IMG/VR virus record: IMGVR_UViG_3300027861_000047
Coordinates: 1-47,709 of that record
Reading direction: 5' to 3' (one strand)
DNA: 47,709 bases
From: a virus
This document shows, piece by piece, positions 1 to 47,709 of the stretch. The stretch's first letter is position 1, and the number at the start of each line of letters is the position of its first letter. The notes beneath the pieces were generated by a model. It was not told the origin of the DNA. It made no database searches and was given only the letters and a program-made list of their open reading frames with translations. The position numbers and the translations under genes are program-made.

Positions 1-127
1 GCTAAAGTGCTTTCGGGTCCAATGTTAGCCGGAGCGGTGGCGCTCGCAGTCGCCGGGGCGGTCGGTCTTGCGATGGAAGGTGCAGAAGAAAAGGCACGCG
101 AGGTTCGAGAGGCACAGCGAAAGGAGT
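1..127 (+). repeat. Terminal direct repeat, copy 1 (exact 127 bp)
   Basis: Bases 1-127 are identical to 46797-46923; base 128 is C here and T there, and from then on the copies drift apart. Both copies lie in the same reading frame of the tape-measure gene. An exact 127-bp overlap is what a de Bruijn assembler with k=127 leaves when a circular path branches, so I read this as circular closure rather than a biological terminal repeat. Confidence 0.9.
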
Positions 128-2361
128 CCGCGCAAGACTTAAAAGACTTCCTCGCGTCGGAAGGTATAAGAGGGGACGCCATCGAGAAGCGTCTCAAAGG
201 CGAGGCGCGACTCGTTGCAGCGGAGCAGCTAAGGGTCAAAGCCGCACGCGAAGCCAACAAAGGAAACCAGGAGTTAGCGGACGGGCTCATTGACCTTACT
301 CAAAAGATTGATGATAACAAGACCGGCGCGCTCGCACTCAATGACCTACTTTTGGCAAGCCCAGAAGCGGCGAAAGCCTTGATCAAAACTTTAAACACAC
401 AGTCGCTATCATACGCCGACCTGGTGAAAAGTCAGGACGACGCAGTGTCTTCGGCGAAGGGGCTAGAGGAGCAAAACGCTGCCCTTACTTTAGGGCAAAG
501 CAAACTAGAGGAGGCCAGAAGGGTCGCGAATGCAGAGTTAGAGGAAAATCAAAGCATCCTCGCAGAGTTTCAAAACAGCGCCGAAGCCGCACAAGAAAAA
601 GCCGAAAAGCTGCAAAAGCACTTCGACGCGTTCTCGGCTAGCCCTCAGGCGATACAAGGCGCACCGGAGGCATACGATTTATTAAAGCAGCGACTCGAAG
701 AGGCAAACGAGCAAGTCGAAGAAAACAACGCGGGCATGACCATCTTCAGTGAAAAAGTGCGGGACAACATTCAAACCATTGATGAGTCCGGCGATGCCAT
801 TGAGCAGAGCAAAGAATCGTACAGGGTCAACGCGGAGCAAATCGCAGTCGCGACGAAGCACTACGAAGAAAACAAAGCGGCTATCGACAAGACGGTCACA
901 GCATTAGACCGCGAAATAGCTAAACTCAAAGACACCGCGAAAGCTCGCAAAGAAGAGGCGGCAGGCAATCGCGAGTTTATCGCAGCGATTGAGAGGGCGC
1001 TCGGTATTGAAATCAAGCAAGCGCAAGCGCGAAGCAAAGCGAAGGAAGCCCAGAAGAAAGCAGCCGAGGACTTTTATAAGCGGTCGACTAAGGCGCTACA
1101 GCAGGCAGAACGCACGGCGGAAAAGCTCAACATTGGCAGACTAAAGCGAGAAGAGAAATCAATCGAAGCCTTGAGCGAAATAGCTATTCAAGAGGTCGAA
1201 AACCTTCGCACGATTAGCCTCGCAAGGCTTGAAGCTCGCGACGACCTCAACGAACTGGTTAAGCTTGAAGAGCGGCGCATCATAAACTCCGAGACAGATC
1301 TCAAAGTTAGCTCGATGAAGATTGCGAAAGAAATCGACTTAGCCGCAGCGCGACGACGAACAGCCGAAGCGGTAGAGTCCGGCAACATTGCACAGATAAA
1401 CGCGCAGAAGGTAAGCAGGAAAGCAAAAGACGCGCAGGTAACGCAAGAGCGAGCAAAGACACAGGCAACCATAGACGGCATCGACGCCAGAGAAAGAGCG
1501 GCGACCGCAGCCGTAGCGAGAGAGTCAGCGCAGGCGCAGCAAGTCGCCGGCATTGAGGCACCCGCAGAAGATGCCGCAGCCAGAGAAGCAGGCAAGACAC
1601 GAGCACAAGAAAAGCGCCGATTCGACCTTGAGATGATGCGCGAGGGTAGCGCGGAGCGTTTCGCCTTAGAGTCAGAGCTAAGAATCGAGGAGCAGACCGC
1701 ACGCATCGAGCAAATGAAACTCGGCGCAGCGGAGGAGGACCGGCTCAAGCAGCAGGTTGCAGATCGCGAGGTCGAGATCGCCGAACAAAGAGCCGCCGAG
1801 ATTGCCAACATTAACAGCCGGCAGCAGGCAGCAGCAGCCGACGCGATATCCAACACATTCGGCGAGCTTGCACACCTTTCAGAAGCCGCCGGCGCTTCCG
1901 ATTCTTTTGTAGGTAAAATCGAAGCCGCTCAGATTTTAGCGAAAGGCGTTTATCACGCATTCCAGGGCGCAAGCGACCAAGCAGACGCACTAACCGCATT
2001 TTCTACCCCAGGCGCGCAGGCGGTCGGCATTGCAAAACAAGCCGCAGCGATTGCACACTTCGCACAGGCGGCAGCCGCGCCGATGATGGCGGCTAAGGCT
2101 TTCGGCGGCGGTGGTGGCGGTGGTGGTGGCGGCGGCAGCATGTCAGGTGGACCGGTATCAGGACCACGACGCACAAGCGAAGGTCCGACCAGAGAGCAAC
2201 AAGAGCAACGCGCATCGATACAATTCGGCGACATTGTACTTTCCGACGTGCCGGCTTTATTGTCTCGACAGGGTACACGAGCACTAGGTCAACAAATAGC
2301 GGGCGACGTAGCACGCGAAATCAACCGCAGCAGGGCGCTTCCTGGCGGGTTTAGGGTTTAA
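1..2361 (+). CDS. Tail tape measure protein, C-terminal part (continues from 46796)
   Basis: This is the C-terminal 786 residues of the tape-measure protein, which sets tail length and lines the tail lumen. The frame is open through base 1 with no start of its own; joined to 45381-46796 it gives a 1258-residue protein. It starts with a hydrophobic Ala/Gly-rich segment (about residues 4-24 here), then a very long Ala/Glu/Lys/Arg/Gln-rich region that looks like continuous coiled coil, then an Ala-rich hydrophobic stretch, a run of eleven or more glycines (2104-2137) and a short ordered C-terminus. The GTG at 7 is an artefact of the contig break, not a true start. The next gene begins 3 bases after the stop. 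Function rests on the TP901-like core at 45381 and on gene order. Confidence 0.9.
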   Translation, partial: AKVLSGPMLAGAVALAVAGAVGLAMEGAEEKAREVREAQRKESAQDLKDFLASEGIRGDAIEKRLKGEARLVAAEQLRVKAAREANKGNQELADGLIDLTQKIDDNKTGALALNDLLLASPEAAKALIKTLNTQSLSYADLVKSQDDAVSSAKGLEEQNAALTLGQSKLEEARRVANAELEENQSILAEFQNSAEAAQEKAEKLQKHFDAFSASPQAIQGAPEAYDLLKQRLEEANEQVEENNAGMTIFSEKVRDNIQTIDESGDAIEQSKESYRVNAEQIAVATKHYEENKAAIDKTVTALDREIAKLKDTAKARKEEAAGNREFIAAIERALGIEIKQAQARSKAKEAQKKAAEDFYKRSTKALQQAERTAEKLNIGRLKREEKSIEALSEIAIQEVENLRTISLARLEARDDLNELVKLEERRIINSETDLKVSSMKIAKEIDLAAARRRTAEAVESGNIAQINAQKVSRKAKDAQVTQERAKTQATIDGIDARERAATAAVARESAQAQQVAGIEAPAEDAAAREAGKTRAQEKRRFDLEMMREGSAERFALESELRIEEQTARIEQMKLGAAEEDRLKQQVADREVEIAEQRAAEIANINSRQQAAAADAISNTFGELAHLSEAAGASDSFVGKIEAAQILAKGVYHAFQGASDQADALTAFSTPGAQAVGIAKQAAAIAHFAQAAAAPMMAAKAFGGGGGGGGGGGSMSGGPVSGPRRTSEGPTREQQEQRASIQFGDIVLSDVPALLSRQGTRALGQQIAGDVAREINRSRALPGGFRV

Positions 2362-2364
2362 CTA

Positions 2365-3921
2365 ATGGCAAACATCATACAGCGACCGAAAGTAGCCATA
2401 GCGGGCGAGTTTGACGGCTCTCCGTACGTTGGGGCGGTTTACACTCGTGCCGGTAACGCGGTAACGGTTGCAGCTAACACAAGCAGCGCACCACACTCGG
2501 ACATTATTGCATTTTTGAATGGCTACGGCTCACGCAGTGGGCGCGATCTTAATTCATTACTCGACACAAGCAAGGGCAGCGCGTCAACGCTTCAGGGCGG
2601 CATTGATTCAGACGGCTTTTTTTATATTGAGTCCGACTTGAATTTTCAGCTAGCCGCAAGCGGCACGAACTACGAAGCAAGCCGGGCGATGTTTGGCTTT
2701 GATGGTACCGAGACCGTCGTTTATAGTTCGTCTACATCGCTATGGCGGTTAACGGCTTCGACACGATGGCAGCGCGGCGTCTTTCAACTCGATTATGATT
2801 CGGTCGGCGGGCTCAAGATAAACTATTCGACCGGCGTGTCTGGCATAATTGTAGACGGCGCAATCACCGACCCCGGCCCGAGTTTTACGGTAACAGGCAC
2901 AACCATTTCAGGGACTTTCTCGGGCAGCGACTACCTCTACGCATCATCAAACAATACGACGTATTTCTTCGCAACTCCGAGCGCGGGCGCATACTCCGAA
3001 GCGGAGCCGGGCGACGTGCTAAGTCTTGCCGGCGGCAATCAAGAGCTAACGGTACTTTCTCAAGCCCACACCTACAGCGCAACGAATGTTGATGTTTTAC
3101 CGAGCAACGGCAGATATCAAAACCTCGTTACGTGGCTCCGTGTCCGTGGCTCGGCTGGTGATGCTGATGATGTGTATTCCGGCAAGTGTTTAGAGGATGC
3201 AGAATACACCGCCGGAAATACTTTCATGACTTGCGTATTAGAGGCAGACGGGCGAGTTTCGTTTAACTACCCGAGCGGCGTGCCTAACTACTCAACATTG
3301 ACAAGCATGCAGACCATCGGCGAGGCGCTATTTTTGCGCCTTGGATTTGACGGCACCGAGACAGCAGCAACGACCACCACCGATCATCGACAGTTGCGGG
3401 GGGCAAATCGTGCGCCGTGCGTACTAGCAACCAATCGCGGATACGTAGAGTTACGGCGCGAGGTTTTAGGGCGTGACGATTACACAATCATGGCAGACGG
3501 CTCAGTCGTTAGCGGTGGGCTCACTCCGATTAAAGGGTGGCGGCTGATTGTTCGCGTTTATGGTCCGGCACACGGTTACACGATAGACCTAGAACGACAC
3601 CTTCGCGAGTGGTGGAAGTATGCGCGGCGCGGGCTTACTATTTACCCGACTTTCGGCGACCAGGCGAGTACGGCAAAGGGCGGTAACGATACGCGGCGAC
3701 ATGTTGACCTGATAGGGCTTTATGGCACGACCTCGCGGCATAACCTATTCCAGACCGTAGAAGCGGACGAGAGCGCGACGCATTTCGGTAAGCGTGTTGG
3801 CGGTCGGCTGCTAGTTAAGAGGCACCCACAAGACGCGCAAGCACGACGAGAAGATTACAGTTTTGAGCTAGATATCCACCAGGATATTATGTTGCGACTA
3901 CTAGACGATACATCGAGGTAA
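2365..3921 (+). CDS. Virion protein after tape measure (probable distal tail/tail-tip protein)
   Basis: A 518-residue protein that I do not recognise by family. It sits directly after the tape measure, where siphoviruses usually encode the distal tail protein. It is rich in Gly, Ser, Thr and aromatic residues, as expected for beta-structured virion proteins, with no signal peptide or membrane segment. It seems to hold an internal duplication: the word FDGTET ends two related blocks (near residues 112-117 and 328-333), each preceded by about 40 residues of similar pattern. The C-terminal third (from about residue 360) is more polar and basic. The stop is one base before the endolysin start, so the genes are probably coupled. 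Function is inferred from position only. Confidence 0.65.
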   Translation: MANIIQRPKVAIAGEFDGSPYVGAVYTRAGNAVTVAANTSSAPHSDIIAFLNGYGSRSGRDLNSLLDTSKGSASTLQGGIDSDGFFYIESDLNFQLAASGTNYEASRAMFGFDGTETVVYSSSTSLWRLTASTRWQRGVFQLDYDSVGGLKINYSTGVSGIIVDGAITDPGPSFTVTGTTISGTFSGSDYLYASSNNTTYFFATPSAGAYSEAEPGDVLSLAGGNQELTVLSQAHTYSATNVDVLPSNGRYQNLVTWLRVRGSAGDADDVYSGKCLEDAEYTAGNTFMTCVLEADGRVSFNYPSGVPNYSTLTSMQTIGEALFLRLGFDGTETAATTTTDHRQLRGANRAPCVLATNRGYVELRREVLGRDDYTIMADGSVVSGGLTPIKGWRLIVRVYGPAHGYTIDLERHLREWWKYARRGLTIYPTFGDQASTAKGGNDTRRHVDLIGLYGTTSRHNLFQTVEADESATHFGKRVGGRLLVKRHPQDAQARREDYSFELDIHQDIMLRLLDDTSR

Positions 3922-3922
3922 T

Positions 3923-4615
3923 ATGAGCCAGTTCGAGAGAGAATGGAACGCAAACAGAGCCGACGCGGGCGCATATGGTGACGACGTGCTCGGCGAGTTG
4001 CTTCGGTGTGGCGCGCGAGCTATACAAGCCGCCGCAGGTTTGAAAGTTGACGGCTTGGCCGGACCCGCCACCATCGAAATCATCGAGGGCATTTTAAACA
4101 AGACGACAGCGGCACCAGGTAAGCACGACGCAAAGAAGCCGCAGTTCGCGCATCCTATACCAAGACGAGCGGCGGTCGAGTCCTTTTATGGCTCGTTTGA
4201 TTATAAGGAACATCCCGACACACCGGGCGCGATTATTATCGAGCGCGAGTGGGTACGTCAAAATATCGTAGGGTTAACGCTTCACACCGGGAAAAAGGTT
4301 TGGGTTCATCGGCTAGTCGCTCACGAGCTTGGCGAGCTATTCGAGAAGGCTTGCAAGATTACAGGCTACACGCCGAAGAGCGTCGCGTCGTGGGTGCCTC
4401 GTCATATGCGTTGGGATAGCAAGCGCAACCTATCTCGGCACTCGTGGGGCATTGCTTTCGATATCGACCCAAGGCTCAACGGCGTAGGTATGAAGGACAC
4501 ACCGCTACACCGGTATCCAGAGTGGGCGCAGGTGTTTCGCGATGCGGGTTGGACTTGCGGCATGGATTGGAAAAACTATCCCGACCCAATGCACTTCGAG
4601 CGGGTGGCGCGTTAG
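3923..4615 (+). CDS. Endolysin: peptidoglycan-binding domain plus M15 (VanY-type) peptidase
   Basis: A 230-residue zinc peptidase expected to cut peptide cross-links of peptidoglycan at lysis. Residues about 20-58 look like a PG_binding_1 fold (GARAIQAAAG, VDGLAGPAT). The C-terminal half has the M15/VanY signature: SRHSWGIAFD gives zinc ligands H173 and D180, and PMHFE gives H224, with the conserved Trp-rich segment between. There is no signal peptide, so export would need a holin; membrane proteins at 39155-40459 are candidates. It begins one base after the preceding stop. Its stop overlaps the convergent gene at 4612. A virion-associated role is possible given its place next to tail genes. 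Confidence 0.88.
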   Translation: MSQFEREWNANRADAGAYGDDVLGELLRCGARAIQAAAGLKVDGLAGPATIEIIEGILNKTTAAPGKHDAKKPQFAHPIPRRAAVESFYGSFDYKEHPDTPGAIIIEREWVRQNIVGLTLHTGKKVWVHRLVAHELGELFEKACKITGYTPKSVASWVPRHMRWDSKRNLSRHSWGIAFDIDPRLNGVGMKDTPLHRYPEWAQVFRDAGWTCGMDWKNYPDPMHFERVAR

Positions 4616-4836
4616 CCGTCGCGGTTAGAGTCTTCGATCATTTCGATGGCGCGGGTATTGACTGCCACCATATCGCGCAGGGCTTCGGCACCCTTGCGAA
4701 GATTTGATTTTTCTTCGGTGTCGGCGTCGATGTAATCCAGAATGATCTGATTCGACCTCATGATCATCGCGCGAAGCTCCGCGATTTCGTCGAGCTTGTC
4801 GCCGGGGATACCGAAAAGGATGTCATCCATATTCAT
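4612..4836 (-). CDS. Small acidic helical protein, unknown
   Basis: A 74-residue protein with an excellent ribosome site (AGGAGGTAG, 6 bases before the ATG). It is predicted all-helical and amphipathic, with many Asp/Glu and no cysteines or membrane segment. It is last in the leftward operon after SSB, and its stop codon overlaps the endolysin stop from the other strand. No function can be assigned. Confidence 0.75.
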   Translation of the reverse strand: MNMDDILFGIPGDKLDEIAELRAMIMRSNQIILDYIDADTEEKSNLRKGAEALRDMVAVNTRAIEMIEDSNRDG

Positions 4837-4845
4837 AACTACCTC

Positions 4846-5340
4846 CTAGAATGGTATCGGGTCAGACCCGCCGCCGTTGTTGCCCCAGGTGCCTTGATTG
4901 CCGCCACCGTTGCCATTCCATCCGCCGCCGCTTTGCCGTGGCGCTCGGTCGGGGCTTTGGGCTCGTGGCTGCTGGTTATAGCCTCCGCCGTTCTGACGCT
5001 GCCCGCCACCATCGCCACCGAGGAACGTGACCTCTTTCGCAACTACCTCGAAGGCTTTGCGGTCGTTGCCCTCTTTGTCTGTATACTCGCGGGTCTTGAT
5101 TTTGCCCTCGATGTAAACCTTTCGACCTTTGCTCAGGTACTGCCCGCAAAGCTCCGCAGTTTTACCCCAGGCGGTGACGGTGTGCCATTCCGTAGTTTCG
5201 ACACGCTGCCCGCTCTTGTCGGTGTAGCTTTCCGACGTGGCGATGCGCATATTCGCGACGGGTTGCCCGCCGTTCGTTTGTCTAATCTCCGGGTCAGCAC
5301 CCAGGTTGCCCACTAAGATAACTTTATTGACGCTTGACAT
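4846..5340 (-). CDS. ssb: Single-stranded DNA-binding protein
   Basis: A 164-residue SSB. The N-terminal ~110 residues form the OB fold with the usual landmarks: NKVILVGNLG, a WHTVTAWGK-like strand and GRKVYIEGKI. A Gly/Gln/Asn-rich linker (about 110-155) follows, and the protein ends in the acidic tip DPIPF, which in bacterial SSBs recruits partner proteins. It coats single strands at the replication fork and should act with the helicase, the exonuclease and the ERF annealing protein. Its start overlaps the stop of the upstream gene (TAATG), so translation is probably coupled. Confidence 0.96.
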   Translation of the reverse strand: MSSVNKVILVGNLGADPEIRQTNGGQPVANMRIATSESYTDKSGQRVETTEWHTVTAWGKTAELCGQYLSKGRKVYIEGKIKTREYTDKEGNDRKAFEVVAKEVTFLGGDGGGQRQNGGGYNQQPRAQSPDRAPRQSGGGWNGNGGGNQGTWGNNGGGSDPIPF

Positions 5341-5639
5341 TACTTTCTCCGTTTTAATTTTAAGAGATTAACGCGAATCTCTCCAAGTCCACAATCACCG
5401 CACGCTCGGTGCCCTGATAGCGTGACATCCATGTAATCCGCTCCCGCTCGCTCCATGATACCTATCTTGTGTTTAGCCTCTAAGTGACGACGCCCGCAAG
5501 AGTCGCCAGAGATTAAGCACCGCTCGCCCGGCTTGGCTCTTTCGCAATAAAAGAACCGCCGCGCTTGAGCATCATTTTGTGGACGCTTACGTTTAAACAG
5601 TCCGACACGCTTTATCAGGTCATCGACAGTATTAGCCAT
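5340..5639 (-). CDS. Small cysteine-rich basic protein, unknown
   Basis: A 99-residue basic protein, first gene of the leftward SSB operon. It has scattered cysteines and histidines (FYCER, ERCLISGDSC, then GHRACGDCGLGE) that could bind zinc, and strongly basic ends. It may bind nucleic acid, which would fit its place with SSB. The ATG is kept because it lies just after the divergent promoter region; the ribosome site is weak (AAAAGG about 10 bases upstream). Confidence 0.7.
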   Translation of the reverse strand: MANTVDDLIKRVGLFKRKRPQNDAQARRFFYCERAKPGERCLISGDSCGRRHLEAKHKIGIMERAGADYMDVTLSGHRACGDCGLGEIRVNLLKLKRRK

Positions 5640-5650
5640 TTCGGAAGCCT

Positions 5651-5699
5651 TTTACAAGTGGAAACAATTTTATTGTAATAAAACTCTCCGCGGTGTAAG
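5651..5699. promoter_or_regulatory. Divergent promoters between SSB operon and initiator gene
   Basis: Rightward: -35 TTTACA (5651-5656), 17-bp spacer, -10 TGTAAT (5674-5679). Leftward: -35 CTTACA (read on the minus strand, 5699-5694), 16-bp spacer, -10 TACAAT (5677-5672). The two -10 boxes overlap, and both lie in a perfect inverted repeat TTTTAT-TGTA-ATAAAA (5668-5683). One bound protein could therefore switch both early operons. Confidence 0.6.
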
Positions 5700-5708
5700 T
5701 GTAGGACA

Positions 5709-6560
5709 ATGAAGAACAACGAACCACAAAAAAGCCTTTTCTGTTTTCTACTCAATGAGGACGGCGGCGAGCTTATCGCTAAACTATCACCGGCACCCGT
5801 TGCCTCTGTACTACTTGCGCTTACAGGTGTGTGCAATGGTGACATGGTAGTTAAATGTAGTCAAACCACACTGGCGAAAAACTTAGGCATGCACCGCGGG
5901 ACGTTGCATCGAGCGGTTAAGGCGTTGGAGTCTGCCGGGCTAATTGTAAAGCTCGGGCGGTCAGAGTATCGGGTTTTGAGTGTTAGCGAAATGCGTCAAA
6001 CGTTGCACCATGCAACATTCAGGGCTCAAACGTTGCACCATGCAACATTCGAAGGGGTAAACGTTGCACCATGCAACATTCAGCCGCAAACGTTGCACCA
6101 TGCAACATTCGGAAAGCCGGAAAGCGGTGATGACACTTCTTATAATATACTACCTCTACGAGGTAGTAGTAGTGCGCGCATAGGCGCACGTATAGCAACA
6201 CCACCCACCGAGCAAGAGAAAATCGTGCGACTCGAAAACATTATCGTCGAAAAGTTGGGGCGGCAGGCTTGGGACCGCTCCACAAATTGGGCGGAGCTAT
6301 ACAGTAGAGCAAACCGAGACATCGAGTTAATCGAAGACGCGGTTATCGCCTACCAGGAGAAAGTTATCGAGGCGGGGCAGAATCACAGTTTTACGAGGCT
6401 TCTAAACTTCGTTAAGCGAGAGCGCATAAGCAGAGAGAAGCAAGAGCAGAAGGCAAGCCCGACGCGCCCGGCATATCGCCCGGCGGAATTACACGGGCAC
6501 GCAGCCAAGGCAACACAAGACGAGCTTGAAAGGTTAAGCAGGTTTTTAGATGGATCATAA
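5709..6560 (+). CDS. Replication initiator with winged helix (lambda O-like), containing the origin
   Basis: A 283-residue protein. Residues about 25-85 look like a winged helix (SQTTLAKNLGMHRGTLHRAV, then a wing with LIVKLG). The middle is a low-complexity linker whose DNA holds four iterons (5998-6110). The C-terminal ~100 residues are charged and helical and could contact the helicase. A DNA-binding initiator with iterons inside its own gene, followed directly by a helicase gene, is the arrangement of lambda O-ori-P. The last 11 bases overlap the helicase start, so the two are coupled. A plain transcription regulator is the alternative, but the embedded repeats argue for initiation. Confidence is good for DNA binding, moderate for the origin role. 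Confidence 0.8.
   Translation: MKNNEPQKSLFCFLLNEDGGELIAKLSPAPVASVLLALTGVCNGDMVVKCSQTTLAKNLGMHRGTLHRAVKALESAGLIVKLGRSEYRVLSVSEMRQTLHHATFRAQTLHHATFEGVNVAPCNIQPQTLHHATFGKPESGDDTSYNILPLRGSSSARIGARIATPPTEQEKIVRLENIIVEKLGRQAWDRSTNWAELYSRANRDIELIEDAVIAYQEKVIEAGQNHSFTRLLNFVKRERISREKQEQKASPTRPAYRPAELHGHAAKATQDELERLSRFLDGS
5998..6110 (+). repeat. Four iterons forming a putative replication origin
   Basis: Four copies of a 23-bp direct repeat start at 5998, 6028, 6059 and 6088 (spacing 30, 31 and 29 bp). Each contains the perfect inverted repeat GTTGCA-CCA-TGCAAC, flanked by AAAC and ATTC. Spacing near three helical turns would place bound dimers on one face of the DNA. The second-to-third step of 31 bp shifts the reading frame, so copies 1, 2 and 4 encode the same peptide (QTLHHATF) while copy 3 is read in another frame. 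The DNA, not the peptide, is what is conserved. Confidence 0.88.
6138..6168. other. AT-rich stretch and 9-bp hairpin beside the iterons (possible unwinding site)
   Basis: Right after the iterons comes a short AT-rich stretch (TTCTTATAATATAC, from 6137) and then a perfect inverted repeat TACTACCTC-TAC-GAGGTAGTA (6148-6168). Iterons, then an AT-rich segment, then an inverted repeat is also the order in the lambda origin, so this is the likely duplex-opening side. The TATAAT could also act as a -10 box, though no convincing -35 box precedes it. Confidence 0.5.
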
Positions 6561-7857
6561 ACTAACGGAGAGCACAGAGAGCGAGCGGTCTTTATTGGGC
6601 GCGGCGCTTTTAAGGGATAGCGTTATCGATGACGCTGGCGAGTATTTATTGCCCGCCGATTTTAAAAATCAAAGATACGGCGACTTGTGGGCGCTGATGC
6701 TTGCGGTACGCGCAGACGGTAAAAAGGCGAAGCCGGCTTTATTAAAAGCAGAGGGAGCGAACGCCGACACCGTGGCAGAAGTTCAAAACGCGGTAGCGTC
6801 TGCACTCGGCTTCGAGGCATACGCCAAGCGCATACGCATATCAGCAGAGCGCCGGCAAATCGTTTCGGCGTGTATGTCAATCGCATCGATGGCAGAAGAC
6901 ACGCCAGAGCATGACGGTTTCCAAACTGACGCGTTTGATTTGCTGATTACCTCGTTCAAGGCGGACCAAGATAAAGTCGAAACCGTAACACTTCGCGAGG
7001 GTGCCGAGACCGCACTGCGTAACGCAGTCGAAGCGATGCAGAATGGCGGGCAGGTGTCCGGGCTTGCGTCAGGGTTTGCCGAGCTAGACAAGAAGACCAC
7101 CGGCTTGCATCCGGGCGACCTTGTGATTTTGGCGGGTCGTCCAGGCATGGGTAAAACGACTTTCGCTCTAAACCTCGCGTACAATGTAAGCGCATCGGGG
7201 ACGGTTGCTTTCTTCTCGCTTGAGATGCCAGCCGAGCAGTTAGCCGGCAAGATACTTAGCACCGAGGGCAACATCGGAAGCCAAGACCTACAGCGCGGGC
7301 AGATAGGCGGCAAGGTTGACAAGCTCGCGCAGGTTGTAACGACGTTTACGAAGCGAGACTTTTTCATCTACGATAAACCAGGCGTCGGTATCGGCTACAT
7401 TCGAAGCAAGTTGCACCAAGTGAAAGCCAAGACGGGCAAAGGTCCAGCGGTCATCGTTATCGACTACTTGCAGTTGATGCGGGGCGACAAAACAGGCAAC
7501 CGAGAACAAGAGGTTAGCGGGTTATCTCGTGGGCTCAAGATTCTAGCTCGTGACTTTGAGTGCCCGGTTATCGTACTGGCGCAACTGAACCGAGCAGCCG
7601 AGAGCAGAGCAGACCATCGCCCGCTACTGTCAGACCTTCGAGAGTCAGGCGCAATCGAGCAAGATGCCGACATGGTTTGGTTTATGTATCGGGAGGCATA
7701 TTACAACGACCAAGCAGACGCAGAAGCCGCCGAACTAATCATATCAAAGCAAAGGCGCGGACCATTGGGGACCGTCGATTTGCGATTCTTGGGCAGGTTC
7801 TCAAAATTCATGGAAGTAACACCAGGCACAGAGGAGCGATACACATGGAACGCATAA
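6550..7857 (+). CDS. DnaB-type replicative helicase
   Basis: A 435-residue hexameric helicase that unwinds DNA at the fork. Residues 1-100 match the DnaB N-terminal helical domain (ERSLLGAAL, LPADFKNQRYGDLW). The RecA-like domain starts near 170 (SGFAELDKKTTGLHPGDL) with Walker A GRPGMGKT (196-203), a FFSLEMP strand, Walker B-like VIVIDYLQLM near 300, AQLNRAAESR, and an arginine-finger region around SKQRRGP. The gene overlaps the initiator by 11 bp and is followed by the next gene with a 13-bp overlap. No separate loader is recognisable, so the initiator may recruit it directly. Confidence 0.95.
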   Translation: MDHKLTESTESERSLLGAALLRDSVIDDAGEYLLPADFKNQRYGDLWALMLAVRADGKKAKPALLKAEGANADTVAEVQNAVASALGFEAYAKRIRISAERRQIVSACMSIASMAEDTPEHDGFQTDAFDLLITSFKADQDKVETVTLREGAETALRNAVEAMQNGGQVSGLASGFAELDKKTTGLHPGDLVILAGRPGMGKTTFALNLAYNVSASGTVAFFSLEMPAEQLAGKILSTEGNIGSQDLQRGQIGGKVDKLAQVVTTFTKRDFFIYDKPGVGIGYIRSKLHQVKAKTGKGPAVIVIDYLQLMRGDKTGNREQEVSGLSRGLKILARDFECPVIVLAQLNRAAESRADHRPLLSDLRESGAIEQDADMVWFMYREAYYNDQADAEAAELIISKQRRGPLGTVDLRFLGRFSKFMEVTPGTEERYTWNA

Positions 7858-8054
7858 CCACACAGCAGATCAAGCAGGCGGTCAAGGATTTGACCAAGCA
7901 GTTAAAGAGACCGCCAACATTTAACGAGATACAGGAGTTCTTCGAGTTACGCTCCAAAGCGCACGCTAGGTATTACGTGATGAAGGGTGTCGAAAGCGGG
8001 GCGCTAAGTATTGACGACCGGCGCTCGCCGCACTGGATAGAGGTGACGAAATGA
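7845..8054 (+). CDS. Small LexA-type winged-helix protein
   Basis: A 69-residue protein whose middle ([13 protein letters not shown], then a recognition-helix-like segment, then a wing ending PHWIEV) follows the pattern of the LexA N-terminal DNA-binding domain. It has no protease or dimerisation domain, so it would be a bare DNA-binding module. I chose the ATG at 7845 because GAGGAG lies 8 bases upstream; it overlaps the helicase end by 13 bp. Its stop overlaps the next start (ATGA). It may regulate early genes, or host SOS-type operators; this is inference. Confidence 0.75.
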
Positions 8055-8404
8055 GCGGCGCGAGGTCTAGGCGTAAGGGCGCACAAAACGAGCGCAGGCT
8101 CGCGAAGATGTTCGCCGAGGTTATGCCAGGCGAGGACGTGCGGCGCGGGTTACAGTATCAAAACCGGTTTGGGCGCGACAAGGTACCCGACGTTGAGTGC
8201 CCGGTGTTTTGGGTAGAGGCTAAGGTCGGAAAGAAGCCAAACCCACGGGCGGCGATGGTGCAGGCTCGCGCTGATACGTGCAAGGGCAAGATCCCGATTG
8301 CGGTAATACGTGACGACGGCGCACCAGATGACGAGTTCGTGTGCATAGGGCTCGCGGACTTCCTCGACTTCGTTGGCGAGTGGTGGGAACGAGGAGAGCG
8401 GTGA
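8051..8404 (+). CDS. PDDEXK-type nuclease, Holliday-junction-resolvase-like
   Basis: A 117-residue basic protein with a plausible PDDEXK active site: E14 in [10 protein letters not shown]47 in VPDVE, then E56-A-K58 in FWVEAKVG, and Q71. Spacing and length fit small phage endonucleases of the resolvase/VRR-NUC kind that cut branched DNA during replication and before packaging. ATGA coupling with the previous gene places it in the replication operon. Substrate preference cannot be read from sequence. Confidence 0.72.
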
Positions 8405-8517
8405 ACATATACGAAGATCCGCAGCAGTGGAATACGCTGCCGGTTTGGTTCTGGTTTATTGTGTGCGCGTTGAGCATTGGTGCTTGCGCGTGGATTGAGT
8501 ACAGAGTTAGGAAATAG
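8401..8517 (+). CDS. Tiny single-pass membrane protein
   Basis: A 38-residue frame starting at GTG (8401), which overlaps the previous stop as GTGA and has GAGGAG 5 bases upstream. It has a short polar N-terminus, one hydrophobic helix ([17 protein letters not shown]) and a basic C-terminal tail YRVRK. Early-region phage microproteins of this form often act on the host membrane, but no function is shown. Confidence 0.6.
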
Positions 8518-8535
8518 AGAAAAAGGAGACAAGAG

Positions 8536-9237
8536 ATGAGTTTACAGGGCAAGATAAAAACGATGTGGGCAGACGAGGAAATCGATTACATCGTGGGGCT
8601 TTATGAAGAGCACGCAGACTCCCGGCGCAGTAAGGCGGGGTATCTAGGGCAGACATTTTGGGAGGACTTGACGGAGGACCATTTCGCAGCTTGGCAGAAG
8701 CGCCGTTCATTTAAGTCAGTACGGCAGAAGGTTCTCTCGACACTAGATGCCAGAAGGCAAGAAGACGGCAAGCCAGCAAGAAGGCGAGCGGCGTCTAACA
8801 ATACAAGGCTCGACGACTCCGAGGTGCTGCCGACGTTCGACCTGATGATGCTCGCGCATTTCATATACGGCTTCAGCTTTGAGGGCAGAGCAGAGGGGAG
8901 AGTCTGTTTTCCAGGCGGTCACGAGGAAATAAGGCAGAGAATGGCACAGTGCGGGCTAACAATGTCGTGCGACGACATCGAGAAGAACCTAACGTCGGGA
9001 TGGCTAAGGAGCGTGCGAGTCAAAAATCACACGCTCGGCGGGCTTTGGACCGTGAACACCCTTGGGTCTCGCATAACTATCCAGACGGTAGGGTATCGAG
9101 GTTTTCACTCTTTCTTGACGATGTGCAAAACCAATCGAGTCATCGAGCGGGCAGAAAGGCAGAGGCTAAAGCTACACAAGAAGCCGAGCGCGCCAAAGCT
9201 AAACGCGGGCTCCGTGAGTCGTGGAATGCTACTTTAG
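8536..9237 (+). CDS. Hypothetical protein with Myb/SANT-like N-terminus
   Basis: A 233-residue protein with a good ribosome site (AAGGAG, 9 bases before ATG). The first ~75 residues are helical with spaced tryptophans and aromatics (MWADEEIDYIV, FWEDLT, AAWQKR), reminiscent of Myb/SANT DNA-binding helices. The middle is mixed alpha/beta, and the C-terminus is basic. It lies in the early region and may bind DNA. I do not recognise the family. Confidence 0.7.
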   Translation: MSLQGKIKTMWADEEIDYIVGLYEEHADSRRSKAGYLGQTFWEDLTEDHFAAWQKRRSFKSVRQKVLSTLDARRQEDGKPARRRAASNNTRLDDSEVLPTFDLMMLAHFIYGFSFEGRAEGRVCFPGGHEEIRQRMAQCGLTMSCDDIEKNLTSGWLRSVRVKNHTLGGLWTVNTLGSRITIQTVGYRGFHSFLTMCKTNRVIERAERQRLKLHKKPSAPKLNAGSVSRGMLL

Positions 9238-9368
9238 TGCGGATTTCAACCGAGTACCTTTTAAGCCAGGCGGACCCCGTGACAATTCAGTCCGGGGTGC
9301 TCGCTTTGGGGGTTGTGGGGGTCTTGGTTGTGGGGGTTTGGATTTTGATTTCGGGGGGTGACCGATGA
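9237..9368 (+). CDS. Possible small membrane protein
   Basis: A 43-residue frame whose GTG overlaps the previous stop (TAGTG). It has one strong hydrophobic segment (VLALGVVGVLVVGVWILI). The frame extends further upstream inside the previous gene, so the start is uncertain, and no clear ribosome site is present. Support is the stop/start coupling and the membrane helix only. Confidence 0.45.
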   Translation: MRISTEYLLSQADPVTIQSGVLALGVVGVLVVGVWILISGGDR

Positions 9369-9448
9369 TTCTGTTTCTGTGCGCTGTTTCGCTTTGTACG
9401 CATATCGCCCAAAGTATACCGGGGCGGTTGTCCTCCCATTTCCGTTAA
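9365..9448 (+). CDS. Possible 27-residue hydrophobic peptide
   Basis: This frame starts at an ATGA overlap with the previous one and encodes a short peptide with a hydrophobic start (MILFLCAVSLC) and a basic end. It could be a microprotein or chance. It is listed because the stop/start overlap repeats the local pattern; evidence is thin. Confidence 0.25.
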   Translation: MILFLCAVSLCTHIAQSIPGRLSSHFR

Positions 9449-9667
9449 GCATGATTTACGGACAGAAAGGTTTACACTTGGAGTCAGATGTAGACTTTTT
9501 GGCTCATTGGGACACGGGCTGTTAAACTTTCTCACCGATGTTCAAGTCTTGCTCCCCTAAGCGAAATGATTTATTTTCCACCGTGTGCTTTTTTACGCTT
9601 GTAAAAGACGCAAGACGTATATATAACTAAGAACAGGTAGAGAGAACAACGCAAACGGAGAAACAAG
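9449..9667 (+). promoter_or_regulatory. Non-coding stretch ending in early promoter P1
   Basis: The first ~140 bases hold nothing I can name. Then comes a promoter: -35 TTGTAA (9599-9604), 17-bp spacer, -10 TATAAC (9622-9627). A perfect inverted repeat TTTTAC-GCTT-GTAAAA (9591-9606) overlaps the -35 and is a likely operator. The transcribed start (TAAGAACAGGTAG) is nearly identical to that of the promoter at 13380-13408. GGAG lies 9 bases before the ATG at 9668. Confidence 0.7.
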
Positions 9668-9847
9668 ATGAAGAAAACGCAAATACAAGAGGCAAAGTTT
9701 TGGTTCGAGAATGGCGATTTTGCAGGCGTCGCGGTTTTGGGTGAGGGCGAAAATGTTGACGTCTGGTTTTGCTATAGTCGAAGCGATATCTTTCTAGGTA
9801 CGGCGAATTATCTGACAGGGTGCCGAAACTTAATCATCGGGTACTAA
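9668..9847 (+). CDS. Small hypothetical early protein
   Basis: A 59-residue protein, first gene after promoter P1, with GGAG upstream of the ATG. It is mixed hydrophobic and aromatic (AKFWFENGDF, VWFCYSRSD) and looks like a compact alpha/beta domain. No homologous family is recognised. A hairpin with a UACG loop follows its stop. Confidence 0.6.
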   Translation: MKKTQIQEAKFWFENGDFAGVAVLGEGENVDVWFCYSRSDIFLGTANYLTGCRNLIIGY

Positions 9848-9856
9848 CCATTAACC

Positions 9857-9887
9857 CGCCGCCCTACGGGGCGGCATTTCAACGGAG
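9857..9887 (+). other. Conserved hairpin with UACG loop, copy 1
   Basis: Seven-base stem GCCGCCC/GGGCGGC closing a UACG tetraloop (9858-9875), followed by CATTTCAACGGAG (9875-9887). The same element occurs at 13718-13748 with a compensatory base-pair change, which supports an RNA-level function. It lies between a small gene and the ribosome site of the next gene, with no U-run, so it is not a standard terminator. mRNA stabilisation or processing is possible. Confidence 0.7.
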
Positions 9888-9897
9888 AGTTTAAGGA

Positions 9898-11049
9898 ATG
9901 AATCCACAAGAAAAGATCAAGAGCGATTACGAGGCATATGGATGCACGGGCGAGTATGACAGAGACCGCGCCGGCGGATGGCGGTCGGTCGCGCCGCATT
10001 ACGAAAGAATATCTTCGAATGGTCTTGCGCTGCTCGACCGGTCTTATCGAAATCAAGTTATGTCGGGAGTATTACCGGTTGACGAGGAAATGTCGAGCCT
10101 GGACTCGTTCGGCATGAAGCCTGTCGAGTCTGGTTGGGTAATGCTCGAAGTCGTAGACGACGAGATAGGGTTGTCACGGCTGAATAGTGCTCTAGCCGAG
10201 CATCGGCCAATGAGGTCCGAGCGAGAAGCGTACTCGGCTCATTTTTTGACGGTTACTAGGTGTTGGCAGGCTCAGGGCGCACCGTTGGTCAATCTTGGTC
10301 CGGTGATGACTGGAGAGCTAAGGGCGCTCGCCAAGTCGTATGAGTATCGAGATGATTTCATTCCGAGCTTGATGGAAAAGCTGCCATTTAAGTTTTTCTA
10401 TCTAAAGTGCCACATGGAGAAGACTGGCGATCATCTTGGTGATCACATTGAGGGCGCGTACATATGCAATTCGAAGCACAACGGCAGAGATTCTCTTTGC
10501 GTATTGATTGACGACGGATTCACCCTTGACCCGTGGCACTGCGTATCAAACAACGACGGATATTCGTTCATGGTCGGGCATAATAACGTCGCGTTTACCG
10601 AGCTTTCTAATCTTGTGCCATATGGCAACAGGCGAGCAAAAGCAGGATGGATGCTTACGGTGCTGGATGGGCTTTTGCGCTATCTTGACTCTGTTAACCG
10701 AGAAGTTGAAGACCCTACGCCAGTGATAAGAGCGGCACTCAATAGCGGCAAAAAGTCGAAGATTCGCAAAGCGCTTAATCAGATGGTGGGCAAGCGTAAA
10801 ATCTGGATCGAGCCGACGTTAGAGCGCAAGGCAGTAGAGCAAGGCATCACAGGCGCAAAGCTATCGAGCGGGCACATTAGGCGCGGGCACTTACATACGT
10901 ATTACACTGGAGCAAAGCTAGACGCTGACGGGCTCAGGATTCCCAAGGAGAAGCGTAAGAAGGTTGTGAAGTTCGTTGCGCCGACGTGGGTAGGGCCGCG
11001 CATGATGACCTCCGAGCCGAAGGAATACGGAATAAGGGCGAACCAATGA
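9898..11049 (+). CDS. Hypothetical 383-residue early protein
   Basis: I do not recognise a defined family. The N-terminal two thirds are mixed alpha/beta with several Cys/His (CHMEKTGDHLGDHIEG, DPWHCVSNN). The C-terminus is basic with SGHIRRGHLHTYY and then VKFVAPTWVGPRM. RGH-type motifs followed by a W-x-P ending occur in a group of mobile-element proteins that includes AcrVA2-like sequences; I cannot confirm membership. Base composition is more AT-rich than the neighbours, hinting at transfer. AAGGA precedes the ATG, and its end overlaps the exonuclease start (ATGA). Confidence 0.7.
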   Translation: MNPQEKIKSDYEAYGCTGEYDRDRAGGWRSVAPHYERISSNGLALLDRSYRNQVMSGVLPVDEEMSSLDSFGMKPVESGWVMLEVVDDEIGLSRLNSALAEHRPMRSEREAYSAHFLTVTRCWQAQGAPLVNLGPVMTGELRALAKSYEYRDDFIPSLMEKLPFKFFYLKCHMEKTGDHLGDHIEGAYICNSKHNGRDSLCVLIDDGFTLDPWHCVSNNDGYSFMVGHNNVAFTELSNLVPYGNRRAKAGWMLTVLDGLLRYLDSVNREVEDPTPVIRAALNSGKKSKIRKALNQMVGKRKIWIEPTLERKAVEQGITGAKLSSGHIRRGHLHTYYTGAKLDADGLRIPKEKRKKVVKFVAPTWVGPRMMTSEPKEYGIRANQ

Positions 11050-11909
11050 AGTACGTACAAACAAAAACAATCGGCGGGACGGCGGTGTCATCCATTCTCG
11101 GGCTCAACCCGTGGTCGGGACCGTGGGATGCTTGGGACCGTATTGTAAACGGCACCACCATCGAGCCAAACGAGGCGATGGAGCGCGGCACACGGCTAGA
11201 GGGACCGATTGCAGAGATAGCGCAAGGCGTGCTCGGCATTGACCTTATAGAGCCAGCAGAGACGACCACAATCATTGACGGTGTGTTTAGTGCATCGGCG
11301 GACCGCTTCGGGTACGTAGACGGCAAGCGGCAAGCCATAATCGAAATCAAGACGGCGAGCAGCTACGCAACGATTGACCCAGTTCCAAATCATTATTGGC
11401 TACAGGTGCAGCATTACTTATGGGCATTCAATCTTGACCGTGGCGTACTGGTAGCGCTTCAAGCCTTCCCAGAGGTGTTTAGAATGCTCGACACGGCGGA
11501 CGATGTAGACTTCGCGCTAACACGCAAGGCGGCGAATCTGGTTATCCACGAGATAGAGCGCGACCCGCGATATGGCGAGCACACGATTCCAAAGCTCCGC
11601 GACTGGTTCCAGCGTCACATCGTAGGCGGCGAGGTTCCGGACGTAGACGGCTCGAAGGCTTGCCGCGTGGGTTTGTTTGGCTTGCACGAAGAACGGACAG
11701 CAGAGAGCGAAGCAGAGCCCGAACTCGACGCATTGCTTACGCTTCGGCAGGCGGTAAAGAATACGGAAGCAAAGCAGAAAGAGCAGCGCGACATAATCGA
11801 GAACCAAATACGCGCGAAGATGGCGCACCGGCGCAAGGTGTCAGGCTCTGACTATTCGTGTACGCTATCTCGAAACAACCGGCTAACGTTTAAAGAGGCT
11901 ACAAATTAA
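11046..11909 (+). CDS. YqaJ-type (lambda exonuclease-like) viral recombinase
   Basis: A 287-residue 5'-3' exonuclease that makes 3' single-stranded ends for annealing. Landmarks: RGTRLEGPIAE (E52), SADRFGYVDG (D86), IIEIKTA (E100, K102) and WLQVQHYLW, the PD-(D/E)XK order of the YqaJ family. The C-terminal ~90 residues are a coiled helical tail. I start at 11046 because ATGA overlaps the previous stop; a longer frame from 10986 lacks a ribosome site. Its natural partner, the ERF annealing protein, is encoded about 20 kb away at 31019-31762. Confidence 0.9.
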   Translation: MKYVQTKTIGGTAVSSILGLNPWSGPWDAWDRIVNGTTIEPNEAMERGTRLEGPIAEIAQGVLGIDLIEPAETTTIIDGVFSASADRFGYVDGKRQAIIEIKTASSYATIDPVPNHYWLQVQHYLWAFNLDRGVLVALQAFPEVFRMLDTADDVDFALTRKAANLVIHEIERDPRYGEHTIPKLRDWFQRHIVGGEVPDVDGSKACRVGLFGLHEERTAESEAEPELDALLTLRQAVKNTEAKQKEQRDIIENQIRAKMAHRRKVSGSDYSCTLSRNNRLTFKEATN

Positions 11910-11910
11910 C

Positions 11911-12450
11911 ATGGAAGGGACAGCAAAGATGAAAGCTAGAGAGATTTTGGATTGCCCGTACCCAGATGCGGAGTATGTGCACATAGTTACGGTCATCGAC
12001 AATATAGGGCACCGAGACGATGAGCCCGAAGTGTACACGTTGACCGATGAATATATTTTATTGGACCGCCACCAGGCTATAAGATGGGCGACTGAGTTGT
12101 TTTTGAGTAGGCTGCTTGAGTGGGACTCTTTTAACTGTGAAATCGGTGACCGTGATCTTGATGATGAGTTTTTGGAAATCTTAAACAGCACACCAAAGAG
12201 CGAGCTAATGGAGAAGGTCTTTTCGCTTATTTGGGACAATAGTAGAGAGATCTTTAAAGTAAGCAATGCCGAGGTTTCTTATGAAATTAGAATTGAAAAA
12301 AGACCGGTCGTTACGGACGAGTTCACGCACGCCGAAGCATATGCGGCAAGGTTTAAGAAGCAAATTGAACACGGTCGCGCCTACGATGAGCGTATGAGCG
12401 CAATCTATAGGAAGGAATCCGAGGAGTTGCTTAAGATGAGCAAAGCTTGA
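11911..12450 (+). CDS. Hypothetical acidic protein
   Basis: A 179-residue acidic alpha/beta protein with no recognisable motif, no cysteine cluster and no membrane segment. The start may be the ATG at 11911 or the one at 11929, which has AAGGGA 8 bases upstream and looks better. The sequence is AT-richer than flanking genes, suggesting recent acquisition. It lies between the exonuclease and the HNH gene. Confidence 0.65.
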   Translation: MEGTAKMKAREILDCPYPDAEYVHIVTVIDNIGHRDDEPEVYTLTDEYILLDRHQAIRWATELFLSRLLEWDSFNCEIGDRDLDDEFLEILNSTPKSELMEKVFSLIWDNSREIFKVSNAEVSYEIRIEKRPVVTDEFTHAEAYAARFKKQIEHGRAYDERMSAIYRKESEELLKMSKA

Positions 12451-12461
12451 AGTGTAAAGCA

Positions 12462-12911
12462 ATGGAGCGGATACGCAGGCAAATCGAAAACGCGGATACG
12501 CTTGAGTGCATCGAGTACGCCGGAACGGGCGCGGCGAAAGGCGGATATGGGCGAATCACAATCCGCAGCCGTGGCAAGGCTTACAGCTTTGCGGCTCACC
12601 GTCTGGCGTACGAGCTAGCTCATGGCGAGCTACCCGAGGGGCATATAGTGCGGCACGCTTGCCATAATCCGAAATGTATCAACCCGGCACATCTTACCAG
12701 CGGAACACACAAGCAAAACGCGGGCGACAGAATGAGGGCGGGGCGATGCGCGCCACAGAGGGGCGAGAATAACGGCAACGCCAAAACATCCACACAGGAC
12801 CGCGAGCAGATACGGCTACGCAGGCAACGCGGCGAAACGTTGAAAAGCATTGCAGCGGACTACGGGCTACACTTTTCGACGATTTCGGCGATAGCTCGCA
12901 GCAGTAACTAA
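12462..12911 (+). CDS. HNH endonuclease (homing-type) with C-terminal HTH
   Basis: A 149-residue protein. It begins with a GYGRI strand typical of phage HNH proteins, then AAHRLAYEL, then the HNH core RHACHNPKCINPAHL with zinc-type Cys/His and the metal-binding histidines, and GTHKQNAGDR. Residues about 125-145 (TLKSIAADYGLHFSTISAI) form a helix-turn-helix for site choice. It resembles free-standing homing endonucleases. A TTG at 12447 overlapping the previous stop is an alternative start; neither start has a good ribosome site. Confidence 0.88.
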   Translation: MERIRRQIENADTLECIEYAGTGAAKGGYGRITIRSRGKAYSFAAHRLAYELAHGELPEGHIVRHACHNPKCINPAHLTSGTHKQNAGDRMRAGRCAPQRGENNGNAKTSTQDREQIRLRRQRGETLKSIAADYGLHFSTISAIARSSN

Positions 12912-12965
12912 GCCTCGCACAATCGCGCACATTCTGACACAATGTCGCCAAACGTGGGGGCATGT

Positions 12966-13337
12966 ATGAAATATCCGATATTCTACGAATACAGCAAAGT
13001 TCCGGCATTCCTCTCGAAGTTTGCGCCAATTAAAATCTATGCGATTAGCTTCGGGTGGTGGGTCTGGTGCCGCGGACCAGTCAACACAAGAGTCAAGACT
13101 CACGAGCGCATACATTACCTCCAACAGCGAGAACTCGGCTTCGTTCCTATGTGGGCACTCTACCTTCTTTCGTGGCTCGTGCTCTTCGTCTACTACTGTG
13201 GCGACGGGGCGAGGGCGTACCGTTGCATTGCGTTTGAACGAGAAGCGTACGACAACGACATCGACCCGCACTACCTCGATGACCGCAAACCCTTCGCGTG
13301 GATTCGCTATATTCTCGACCCCAGCCGCGAGCCTTAA
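12966..13337 (+). CDS. Membrane-associated zincin-like protein (HExxH)
   Basis: A 123-residue protein with KTHERIHYLQQREL, an HExxH motif (H46, E47, H50), followed by a hydrophobic segment (about 62-78, MWALYLLSWLVLFVYY) and then FEREAY, which could give the third zinc ligand (E91 or E93). This looks like a small zinc metalloprotease-like fold anchored in the membrane. The ATG at 12966 is preceded by GGGGG; the ATG at 12942 has no ribosome site. Activity is not proven and substrate is unknown. Confidence 0.65.
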   Translation: MKYPIFYEYSKVPAFLSKFAPIKIYAISFGWWVWCRGPVNTRVKTHERIHYLQQRELGFVPMWALYLLSWLVLFVYYCGDGARAYRCIAFEREAYDNDIDPHYLDDRKPFAWIRYILDPSREP

Positions 13338-13371
13338 CCGCACATAAAAAGCAGGCATTAAAAAAAGTGAA

Positions 13372-13451
13372 CCTTTTACTTGATTAATACGAAAAGGGTC
13401 TATATAACTAAGAACAAGTAAGGGAAACAAACAAACAACGGAGAAAACAAA
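13372..13451 (+). promoter_or_regulatory. Early promoter P2, twin of P1
   Basis: -35 TTGATT (13380-13385), 17-bp spacer, -10 TATAAC (13403-13408), then TAAGAACAAGTAA, nearly the same as at P1 (9622 onward). An inverted repeat CCTTTT/AAAAGG (13372-13377 and 13392-13397) brackets the -35. GGAG precedes the ATG at 13452. P1 and P2 look like copies of one cassette and are probably controlled together. Confidence 0.72.
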
Positions 13452-13709
13452 ATGAGCAACTTAATCGACATCACAGAAATGACTGACAGTGACATTGATA
13501 ACCTTTTAAACCCTATTGATGATGATCGCGGCTCTTACTTGAAAGACCTTGACCAGCAGATTGAGGGACTCAAAGAGGCGTTAGAGCCTCGTAAAGACAG
13601 CAAGCCGTGGGGCTACAATGGCGTTCACGATATCGAAAGAAAGTACATGCGCGAGGAGCTTGAGGTCTTATTGAGAGAGCGAGCAAGCGCAGCAAAGAGC
13701 GCACGATAG
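13452..13709 (+). CDS. Small acidic hypothetical protein
   Basis: An 85-residue protein, first gene after P2. The N-terminal 30 residues are Asp-rich (EMTDSDIDNLL, PIDDDRGSY); the rest is an amphipathic, charged helix that may form a coiled coil. There is no family match. The UACG hairpin follows the stop, as after the P1 gene. Confidence 0.65.
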   Translation: MSNLIDITEMTDSDIDNLLNPIDDDRGSYLKDLDQQIEGLKEALEPRKDSKPWGYNGVHDIERKYMREELEVLLRERASAAKSAR

Positions 13710-13717
13710 CCAAAACT

Positions 13718-13748
13718 CGCCGCTCTACGGAGCGGCATTTCAACGGAG
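13718..13748 (+). other. Conserved hairpin with UACG loop, copy 2
   Basis: Stem GCCGCTC/GAGCGGC with loop UACG (13719-13736), then CATTTCAACGGAG, the last bases of which give the ribosome site of the gene at 13757. Compared with the copy at 9857, one C-G pair is a T-A pair: both sides changed together. Confidence 0.7.
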
Positions 13749-13756
13749 GATACAGA

Positions 13757-13960
13757 ATGACGAAGCACGATCAACATGTAACGGGGCACACTTTGACCAC
13801 ATGCCCAGACCACGGCACGCGATACTACGCCCACGAAGGCGGGTGCGAAGATTGCGAGTTTGAACATGAAGCGCTGATTGATGACATAAACAAGCGGCTC
13901 GAAAGCCTAAGCCTCGCGCAGCTTGACAAACTGCTCGAATGTTTGGTGGGTTTGAACTAA
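13757..13960 (+). CDS. Small zinc-ribbon-like protein
   Basis: A 67-residue protein with GGAG 10 bases before the ATG. C/H spacing TTCPDHGTRYY, then GGCEDCEFEH, suggests one zinc site, followed by an acidic amphipathic helix. It could be a small adaptor or anti-host factor. Function is unknown. Confidence 0.65.
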   Translation: MTKHDQHVTGHTLTTCPDHGTRYYAHEGGCEDCEFEHEALIDDINKRLESLSLAQLDKLLECLVGLN

Positions 13961-14006
13961 TCGCGTCAATTCGATAAAATGATGACACCGGGGCACTTAG
14001 CTCCGG
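13952..14006 (+). promoter_or_regulatory. Promoter and leader hairpin before the gene at 14018
   Basis: -35 TTGAAC (13952-13957), 17-bp spacer, -10 TAAAAT (13975-13980). The leader then forms CCGGGGC/GCTCCGG around ACTTA (13988-14006, one G-U pair), ending just before the GGAGG ribosome site. The -35 lies at the very end of the previous gene. Confidence 0.55.
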
Positions 14007-14017
14007 ATGGAGGCAAT

Positions 14018-14173
14018 ATGAGAAAATTAAACTTTGTGCGGTTTACGAGCGCAGAGCTTCGCCGGCGCTGGTTTGAGGTTCAAGACTTCAGCATCGAAGA
14101 CGGCGGCGCGGTGTCGAAGTGTCGAAACCGAGTGTGGCGGTTTGATGGCTTGTGCGCGGTCAGGTGCTCATGA
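14018..14173 (+). CDS. Small basic hypothetical protein
   Basis: A 51-residue protein. ATG 14018 is chosen because TGGAGG lies 6 bases upstream; the frame extends to 13979 without a ribosome site. It is rich in Arg and aromatic residues, with two C-terminal cysteines. Unknown. Confidence 0.6.
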   Translation: MRKLNFVRFTSAELRRRWFEVQDFSIEDGGAVSKCRNRVWRFDGLCAVRCS

Positions 14174-14349
14174 TGACCAGACCAACAAAGGCAACCCCGC
14201 GCAAGTGGGGCAGCACGCCACCGGGCACAATCAAGGGACCGATGTCTCTACCGGTGAGCTATAACGTCAACGCGTACCAGGGCAACATTGAACTATCGAA
14301 GGCGAATAAAGGCGTTTTAAGGGCACGAGCGCACAATCCGTCAGCCTAA
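14170..14349 (+). CDS. Small basic hypothetical protein at operon end
   Basis: A 59-residue Pro/Lys/Asn-rich frame. It starts with ATG overlapping the previous stop (ATGA) and ends overlapping the convergent terminase stop by 4 bp. It has little predicted structure and a weak ribosome site. It may be a real small gene kept by coupling. Confidence 0.45.
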   Translation: MMTRPTKATPRKWGSTPPGTIKGPMSLPVSYNVNAYQGNIELSKANKGVLRARAHNPSA

Positions 14350-15824
14350 CGCAGGTCGCCCGGCTTAAACGCCACACGCGGCGAGGTTTCGGCTTCTAGT
14401 GTGTGTTTAAACGCTCCGCGTGCAGTCCGCACAACCTCGGAGCCTTCCCAGCGGGTATTGATTGCCCAGTATCGCAGCGCGTCGCACGCGTGGTCGTTAA
14501 CTCCGTCTTTCTTCGGCACATCCTTCGAGCCGCCTTGCCAACTGTAGCCCGTGATAGATTTCGCAAAGCTACGTCCGCCGGCTTGCGTGCCGTAGTTCCA
14601 GAGGTCATGAGAGCACAAGAGCCGACGCTCGCCCGAGTTGTTTTGTATTAGCCGCCAGAGTAGTCGAATGCCTGCGTTAACGTCTACCCGTCCCGGCTCG
14701 TCAGTAAACCGCACTTTAAGCCCTAGCCCGCCGATATCTGGCGCGGTTAGCACGTCGCTCATGGCACTAGTCATATTCGCATCGTCGCGCATGTTACGCC
14801 CGGCACGGTCGCCGTATGCGGCTTGCACCGGTATCGTTCCGAGCGGTTGGTCGTGCTTTCGGTAGCTTGGATGGATGCCGGGGATGTTGAATGTCGGATA
14901 TCCTTTGCGGAGTAGAGCACACAAGTCGAAGACGCTGGCGCGGTCGGGGTTCGCCTCGCTCCATATCACGTCGGCACCATGCTCGCCTATGCGCGGGTCA
15001 TGGCTTATGACTAAGGCAGACGGTGAGCGCACACCGAAGTCCATCGTTACCATGGTACGCATCCACGGCTCGGGCTTCCAATCGGGCGGGGTTATGTTGC
15101 CTGACGGGTAGGGGTCCGGGCTCCACATATCAAAGACTGCACCGACCGGGGCTTGCGGTATGCAATACAGGTTCTCCAGAACCTCGCGATGTGAGAGCGT
15201 GGCTTCCCAAGCGTCATAGTTAGGGAGGTTCTTGCGGTTTGCTTTACTTGGGCACGAGAACCCATGACCGCCACGGTCGTCGGCGAACTTGGTCCACCAG
15301 GGCGAGTAAGTAGGTTTGCCGAGCAGAGCAATCCGCCCAGGATTACCGGAGCGGACACGTCCAGCCATTGCGGTACCGACTTCGCTGTTTACGAGTTGCG
15401 CCTCGTCAAGAATGGCGAAACCAAGATCCGGTCCCTCTAGCGAGTTAGCCGCCAACGCTTTACCGGCGGGACGCTTCCACGACAACGCCCAAACGATGGT
15501 CTGCTTTCCGTGTCGCTCCGGGCTTATCCAGTGTGGCGACGGTTGACCCTTGTATGCGTTTCGATACTGCCACCCGAGCGGCTCTAGCAACTCGGCAAGC
15601 TCACGAGCTACAGTTCGAGCGCCTCTACCCATTGAGTCCGTGACGTAACAACCATTAATCCCGGGGTCGTCGTGGTGGCTCGCATGGCATAGCATGGCGA
15701 CGAGTCGAGTTTTACCGACACCCCAGCCGCCGACCATCGAAACGATAGGGTATTTTTTAGACCACCAGAGCGCGAGAAACTTCGTCTGTGCCGCGTTTGG
15801 ATTCCATTGCTCTAGTATATCCAT
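14346..15824 (-). CDS. terL: Terminase large subunit (ATPase-nuclease)
   Basis: A 492-residue packaging motor. The ATPase half has Walker A GGWGVGKT (32-39) and Walker B LGFAILDE (134-141) followed by AQ. The RNase H-like nuclease half has D262 in TMDFGVRS, a GDRAGRN strand near 340 and DGVNDHACDALRY near 455. It pumps DNA through the portal and cuts the concatemer. It follows the small subunit with no gap and lies on the strand opposite to the portal gene. Packaging mode (cos or headful) cannot be told; no clear cos is seen. Confidence 0.95.
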   Translation of the reverse strand: MDILEQWNPNAAQTKFLALWWSKKYPIVSMVGGWGVGKTRLVAMLCHASHHDDPGINGCYVTDSMGRGARTVARELAELLEPLGWQYRNAYKGQPSPHWISPERHGKQTIVWALSWKRPAGKALAANSLEGPDLGFAILDEAQLVNSEVGTAMAGRVRSGNPGRIALLGKPTYSPWWTKFADDRGGHGFSCPSKANRKNLPNYDAWEATLSHREVLENLYCIPQAPVGAVFDMWSPDPYPSGNITPPDWKPEPWMRTMVTMDFGVRSPSALVISHDPRIGEHGADVIWSEANPDRASVFDLCALLRKGYPTFNIPGIHPSYRKHDQPLGTIPVQAAYGDRAGRNMRDDANMTSAMSDVLTAPDIGGLGLKVRFTDEPGRVDVNAGIRLLWRLIQNNSGERRLLCSHDLWNYGTQAGGRSFAKSITGYSWQGGSKDVPKKDGVNDHACDALRYWAINTRWEGSEVVRTARGAFKHTLEAETSPRVAFKPGDLR

Positions 15825-16502
15825 CTATTCGATTTCTTCCCGTACTGATGCCATTAAGTCGACGTTGACGGCTTCGGCTAGCTCTTCGCGTATCTTGTCG
15901 GCTAAGAACTCCGCGACCTTTGGCGCTTCGTCGGTCGTATTGCGTGCGTCGATGTTAATCATGGGCGTTCCGCCGTTTAGATTGTTATCAGCCAGACGCC
16001 ACCAATCGGTTAGAGCTTTAACCCTTACGGCGTGCGGTACGTCTTCACTCGTTGCCATTTTGAGCATCGAAGTCAATGCCATGATTCGCGGCTTGGCGTG
16101 CGCCTTGCGAATATCGAGATCACGAATGAACCGAGCGACCTGCTCGTCATTGGCTCCGCTATAGTCTTGAGCCCAGGCGAGACCACCGACGCCGACAGCT
16201 TGAAGAAACTTGCCGCGGGCTTCGGTTGAGTCTAGGCCGCCGCTTGATTTTGATTCGAGGACTTTTGTTTGTTGCACGTCTACCGGCTTTTGATACTCGA
16301 CAACCGCGACAGGTTTAGCTGCCGCGCCGGTGGTGCGGTTTGCATGGAATAGCGCAAACTCGGTTGTTCGCCGCCACCGTGAGAGCGTGCCGCGATTGAT
16401 GCCTAGCTCTTTCTCAAGTTGCGGAATACTCCAGCCGTCCGACAATAGCTCGAAGGCTCGCTTTTTCTCTTCGGGGGTTGCAGACCGTTTGCGTGTTTTC
16501 AT
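15825..16502 (-). CDS. terS: Terminase small subunit
   Basis: A 225-residue protein with an N-terminal helix-turn-helix (about 8-50: EEKKRAFELLSDGWS, LEKELGINRGTLSRWRR), a Lys/Gln-rich linker, and a helical central and C-terminal part likely used for oligomerisation and contact with the large subunit. It is placed immediately before terL, has GAGGG upstream of its ATG, and would recognise the packaging start on DNA. The assignment rests on HTH plus position. Confidence 0.82.
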   Translation of the reverse strand: MKTRKRSATPEEKKRAFELLSDGWSIPQLEKELGINRGTLSRWRRTTEFALFHANRTTGAAAKPVAVVEYQKPVDVQQTKVLESKSSGGLDSTEARGKFLQAVGVGGLAWAQDYSGANDEQVARFIRDLDIRKAHAKPRIMALTSMLKMATSEDVPHAVRVKALTDWWRLADNNLNGGTPMINIDARNTTDEAPKVAEFLADKIREELAEAVNVDLMASVREEIE

Positions 16503-16524
16503 GTTTCGCCCTCTGTTTTTAGGG

Positions 16525-16571
16525 GTTGCATCGGGGTTGCATTATGCTCATAATCGCCGCAACCGTGCAAC
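16525..16571. promoter_or_regulatory. Divergent promoters and GTTGCA operator between terS and methyltransferase
   Basis: Rightward: -35 TTGCAT (16526-16531), 17-bp spacer, -10 CATAAT (16549-16554). Leftward: -35 TTGCAC (16570-16565), 18-bp spacer, -10 CATAAT (16546-16541). The -10 boxes form a palindrome ATTATG-CT-CATAAT. GTTGCA occurs at 16525 and 16536, and (T/C)GCAAC at 16558 and 16566, so each -35 sits in a half-site. The same hexamer makes up the origin iterons. Confidence 0.65.
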
Positions 16572-16588
16572 CGTCACGAAGGGACATC

Positions 16589-17815
16589 ATGAAAAAGGTC
16601 AAACTCTCCGAACTAACGCCAGACAACATCAACGCAAACAAGGGTACGCAACGCGGCTCGGGCATGCTTGAGAAGTCGCTTCGAGAATACGGCGCAGGGC
16701 GCTCAGTGCTCGTCGATAAGGCGGGGCGAATCATCGCGGGCAACAAGACAATCGAAGCCGCCGGCGCTATTGGTCTGGATGATGCGATAGTGGTCGAGAC
16801 AGACGGCACGCAGGTAATCGTTGTTAAGCGTACCGACTTAGATCTCGATAGCCCGCAGGGGCGCGGCTTGGCGATTGCGGATAATCGCGTCGCCGAAGTT
16901 GGGCTTGAATGGGATATGGAGGCACTAGAGAAAATCGGCGAAGAGTTAGACCTTGGAGAGTTTTGGTTCGATGATGAGTTGCCCGAAATAGATTTCGGCA
17001 GCATTGACGGCGACGAAGAGCCCGCAGGTGATGCCGACGCAGTGCCAGAGGTCGAGGACGTACCGACAAGCAAGCGCGGCGACTTGTGGACACTTGGCGA
17101 GCATCGGGTATTGTGCGGCGACTCGACGAACGCCGACGACGTGGCGCGGCTTATGAATGGACAGCGAGCAGACACATGTTTGACTGATCCGCCGTACGGA
17201 CTAGGCGATACAGTTAGCGTAAAAAATAACTATGATGAACATGATGATTCTGTTGAGAATCTGAAGAAGATTATTTCTGAATTCATTCCATTGGCGCAAG
17301 ATGTGGCCACCATAATAGTGATCACGCCTGGCAACGGAAACGCGCGAAAATACCCACAGCCGACTTGGACGATGGCATGGTTTACGCCGGCAGGGGCGGG
17401 GCGAGGTCCGTGGGGCTTTTGTTGTTGGCAACCGATACTTTGTTACGGTAAGGATCCAAAACTAGCAAACGGTATGGGATGTCATCCAGACGCAATTGTT
17501 CACACTGAGTCTTCAGAGAAAAATGGGCACCCTTGCCCTAAGCCTATAAATTTCTGGATTTGGCTAATGAATAGAGTTGTGGTGCCTAATGGCTTAGTCT
17601 TTGAGCCATTTACGGGGTCAGGTACAGGCATCATCGCAGCCGAAGAAACCAAGCGCAAATGCTATGGCATGGAAATCTCGCCGCAATACGTGGACGTAAT
17701 CGTTAAACGCTGGCAGGATTACACGGGCAAAGAAGCCACACACGAAGACGGGCGCACGTTTGCCCAGGTAGCCGAAGAAAGGGCAGACAGTGAAAAAGAA
17801 AGCACCAAAGAATAA
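16589..17815 (+). CDS. ParB-domain/DNA methyltransferase fusion (DPPY type)
   Basis: A 408-residue protein. Residues 1-115 are a ParB N-terminal-like domain (GRIIAGNKTIEAAG, ADNRVAEVGLEWD), a common fusion in phage methylases. Residues ~165-395 are an amino-methyltransferase: catalytic TDPPYG (200-203) precedes the SAM-binding FEPFTGSGTG (338-347), the beta-class order, so the product is N6-methyladenine or N4-methylcytosine. AAGGGA precedes the ATG at 16589; an upstream frame from 16526 lies over the promoter. Bases about 17215-17610, holding the specificity region, are clearly AT-richer than the ends, a sign of recombination. Likely role: protection from host restriction or marking of phage DNA. 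Confidence 0.9.
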   Translation: MKKVKLSELTPDNINANKGTQRGSGMLEKSLREYGAGRSVLVDKAGRIIAGNKTIEAAGAIGLDDAIVVETDGTQVIVVKRTDLDLDSPQGRGLAIADNRVAEVGLEWDMEALEKIGEELDLGEFWFDDELPEIDFGSIDGDEEPAGDADAVPEVEDVPTSKRGDLWTLGEHRVLCGDSTNADDVARLMNGQRADTCLTDPPYGLGDTVSVKNNYDEHDDSVENLKKIISEFIPLAQDVATIIVITPGNGNARKYPQPTWTMAWFTPAGAGRGPWGFCCWQPILCYGKDPKLANGMGCHPDAIVHTESSEKNGHPCPKPINFWIWLMNRVVVPNGLVFEPFTGSGTGIIAAEETKRKCYGMEISPQYVDVIVKRWQDYTGKEATHEDGRTFAQVAEERADSEKESTKE

Positions 17816-18176
17816 GCCAATCGACACATGGCGCGACGTAAAAATGCGACTGCCCGCGAATTTTATCAAGGGACTTTCGGCGGTACGCGACAAAGATGGC
17901 AATACGTACTCGTTACCCGTGGCGCGTGGTAATGCTATTATGAACCGGCTCGCGTATGCCCTAGAGGTAGCCGAGAGCCTAGCCCAAAAGATGCAGATGA
18001 GAGAAAAGCAGCTAGCGAAAGCGATGCAGCTATTACAAGAGTTCGAGAACAGGTTAAAAGAGAACGGAGTTGAATATGGCGACCTACTCAAAGAAGAAGA
18101 AGTATGCGACGAAGGCGGAGTTGACGACGCAAATGGTAATGGTGACAGTGAGCCAGGCGACACTAGCGAAGCTTGA
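17790..18176 (+). CDS. Hypothetical protein with coiled coil and acidic tail
   Basis: A 128-residue protein starting at GTG with AAAGGG upstream, overlapping the methyltransferase by 26 bp. The basic N-terminus is followed by a long helix (about 55-95, coiled-coil-like) and a very acidic tail. Unknown. Its position before the portal operon could fit a packaging accessory role, but nothing shows this. Confidence 0.6.
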   Translation: MKKKAPKNKPIDTWRDVKMRLPANFIKGLSAVRDKDGNTYSLPVARGNAIMNRLAYALEVAESLAQKMQMREKQLAKAMQLLQEFENRLKENGVEYGDLLKEEEVCDEGGVDDANGNGDSEPGDTSEA

Positions 18177-18489
18177 CGCAATCGAATCCAACGCATCCGG
18201 CAAGCTTGCCGACGTGCGAGGGGCGAAGGTCGAGCAACTGTTCTCGCTTGCGGGTGCAGATGAAGACGCAAAGAAAGAAGTGCAGCGCCTACAGATACAG
18301 CTAGCGTCGACATCTAAGCGGATGACAGAACTAGCAGAGCAAGCCGACATCCTAGCGGCAAAATCGAGCGGCACCGAGGACGCAATCGAGGGACTACAAA
18401 GCAAGCTCGCCACCGCTAAAGATTTGGCAGAGTCTCGAAATAAAATCATCCGAGCACTTATGACCATTGTCAACGAAGTGGGCTTTTGA
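18076..18489 (+). CDS. Hypothetical coiled-coil protein
   Basis: A 137-residue helical protein with heptad-like spacing from about residue 45 to the end. GGAG precedes the ATG at 18076, but that start overlaps the previous gene by 101 bp in another frame. An ATG at 18133 would reduce the overlap and has a more distant GGAG. One of the two overlapping ends is read in two frames; which start is used is open. Confidence 0.6.
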   Translation: MATYSKKKKYATKAELTTQMVMVTVSQATLAKLDAIESNASGKLADVRGAKVEQLFSLAGADEDAKKEVQRLQIQLASTSKRMTELAEQADILAAKSSGTEDAIEGLQSKLATAKDLAESRNKIIRALMTIVNEVGF

Positions 18490-18623
18490 TATTGTTTGAG
18501 AGTATCGAAGCGCGATTTGGCACTTTCATATTGCCGGTGATTTTTCTTAAGTCGCGGTACAAAGGTCGGGAGTCGGTCTGCAAACTTGTCTCCTTGGTTT
18601 TCGCCTTGTCTCAGTGGGCGCAT

Positions 18624-18664
18624 GAAGGGCTTAGGCTTATGCTTGAGCCCTTCTAGTTTTTCTG
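18624..18664 (+). terminator. Rho-independent terminator T1
   Basis: Stem GAAGGGCT/AGCCCTTC (18624-18653), extended by weaker pairs to a TTAT loop, followed by TAGTTTTTCT. It ends the methyltransferase transcript. Confidence 0.75.
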
Positions 18665-18746
18665 GTGCCGATGTCGGTTGCCAACGAGACTAAGTTTAAG
18701 TAATATCCTCGAACCGGAAATTCGTTCCGGTAGATTTGGAGTCCGA

Positions 18747-18782
18747 AACCCGCAGGTCTAACCGCTTGCGGGTTTTGTTTTT
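18747..18782 (+). terminator. Rho-independent terminator T2
   Basis: Stem AACCCGCA/TGCGGGTT (18747-18774) with a 12-base loop, followed by TTGTTTTTA. It is a second terminator 100 bp after T1, insulating the head operon. Confidence 0.78.
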
Positions 18783-18889
18783 ATACCACCATTGACGACA
18801 TCGTGTGCGGCATGTAGTACAATAGGCGCGGGCGTGCGCGATTTTCTTACATTGTGCGCAAATTGCTAACCGGATAAAATAGGGGCAAT

Positions 18890-20419
18890 ATGTCAACACT
18901 CTACACCATATCAAAAGACCGAGCCGCCGAGTTTCTGGAGTTGCCCGAAGAACTGCCCAGCGTGCCCGCAGGCTATAGCGGCACACGTATCACAGGCGGC
19001 AAGCTTGGACACGAGTACGAGCATAACATCGAGTTTAGAGCACCACGACGCAGAGCCTTGATGATTGGGCGTATGTTGCGCACGTCTGCGATTTTAAGCC
19101 TAGCCGAAGAGTATCTTTGCGGGCTTGTTACCAAGTGCAAGCTATCAGTAAAGCGCAACGAGAACACGAACCCAGAAGCCGCCGAAGCAATGGAGCGATG
19201 GCTCGGTCTCGGTAAGTACGAAGACGCCGGCGGGCGCATGGGCGACATGACGACCGACGATTTACTTCGGCACCTGATGAGCGCCCGAACCTTCGGGCAC
19301 GTCGCAATGTCTGAGGCTTACGAGTACGATGAGGACGACGGGCTCTACTACATTAGCCTACACCGACGCCGGCAAGAGTCATATGATGCCTACGTTACAG
19401 AAGAGAATACCGAGCAGCTACTCGGCGTTGTGCAGCGTTACGGATACGTCGCCGGGCAAGTGGCTTCGAGAGTGCTGCCGATGCGCGAAACACTGTGGCT
19501 AGTCAACCGCCCCGACCTTGGGTGGTTCTCGGGGCGCTCGGTCTTTCGCGCCTGTTATGGGCACTGGAGAAGCGCCGAGCTTCGTTACCGGCTCGAAGAC
19601 TTAGCCGCTAACAAGTACGCAGACCCACCGCAACAGGGTAAGCTACTGCTCGACAGGTTTTCACAGTTCGCAAACGGTGCCGATGGCGCACCACCGAACC
19701 GGCTCGACTTCGTAAACGAAATCGGCGACATGGCGAGCAAGTTAAGCAATCTTCACAGCGAAGAGAGCGGACACCTACTCCATCCAGACTGGTGGGAGTT
19801 TACACCACGAGCCACACAACACACTTACAACCCCGCGCCGCTACTAGAATCAGCAGACCACCACCAGCGAGCAATGGCGGAACGTCTTTACATCGCATGG
19901 GTCACACAAGGGCGGTCGGGCACATCGGGCAGCCGCTCAATGGTAGACGTGCAGAGCCGAGTAATCGAAGACGCAACCATCGACGCGCTGCAATGGATTT
20001 GTAACGCTCTAAACCGTCAGACCGTTGCGCGTTTTATGAAGGCGAACTTCTCACAGCTAGACCGCAGCGAGTGGCCGCGTGTTAGCTTCGAGCGTGGTGC
20101 CGTCGTCACTCCGTGGTGGCAGACAAACGCGGCAGCCTTCGCGCAGTTTGTGAGCCAGGGTATCGTAACCGTGTCGCCTGAAGATGAGCGGGCAGTACGT
20201 GCGGCTTCCGACTTACCGGAGCCACCAGAAGACACGCCGACACAAGATGACAGAATCGCAGTGCAGGCAGGCGGGCGACTAAGGACCGCGCAAGGGCAAA
20301 GAGAAGCAGCGCAACCGGGCAAGAGCGCCGCAACCGCGAACCCATTCGTTAAGCGTTTGGTTGACGAGGACGACGACCAAGAGCCGGAGCAAGAGCCAGA
20401 GGCGGAGGAGCAAGACTGA
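18890..20419 (+). CDS. Portal protein (Mu gp29-like)
   Basis: A 509-residue protein that would form the ring through which DNA enters and leaves the head. The pattern resembles DUF935/Mu gp29 portals: LSLAEEYLCGLV after an arginine-rich stretch, LWLVNRPDLGWFSGRSVF, and a long helical C-terminal region ending in a very acidic tail (DEDDDQEPEQ and similar). It is first in the head operon and is followed by a protease/scaffold gene whose ATG overlaps its stop. AGGGG is 4 bases before the ATG; the -10-like TAAAAT is so close that the leader would be only a few bases. Confidence 0.85.
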   Translation: MSTLYTISKDRAAEFLELPEELPSVPAGYSGTRITGGKLGHEYEHNIEFRAPRRRALMIGRMLRTSAILSLAEEYLCGLVTKCKLSVKRNENTNPEAAEAMERWLGLGKYEDAGGRMGDMTTDDLLRHLMSARTFGHVAMSEAYEYDEDDGLYYISLHRRRQESYDAYVTEENTEQLLGVVQRYGYVAGQVASRVLPMRETLWLVNRPDLGWFSGRSVFRACYGHWRSAELRYRLEDLAANKYADPPQQGKLLLDRFSQFANGADGAPPNRLDFVNEIGDMASKLSNLHSEESGHLLHPDWWEFTPRATQHTYNPAPLLESADHHQRAMAERLYIAWVTQGRSGTSGSRSMVDVQSRVIEDATIDALQWICNALNRQTVARFMKANFSQLDRSEWPRVSFERGAVVTPWWQTNAAAFAQFVSQGIVTVSPEDERAVRAASDLPEPPEDTPTQDDRIAVQAGGRLRTAQGQREAAQPGKSAATANPFVKRLVDEDDDQEPEQEPEAEEQD

Positions 20420-22872
20420 TGCCCTACAAGTCAGAGCACACAGCCCGGCAGACCGACCCCGAGCGATTTAAAGATCTTCGACGAGTACACGAAGAAGTTG
20501 CGCCCGATGGCATCGATTTCATCTACGGCATTAAAGAAGACGACACGAGCGAGATCCAAAGCGTTCGCGCCGATGCCTCTTTATGGTCTGTCGAAGACTT
20601 CGTTTCATGGCTTGAAGAGCATGACCTCGCAGCCTACAACGTCGAGCCAGCAGCCAAGCAGCAAGCCGAGCCCGAAGAGATGGCGAAGAGCGACGCAAGC
20701 ACACCGGCAAAACCTGAAGAACGAATCAAGGGCAGCGACAAGAACAAGCCAGAAAGCGCAGCAGACAAGCGCGGCGGCATCGAGCTAGACGAGCCGACCG
20801 AGACCGGGCTAAAGAACAAGGTACAGACGCACAACGAAGACGTAAAAGGCGATCTGACAAAGCGCACCGACATCGGCGTGCTTAAAGCGGTCTATCGTCG
20901 AGGCGCGGGCGCATTTAGTGCAAGTCATCGACCCGGCATGACGCGGGGACAGTGGGCAATGGGAAGAGTAAACGCTTTTCTTTATCTACTCAAAGAAGGC
21001 AAGCCAAAGAATCCGAAGTATACAACCGACAACGACCTTTTACCCGCAGGGCATCCACGAGCGAAGCGCAAGGATGACGAGGCAAGCCGAGAACTGGGGC
21101 GCATGGTGCGTTTACCGATATACGTGCGCGACGCATTGCGTAAGGGTCTAAAGTTGCACGAGGCGGGGCGCAGCGGGCAAGGGTTGCGCGAAACGACGGT
21201 ACGGATGGCGACCATCGGTGCGCAGTCTGGCGAATGGTCTGAAGAAAAGATAATCAAGGCGGCGGCATGGTTCGAGCGTCACGAAAGCGACCGCAAGCTT
21301 AAAGGCGGGCGGCGCTGGAATATGAAGGGCGCAGAAACACCGGGCTTCGTCGCTTGGTTACTTTGGGGCAGCGATGCCAACGACCGCGGGCGCGCATGGC
21401 TTCGCAACAAATCAGAAGAACTGAAAGAAGGTGGTCAAATGAGCCAGCCAGAGCAAGAGCAAGCCGTCGAGCTTGGATGGAACGAAGGCGAGAAAGACAT
21501 GGCATTCGAGCCGAAACCAGGCGACCCGCTCGCAGAGTATCGCGACCCGAATGGCGTTCTGACTCCGATGATTACCAAAGACGATATCGACCCAGAGCGT
21601 GAGAAAGATTTACACGTTATGCGGCTCGGCCCGTTGTACGACCTTGACTCGGGCGAGATGGTTTTAAATCTCACCGAAGAAGGCGCACGAGAAATCTCAC
21701 GCACTACACAGCGCATGATTGAAGCCGGGCATTTTGTGCCGGTTAGTTTCGAGCATGGCATCGAGGGCGGGCAGCGCGGACAGGACGGAAGCGACCGCCG
21801 ACCCTATGGGCAAATTGAGGCGGTCTACTATGACGAGCAGCGCCGCGGCATCTATGCTCGCAAGGCATGGACCAAGCTCGGTATGAGCTTGCTCGTTGCA
21901 GCTATGACCGAGGACGGAAAGACCGCGATGCGTATCAGCCCACGGGTAAAGATGCGACCAGCATATCACCCGGCAACCGGCGAGAGATTGGGCGAATCTT
22001 ATATGGATGTAGTCTCTCTGACTACACTACCGCGACAGGACTCAATGGAAGCCGTCGCGCTATCTCGTGCAACGGTGACAACCGAGCGAGAAGAGATTAA
22101 AATAGAGACACAAGAAGTTTTAACCACGGCGGGCGATTCCGCCATAATTGAGGAGTCAAAAGACATGACAGAAGCAATCGAAAAGACGGTTGATGTTTTG
22201 TTAGCTCGTGACTCCGAGGAAGCCCGCAGCATTTATAAAGCGGCGGGACTTGATGAGGGCGCGCCGGTTGTAGAACTAGCTCGCCGATTTGAGACCGTAA
22301 ATGCGGAACTTTCTCGGACGACCGAAGAGCTTAAAAAGTATCAAGCCGAAGAGCTTGCGCGATTCACTGCCGAGAAAGAGGCAGAGGTCGACGCATTCCT
22401 ATCCGAGCATGATGTTTTAGAAGCAGAGCGAGAGTTCTTCCGCGTATCGCTTTTGAGCGACAACGAGAAGACCGCAGAGCTAGCACGGCAGACAATCATC
22501 GCACGAGGCGCACCCGACAAACTGGCACCAGTTGAAGAGGCGCTGACAGAGGCAAAGAAGCGCGGCGCAGTGCCTGCCGATTTCATCGTTGAAGGTGAAC
22601 TCGCAGAACTTAGCCGGACCGCTCCAGAGGTTGCCGCCGGCATCATTAACGCCATTCCAGGCGAGAACGTTGTCCGTGTTGGTGAGCCCGCCGGGTCTGA
22701 CGTTGCAGGCGTTGAGACTGAGAGCACAATTGACAAAGAAGAAGCAGGCGTTGAGCTTTCGCGCATCGCTCGCAAGTTAGTAACCGAGGGCAAGGCATCG
22801 AGCCTGCTTGAGGGTCACAAGATGGCAAAAATTGAGCGTCCCGACTTGGTGAACGCAACAAAGGAGAAATAA
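20419..22872 (+). CDS. Head maturation protease/scaffold polyprotein (Mu gpI-like C-terminus)
   Basis: An 817-residue, three-part protein. Residues 1-340: a domain with SVRADASLWSVEDF and WLEEHDLAAYNVEPA, then a motif block RGAGAFSASHRPGMTRGQW...RVNAFLYLL seen near protease genes in other phages; function unknown. Residues ~341-582: like Mu protease I, with HFVPVSFEHG, AMRISPRV and DVVSLTTLP. Residues 583-817: Glu/Ala-rich coiled helix typical of scaffolds. Internal ATGs at 21439 (AAGGTGG upstream) and 22165 (GGAG upstream) could give a separate protease and a 235-residue scaffold. The stop is 2 bases before the decoration gene. Confidence 0.8.
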   Translation: MPYKSEHTARQTDPERFKDLRRVHEEVAPDGIDFIYGIKEDDTSEIQSVRADASLWSVEDFVSWLEEHDLAAYNVEPAAKQQAEPEEMAKSDASTPAKPEERIKGSDKNKPESAADKRGGIELDEPTETGLKNKVQTHNEDVKGDLTKRTDIGVLKAVYRRGAGAFSASHRPGMTRGQWAMGRVNAFLYLLKEGKPKNPKYTTDNDLLPAGHPRAKRKDDEASRELGRMVRLPIYVRDALRKGLKLHEAGRSGQGLRETTVRMATIGAQSGEWSEEKIIKAAAWFERHESDRKLKGGRRWNMKGAETPGFVAWLLWGSDANDRGRAWLRNKSEELKEGGQMSQPEQEQAVELGWNEGEKDMAFEPKPGDPLAEYRDPNGVLTPMITKDDIDPEREKDLHVMRLGPLYDLDSGEMVLNLTEEGAREISRTTQRMIEAGHFVPVSFEHGIEGGQRGQDGSDRRPYGQIEAVYYDEQRRGIYARKAWTKLGMSLLVAAMTEDGKTAMRISPRVKMRPAYHPATGERLGESYMDVVSLTTLPRQDSMEAVALSRATVTTEREEIKIETQEVLTTAGDSAIIEESKDMTEAIEKTVDVLLARDSEEARSIYKAAGLDEGAPVVELARRFETVNAELSRTTEELKKYQAEELARFTAEKEAEVDAFLSEHDVLEAEREFFRVSLLSDNEKTAELARQTIIARGAPDKLAPVEEALTEAKKRGAVPADFIVEGELAELSRTAPEVAAGIINAIPGENVVRVGEPAGSDVAGVETESTIDKEEAGVELSRIARKLVTEGKASSLLEGHKMAKIERPDLVNATKEK
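22165..22872 (+). CDS. Probable nested scaffold protein (in-frame internal start)
   Basis: The ATG at 22165 is in frame with the parent gene (residue 583) and has GAGGAG 9 bases before it. The 235-residue product is a Glu/Ala/Leu-rich helix, the usual form of a capsid scaffold. Mu (I/Z) and lambda (C/Nu3) make their scaffold from just such an internal start. No direct proof here. Confidence 0.55.
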   Translation: MTEAIEKTVDVLLARDSEEARSIYKAAGLDEGAPVVELARRFETVNAELSRTTEELKKYQAEELARFTAEKEAEVDAFLSEHDVLEAEREFFRVSLLSDNEKTAELARQTIIARGAPDKLAPVEEALTEAKKRGAVPADFIVEGELAELSRTAPEVAAGIINAIPGENVVRVGEPAGSDVAGVETESTIDKEEAGVELSRIARKLVTEGKASSLLEGHKMAKIERPDLVNATKEK

Positions 22873-22874
22873 GG

Positions 22875-23294
22875 ATGTCTTTACATGTAAAGATTGACGA
22901 CCCCAAGTGCACAGGTACAGCCGAGGAAGCTATCGGCGCAGGTCTTGGTGTTCGTTTAGGTGATGACAAGCAGAAGGTCGCACAGTGTGACAGTTCAGCC
23001 GGCGACGTATTCTACGGAATTGCAGCAGAAGCCGCAGCCGCAGACGGTGACGGAATCCGTTTTTTTGGTCCTGGTGAGTACTGCCGCGCTATCTGTGGCG
23101 AAGCTCTCAACATTGCCAACGGCGAAGAAGAGACAAAGCTCACAGTGAACAGCCTCGGCAAGTTTGTTAAAGCCGCAGCGACTAACCCAGTACATGCAAT
23201 TTGGTGTCCTAAGCCAGGACACGCCGCTCCAGCGTCTGGCGACTTCATTGTCGTACAGGTTGCATCATGGGCCGAGCGATTGCTTGACGCATAA
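22875..23294 (+). CDS. Head decoration/stabilisation protein (DUF2190-like)
   Basis: A 139-residue small beta-rich protein with Ala/Gly-rich strands (GAGLGVRLGDD, DVFYGIAAEAAAADGDG, GPGEYCRAICGEAL, VNSLGKFVKAAA). The pattern and the place between protease/scaffold and capsid fit DUF2190-type capsid-stabilising proteins. A good ribosome site AAGGA precedes it. It has four cysteines, which is unusual for a virion protein. Confidence 0.75.
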   Translation: MSLHVKIDDPKCTGTAEEAIGAGLGVRLGDDKQKVAQCDSSAGDVFYGIAAEAAAADGDGIRFFGPGEYCRAICGEALNIANGEEETKLTVNSLGKFVKAAATNPVHAIWCPKPGHAAPASGDFIVVQVASWAERLLDA

Positions 23295-23324
23295 TCGAAA
23301 CACTTGAATTAAGGATTTATAAAA

Positions 23325-24434
23325 ATGGCACTTAACTATCAAAGCCTGAACCCGAAATCGATTCTTCGCGATGCGTTGATCGATCCTAGTCCCGACTTAA
23401 AGGGCATGAACCTCGCTTATCCTCGCATCTTCGGTATTCCCGGACTCGCAGAGGGTGGAATCGCTCGCGGTCGTACCGTTGACTTAACTGGTAACCCCGG
23501 TTTTCTTCACGGTAAATTGCTCGTAAGAAATAAGCGCGACCTCTTGGGCGCTGCTGCCGAGGGTAGCGTAGCAAAGCCAATCAACAGCCCACGCGATATG
23601 GTCGAGAACTTCGCTTATAACGAAATCGACTTTAGCCTCAAGCAGTTCGACGGCAAGACTTCGATTCCTTTACCATTCCTTGAAAATGGCTTTCTGTCTT
23701 CCGAAGACGAAGAGATGATGCTCGTACAGCGTGCAATGATGTCAGTACACATGAAGCTTGAGCGATACTGCTCCGCTTTCTTTACTGCTATCGCTGCCGA
23801 TGCTAGCCCAGACCGAGCACCCGCCGGTTGGACTGAAGTAGATTGGCAAGCTGGCGCAGTTGGCGGTACAGACCTCGATTCGTCTTCGGACTTCATGGAA
23901 GTCATGAGCAGCGTTATCGACTCCGCTCGACTTCGGTCAACTGCACCTATCAATTCCATGTATCTTGGTCGTGGTGTGGCGAATCGTCTTCAACGTGAAG
24001 CAAGCATCCTCGGTCGCTCTATCGTGGGCGATGCAACTAAGGGTGTCGCAATGGTTAACGGCGCTTCAGCCGCTCCGATTTCCCACGTAACTTCCGTTTT
24101 GAAGGAATATCTGGAATTGGACGAAGTGGTCATTTCTGACGCAATTCAGGACACAGCGAACCACGGGCAAGCAAGCGCAACGTCGTATGTATTCCCTTCG
24201 GATCGATTGTGGATTGGTTCAGCGGGCGAGATGTCGTTGAGCATCCGCAGCGGTCAGGCTCCACGAGTCTTGAACGGCGCAGGCGCTTTCGCCAAGCTTA
24301 TCGGAAAGATGGACGTACAGATGGGTCCAGAGCCCGGCGTTATGCCTCAAAACTTTGAAGCTATCGCCGAGTATTTCTGCGAAAGTGTTGCACTCGATAC
24401 CGATAAAGGTACTATCGTCCACAACATGGGGTAA
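23325..24434 (+). CDS. Major capsid protein
   Basis: A 369-residue protein. Its place right after scaffold and decoration genes, a strong ribosome site (AAGGA) and a codon choice shifted toward pyrimidine-ending codons, as in highly expressed genes, all fit the shell protein. Sequence features include an N-terminal arm (1-45), an acidic loop SSEDEEMM and a long central helix (VQRAMMSVHMKLERYCSAFF). HK97-type fold is likely but cannot be shown by reading alone. It is the best candidate in the genome. Confidence 0.85.
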   Translation: MALNYQSLNPKSILRDALIDPSPDLKGMNLAYPRIFGIPGLAEGGIARGRTVDLTGNPGFLHGKLLVRNKRDLLGAAAEGSVAKPINSPRDMVENFAYNEIDFSLKQFDGKTSIPLPFLENGFLSSEDEEMMLVQRAMMSVHMKLERYCSAFFTAIAADASPDRAPAGWTEVDWQAGAVGGTDLDSSSDFMEVMSSVIDSARLRSTAPINSMYLGRGVANRLQREASILGRSIVGDATKGVAMVNGASAAPISHVTSVLKEYLELDEVVISDAIQDTANHGQASATSYVFPSDRLWIGSAGEMSLSIRSGQAPRVLNGAGAFAKLIGKMDVQMGPEPGVMPQNFEAIAEYFCESVALDTDKGTIVHNMG

Positions 24435-24448
24435 CCTAGGAGCGCAGA

Positions 24449-24877
24449 ATGTCGGATAACATGAAACCATATCGTCTAAACGGCTTGCCGTTTGTTCACG
24501 ACAGCCGGGCGAAATATATTACCGATGGCGGTGTGGCTTGGTTATCCGATGAGAGGGCTAGAAAGATTTTGCACAGTCTGAAAAGGCAGGGCAGGATAAA
24601 CGTTTTAGTTCTCGAAGAACCGGCAAAGGCGGCAAAGCCAAAAGCAGAGCCGCCCGCGCCAATTGAAGCCGAACAAAGTGAGCAAAGCCCCGAGGATGTT
24701 TTACTCTCCGTTGATGTCCACGGGGTGGCGCTCGCGCTTCATTTTACTAAACGAAAACTGTTAGCCTCGATTCTTGCAGGCGAAGACATTGAGAGCACGC
24801 CAGAGGCTGACGAGATTATTAAAGAAGCGGACGAGGAGCGGCTCGTCGCACTTATCGAAGAAATCAAAGAGGCGTAA
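24449..24877 (+). CDS. Head-tail region protein, unknown
   Basis: A 142-residue protein with AGGAG before the ATG. A small N-terminal beta domain (NGLPFVHDSRAKY) is followed by a Pro/Ala/Glu linker (about 58-80) and a C-terminal acidic helix pair. It lies between capsid and morphogenesis genes, so it may be a head-completion or decoration accessory. No family recognised. Confidence 0.65.
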   Translation: MSDNMKPYRLNGLPFVHDSRAKYITDGGVAWLSDERARKILHSLKRQGRINVLVLEEPAKAAKPKAEPPAPIEAEQSEQSPEDVLLSVDVHGVALALHFTKRKLLASILAGEDIESTPEADEIIKEADEERLVALIEEIKEA

Positions 24878-24879
24878 TC

Positions 24880-25854
24880 ATGGCATCGCCAGACCTTCGG
24901 CGATTGCTTAACGCCAGTCACAAACTACAAGACAGAACGGTCGCAGACTTTGAAGACCTATCCTTCGCACTTGCCGAGAATGTAGGGCGCAGGCTTGCGG
25001 CATCTTTAGGCGTCGACCCCGATTTAATTTACCCGCCAGACGGTTCCGACGGTCGCTTAGTTGGTCGCACTAACTTCGAGCGGCTCATCCAGTCAGTTAC
25101 AGACGCGGACGCAGTAAAGGCGGTCGTATCTGCCGCCGACCTCGAAGACATCGAAGACTTTATCGCTCAGAGTGGCAGTCTAGCCGCCAGAGAGAAGATA
25201 TCCGAAGCCGTGACCAGATTGGCAGGCATGGCGGAACAGTCGCTTGTATCGCAAGGAATAGCCGCACAGGGCGCACTTGACACGGTAGGCGCGGAGGCGC
25301 TTATCGGTAGCTACATCACCAACACGCTCGACGAGTCGCTTCGTACTACAATCGACAGAGCGGCGGCGGTGCGTATTCGTCAAGGCATCTTAACCAATCT
25401 CGGCGAGATACCGACGGCAGAAGTCGCGCAGCGCATAGCAGACGAGCAAGAGCAAAGCATCGGGCGAGCTACAACCGAGGCGCGTACACAGCTAGCTGAG
25501 GCGGATAGGTTTGTAAATGAAACCACACGGCGCAGCATTGACCCAGAGGGTGAGCAGTTTTTGATGGCTTACATCGGCCCGGATGACCGCATCACACGCC
25601 CGTTTTGTGACGCACTCGTTAACAAGGCTTTCAAACTCACCGACTTTAATAAGCTGCGGAATGGGCAAACCGCTACACACCCGCGAATCTCGGGTGGCGG
25701 TTACAATTGCCGGCACGACGTTCGCGCAGTAATCGACGACGATGAAATTTTGTCTGACCTTGGATTACAGCGTGGTACACTATCCGACATCAACCAAGCA
25801 AACGAGCAAGCGGCAAAAGGCAAGCGCAAGAAAAAGAGGAGGCGAAGACGATGA
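24880..25854 (+). CDS. Minor head protein (Mu gpF/SPP1 gp7-like morphogenesis)
   Basis: A 324-residue mostly helical protein whose C-terminal part has the gpF-type signature: PDDRITRPFCD, then GGGYNCRHDVRAV, conserved Cys/His that may bind metal. It ends in a very basic tail (KGKRKKKRRRRR), which could touch DNA. Such proteins are minor head components near the portal. The next gene starts inside its stop (ATGA). Confidence 0.8.
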   Translation: MASPDLRRLLNASHKLQDRTVADFEDLSFALAENVGRRLAASLGVDPDLIYPPDGSDGRLVGRTNFERLIQSVTDADAVKAVVSAADLEDIEDFIAQSGSLAAREKISEAVTRLAGMAEQSLVSQGIAAQGALDTVGAEALIGSYITNTLDESLRTTIDRAAAVRIRQGILTNLGEIPTAEVAQRIADEQEQSIGRATTEARTQLAEADRFVNETTRRSIDPEGEQFLMAYIGPDDRITRPFCDALVNKAFKLTDFNKLRNGQTATHPRISGGGYNCRHDVRAVIDDDEILSDLGLQRGTLSDINQANEQAAKGKRKKKRRRRR

Positions 25855-26852
25855 TCTTTCAAGTTCAAATAGGGCAAGCAAAAACTTTCGAGTGGTGCCC
25901 GGCTTACTTGCCAGACCCGACCGGCGCGCCCTCGGTCACGTTTTACGCAAACGGCACAAGCGCAACAAAGACACTCGAAGCGTCGGCGTCGCAATCTGTT
26001 AGCGGCGTGCCTGATGCGTATCGGTTAAGCCTTGGCGCGTTAAGCTCGGCGGCGTTCGCTGGATTGGTTGGCAGCACTGGCGCAGGTGGGTGGTATCTAC
26101 ACCTCGCAGGCTTTGGTCAGTTTGCCGTAAATGTAAGCCATTTCGACGACGCTCAAAACGAGCTTATTCTCGCGGAGGCTCTACCGGTTGGCGTGCCTTC
26201 TGATGCCACCGGCACCATTTACCATAACAAATGGAGGTGCACACTTTCGGCTGACGAGTTAAGCGCAGCCGTTGACCGTGCCGGATATTACCAAATCAAT
26301 TACCAGGTGGACGACGACCCAGGCGCAACGAATGTCAAGGTTCGGTTGATGTCTGAGCGTGGACGTCTTCGTGTGGTTCGGGCGGCTTTCCTTACCGGGT
26401 TAACCGCTTCGGACCTCACGACCTTGGTTCCACAGTTGGAAGCAACGCGACCGGCTAGCCGCGAAGGTTGGCAGCCATACATAAATGATTACGACATCAT
26501 CGGCGACGTTGAAGCAAAGTTACCGGCGAACCGATACGCAGACCAGACGCTCGGGGAGCAGTTTAGAAGGGCACACGCGCTGCTAGTGGCGTCTTCGCTC
26601 GCCGAGATAGGCTATGCTCCCAACGTGGACCCGGAGCGCATGAGGGCGGCAGCAGACGCCGAGTTATCGCGACAGATTCAGCGTCTACACTGGATAGACT
26701 CGGATGATGATGGCTTGATTGATTCAGACGAAACGGGGACAAACCCCGAAAGCCTTGTATCTATTACAAGATCGAGCAATACTGAAACCGCCGATGACTA
26801 CACAAACGGGCGACGATATAGACCTCGCCTTGATGATTCAGACGACCGCTAG
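25851..26852 (+). CDS. Virion protein with calcium-binding-type motif
   Basis: A 333-residue protein. The first ~150 residues look beta-rich; the 160-250 region is helical with LLVASSLAEIGY. Near residue 283 it has DSDDDGLIDSDETGTNP, matching the Asp-rich loops of thrombospondin type 3/EF-hand-like calcium sites. The C-terminus is acidic and disordered. It is translationally coupled to the gpF-like gene. Head-tail joining is possible from position; otherwise unknown. Confidence 0.65.
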   Translation: MIFQVQIGQAKTFEWCPAYLPDPTGAPSVTFYANGTSATKTLEASASQSVSGVPDAYRLSLGALSSAAFAGLVGSTGAGGWYLHLAGFGQFAVNVSHFDDAQNELILAEALPVGVPSDATGTIYHNKWRCTLSADELSAAVDRAGYYQINYQVDDDPGATNVKVRLMSERGRLRVVRAAFLTGLTASDLTTLVPQLEATRPASREGWQPYINDYDIIGDVEAKLPANRYADQTLGEQFRRAHALLVASSLAEIGYAPNVDPERMRAAADAELSRQIQRLHWIDSDDDGLIDSDETGTNPESLVSITRSSNTETADDYTNGRRYRPRLDDSDDR

Positions 26853-26860
26853 GGGCAGCC

Positions 26861-27238
26861 ATGCACATCATTCGAGACATTCAGATCGTAGCCATGGCGC
26901 ACGCTTCGGTTAGTTTTGGCGTAAGTGGTTGGACTACTTTGGACCTCGGGACGGTGGGACCAAACCTAACAGAGAAGCAGCCAGGCGAAGATATCGGCTC
27001 AATCTTAATCGAAAACAAATCTTCGAGCGCATCGTCGGTACACTTTGTTTTTAAGAATGACCCCGGCGCGGACGTTTCGTATTCTCACGGCTTCGAGATT
27101 GGCGCGGGAGGTGTCTTGCAAGAAGGCACGGTTAAGAACTTGCGATATGTAAGTTTTAGAGGCGCTACCGGCTCGGGTACAGTAAAGGTAATTCTAAGGA
27201 GCTACAGGACAGCAGACCAAGCGCCTTGGGATAGCTAA
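26861..27238 (+). CDS. Small beta-rich virion protein, unknown
   Basis: A 125-residue protein with GGGG before the ATG. Alternating strands rich in Gly, Ser and Val, with no cysteine, suggest a beta sandwich. It lies in the structural operon before two fibre-like proteins. It may be a head fibre or neck component. Confidence 0.65.
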   Translation: MHIIRDIQIVAMAHASVSFGVSGWTTLDLGTVGPNLTEKQPGEDIGSILIENKSSSASSVHFVFKNDPGADVSYSHGFEIGAGGVLQEGTVKNLRYVSFRGATGSGTVKVILRSYRTADQAPWDS

Positions 27239-27255
27239 CAACGGAGGGACAGCAA

Positions 27256-27711
27256 ATGGTTCGGGGCTTTTATCAGCCACCGGCGCAGGTTACAGCGGGA
27301 AGCGTGCAGGGTAGCGACCCGAGCGGCGATACCGGTCTAACGGTTGCGGACGGTCAAGCAGGAATAAGAACAGACGGAGCAACGCAGCTAACCGCCACAG
27401 GTGACGGCGTTGTTATGCGCGTTCCGTTCGTGGCTATCGATTCAGCCGATTCGCCTTTTACGGTGCAAACATCTGATTATCTTATACTTGTCGATTCTGC
27501 CGCTGGTGCTGTTGATATTTCTTTACCTTCGGCAGTGACGACAGCCAATCGGCGGTTTATAATTAAGGACAAGGGGAGCGCGTCGAGTAACGCGGTCACG
27601 GTGTCGGCTTCGAGTGGAAACATCGACGGATTCGGCTCGGTGTCAATTGGCAATAGCTTCGCGACCCTTCCAGTTTTTTCTGATGGCTCTAATTATTGGG
27701 TGATATCTTAG
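27256..27711 (+). CDS. Short fibre-like protein
   Basis: A 151-residue protein with GGAGG upstream. The C-terminal ~80 residues (SDYLILVDSAAGAVDISLPS, RFIIKDKGSAS, SDGSNYWVIS) match the common phage fibre tip pattern, and the C-terminus of the 1067-residue fibre downstream follows the same plan. It may share an attachment fold with that fibre. A terminator follows the stop. Confidence 0.68.
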   Translation: MVRGFYQPPAQVTAGSVQGSDPSGDTGLTVADGQAGIRTDGATQLTATGDGVVMRVPFVAIDSADSPFTVQTSDYLILVDSAAGAVDISLPSAVTTANRRFIIKDKGSASSNAVTVSASSGNIDGFGSVSIGNSFATLPVFSDGSNYWVIS

Positions 27712-27712
27712 C

Positions 27713-27747
27713 CGAGGCGGTTTCTCGCTCGCCTCGACTGTTTTTTT
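27713..27747 (+). terminator. Rho-independent terminator between fibre genes
   Basis: Stem CGAGGCG/CGCCTCG (27713-27736), then ACTG and seven T. It lies inside what would be the structural operon, so the large fibre gene is either read through at low level or has its own promoter; none is obvious in the next 27 bases. Confidence 0.8.
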
Positions 27748-27774
27748 AAACTGCGAGACGGGAGATAAAGCAAA

Positions 27775-30700
27775 ATGGCTCAAGGCATTTTCTTACATGA
27801 GTATAACACCGGCGGAAAGCTCTACGACGGTGATGTTACGGTCGCTAATAACAAGATTGCGAATAAGCAGTACGTTATTGATAATGCGGCGCTGCAATCC
27901 AACAATCTTAGCGACCTCGACGACGCCGGAACCGCACGAACGAATCTCGGCGTGGCTATCGGAAGTAACGTTCAGGCCTATAGCGCTCGTCTCGGTGAAT
28001 TGTCTGCACTATCTCAGGCTGATGGTTCTTTCGTTGTTTCAGATGGAACTAGCTTTATTTTTGAGGGCGCGGCAACTGCTCGCGCTTCAATGGGTGTGGA
28101 CGCCGCCGGCACAGACAATTCAACCGACGTAACTCTGGCATCCGTCTCCGGTAATTACCTTAGTATTTCAGGGCAAGAGGTTACCGCAAGCACTGTGCCC
28201 GTTTCACTCGGTGGTACAGGCGCAACGAGCGCAAGTGCAGCGCGGACCGCTTTATCGGTGGACGTCGCCGGAACAGACAACTCAACCGACGTTACTCTCG
28301 CCGGTAAAGACTTTGCCAGCATTTCAGGGCAAGCTATCACGTTTGCACAAATCGACCTCACTGATGACGTGACGGGCACGCTTCCAATCGCAAACGGCGG
28401 TATCGGTGCAACGAGTGCTCCGATGGTTGGCGTGATTACGGCAGCTAATGCGGGCGCGGTCCGTACTTTGCTCGACCTTGTGCCGGGGACTGATATTCAA
28501 GCTTACGATGCAGAATTGGCGGCTTTGGCCGGCCTCACATCCGCAGCAAACAAGGTTCCAATGTTCAGCGGCTCGGGCGCTGCCACGGTGATCGACTTTT
28601 TAGACGAGGACGGACTCTCAAGCAATAGCGCAACCGCCGTACCTTCACAACAGAGCGTCAAGGCTTTCGTTGAGGCTCAGGTTCAAGGCTTGGATATTAA
28701 AGAATCCGCGCGACTCGCATCAACCGCAAATGTCGCGGGCTCTTATAGCTCTGGCGTTTTGACGGTTACGAGCGCTGGCGTGCTTACGATTGACGGCGGA
28801 AACGTTGCAATCAATAACCGAGTGCTTTTAAAGGACCAGACGACTGGCACACAGAACGGTATTTACAAATGTACCACGGCAGGCGAGGCGGCTTCGGGGA
28901 CTTCTCCTAATACATCAAGCCCTTCAACGCTCGACGATGCCCAGTATGGATCATCAAGCACACTGTCAAGCATCCAGATGACATCGGCAACCCTAAGCTC
29001 GTCTTCTACGTTTATCGAGTACGCAAGTTATACAGGATCCTCATTCACGCCACCGGCTAACGGCGTCATGATATTGTCAGACGGGTCCGATACAATTGCG
29101 TTCAACCTTAGCGGGTATCCAAGCTCGTTGAACTCGTCAGGATCTTGGCCAATTGAATCGTCTCCAAATAACTACAACGCAACATACAGTTCCGTGACTT
29201 CACTGTCGGTTGACTCAAGCACCACCGTGGCGTTCAGGTCTAGAACCGTTGCGCCATTGTTTAGCCTTGGCAACGGGACCGCGATGACATCAAGCTCATC
29301 TAGCTTTGCTTTAAGTTCTGGTTGGGGCGGATCTACCATCTCAGCAGGGCATTATATTGAGTATCAAAATTATGCGTCGAACAAATGGTATTGGCGGATC
29401 GAGGCTGATATCGAGAACGGCGACACCTCAATCAGTGTAGCATTCGACAGTGATGACAGCTATAGCTCAAGCCCAACCGGTGCTTACTTCAGCGGTTCAA
29501 GCACTTTGGCTTTGTTTGCCGGACAGTCCGGCGGTAGTGCAGTCGCGGCGGTTCTTACTCGTGCGGATGACTTTAATAGTGACGCAGACATCACGGCCGG
29601 CGCTTTTTGCTTTGTCGAAGAAGGTACCGCATCGGCTGACGCTGGTTTCGTCCTTTCTACTAACGAGCCGATTACACTCGACACCACCGCACTCGCTTTT
29701 TCTCAGTTCTCGGGCGCTGGTTCAATTACAGCGGGCACAGGATTAACCAAGAGCGGCAACACAATCGCCGCCACCGGCGGTCTTGCTGATATCGCTGGAC
29801 TGGCTAAGACTGACGGCGGGATCATCGTTGGTGATGGCTCGAACTTCGTACTCGAAAGCGGAGCCACGGCGCGAACGTCTTTAGGCGCCCAAACCCTACA
29901 CGCAAACCTCACAGACCTTAGCGGGCTAGCGGTTACCGATGGCGGGATCATTGTTGGTGATGGCTCAAACTTCGTACTCGAAAGCGGTGCGACTGCTCGC
30001 ACTTCTCTCGGCGTTTCGATTGGATCAGACGTCCAGGCTTATGATGCTCAACTCGACACGTTGTCGGGATTTACTGCGGCACAGGTTACGCGAGGCATTG
30101 CAGACGACAATCTGCTGACAGTTGATGACGCCGATGCCGCCGACAACGATTACGCCAAGTTCACCGCAAACGGTATTGAGGGGCGTAGTTTTAGTGAGGT
30201 TAAAACCGATCTTGGACTTGTTATCGGGACAGATGTCCAGGCTTATGACGCTCAACTCGATACCCTTTCCGGGTTTAGCGCAGCGCAGGTTACACGCGGT
30301 ATTGCTGACGACAATTTGATCACTGCGGATTGTGCTTCTCACGCAATCGCAAACGGTGATTTTGCGAAATTTACCGCGAACGGCGTTGAAGGTCGTGAAC
30401 CTTCACAAGTTAGATCCGACCTATCTCTTGTCCCTGGGACGGATGTACAGGCATACGACGCAGAATTGGCAGCAATCGCGGGGCTCACAAGCGCAGCCGA
30501 CAAGGGCGTTATGTTTAGCGGCAGCGAATCCGCAACCACGTTTGATCTGACGGCCGCCGGGCGTGCATTGCTTGACGATGCAGACGCGGCTGCCATGCGG
30601 ACAACGCTTGGTCTTGTAATCGGTACAGATGTCGCGGCGGCAGACTCTTCGGAGCTTTCCGTTAACACAGCCGAGCCGGGCAGCATCGCAATCGCTAACG

Positions 30701-30978
30701 TCAACGGCATTTTCGTTTACGACATTTCGTCTTCATCGACGGCGGCTACTGTTACACTTCCGTCTACGGCTACCGCCGGATGTCTTGGCAAGTCTGTAAT
30801 CTTTAAGATTAAGAGTACAGTCGGCAGCGGTTCGAGCTTTACGATTACCCCGGCAGCCCAGCAGACAATCGACGGAGAGGCTTCGATTGTTCTGAATCAA
30901 GAGCGGCAGTCGGTTAGACTGGTAGTCTCCGAAGAGTACTCTTCAGGTACAAGCGTTCAATGTTGGGTCGTAGTCTAA
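27775..30978 (+). CDS. Large tail fibre protein
   Basis: A 1067-residue protein with GGGAG upstream. It is built of repeating fibre motifs: NLSDLDDAGTARTNLGV, IGSDVQAYDAQLDTLSGF (several copies), DGGIIVGDGSNFVLESGATAR (two copies). Around residues 300-650 a fibre module (LLKDQTTGTQNGIY ... FVEEGTASADAGFV) is split by a ~220-residue Ser/Thr-rich insert (about 28885-29545) with different codon use, perhaps a receptor-binding domain. The C-terminus resembles the short fibre upstream. It should recognise the host surface. Confidence 0.85.
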   Translation: MAQGIFLHEYNTGGKLYDGDVTVANNKIANKQYVIDNAALQSNNLSDLDDAGTARTNLGVAIGSNVQAYSARLGELSALSQADGSFVVSDGTSFIFEGAATARASMGVDAAGTDNSTDVTLASVSGNYLSISGQEVTASTVPVSLGGTGATSASAARTALSVDVAGTDNSTDVTLAGKDFASISGQAITFAQIDLTDDVTGTLPIANGGIGATSAPMVGVITAANAGAVRTLLDLVPGTDIQAYDAELAALAGLTSAANKVPMFSGSGAATVIDFLDEDGLSSNSATAVPSQQSVKAFVEAQVQGLDIKESARLASTANVAGSYSSGVLTVTSAGVLTIDGGNVAINNRVLLKDQTTGTQNGIYKCTTAGEAASGTSPNTSSPSTLDDAQYGSSSTLSSIQMTSATLSSSSTFIEYASYTGSSFTPPANGVMILSDGSDTIAFNLSGYPSSLNSSGSWPIESSPNNYNATYSSVTSLSVDSSTTVAFRSRTVAPLFSLGNGTAMTSSSSSFALSSGWGGSTISAGHYIEYQNYASNKWYWRIEADIENGDTSISVAFDSDDSYSSSPTGAYFSGSSTLALFAGQSGGSAVAAVLTRADDFNSDADITAGAFCFVEEGTASADAGFVLSTNEPITLDTTALAFSQFSGAGSITAGTGLTKSGNTIAATGGLADIAGLAKTDGGIIVGDGSNFVLESGATARTSLGAQTLHANLTDLSGLAVTDGGIIVGDGSNFVLESGATARTSLGVSIGSDVQAYDAQLDTLSGFTAAQVTRGIADDNLLTVDDADAADNDYAKFTANGIEGRSFSEVKTDLGLVIGTDVQAYDAQLDTLSGFSAAQVTRGIADDNLITADCASHAIANGDFAKFTANGVEGREPSQVRSDLSLVPGTDVQAYDAELAAIAGLTSAADKGVMFSGSESATTFDLTAAGRALLDDADAAAMRTTLGLVIGTDVAAADSSELSVNTAEPGSIAIANVNGIFVYDISSSSTAATVTLPSTATAGCLGKSVIFKIKSTVGSGSSFTITPAAQQTIDGEASIVLNQERQSVRLVVSEEYSSGTSVQCWVVV
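29808..30317 (+). repeat. Internal direct repeats in the fibre gene
   Basis: Two near-identical ~80-bp blocks at 29808-29887 and 29935-30014, and two ~84-bp blocks at 30030-30113 and 30234-30317, with mostly third-base differences. They are repeated fibre units and likely recombination points. Confidence 0.8.
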
Positions 30979-30990
30979 GCGACCGAAAGT

Positions 30991-31020
30991 GCCCCCGTTT
31001 CGGCGGGGGCTTTCCTTCTT
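30991..31020. terminator. Terminator between convergent fibre and ERF genes
   Basis: Stem GCCCCCG/CGGGGGC with a 6-base loop (30991-31010), followed rightward by TTTCCTTCTT. It lies between two converging genes and may act both ways; the U-run is weak leftward. Confidence 0.65.
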
Positions 31021-31762
31021 ACCTCAACACATCCACACCACGACAGAGCGCGACGACATCGCCGCACTCGGTCACATTTCCTATGCCCTTCAACGCTTCG
31101 ACTTGCTCCGGGCTCCATTCGTCTCGGGTGCTACCGCCGGCGCTTTGGTACGCCTCAAGGAACGCAGCTTTAACGCGCTCAGTCACTTGGTCGGCAGTAA
31201 AGTCGGCAGCCTCTACACCTTGGGCAACCGTGGCAAGGTAACCAGACACAGGCGGCATCGATTGCCAGCCCATTACTAAAGCCAGCTTCGGCAGCGCGTC
31301 AACCGCCGGGTATTCTTGCGGGTACGGGTCGCGCTTTTGATTGTTGCGCGGGTGTGATTGTCGCGTATTCTGACCAGCGCTTCGGCCGTCGTCATCTTCA
31401 GGCGCTATACCCAACAAGGCTTGGAAGCTATACCGGCGAGCGTAGGTGTACGCGCTCCCGAATGATTGCGCGTCTGACATTTTTTTCTCAGACCTGAAGA
31501 AAATCGGGCATTCGGTGGCAATACTTTCGCCGCTTGCGTGCAGTAACACAGTCTGACAAAACCATCCGCCATCGCGAGACTCAACCCCTTGTGTGATTGC
31601 TAGCCCGTTAGCGTTAAGCGCGTCGCGTGCGCTATTCATTACCGCGTCGAGCGCGGCGTACTTGTAGCCATACCCTTCGGATTTCTTGAGCACTGGCGCG
31701 AGTTGCGCTTGTGCGTTAGCTAGCGCGGCGGCGATGTTTTTCGTCTCTGTCGATGTCTTCAT
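31019..31762 (-). CDS. ERF-family single-strand annealing protein
   Basis: A 247-residue recombinase that pairs complementary single strands. The N-terminal ~140 residues hold ERF landmarks: GYGYKYAALDAVMNSARDAL and GSAYTYARRYSFQALLGI followed by EDDDG. The C-terminal part is a linker and a helical domain. I start at 31762 (GGAG 6 bases upstream) rather than 31792, which has no ribosome site. It is alone on this strand between tail genes, far from its likely partners YqaJ (11046) and SSB (4846). Confidence 0.9.
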   Translation of the reverse strand: MKTSTETKNIAAALANAQAQLAPVLKKSEGYGYKYAALDAVMNSARDALNANGLAITQGVESRDGGWFCQTVLLHASGESIATECPIFFRSEKKMSDAQSFGSAYTYARRYSFQALLGIAPEDDDGRSAGQNTRQSHPRNNQKRDPYPQEYPAVDALPKLALVMGWQSMPPVSGYLATVAQGVEAADFTADQVTERVKAAFLEAYQSAGGSTRDEWSPEQVEALKGIGNVTECGDVVALCRGVDVLR

Positions 31763-31813
31763 TTTCTCTCCGTTGTTTTTTTGCGTCGTCATGGGTGACG
31801 CTTGTCCCTTTTA

Positions 31814-31822
31814 TGGTATAAT
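31814..31822 (+). promoter_or_regulatory. Extended -10 promoter for a small RNA
   Basis: TGG-TATAAT: a perfect -10 hexamer (31817-31822) preceded by TG in the extended position. No good -35 is seen. Start would be near 31829. Confidence 0.6.
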
Positions 31823-31828
31823 CAGGGC

Positions 31829-31905
31829 AGGGCTTACGCCCTACCCGAGCCGGTTCGGTTGAGGGTGGTAGGCGTTCGCTGTCCTCGTCTATCACCCTCT
31901 TTTTT
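31829..31905 (+). ncRNA. Possible free-standing small RNA (~77 nt)
   Basis: Between the extended -10 box and a terminator lie only hairpins: AGGGC-TTAC-GCCCT (31829-31842), a weaker CCG/CGG hairpin (near 31851-31859) and the terminator stem. No frame with a ribosome site fits. A transcript of about 77 nt would be made of structure alone. It could act as a regulatory RNA, or it could be an attenuated leader of the gene at 31960. This is inference from the layout. Confidence 0.45.
31861..31905 (+). terminator. Strong rho-independent terminator
   Basis: Stem GAGGGTGGTAG/CTATCACCCTC (31861-31871 with 31889-31899, one G-U pair), followed at once by six T (31900-31905). Confidence 0.82.
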
Positions 31906-31944
31906 GTTATACCTTATTTTTTACAGTCGTAAAAGTTTAAAAGG

Positions 31945-31959
31945 TGACATAATTGCGAA
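31945..31959 (+). promoter_or_regulatory. Extended -10 promoter placing +1 at the ATG (leaderless)
   Basis: TGA-CATAAT (31945-31953), six bases, then ATG at 31960. A start 7 nt after the -10 falls on the A of ATG, and no ribosome site lies at normal distance. An inverted repeat TTTTAC-AGTC-GTAAAA (31919-31934) sits just upstream. Confidence 0.6.
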
Positions 31960-34900
31960 ATGGCTGATTTAAACAAAATTAGAGGCAGGGACCGCCGCCC
32001 GTGTTATGTGCTGAGAGTCGCGGGTCTCTCGGTGCTATATGGTACACACCAGCCGCCAAGCGTCACGAGTAGCGGTGTAACCTTAACCCGCCGGGCGGCG
32101 GTCGTGCCGGGCTCTATTTCTTTCGGCAGGCGTTACGAAGAAAACACGCGGCTCGTCGAGGTCGATAATCTCAAGATCGAGTTGGCTTGCGATGACCAGT
32201 ACACAGCAGACACAGCCGACCCTGGCAAGGTTTTCGGGCGCATCGGCTTCCAAGGTGCCGACACGTTTACCAGAGTATCGAGCGATCTTGACGTAACAGA
32301 CACAGCCATAACAGTACTCGATAATTCTGGCTTTACGGCGGACGACATTATTCACGTCGGGCTTGAGTCGATGAAGGTCACCAGTACAAGCGGCGGCGAT
32401 ACGGTAAATGTAACCCGCGGCGTGCTTGGAACGTTCCCACGCTTGCATCGAGTTGATGCTTTAAATGGTTCTTATCCATACGTTACCGAGCCGCTCGCAT
32501 ACTTTCGCGGACGTCGCGTTGTGCTTTACGAAGGTTATGTAAACGACGACGGCAGCGTTAGCGCCGATTTAAGCGATTACGTTGAAGTGTTCAGGGGCTT
32601 CATGGCAACAGAGCCAGAGGTCGGCGCAAGCGGGCGTTCTCACGTTGTGACGCTAGAAATAGCACCATTGACCGCGCTACTCGATAAGCCTTTGACTTCG
32701 GTAAGCAAATCAACCAAGCTCCACCCGGTTTTACATGCCTTCGACGGTGAGCGATGTAACGAGATAATCTTTGCTTCCATGACAACCCGCGGCAGTCTTT
32801 ACACGTCTCTCGGTGGCACGACAACGGCGTCGAGCCATTTATTCCAGAGAATGGATGATCCGTTTTGTGGGCAGATATTAAACGTCTCTGACAACTCAAT
32901 CTCAGACTATCATCCGCGCAACTTTAGTTTTAAGGTTTCCGCGGTATCACTCGACCCCGTTTCTGATTCAAATCGCCGTCGTGCTTACATTGGTCCGCAG
33001 CCTGGAGCCATTGACACAACCAATGCAAGAATCGAAGACATTTATCCAGGCGACATGGTGCGAAATGTGGGGCGCGGTCATACGTTATTTCCGAACGTAA
33101 TGGTTCCGGTTTTGAGCGAGGGCAGGACGGAAGCAAAGACGGTCAAGCTTACCACGACAGGCACAGCGACAGCGCCGGACGTGGTGAACTGGCGCGAGAC
33201 GCTTCGCTCGAAGGTTGCGGCAAAGCTAAACAGCGGGACAATCTCGGGCATTGATGGTTTTCTTTTTAATGTATCAGTCGAGCCAGCGGCGGGCGTTACT
33301 ACAGTGCAGCCAAACTTCGTAATCGGTTCGGGTGGTGGTTCGGAGCCATACGCTTTCGCTATGCTGAAAAACCACCCGCGATCTTACTTTGATATCATAG
33401 GCTCGACCGACGGAATCGAGGAGTCGGAAGGGTTGCAGGAGGTCACGTCGCGCCAATCAAACACCACGGGATACACCGGCTACACTGGAATCAAGACAGA
33501 GATCGATATCCATACACCGCCCGAGCGGATGTTGCCTCGCGAGGCTTACAATCTCGACGACGCGAACGATGGCGAGCCTATTCGGTGTCAGGTGTCGACA
33601 GATTTCTCGGAGGCGGGCGGGCGCGTTTTAGCCACAGAGGTCGCGAGCGCGTTTGTTTTTGTTGGTAGGTTCCAGGTAGGTGACTTTCGAAGGCATGCCG
33701 ACGGCGAGCGGTTCGTGGTTTTAGAGTCCGCGCTCGGCGTTGCGTCTGGCACAAGTCAAGACGTCGGCATTTTTTCCGCAGATGGTGATATTTTGGCAGT
33801 GCTGAATCTGTCAGACGAGACGACCGTCACGGTGGACGGCTTTACGGGCACTCGATATTCGGTGGCGAATTACATCAAGTATGCCGACGTATATACTATT
33901 GCAGACTATGCGGGCGCAGAGCGTCACGAGCTAAGACCGACCATTGTACCCAGTGATGCGAGTATCGGCGAGCTTATCCTAAAGATGCTTTGCAGTATGA
34001 ACGGGGTCGGCACCACGTCAAGCGCGTTTGACGAGTTCATAGTCGGCGCGGGTATGTCAGACGGTACAGGCTCGCACGGCGACGACTTCGGCGCGGACGT
34101 AAATATCGACAGCTTTCTCGCAATGCCAGACCCGGCAGGCTCGGAGGTTCACGCGCCAATATACCAGGACGGCGACACGCTGCTCGAATCCATTGAGGGG
34201 CTACTTGCCGCAACTGGTTACACCGTGGACATCCGCAGCGACGACCAAGGGCGATGCCAGCTTACAGCCGTCGAGGTTTCTTTACCTAATCGCTCGATCG
34301 TGGCTGCAACACTGACAGCGGCAGATATAGCAGACCAGCCTGTTCCGCAGTCAGTCGCAGAGATAAGCATTAAAAACCTATTTAAATTTGAGAGCAATTT
34401 CGACGCAGAGGGCGACCCAGGTGTTGAGCTAGCCGTTAAAGATCAGGTAAGCATCGACCTGTTTAATCAGACCGAAGAAATAGACATACCGCTCAAGGGC
34501 ATAAACCTCGACATCGAAACGCCGGGCGATGCGGTGGCGGCTTTGCGTGCAATGTTTAGCCGGCTACGTGTCGAAAACTCATACCCTCGGCGCGTGTTTA
34601 GGTTTGACGCTCCGGTCGGAATATTGCAGCGGCTAACGCTCGGCGACACGGTGGCGGTCACTCATAGTCTGCTAAGGGCACAAAAAGGGCTCGGCGTGAC
34701 AGATGAACCGGCGCGAGTCCGCTCTATTGAATACGACGGATATCAGCCTACAGGTACCATTGAGCTTGTAAGTTATGGCACCATTGGCGAAAGCTGGAGC
34801 GTGACAGCCGGCGTGACTTCAACGCTTAATAGCTATAATCTAGTAATAAGCGAAGAGGCGCACAGCCCAGCAAGGCACCCGGCAACCGGCGAGGACATCG

Positions 34901-35151
34901 AAGAGTTGAGCGGGTTCAGTGTCGGTCAAAGCGTGGACATTTACGACATATACGACATGGACTCACCAATCACGGCAACGGTGACAGGTGTGGCGCTAGA
35001 TGTTAACGTGATCACCATTGATACGGCGGTAACATTTACAAGCGACTCGCTCGGGCTTGGTATCCGTGGGTTCGTTACAGCGCGGACAGAAGCAAGCGCG
35101 GCGGACAGCCATTCTGTTTATGGGTTCATAGGTTCAACGGTTACGACATGA
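31960..35151 (+). CDS. Large tail/baseplate protein (hub candidate)
   Basis: A 1063-residue protein, beta-rich over most of its length, with long acidic segments and few cysteines. Size, the downstream small partners and the place in the structural region suggest a tail-tip or baseplate hub component. Blocks such as RGFMATEPEVG (near 215) and a repeat of strand-turn patterns in 740-980 are seen, but I recognise no named domain. Its start carries no normal ribosome site. The next gene overlaps its stop (ATGA). Confidence 0.7.
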   Translation: MADLNKIRGRDRRPCYVLRVAGLSVLYGTHQPPSVTSSGVTLTRRAAVVPGSISFGRRYEENTRLVEVDNLKIELACDDQYTADTADPGKVFGRIGFQGADTFTRVSSDLDVTDTAITVLDNSGFTADDIIHVGLESMKVTSTSGGDTVNVTRGVLGTFPRLHRVDALNGSYPYVTEPLAYFRGRRVVLYEGYVNDDGSVSADLSDYVEVFRGFMATEPEVGASGRSHVVTLEIAPLTALLDKPLTSVSKSTKLHPVLHAFDGERCNEIIFASMTTRGSLYTSLGGTTTASSHLFQRMDDPFCGQILNVSDNSISDYHPRNFSFKVSAVSLDPVSDSNRRRAYIGPQPGAIDTTNARIEDIYPGDMVRNVGRGHTLFPNVMVPVLSEGRTEAKTVKLTTTGTATAPDVVNWRETLRSKVAAKLNSGTISGIDGFLFNVSVEPAAGVTTVQPNFVIGSGGGSEPYAFAMLKNHPRSYFDIIGSTDGIEESEGLQEVTSRQSNTTGYTGYTGIKTEIDIHTPPERMLPREAYNLDDANDGEPIRCQVSTDFSEAGGRVLATEVASAFVFVGRFQVGDFRRHADGERFVVLESALGVASGTSQDVGIFSADGDILAVLNLSDETTVTVDGFTGTRYSVANYIKYADVYTIADYAGAERHELRPTIVPSDASIGELILKMLCSMNGVGTTSSAFDEFIVGAGMSDGTGSHGDDFGADVNIDSFLAMPDPAGSEVHAPIYQDGDTLLESIEGLLAATGYTVDIRSDDQGRCQLTAVEVSLPNRSIVAATLTAADIADQPVPQSVAEISIKNLFKFESNFDAEGDPGVELAVKDQVSIDLFNQTEEIDIPLKGINLDIETPGDAVAALRAMFSRLRVENSYPRRVFRFDAPVGILQRLTLGDTVAVTHSLLRAQKGLGVTDEPARVRSIEYDGYQPTGTIELVSYGTIGESWSVTAGVTSTLNSYNLVISEEAHSPARHPATGEDIEELSGFSVGQSVDIYDIYDMDSPITATVTGVALDVNVITIDTAVTFTSDSLGLGIRGFVTARTEASAADSHSVYGFIGSTVTT

Positions 35152-35870
35152 GCATACCAATAAAAACAAGACGCCCGGCGGACTTTAATCTTTCGGAGCG
35201 AGAATGGTTGCGACGCATTAGAGGCACAACGCTTGCCAACTTAGGCGACGCGGCGAACCAGCTAGCGTATCGCCGCAGCTTTGCCACAGTGTCGAAGGCG
35301 TTCTTCTATGGGCAGGACCGAACGGATAAGGCGCACGGCGGCGGGTTTACTTATTTCGACTGGGACTACATCGAAAATAAAGGCGACGAATCCTACTTTG
35401 TTGACATTGTGCAGACACATCCGGCAGCAACCGAGGTCGGCTTGATTCTGACTTATCTTGCGCCGCCCTACATGCAAACAAGCGGAACGCCATACACGCC
35501 ATTCTTAAAGGTACGTCTTGAGAACTCAAGCGGCACCATTCTCGACCCATCCGGCGGAAGCGGTTACGCGATAGAGCTAACGCATGCAAACGGCGGGATA
35601 CCCGGCGGGTCCGTGATTGTTTCAGAACGTCAATATTACGATGCGGAGGATGGTTCGCAAGCGCAATCGGGAACGCATCCGTTATACTCGGCGCGTGTGG
35701 TCCGCACTGCTTGCTACTTAGACCAGGGCACGAGCCCAGACACGACCCCGAGGCGATTAAAGTACGGCACCGCGGCGGGCACATCGCAACATTTAATAGT
35801 GAGAATCGACACACGGAACGCGGTATTATTGAGCGCCACGGTTTTCGAGATTCCGAAAATTGTGACCTGA
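35148..35870 (+). CDS. Tail-associated protein, unknown
   Basis: A 240-residue beta-rich protein coupled by ATGA to the hub candidate. It contains a compact region with FTYFDWDYIENKGDES and a Gly/Pro-rich middle. It probably binds the same structure as the upstream protein; no family is recognised. Confidence 0.68.
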   Translation: MSIPIKTRRPADFNLSEREWLRRIRGTTLANLGDAANQLAYRRSFATVSKAFFYGQDRTDKAHGGGFTYFDWDYIENKGDESYFVDIVQTHPAATEVGLILTYLAPPYMQTSGTPYTPFLKVRLENSSGTILDPSGGSGYAIELTHANGGIPGGSVIVSERQYYDAEDGSQAQSGTHPLYSARVVRTACYLDQGTSPDTTPRRLKYGTAAGTSQHLIVRIDTRNAVLLSATVFEIPKIVT

Positions 35871-36145
35871 TGATTTCGAGGGTAGTCAAGTTTGAGCGCG
35901 AGTCGTATGCCGGCAAACTGTTAACCGGCGAGACATTCGAGCGGCTAAAACGACTCGAAGATTTGGCGGCTGCTGAATATGGCGACTATGCCGGCATTGT
36001 GATTGAGATCGCGATCAAGCGGTTCCGATGGCGCATCATACCAGACTCGACGGGGTTTATGCTTGACGAGGTTGAGCGCGGTGTCTTGGAGTCTTTCAAC
36101 TCATCGCAAAGCGGCTTTAATTTTGGGTCCAAGCTTGGCGAGTAG
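35870..36145 (+). CDS. Small hypothetical protein at end of tail operon
   Basis: A 91-residue protein whose ATG overlaps the previous stop (TGATG). It has an N-terminal charged helix (YAGKLLTGETFERLKRLEDL) and a mixed C-terminal half. Its last 45 bases overlap the convergent gene at 36101. Confidence 0.62.
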   Translation: MISRVVKFERESYAGKLLTGETFERLKRLEDLAAAEYGDYAGIVIEIAIKRFRWRIIPDSTGFMLDEVERGVLESFNSSQSGFNFGSKLGE

Positions 36146-36403
36146 CTCGATGTACTCGTCGGCGGTTCGGTGCTTAACTTCCGACTCTAGTATCTCGCCA
36201 AGCTCTTGAGCAGTATACGCCCGCGGTGGTCTACCCTTGCCAGGGTTCTGCTCTTTGCCTTCTAATACTCGTGTCATCGTTGCCCGTGTGGTGTTGTAAT
36301 GCCGAGCAGCCTCGTAAAGCGTCGCGGGTCCAATTGCCTTAATAATTACATCGAGCACGGCTTTACGCTCCGCGCCAACTTTGTCTAGCCTTCCCTTGTT
36401 CAT
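36101..36403 (-). CDS. Small helix-turn-helix protein
   Basis: A 100-residue basic protein with LYEAARHYNTTRATMTRVL, a clear helix-turn-helix, then a Gly/Arg-rich hinge (GKGRPPRAYT) and a C-terminal helix. It is probably a regulator. ATG 36403 overlaps the previous stop (ATGA) and has GGGG upstream; the frame extends to 36478 without support. Confidence 0.7.
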   Translation of the reverse strand: MNKGRLDKVGAERKAVLDVIIKAIGPATLYEAARHYNTTRATMTRVLEGKEQNPGKGRPPRAYTAQELGEILESEVKHRTADEYIELLAKLGPKIKAALR

Positions 36404-36678
36404 AGCGACCCCGCAAACGTGACAGTCACACCCTCGATGCCGTCTTGCGCGTTTAGGTAACCCTCGGCGCATAAGCACAGGAAACGCGACCGGCTCGCCA
36501 TGGCTTCGGCGGTCTCACATGCCGCAAGCATCCACGGGTTGTCGCCGCTGGCGAGTAGTTCATATGTAATGTTTAGCCAAGCATCAATCGCGGCGTCTTG
36601 AATCTCTCCAGTTGGCGCGGTTATCTCGCAGCCGTCTATGAATTGCGCGACAATTGTCGCGTTTAGCGTTAAGCTCAT
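36400..36678 (-). CDS. Small hypothetical protein
   Basis: A 92-residue alpha/beta protein with four cysteines (C17, C54, and CLC near 68-70), linked by ATGA to both neighbours in a four-gene leftward operon. No motif is recognised. Confidence 0.62.
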   Translation of the reverse strand: MSLTLNATIVAQFIDGCEITAPTGEIQDAAIDAWLNITYELLASGDNPWMLAACETAEAMASRSRFLCLCAEGYLNAQDGIEGVTVTFAGSL

Positions 36679-37199
36679 TTGATGTATACCCTTTCGACGC
36701 CGGTCGGCGTTACGTGGTCGAGGTTAAACGCGTCAACATTACCGCGCAATCTACACGACGCCACGGACACACCGACAAGTTCATCCATAAAAATAAAAAC
36801 TTTGGAAGGCGCCGCTCCGTAGCCATCTAAGAAGTCGCGCCCTTGTTGAGTGATAGACCATAAACCATTTTCGTCTGTACTCACAAGCCCAAAGAGTGGA
36901 AGTTTCGCATAGTCGCCGCCGCGGGCATCTAGCTCGCGACTCGGCACCGGGTCACACTCGCCGCGCGTGTATAGCTGGCGCAGCACTTTAACCATTCCGG
37001 CGTTAAGCTTGCGCGAGTACAGTTTGATAAGCCGTCCACACGTAGGGCAAAGACGCCCGTCTACGGCGCGTTTACACAAATCGAAAGCCTCGGTATTACT
37101 CACGCCACTACGAGCCACCAGAGCGGACGCAAGGCGCTTCACAAACTCGTCCGATAGTATCGAGACGGGTGTATCAAACAAATCAATTTGCCGAGTCAT
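36675..37199 (-). CDS. Zinc-finger/winged-helix phage protein
   Basis: A 174-residue protein. CPTCGRLIKLYSRKLNAGMVK (about 51-70) is the mark of a widespread phage family: one CxxC pair, basic helix, then a winged-helix part (LGVSTDENGLWSITQQG-like region, LPLFGLVSTDENG, WSITQQGRDFL) and a C-terminal strand pair. The role in the family is not settled; DNA binding is likely. Coupled by ATGA at both ends. Confidence 0.7.
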   Translation of the reverse strand: MTRQIDLFDTPVSILSDEFVKRLASALVARSGVSNTEAFDLCKRAVDGRLCPTCGRLIKLYSRKLNAGMVKVLRQLYTRGECDPVPSRELDARGGDYAKLPLFGLVSTDENGLWSITQQGRDFLDGYGAAPSKVFIFMDELVGVSVASCRLRGNVDAFNLDHVTPTGVERVYIK

Positions 37200-37366
37200 C
37201 GCTTCGCCTCCGGTCTATCGATAAACAACTTACATCCGCCACACATGAGCGCCGACCATCCGGCGAACCAGACCGTCCGCGCATAGCCGCACGACGGACA
37301 TTCAATCTGGCACAGGTAGCGCCGGGTTTCCCTGTCTAATGATTTACCTTTTAAAATGAACCGCAT
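37196..37366 (-). CDS. Small zinc-ribbon protein
   Basis: A 56-residue frame with an excellent ribosome site (GGAGGG, 5 bases upstream). CPSC and CGGC pairs (about residues 24-27 and 42-46) form a zinc ribbon, with Arg-rich flanks. Its stop overlaps the next ATG (ATGA). Probably binds DNA or RNA polymerase; function unknown. Confidence 0.72.
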   Translation of the reverse strand: MRFILKGKSLDRETRRYLCQIECPSCGYARTVWFAGWSALMCGGCKLFIDRPEAKR

Positions 37367-37401
37367 ATTTCCCTCCGTTTTTCTATCCGCGGTGGTTTTT
37401 G

Positions 37402-37719
37402 TTACCCCGCGATTGCGGTGTATTCGTTTCGTCCGTGCTTGATTTTAAATAGCTCAGTTGATGCTCTGCCGCTCATATCTACAACGACACCAAAAACCAA
37501 AACCGCCGAATATTGGCATTTAGCGCACTCTTTGTGCGCTGCCGTCGTCGTCGTATATCCTAGCGCGTCAATTTCAACGCGGCTCATCTTGGGGGCTTTC
37601 GCTTGTCCAATGCCTACGCCGTGAGACTCGCTTGGGCTATGGCATACATCGCACGCCGGGTTGAGGCAGTCTGCCGCCGCCATTGCTTTAAGTGCCTGCT
37701 TGGTTATTGTGTGCTTCAT
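37402..37719 (-). CDS. Small cysteine-rich protein
   Basis: A 105-residue protein with ACDVCHSPSESHG and then HKECAKCQY, four cysteines and histidines suited to one zinc site. GGAG lies 8 bases before the ATG. It is the first gene of a leftward group under the promoter at 37763-37792. Unknown function, possibly regulatory. Confidence 0.7.
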   Translation of the reverse strand: MKHTITKQALKAMAAADCLNPACDVCHSPSESHGVGIGQAKAPKMSRVEIDALGYTTTTAAHKECAKCQYSAVLVFGVVVDMSGRASTELFKIKHGRNEYTAIAG

Positions 37720-37760
37720 AACTTTCTCCGTTTGTTTTGTGAGCGCCGTTGCTCATGTAT

Positions 37761-37792
37761 ATTTTATACACGGAAAACGTATAAAATGGCAA
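37761..37792 (-). promoter_or_regulatory. Leftward promoter with 9-bp operator
   Basis: On the minus strand: -35 TTGCCA (37792-37787), 18-bp spacer, -10 TATAAA (37768-37763). A perfect inverted repeat ATTTTATAC/GTATAAAAT (37761-37769 and 37779-37787, 9-bp gap) fills the promoter, a likely repressor site. Confidence 0.65.
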
Positions 37793-37844
37793 GCATGTTA
37801 TGAGAAAAAAGTACGAATGTGTAAAAACGCCCTATTTATGCGGG

Positions 37845-39158
37845 TTAGAAAGGTAGTCCGGTGCGTTGCATTGTGGTTTCCTTCGAGCCGTCGCCGGTTA
37901 TCTTGTGCCCGTGTAGGATGGCGGAGCCGTCATCAATCGGCACGACTTGAATACTGATGTCGCCGTCTGATTCGTAGACAATGCCGAAACCCTGCTGCCA
38001 GTCTAAGAAGTCGCCACCGGCATGAGGGACACCGCCGTCGGTACGGCATAGGCAACCGGGCGACATTGCGGTAATGACCTCCGAGCCTTTCGGGGTTTGG
38101 ATTTTCTTTTGTGCTAGCTCTAGCCGGTGGACGTGCCCGAAGATTACCGACGAGATAGCGTTCCGAAGGTAGGCGCTACACGTTTCGCCGGCGGGTCGTG
38201 CTTTGGTGCCGTGCTGGATTCGGATCTTGTCGTATAGCCAGTAAGCCGCACCGTAAGGTCCGTAGTACTCGATATCGAGAGAGTCAAGCGCGAGCAACGT
38301 TTCGATTGTAATCAGAGCGTCGCCGTTTAGCGTGTCAGCGGTACGCAGCCCGACGCCCTCGCATAGCTTGGCGGTCAATGCGTCTTGGACTCGTTTCTCG
38401 TGGTTGCCTTCCATGAACACGATCTTAGACTCAGGGCAAGAAAGGCGCAGAGGCACCAGGAGCGCCGCGTATAGCTCGCGCATCGTTGCGTTAGTGGTAT
38501 AACGTAGGTCGGGCGTAACTTGCCAGCGTGTAGACCATGCCGCACCGTCGACCATATCGCCGAGTAAAATAATCTCGTCGGGTTGTAGCAGGTCGGCGGC
38601 TTGTAAAACGACATCGCAGGCGGCGCGGTCGTGTAGTGGCTCCCAGCGGTATCCGCCCGGCTGTGTGACATCTTCGATTCGTCGAAACCCGTGTTGACTG
38701 TCGGGGATGATTAGGGCGCAGCGTTTCGCCGGCTTCGTGGTGGTTCGCTTGCGCTTGTATTCGCGCATCGGTTGCAGCGGCTCGACAAAGAAGGCGGGTG
38801 CCCGCTCGAAGTACGCTTTGACCTGGTGCAGTTGCACGATGTCGGAATCTTTGCCGAGACCTTGCCAACTGTTTAATGTGTGCTTAATACATACCCAGGA
38901 CGGACCAAGGTTCGCCGCCTGGATCAAATCTTTGAGGTTCTTGATGCCCTTTCCCGTGACAATGATTTGATCGCCGTCGCGCCGCACATCTACCTTCTCG
39001 CGCGGCTTCGGCTTCGGTTGTGGTGGCGATATTAATTCGTTTGATTTGCTCAGGTGATAGTGGACGGTAGATGGTGCAAGACCTAGCCGCTCGCCTACCC
39101 TTCGGATTGATTTTAGTTCTTGATACAGTGCTTTTACGTCTTCGGTCTTTATACTCAC
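37845..39158 (-). CDS. Metallophosphatase with N-terminal helix-turn-helix
   Basis: A 437-residue protein. Residues ~5-40 form an HTH (VKALYQELKSIRRVG, LGLAPSTVHYHL). The catalytic part has the calcineurin-like motifs in order: PDSQHG (152-157), LLGDMVDG (198-205), MEGNHEKR (249-256), FGHVHR near 345. It hydrolyses phosphoester bonds with two metal ions; DNA end processing is plausible given the HTH but not shown. Start GTG 39158 overlaps the previous stop (GTGA) and follows GGGGG. Confidence 0.82.
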   Translation of the reverse strand: MSIKTEDVKALYQELKSIRRVGERLGLAPSTVHYHLSKSNELISPPQPKPKPREKVDVRRDGDQIIVTGKGIKNLKDLIQAANLGPSWVCIKHTLNSWQGLGKDSDIVQLHQVKAYFERAPAFFVEPLQPMREYKRKRTTTKPAKRCALIIPDSQHGFRRIEDVTQPGGYRWEPLHDRAACDVVLQAADLLQPDEIILLGDMVDGAAWSTRWQVTPDLRYTTNATMRELYAALLVPLRLSCPESKIVFMEGNHEKRVQDALTAKLCEGVGLRTADTLNGDALITIETLLALDSLDIEYYGPYGAAYWLYDKIRIQHGTKARPAGETCSAYLRNAISSVIFGHVHRLELAQKKIQTPKGSEVITAMSPGCLCRTDGGVPHAGGDFLDWQQGFGIVYESDGDISIQVVPIDDGSAILHGHKITGDGSKETTMQRTGLPF

Positions 39159-39493
39159 AGAGCCCCCGCAAGCGTTACCGCAAGCAGACTCCCGATCAAG
39201 AAAGAAGATGCCGCCACGGTGGGCAGCATCCACGCCGGGAGCGGCTCGGGCAACGTGTCGATTATTTCTTGCGCTGTCCTTAACTTAATATCTAAAGCCT
39301 GGATTTCTGCCGCCTTCGTCTTGCTGCAAAGATTTAAGTCGGCTCTAAGCTTTGGAATTTCCACGCGCCTACATTGTAAAGCGTTTTGCGTTGCTTCGAT
39401 ACTCCAGAGAAGACCGTCGCATTTTGCCGTTGCACCTTTGGGCAGTGGAACGATAGCCGCGCAGGTTTGGAAGAGTATAATTGCGCTAATCAC
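39155..39493 (-). CDS. Membrane protein, spanin-like
   Basis: A 112-residue protein with hydrophobic segments at both ends (ISAIILFQTCAAIVPL and MLPTVAASSFLIGSLLAVTLAGAL) and a charged, cysteine-bearing coil between. GTG 39493 overlaps the previous stop by 8 bases, exactly as one gene upstream; a TTG at 39532 is the alternative. It lies in a run of small membrane genes, so a role in lysis is likely. Confidence 0.58.
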   Translation of the reverse strand: MISAIILFQTCAAIVPLPKGATAKCDGLLWSIEATQNALQCRRVEIPKLRADLNLCSKTKAAEIQALDIKLRTAQEIIDTLPEPLPAWMLPTVAASSFLIGSLLAVTLAGAL

Positions 39494-39749
39494 TGCCGAA
39501 CTCGTGGTTAGCCATATCCGCCAGGGCGTCAAGGCTTGCGCCGTGTATTTCGAGCGCCTCTTGCACCGCTTCGGCGTGCGCGTCGGCGTGCTCCGTTTCG
39601 GCGGTCTTTATTTTATCGGCTTTGATTTTATCGGCTACAGTTCCGACTGATTTGAGTATCTTAGGCGGAAGGCTTTTGCGCCGCTTAAAAAGAAGCGCAA
39701 TGGCGGCAACGAGCAAGCCGGCGATCAATCCGGGTAGGTGCTCAATCAC
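39486..39749 (-). CDS. Small membrane protein, holin/spanin candidate
   Basis: An 87-residue protein with one transmembrane helix near the N-terminus (GLIAGLLVAAIALLF) followed by a basic stretch RRK and a helical Ala/Glu/His-rich tail. I chose GTG 39749, which overlaps the previous stop by 8 bases; a TTG at 39788 is possible. Confidence 0.58.
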   Translation of the reverse strand: MIEHLPGLIAGLLVAAIALLFKRRKSLPPKILKSVGTVADKIKADKIKTAETEHADAHAEAVQEALEIHGASLDALADMANHEFGSD

Positions 39750-40020
39750 TTGGTCGATCTCGCAAAGAACTTTTAACCTTGGCGACAATCACCGAAGACA
39801 ATGCAGCGCCGCAGACGCCCGCAATCGTTGATTCAGCAGTCTCGCCCAGATAGAACCCCCAGCAGCCGCCACAGGCTAGAGCCGCCAGTCTTATCGCGGA
39901 TTTCTTCCAGTTGGTGGTCACCATCTTGATCAACGGCTTGAGGGCTTCCATTACTCCATAAGTCGCAACAGATGACAGCCCGCAGACCTTCAAAATCTCG
40001 GGTAAATTCTCGATATTCAT
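39742..40020 (-). CDS. Holin-like membrane protein
   Basis: A 92-residue protein with two likely membrane segments (about 48-62 and 65-82, rich in Ala, Gly, Cys), preceded by a charged N-terminal part (LKPLIKMVTTNWKKS). Length, topology and position among other small membrane genes suit a holin, which would release the endolysin encoded at 3923. Confidence 0.6.
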   Translation of the reverse strand: MNIENLPEILKVCGLSSVATYGVMEALKPLIKMVTTNWKKSAIRLAALACGGCWGFYLGETAESTIAGVCGAALSSVIVAKVKSSLRDRPSD

Positions 40021-40229
40021 TTTTTCTCACTATCAGAGGCAGCGGGAGCGGTTGCGGGTCGTTCATTTATTGTAATCCCTAAGTGCCTGGCTACGTCTTG
40101 CGTATGCCTGTTAATTTCTTGCATCTGCTTAACCATTGGCGAGGGCGTCGGCTTTTTTCTTGGGCTTGGGGCCATCATAAAGAAAACCGATGTTATCGCC
40201 GCGGTGAGTGTTGCAAGTTGCGCGTCCAT
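40017..40229 (-). CDS. Small protein with N-terminal hydrophobic segment
   Basis: A 70-residue protein: short hydrophobic start (LATLTAAITSVFFMMA), then a Pro/Lys linker and polar tail. It is linked by ATGA overlap to the holin-like gene, so it is probably part of the lysis cassette. Confidence 0.55.
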   Translation of the reverse strand: MDAQLATLTAAITSVFFMMAPSPRKKPTPSPMVKQMQEINRHTQDVARHLGITINERPATAPAASDSEKK

Positions 40230-40234
40230 TTCAG

Positions 40235-40459
40235 TTATTCCTTGTGGTAAATCTTCACACGCTCGGCAATCTTTGCCCAGGTGGTTTCGTTTGTATGTAA
40301 TAGCTCGGAAAGTTTCTCATGGTCCGCTTTGAGTTGCGCGAGGTCTCGCTCGGCAGACTCTAGGCGAAACGTACCAGCAACCACGGCGAAGCCCAGAGCG
40401 AAGATGGCCATCGGGATGGCTCGTTCTCTGCTTCCGAGAATTGCATTTACTAGTTCCAT
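40235..40459 (-). CDS. Rz-like inner-membrane spanin candidate
   Basis: A 74-residue protein with GGAG upstream. One N-terminal membrane helix (AIPMAIFALGFAVVAGTF) is followed by a coiled coil (LESAERDLAQLKADHEKLSELL), the plan of an i-spanin, which helps break the outer membrane at lysis. If so the host would be Gram-negative; this is an inference from shape only. Confidence 0.55.
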   Translation of the reverse strand: MELVNAILGSRERAIPMAIFALGFAVVAGTFRLESAERDLAQLKADHEKLSELLHTNETTWAKIAERVKIYHKE

Positions 40460-40463
40460 TCTT

Positions 40464-41558
40464 TTACTCGCTCCAAAAACTAATCGACCGAATCAAAAGA
40501 TTCGCGTCATGGTCGCCAAAGAAAAAGGCATCACGTCGAGACATTGCAGGAGTCGAGCAGGCTAGAAAGATGAGCCGCTCGTGCATTCCTTGACCCCGTG
40601 GCGGTGGTGCCGGTATGTCGATATGGCCATTATACCACGCAGTCGTCGAAGCTGGAACGCTTTGCGTCTCTCGTGATTGAATCCTGAACCCGTTTGGTTC
40701 CGTGTGGTTATGCTGGAAAAGTGACTCGGTGTCGCCGTATGCGACCGCGAACTCTTGAGCGCTTCCGCCGCTATTGTATGCAAGAGCCCACCAGTATATC
40801 CGAGTCGCTTGGTCCGTATGATTTAGCCGCACGATTTGACAATACGGGAACGGTTGAAGGTACGCGCTATCTGACTCCGGCGCACCAGACACGCCAGACA
40901 TCGAGGCGAGAAGACGCTTGCGCTTTAGTAGCGTGTTGGCGGTTGTCATAAGCGTATACCCTAGCGCCGCGCTAATTGGTCGCCCGGTTGCGGTTGCATT
41001 GCTTCCGACGGGTATGATTGCGCCCTCGTCGCTCTTGGTTGTCGCAACGCTTGTCAGTGGCACCCATGACCCAGCTAGGCTTGAGCAGTAAGAAAACGAA
41101 CTCGACGCCGAAGTCAAGAGCCCGCAGCGGATGCGAATATGGTCGTCGGTGAGCGTTAACCCCGTGATCGTCACGGTACCCATTTCGTCGCTACCGCTGT
41201 TTGAGAGCGTCGAATAGCTAGACGCGAGCAGACTGCCGGCTTCGTTGTAGACGTTAACAAGTAGACGCCCGTAGGATGACCCGAGTTGTGAATGCCGTCC
41301 TCGAAAAACTACTTTCAGAGAAGTGTGCGCGACGGATGGAACGGGCACACGGTGTCGAGTCATCTGCCCATTAGAGCCCGCGCCCTCGTGCTGGAATAAG
41401 TCCTCGCGATACCCTTGGTTAAATATGTTGAGCGAGCCGCTTGCGTGCGTACCGTTAAGGGTTTCACAGAGAGAATCGAAAAAGGTTTCGTCGGCATCGT
41501 TGCCGGCGTGTACGCTTGTCGGATTCGGCGGGTTTGTCAATGTGAGTGAATAAGCCAT
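40464..41558 (-). CDS. Beta-rich virion protein, unknown
   Basis: A 364-residue protein, Ser/Thr/Gly-rich with many short strands and few long helices, like fibre or decoration proteins. It has no ribosome site and starts at an ATG exactly 7 nt after TGC-TAAAAT. It is first in the leftward late group that leads into the lysis genes, so it may be a receptor-binding or capsid-fibre protein. No named family. Confidence 0.65.
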   Translation of the reverse strand: MAYSLTLTNPPNPTSVHAGNDADETFFDSLCETLNGTHASGSLNIFNQGYREDLFQHEGAGSNGQMTRHRVPVPSVAHTSLKVVFRGRHSQLGSSYGRLLVNVYNEAGSLLASSYSTLSNSGSDEMGTVTITGLTLTDDHIRIRCGLLTSASSSFSYCSSLAGSWVPLTSVATTKSDEGAIIPVGSNATATGRPISAALGYTLMTTANTLLKRKRLLASMSGVSGAPESDSAYLQPFPYCQIVRLNHTDQATRIYWWALAYNSGGSAQEFAVAYGDTESLFQHNHTEPNGFRIQSRETQSVPASTTAWYNGHIDIPAPPPRGQGMHERLIFLACSTPAMSRRDAFFFGDHDANLLIRSISFWSE

Positions 41559-41610
41559 GCAAGTATTTTAGCAGATAGACGAAATTGATGATATGTGAGA
41601 AAATGACCCT
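41559..41610. promoter_or_regulatory. Two divergent extended -10 promoters, both leaderless
   Basis: Leftward: TGC-TAAAAT (41573-41565), six bases, ATG at 41558. Rightward: TGA-GAAAAT (41596-41604), six bases, ATG at 41611. In both the predicted start is the A of ATG, and neither gene has a ribosome site. The rightward one may have a weak -35 (TAGACG, 41576-41581). Confidence 0.6.
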
Positions 41611-42087
41611 ATGCCGTACAAGTCAAAGAAAATCAACGCGCCAAAAATAAAGAAGTGGCGCAAGCTTCAGATGAGCGCACTCGGCGATCAAGCCGCACTT
41701 GCAATCGTGCAGCGAGTAAGCGCGAAGGGTCACGGGCTTGACGATAAACGACTTCCGAAGCATTCGGAAATCAGCCGAGGTAAAGAAAGCCTTGGAGCGT
41801 ACTCAGAAGGACACGGCAAGCTACGAAGAGACGGCGGCAAATATAACGGCATTCGCATCGGTGGCGGGCTTCCGATTAACCGGGTCACGCTATCAGTTAC
41901 CGGGCAGATGATGCGACAGTTTCGCAGGTACTCAACGGCAACAAGATTTAAAGCTCGAATTGGTGCGACTGGCGCGTCTAAGAAATACGCAAGATTCACG
42001 CACGCTCAACGCCCTTGGATTGGGCTAAGTAAGAGCAACCGCGCCACAGTGCGCCGGATGTTTAAAGTGTTATGGAGTCGGCTATGA
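41611..42087 (+). CDS. Neck/tail-completion protein (HK97 gp10/Mu gpG-like)
   Basis: A 158-residue basic protein. The C-terminal half follows the pattern of gp10-like or virion-morphogenesis proteins: INRVTLSVTGQMM, then RFKARIGAT, KYARFTHAQRPWIGL and a final helix. These join head and tail. It starts the second rightward structural group and has no ribosome site. Its stop overlaps the next ATG (ATGA). Confidence 0.72.
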   Translation: MPYKSKKINAPKIKKWRKLQMSALGDQAALAIVQRVSAKGHGLDDKRLPKHSEISRGKESLGAYSEGHGKLRRDGGKYNGIRIGGGLPINRVTLSVTGQMMRQFRRYSTATRFKARIGATGASKKYARFTHAQRPWIGLSKSNRATVRRMFKVLWSRL

Positions 42088-42581
42088 GTTCAGTAATCCA
42101 AAACACGATTAACCACATCAAAAAAACCGTCGGCGCGATGCCTTCGAGCATCTTGACCAGCTTTCCCGAAATCCGGTCGGCGAACTTTGTGGACGTTGAC
42201 AAGCTAGGCGGGGCGCGGCTAGAGCTTGAAGAGATGGTCGGACGTTCTCGGGTCTTTGAAATTACTATGGATGGGCTAGAGGCGAACGCGCTCCAGCTTG
42301 GGCAAGGTGTGTCAGAGGCTTTTGACATTACTTTAAATCTTCGGGTTCGTTATGATGCCGCAGGTTTAGCCGTTAGAGGCAGCGCACAAGCCGAAGCGGT
42401 TAAAGAACTTGCAATCATTAGCAAGGCAATCCAAGCGAGCAACTGGCCAAGCGTTACAGGGCTCGTGACCTTATCGACTGGAACGGGTAGAATAAGCACA
42501 GTAACATTAGCCGACGAGAGCGGCGCAACATTTAAAACTATTATTTCCGAGATTGCGGTAGCCGTCTCGATTGACATGTAA
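42084..42581 (+). CDS. Tail terminator-like protein
   Basis: A 165-residue alpha/beta protein between the neck gene and the tail tube gene, where siphoviruses encode the tail terminator that stops tube growth. ATG 42084 is chosen for TGGAG 6 bases upstream and the ATGA overlap. It has strands alternating with helices. The role is from position; no signature is visible. Confidence 0.62.
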   Translation: MSSVIQNTINHIKKTVGAMPSSILTSFPEIRSANFVDVDKLGGARLELEEMVGRSRVFEITMDGLEANALQLGQGVSEAFDITLNLRVRYDAAGLAVRGSAQAEAVKELAIISKAIQASNWPSVTGLVTLSTGTGRISTVTLADESGATFKTIISEIAVAVSIDM

Positions 42582-42591
42582 GGAGAATCAC

Positions 42592-43995
42592 ATGGCGGGT
42601 AAATCTACCGCGATCTACAGCGTAAAGGTTGCCCCGGCAACCGCAGAGGGTGGAAACCCTGATTTGAACTATCTTCCGAGCATCTCGGGCGAGACTTTTG
42701 TCGGTATGGCTACGACTACCGCGACGGTTGATTCGTTTGCAGGTACGGAAGCCTTTCACGAAGAGGAGCAGGGGCGAAGAACACCAGGCGAGAACGAGCT
42801 TTTGCCCGTTGGTGTTGTAGCTGGATCAAGCTCGTTTGGCGCTGATGCTGGCGACTTCATCCGCGCAATGTATGACAACGAAATCAGCCTTTCCGCACGA
42901 TTTCGAAACTCAAACGGAACCGACCCAGGCGCAACGGCTTTCGGTCATATCCTGAACTCCTCCATGGGACTCTACTCTCCATCAGCAGCGAGCTACACCA
43001 CCACCGGCGTCGGCGCTGATGGCGGCGAGTTTGTAGTTTCAGACGCTAACGCAACAGACATCAAAATCGGCGCACCGGTTCGGGTTTACTCAGAGCAGGC
43101 AACCGTGGCGACCTTCTTTCACGAGTACGCAATCGTGACCGGTAAGACTGACAACGGCGACGGGAATCACACCGTAACGGTACACCCTAAATTCGCTCAC
43201 ACCCCAGGCACGGCGGACACGATTCAAATGTGCTACGCATTTTACCCGGTAGTTGGAGACGGAGACACGACTCTCTCAAACGATTTACACGTTGTTTTTG
43301 ATATGGGCGGCACTGGTAGTGCGGCGACAGTTCGGCGCATTGCAAGCGGTTGCAGAATGTCAGCGTTTGAGATTAGCAACGACAACGGAGCAGCATCGCT
43401 TTCGATGACGGTTAAGCCCATGGTCATGGTCAACGATGACGGCAACGCGTCAACCGTGGACACAGCAGAGCCAGCCGGGAAGCTATTGCAGCACCGACAC
43501 GGCGCACGAGTAGACCTAGCCGCAGACCATAGCGCAGTAGCATCGGGCACGGCAGCAAGTACAGCGCGCGCATACTTGCCTACATTCGACCACAGTGTGA
43601 GCGTATCATTCGACACGGCACCAGGCACACCGGAGACTCGCGGTGTTATTCGTGGCGGCTCACATGAGATTCATAACGCTACGTGCTCGGTTTCTGTTAC
43701 CACCGAGAACAGTGACGACCTGCAACGACTTATGACGAAAGGCGAGCGTCGCACGCTCATCCTTGGTTATGGTCCGGGCGGAACTGGTACAACTGGCAAC
43801 GGCGGCGCGTTCATTATTAAGAACGCGGGGCGTGCAGACGGCGACGCCAATCCATCGGGCGGCGACGGTAATCGCATCCAGCAGGTAACCGCACTGCGAG
43901 CGGTTTCAAACTTCAATACCTACGCCGGCAGCGTGACGGGCGACGAGCTTAACCTCGCAACCGCTCCGTTTTTGCTAGTCCTCCCAAGGGCTTAA
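42592..43995 (+). CDS. Major tail tube protein
   Basis: A 467-residue beta-rich protein with AAGGAG upstream, placed before the tail chaperone pair and the tape measure, the standard position of the tube protein. It is larger than most tube proteins (usually 150-300 residues), so it probably carries an extra surface domain. Codon choice is biased as in the capsid gene, in line with high expression. Confidence 0.78.
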   Translation: MAGKSTAIYSVKVAPATAEGGNPDLNYLPSISGETFVGMATTTATVDSFAGTEAFHEEEQGRRTPGENELLPVGVVAGSSSFGADAGDFIRAMYDNEISLSARFRNSNGTDPGATAFGHILNSSMGLYSPSAASYTTTGVGADGGEFVVSDANATDIKIGAPVRVYSEQATVATFFHEYAIVTGKTDNGDGNHTVTVHPKFAHTPGTADTIQMCYAFYPVVGDGDTTLSNDLHVVFDMGGTGSAATVRRIASGCRMSAFEISNDNGAASLSMTVKPMVMVNDDGNASTVDTAEPAGKLLQHRHGARVDLAADHSAVASGTAASTARAYLPTFDHSVSVSFDTAPGTPETRGVIRGGSHEIHNATCSVSVTTENSDDLQRLMTKGERRTLILGYGPGGTGTTGNGGAFIIKNAGRADGDANPSGGDGNRIQQVTALRAVSNFNTYAGSVTGDELNLATAPFLLVLPRA

Positions 43996-44011
43996 TGCTA
44001 GCCTCCGGGCT

Positions 44012-44881
44012 ATGCTAAAGAAACTCACCCTAACGAATGAGCCGGTTCGCCTTGTACTGATGGCGGACCCGGCGACATTTACCGCGCAGTTCAACGCGGC
44101 GCGCACTCTTATCGACGCAGAGCTTGACGAGCCAAACGACGGCGATTTTATGGGCGAGATTTTAACGCTCGTGAAGTCGGCAGTCGGAAACGACCAGGCA
44201 CTCGACGCGCTGAAATCTGTCGAGGGTGCATTAACTAGCCTAGTCAATCAGAAGGTTAGACCGGCGCAGATGGGCAAGGCGCTTGAGCGGCTTAAGGAAA
44301 CGATGAAGCGGCACGAGACACGCGAGGCGCTTGCTTTTGTGCGTGCTCAACTATCGACGCAGAAGTATCGAGAAACGAGCGACGTCGGCGAACTACTAGA
44401 AGGCAGCCCAGCAGACGCGGCACACGTAACGGTCCGAGCATTGACACCAGACGGGCGACGCAAAGCAGAGCGGGCAGCAGGTCAAAAGCCTAGACTCGGC
44501 GCACTCGTTGCGGGTCGTGCTTATGACGTAGCTAGAAAGGCAACCCGCGAAGGCGATGATAGCGGCAAAGCATATGCCGAGTATGTTGCGTTTTTACCAA
44601 TCGAAGAACAAGAGGCGCTCGACGCTTTCGACGAATACAATACGCGAATAGACCGAGAGATTTGCCGGGCGGGAATGCTTGCCGTCGATGACTTCGACCT
44701 CGCTCCGGCTGATGGCGTTTACCCTGTCGAGGACTTTCTCAGCCAGTGCGTAGAAGGTGGCGACGTAATCACAGAAACGGCGCGGCATATTAGGAATATC
44801 AGCACCTTGGGAAAATCGGCGAACTCCTCGCCGTCCTTGGAGTCTGGCACAGACGAACAAGAGGACGCGGCACAACCTTAG
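44012..44881 (+). CDS. Tail assembly chaperone, zero-frame product
   Basis: A 289-residue mostly helical, acidic protein between tail tube and tape measure. In lambda this gene (G) is joined to the next by a -1 frameshift. Here the slippery heptamer GGGAAAA lies at 44809-44815 in the right phase. The protein should bind the tape measure during tail assembly and is not kept in the virion. Start at 44012 has no clear ribosome site. Confidence 0.78.
   Translation: MLKKLTLTNEPVRLVLMADPATFTAQFNAARTLIDAELDEPNDGDFMGEILTLVKSAVGNDQALDALKSVEGALTSLVNQKVRPAQMGKALERLKETMKRHETREALAFVRAQLSTQKYRETSDVGELLEGSPADAAHVTVRALTPDGRRKAERAAGQKPRLGALVAGRAYDVARKATREGDDSGKAYAEYVAFLPIEEQEALDAFDEYNTRIDREICRAGMLAVDDFDLAPADGVYPVEDFLSQCVEGGDVITETARHIRNISTLGKSANSSPSLESGTDEQEDAAQP
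44809..44833 (+). promoter_or_regulatory. Programmed -1 frameshift site
   Basis: G-GGA-AAA at 44809-44815, with GGA and AAA as zero-frame codons, is a canonical X-XXY-YYZ slip site. A 6-bp hairpin CGGCGA/TCGCCG (44817-44833) follows after one base, closer than usual. The -1 frame is open from 44794 to 45375. Confidence 0.78.
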
Positions 44882-45375
44882 CCGACGGCTGGCAGTGCTC
44901 GCAGTGTGTGCACGGCGGGCGGTCGATGCCTATACCCGGCGAGCTAGAGCGGCGCGGCGGCTGCTCGGGGCAATTTAAGCCCGACGTGCAATACGCAATC
45001 ATTCGTAAATCTTGGTGCCCGTGGAACGCTAGCTTCATCGAAGACCCGCCGCGCGTTTCGCTTTCGGATATACTCGGGCAGGCGATGCCGTCCGACGTAT
45101 TGCAAAGGTTCCACAGTGCACCCGACGAGATAGGCGAAATCGATTGGGTAGACGTTGACCGGTGCCCGATTCGCTTCGTTGATACACGTTCGCCAGAGTA
45201 TGACGCAGGGTGGCTCGTTGAAGTTTTCGACGCCGTGAGCGTGCTTAATATGGGCGCACCGTCGCAATGGATTCCCGCGAACCCTTCCGGCGCTTTCCGA
45301 GATGCCTTAATAGTGTTAAAATCAGAACAAGACGCCGCCGCCGCACTGCGAGCCAAAAACGAAGAAGACTGGTGA
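44815..45375 (+). CDS. Tail assembly chaperone, frameshift extension (T-like)
   Basis: After the -1 slip, translation continues for 186 codons to 45375, giving a fusion of about 454 residues. The extension is a mixed alpha/beta domain with Cys-containing segments (GWQCSQCVHGG, SWCPWN). A GTG at 44908 could give a separate short protein, but the slip site argues for the fusion. The tape measure begins 5 bases after the stop. Confidence 0.75.
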   Translation: MGELLAVLGVWHRRTRGRGTTLADGWQCSQCVHGGRSMPIPGELERRGGCSGQFKPDVQYAIIRKSWCPWNASFIEDPPRVSLSDILGQAMPSDVLQRFHSAPDEIGEIDWVDVDRCPIRFVDTRSPEYDAGWLVEVFDAVSVLNMGAPSQWIPANPSGAFRDALIVLKSEQDAAAALRAKNEEDW

Positions 45376-45380
45376 TTTAG

Positions 45381-47709
45381 ATGGCACTGAATAAGATTTC
45401 AGAAGAAGTAATTGAGATTCGGGTCGATGGTGCCAAAGAAGCAGAGCAAGAAATCGACGGACTTAGCAAGGGGCTAAGGGATGTCGAGCAAAGTAGCAAG
45501 AAAGCCGACAAGTCAACCGCACAGGCTTCGCAGGGGTTCTCGAAGCTACAGGCAAGCATTACCACGGCAGGCGCAGCCGTCGCAGGCTTTCAGGCGGCGA
45601 TGGCGGCAGCAGGCGCGGCGATGTCAGCAATCAAGGCGCCGGTTAACTTAGCGATTGAGTTTGAGACGCAGTTTAATCAAATCAAGACGCTCAACAGCGA
45701 CATTGGCGACGACTTGCGAGACAAGCTGCTCGACTTAGCGAAGCGCGTGCCGCAGACCGCCGGCGATATCACTTCGGCGGCTTACCAAGCAATCAGCGCA
45801 GGGATAGACCCCGGTCAGGTTACCGAGTTTCTCGAAGCGGCGAGCAAGTCAGCCGTCGCCGCAGGTGGCTCGCTTACTGAGTCGGTCGAGCTATTGACGG
45901 CAGGCGTTAACGCATTCGGCAAGCAGGGCGAAACGGCTTCGAGTGTTGCGGATAAGCTATTCGCAACCGTCAAGCGAGGCGTGACAACCATTCCAGAATT
46001 GAACGCGGTCTTCGGTCGTGCAGCGGCTACCGCTTCGAGTTACGGCATAGGGCTCGACGAGGTGCTTGGCGCGATTGCCACACTGACAAAACAGGGTTTG
46101 CCGACTGCCGAGGCAGTGACACGGGTCAACGCTACGATTAAAGAGTTAAGCCGCGAAGGTGGCACGGCTGCGAAGGCACTTAAAAAACAAGGCGTGCAAG
46201 TCGGCGTTCTAGCTCTACAGCAAAAGGGGCTCGTCGGTGTACTTGAAGACGTAAACAGAGCGACAGGCGGACAGGCGGACCAACTCGCAAAGCTATCAGG
46301 CAGGGCAGAAGCGGTCGGCGGAATGCTCGGGTTGACCGGGCGCAACATGGAAGACTTCCGAAGCACCGTGCAAGGCGTCAACACTGACGTCGGCGCAAGC
46401 GGTGAGGCTTTTGACGTAGTTAGTCAAGGCACACAGGGCACGATTGACAGCTTCAACAGCTTAAAAGAAGGCGTGATGCGAGAGCTAGGCGAGCAGACGT
46501 TGCCCGCGCTGAACGAGCTTTTAAAATCTCTTTCCGTTGCGATGAATGGCTCCAGCAATGCGGCTAAGGCTTTCGGCAAAGGGTTAGCAAGTATCATCAA
46601 AATTGGAACGCTAGTCGTCAAGAATATCGACATGATTGCGGCGTCGATGTCGGTGGCGTTCACTGCAAAATACTTGCCGGTCTTCATTGCGCAGTTAGGC
46701 AAGATGCGTGCGGGTTTCGTGGCATTTAATGCGATAGTCGCAGCGTCTGGCTCTACAACCGGGGCGGCTTATGGCCGCTTGCTCGTCGGCGGAATCGCTA
46801 AAGTGCTTTCGGGTCCAATGTTAGCCGGAGCGGTGGCGCTCGCAGTCGCCGGGGCGGTCGGTCTTGCGATGGAAGGTGCAGAAGAAAAGGCACGCGAGGT
46901 TCGAGAGGCACAGCGAAAGGAGTTCGCGCAAGACTTGAAAGACTTCCTCGCGTCGGAAGGTATAAGAGGGGACGCCATCGAGAAGCGTTTGAAGGGACAA
47001 GCGCGGCTTGCAGCATCCGACCAGCTAAGAATAAAGGCAGCGCGTGAGGCTGATGCGGGCAATAGAGATCTAGCCGCGGGTATTGTCGCGTTGACTCAGA
47101 AGATTGATGACAACAAGACCGGCTCCATTGATCTTGAAGCTCTATATCTTGAAAACAGTGAAGCCGCTCAAGTGCTAATCAAGACACTCGACACAAAGTC
47201 GACCTCTTACGGTGAAATTATAGCACAGCAGAACGAAGCGATCATTTCAGCAAAAAACCTAGAACAACAAAACACGGCGCTTAGAGTCGGCTCCGCTCAA
47301 CTGACAGCAGAGGAAAAAAAGGCTCAAGCAAATTTCCAGCAAAGTCAGTCCAAGGTGGCAGACTACGAAAACCAGCTAGACGCAGCGACAAAAAGCGTCA
47401 TAAGAGCGAAGGCGGCATTAGCGCAACTAAACGCAAACCAGCAAGTGAATCTCCAGCTTTACGGCAAAACCCCATTTATTAAAGCGGAAGCAGACCTAAA
47501 AAAGTACAGCAACGCGGCAGAAGAGGCAAACAAGGGCATCGCGATATTTAGCGTTGAAGTCGTAAACAATGAGCGAGCACTAAATGAGGCATCCGCAGCA
47601 GTTGCGAACAATCAAGTGCAAATTGAAAACAATGAAAAGCAAATAGCGGCAGCCACAAAGCACTACAAAGAAAACCAGGCGGCTATTGACAAGACGGTGA
47701 CAGCGTTAG
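45381..47709 (+). CDS. Tail tape measure protein, N-terminal part (runs off the end)
   Basis: 776 codons are seen, with no stop. Residues ~1-60 are a charged helix (DGAKEAEQEIDGLSKGLRDV), followed by the TP901 tape-measure core (about 85-250): LAIEFETQFNQIKTLN, ELLTAGVNAFGKQG-type and GLDEVLGAIATLTKQG motifs. A hydrophobic stretch (about 430-500) and coiled coil follow. From 46797 the sequence repeats the window start, so the gene continues at base 1. Start ATG 45381 is 5 bases after the chaperone stop. Confidence 0.9.
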   Translation, partial: MALNKISEEVIEIRVDGAKEAEQEIDGLSKGLRDVEQSSKKADKSTAQASQGFSKLQASITTAGAAVAGFQAAMAAAGAAMSAIKAPVNLAIEFETQFNQIKTLNSDIGDDLRDKLLDLAKRVPQTAGDITSAAYQAISAGIDPGQVTEFLEAASKSAVAAGGSLTESVELLTAGVNAFGKQGETASSVADKLFATVKRGVTTIPELNAVFGRAAATASSYGIGLDEVLGAIATLTKQGLPTAEAVTRVNATIKELSREGGTAAKALKKQGVQVGVLALQQKGLVGVLEDVNRATGGQADQLAKLSGRAEAVGGMLGLTGRNMEDFRSTVQGVNTDVGASGEAFDVVSQGTQGTIDSFNSLKEGVMRELGEQTLPALNELLKSLSVAMNGSSNAAKAFGKGLASIIKIGTLVVKNIDMIAASMSVAFTAKYLPVFIAQLGKMRAGFVAFNAIVAASGSTTGAAYGRLLVGGIAKVLSGPMLAGAVALAVAGAVGLAMEGAEEKAREVREAQRKEFAQDLKDFLASEGIRGDAIEKRLKGQARLAASDQLRIKAAREADAGNRDLAAGIVALTQKIDDNKTGSIDLEALYLENSEAAQVLIKTLDTKSTSYGEIIAQQNEAIISAKNLEQQNTALRVGSAQLTAEEKKAQANFQQSQSKVADYENQLDAATKSVIRAKAALAQLNANQQVNLQLYGKTPFIKAEADLKKYSNAAEEANKGIAIFSVEVVNNERALNEASAAVANNQVQIENNEKQIAAATKHYKENQAAIDKTVTAL
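46797..46923 (+). repeat. Terminal direct repeat, copy 2 (exact 127 bp)
   Basis: This is identical to bases 1-127 and in the same tape-measure frame; the copies part at the next base. Confidence 0.9.
46924..47709 (+). other. Divergent second allele of the tape-measure coiled coil
   Basis: Aligned with bases 128-907, this stretch shows high similarity at both ends (DLKDFLASEGIRGDAIEKRL, and AAIDKTVTALD at the end) and strong divergence in between, with a net +6 bp and no frame break. Clean in-frame divergence means both versions are functional genes, most likely from two co-existing phage strains. Confidence 0.75.

Follow-up and report, generated by a model that had tools for sequence, protein, structure and literature searches.

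The window analysed here, the whole 47,709-nucleotide stretch of an uncultivated phage record, encodes a DnaB helicase, an O-like initiator, a YqaJ/RecE-like exonuclease, an HNH endonuclease, a terminase, a portal protein and head genes. At two of its loci, a small gene behind a predicted promoter and leader is followed by a hairpin, a tail and a further gene (Table 1). In addition, the tail in front of the 383-aa gene can pair as a second stem with the Shine-Dalgarno sequence in its loop (9877-9894); this stem reads UUUAAAC-GGAGA-GUUUAAG in L012-L014 and, by inspection, has one mismatch in the window, and it is possible that it serves as a lineage-specific translation switch.

Table 1. Layout of the two hairpin loci in the window
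Feature	Position	Strand	Remarks
Sigma-70-like promoter TTGTAA-17-TATAAC	9599-9627	+	Predicted from sequence and synteny; same arrangement in G005-G008
Leader, CA-rich, AACGGAGAAACAAG at its end before ATG	9628-9667	+	Conserved across copies and in relatives
Small variable gene, 59 aa	9668-9847	+	No family match; other genes in its place in relatives
Hairpin copy 1, GCCGCCC(UACG)GGGCGGC	9858-9875	+	10 nt 3' of stop codon
Tail of copy 1, AUUUCAACGGAG	9876-9887	+	GGAG at 9884-9887 is the Shine-Dalgarno sequence for the 383-aa gene
Downstream gene, 383 aa, no assigned function	9898-11049	+	Hairpin in front in all four contigs seen
Sigma-70-like promoter TTGATT-17-TATAAC	13380-13408	+	Predicted from sequence
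Leader, AACGGAGAAAACAAA at its end before ATG	13409-13451	+	
Small gene, 85 aa	13452-13709	+	Missing from G007 and G008 at the corresponding place
Hairpin copy 2, GCCGCUC(UACG)GAGCGGC	13719-13736	+	9 nt 3' of stop codon
Tail of copy 2, AUUUCAACGGAG	13737-13748	+	GGAG at 13745-13748
Downstream gene, 67 aa	13757-13960	+	In G007 and G008, no hairpin; lies directly 3' of promoter and leader

Both hairpins read in the window sequence as the original prediction had described them: a 7-bp stem with a UACG loop and a C-G closing pair (GCCGCCC-TACG-GGGCGGC and GCCGCTC-TACG-GAGCGGC), each followed by the same tail, ATTTCAACGGAG. The exchange of one pair on both sides is likewise confirmed, C9863-G9870 of the first copy being T13724-A13731 in the second, a double change from C-G to U-A. 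The 31-nt elements fold at -17.8 kcal/mol (z -4.0; copy 1) and -15.7 kcal/mol (z -4.6; copy 2). Their 17-mer core, GCGGCATTTCAACGGAG, has an exact count of two in the record, with no further sites at up to three mismatches elsewhere in it. Stable-loop hairpins, defined by a 7-bp stem with at least six G-C pairs and a UNCG or GNRA loop, are far more abundant than chance: the window holds three, two of them being copies 1 and 2, compared with 0.13 expected (100 dinucleotide shuffles, maximum 1), and 16 occur across 11 records of the group (254 kb including the window), nearly all of which are the junction element. Rfam covariance models gave no match in the window at gathering score, nor any in 9550-13800 up to an E value of 1.

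Copies were collected from viral contigs by covariance model, pattern scans and protein-based scans, yielding a family of 17 (16 distinct) in related uncultivated phage contigs, the window included (records labelled G001-G012; the element sequence of G010 and G011 is that of G009). Every hairpin-bearing contig encodes homologues of window proteins, and most were found via a short RNA pattern. The covariance model search suggested by the original prediction, built from 12 training copies and run on 18 records, recovered copies beyond the training set in related phage contigs (G003:27584-, G003:4607, G012:34197, G012:37970 and a degenerate G012:14026-). The model for this small RNA element of an uncultivated phage group is clean and predictive. 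No close cultured relative of this group was found: the best terminase identity among cultured phages is 29%, to Vibrio phages, and cultured phages gave no match to the whole region (blastn) or to the 383-aa protein. A search for the host in GTDB genomes found no terminase relatives. Several further matches were rejected. Bacterial and archaeal genomes (257 Gb) hold 22 exact matches to GCGGCATTTCAACGGAG where about 30 are expected by chance, with model scores of at most 28 bits compared with 50-63 bits for the 12 training copies; four of nine viral matches (L004, L006, L008 and L011) lack the hairpin and lie at loci without protein match to the window phage, and matches from a GNRA pattern scan were for the most part due to chance.

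Pairing holds in 96.4% of stem cells across the 17 copies (16 distinct), compared with 40-56% when the partner is slid, and covariation reaches 0.246 compared with 0.085 in shuffles, with none of 500 shuffles equally high. Seven cells are changed on both sides where 1.3 are expected, including C-G/U-A and C-G/G-C changes; as copies may recombine, a compensatory pair at one site may reflect exchange of the whole hairpin instead of two separate mutations, though pairing is kept in either case. Stem variants include GCCGCCC/GGGCGGC, GCCGCUC/GAGCGGC, GCUCCGC/GCGGGGC and GUCGCCC/GGGCGGC. Loss of pairing in homologues, named by the original prediction as the observation that would speak against it, is mild and confined to three copies, with one mismatch each in G008 (A.G) and G009 (G.A) and two (both C.A) in G012c. 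Loops are limited to UACG, UUCG, GAAA and GAGA. On the coding strand each is closed by a C-G pair, and only on that strand are the loops extra-stable; the swapping of UNCG for GNRA tetraloops is a sign of selection on stability, not on sequence. With covarying stems, and with loops that replace one another only within the extra-stable tetraloops of the coding strand, the comparison of copies supports the proposal that the element acts as RNA. A scan call of a minus-strand terminator at 13718 was rejected: the A's upstream are not shared by the copies, and the loop read on the minus strand is not of an extra-stable type.

In 14 of the 17 copies, 7-12 nt separate the stop codon of the upstream gene from the stem (17, 28 and 108 nt in the others), and the stem is followed by AUUU or UUU in 16, the exception being AUUA in G003b. 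Every copy with a tail carries the Shine-Dalgarno sequence 7-8 nt 3' of the stem, and the downstream start follows 17-22 nt past the hairpin; in the copies of the training alignment, the AUUNNAACGGAG spacing is invariant. Two copies, G003:4607 and G012:37970, keep the hairpin and AUUU without a Shine-Dalgarno tail, ending in AUUUGAUC and AUUUGCAC respectively and running directly into promoter-like TTGNNN-18-TATTAT. The upstream gene is mostly small and usually begins with the AACGGAG ribosome site of the phage, and many copies have a promoter-like TTGNNN-17-TATAAC sequence and a CA-rich leader ahead of it. Downstream genes are varied (383 aa, 67 aa, YqaJ exonuclease, 214 aa, 102 aa and others) and in most copies have no promoter-like sequence of their own. 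When hairpin pairs are forbidden in folding, accessibility of the Shine-Dalgarno sequence stays about the same in most copies (exceptions: win2, 0.74 to 0.43; L009, 0.50 to 0.26; L012, 0.71 to 0.90). The original prediction had envisaged a processing or stability barrier that also presents the ribosome site. The element may act as such a barrier; presentation of the ribosome site as the main role is not supported, given the two copies without a Shine-Dalgarno tail, the fixed distance of the hairpin to the upstream stop codon and the lack of a general gain in accessibility in constrained folding.

Gene order differs between relatives. In G007 and G008, promoter and leader directly abut the 67-aa gene, without the 85-aa gene or a hairpin, whereas in the window the 85-aa gene and its hairpin are inserted between them; G001 has the same order of 85-aa gene, hairpin and 67-aa gene, with the promoter region off the contig. 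The 383-aa gene is preceded by a 59-aa gene in the window, a 146-aa gene in G006 or a 225-aa gene in G007 and G008, always with the hairpin between. The 146-aa gene (82% identical) followed by the hairpin occurs at two different places, one in G006 and the other in G003 and G012, and in G004 and G005 GNRA hairpins stand behind a 61/62-aa gene despite differing next genes. Genes placed directly 3' of promoter and leader lack the hairpin. Gene plus hairpin are most likely inherited and exchanged as one cassette. In this way, an exchangeable early gene would bring along its own RNA end and supply whichever gene comes next with a ready-made ribosome site.

The element is moderately likely to be an intercistronic RNA 3'-end element. 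The hairpin and short U-tract (AUUU/UUU) would close the transcript segment of the upstream, usually small early-promoter gene, probably as a leaky intrinsic terminator and possibly also as a block to 3' exonucleases. The upstream mRNA would then build up in a short, stable form, with some transcription continuing into the next gene, whose Shine-Dalgarno sequence is fused to the end of the element. We infer termination, end protection, read-through and the effect on expression from sequence. A primary role at the 3' end of the upstream RNA is most likely, because the hairpin and U's persist without the Shine-Dalgarno sequence, the distance to the stop codon is fixed and the hairpin comes and goes with the upstream gene. 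Leakiness is implied by the short U-tract and the gene behind the hairpin; as most next genes have no promoter-like sequence of their own, termination must be incomplete. The next gene matters as well, as is evident from conservation of the AACGGAG tail.

The short U-tract and marginal d-scores count against the terminator reading. AUUU tails have an nT of about 2.7 (elements 2.4-3.7), whereas two terminator-like hairpins in the window reach 4.1 and 5.2; d-scores of the copies straddle the threshold (-28 to +27), and a terminator scan of the window requiring at least five T's in eight did not report the hairpin sites on the plus strand, where the U's number 2-4. Weak terminators, even with two U's, still partly terminate T7 RNA polymerase (PMC8783025), and UUCG and GAAA tetraloops cap rho-independent terminators (PMC3972237). 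A near-identical hairpin lies a few nucleotides 3' of stop codons in at least two unrelated cultured phages, with longer U-tracts. In Acetobacter phage phiAX1, the core hairpin is followed by U5 (GGGCGGCUUUUU); in Escherichia phage Bas95, where the U-tract is U4 (GGGCGGUUUUCACAGGAG), the hairpin is followed by UUUUCACAGGAG, with the Shine-Dalgarno sequence of the next gene adjoining; and Pseudomonas phage D6 has AUUUAUUUC. As these matches have chance-level BLAST E values (0.6-8), they are read as convergence on a common terminator type rather than homology.

An unlikely alternative is that the element stabilizes a 5' end, an RNase cutting near the stop codon so that the hairpin caps and protects the downstream mRNA at a fixed distance from its Shine-Dalgarno sequence. 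The constant spacing to that sequence in tailed copies agrees with this, and T4 gene 32 mRNA provides a precedent, being cut by RNase E 71 nt 5' of the start codon and the most stable T4 mRNA (PMC3014915). However, spacing to the stop codon is nearly as tight, the two untailed copies have promoter-like sequence next, and genes directly 3' of promoter and leader have no hairpin. Slightly less probable still is a recombination boundary, kept mainly as shared DNA where gene cassettes are exchanged. A given downstream gene does occur with more than one upstream gene, and a given upstream gene with more than one downstream gene, the element marking the junction (the shuffled genes being 383-aa, 214-aa, 102-aa MAQFEE, 146-aa and 61/62-aa); the phage encodes a YqaJ/RecE-like exonuclease, and conserved boundary sequences have been proposed at phage mosaic junctions (PMC3029335). 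DNA homology alone, however, would favour identity, whereas here stems change in compensation and loops switch between stable classes, and the strand-specific choice of loop requires RNA. 

It is improbable that the element is a translational insulator, stopping upstream sequence from pairing with the Shine-Dalgarno sequence or uncoupling both genes: the invariant spacing in the training copies would fit, but accessibility is largely indifferent to the hairpin and copies lacking a Shine-Dalgarno sequence exist. There is a similarly small chance that the hairpin is a valve that withholds later genes until a phage factor, perhaps acting via the conserved leader, frees the polymerase, the first gene being expressed at once and units of promoter, leader, small gene and hairpin being repeated; this would resemble the N/tL1 logic of lambda, with the difference that several early promoters would use it and that it would be joined to ribosome sites. 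An operator for a phage protein is very improbable, since although conserved copies are dispersed near early genes, the loop and inner stem vary (UNCG/GNRA), leaving no constant features but stability and the flanking AUUU.

The element is most likely a terminator-like intercistronic hairpin of a broadly familiar kind, in moron-like cassettes, and is compact through fusion to the next gene's ribosome site. It shares with intrinsic terminators capped by UUCG or GAAA, including leaky ones in phage operons, a G-C stem, an extra-stable tetraloop, a site just 3' of the stop codon and U's directly after the stem, but has 2-4 U's followed by the fused Shine-Dalgarno sequence of the next gene, and a marginal d-score. 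C(UUCG)G hairpins were reportedly described in T4 mRNAs by Tuerk in 1988 (as cited in PMC3972237); they are likewise very stable UNCG hairpins in phage mRNA, whereas here related copies occur in one phage group with a common tail and GNRA replacements. The SAS/ESAS repeats of Cluster K mycobacteriophages are dispersed just 5' of gene starts in the non-structural gene region and include the Shine-Dalgarno sequence; about half have inverted repeats, and ESAS is 17 bp with variable spacers and RNA pairing not supported (PMC3203893). The window element is alike in its dispersal, its place 5' of gene starts with a Shine-Dalgarno sequence and its non-structural region, but covaries in pairing and has tetraloops; the 13-bp SAS repeat GGGATAGGAGCCC is not at the element, where the tail is ATTTCAACGGAG. 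Morons are promoter-gene-terminator inserts (PMC3029335), and here too an extra gene with a hairpin is present in one genome and missing in a relative, with promoter-like sequence in front. Unlike in morons, promoter and leader remain when the gene is missing (G007 and G008), and the inserted piece is gene plus hairpin.

Other features of the window were also observed. Four direct repeats of AAACGTTGCACCATGCAACATTC, spaced 29-31 nt apart and each containing the dyad GTTGCACCATGCAAC, lie at 5998-6112 inside the O-like initiator gene (5709-6560), and G007 has three dyad copies; by analogy with lambda gene O, they are likely replication-origin iterons. The contig ends are alike, with the matching parts about 46.8 kb apart throughout (1-327 and 46797-47123 at 85%, 836-907 and 47638-47709 at 83%, within 1-907 and 46797-47709); the genome may be circular and closed via a divergent strain, or a gene may be partially duplicated. 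A second class of leader before AACGGAG starts carries a small, apparently covarying hairpin (UGAGC-AACGGC-GCUCA, AAGC-AAUAAG-GCUU and GAGCC-AAUGAG-GGCUU), at sites upstream of 37732- in the window and at G003 3245+ and 28153-, G002 6510-, and G009 2016+ and 3778+. At about 27195-27255, a conserved stretch GGAGCTACAGGACAGC...GCGCC.TGGGATAACTAACAACGGAGG lies 5' of a late gene of 151-153 aa, and recurs in relatives at G003 17751+, G008 19103+ and G012 4487+.
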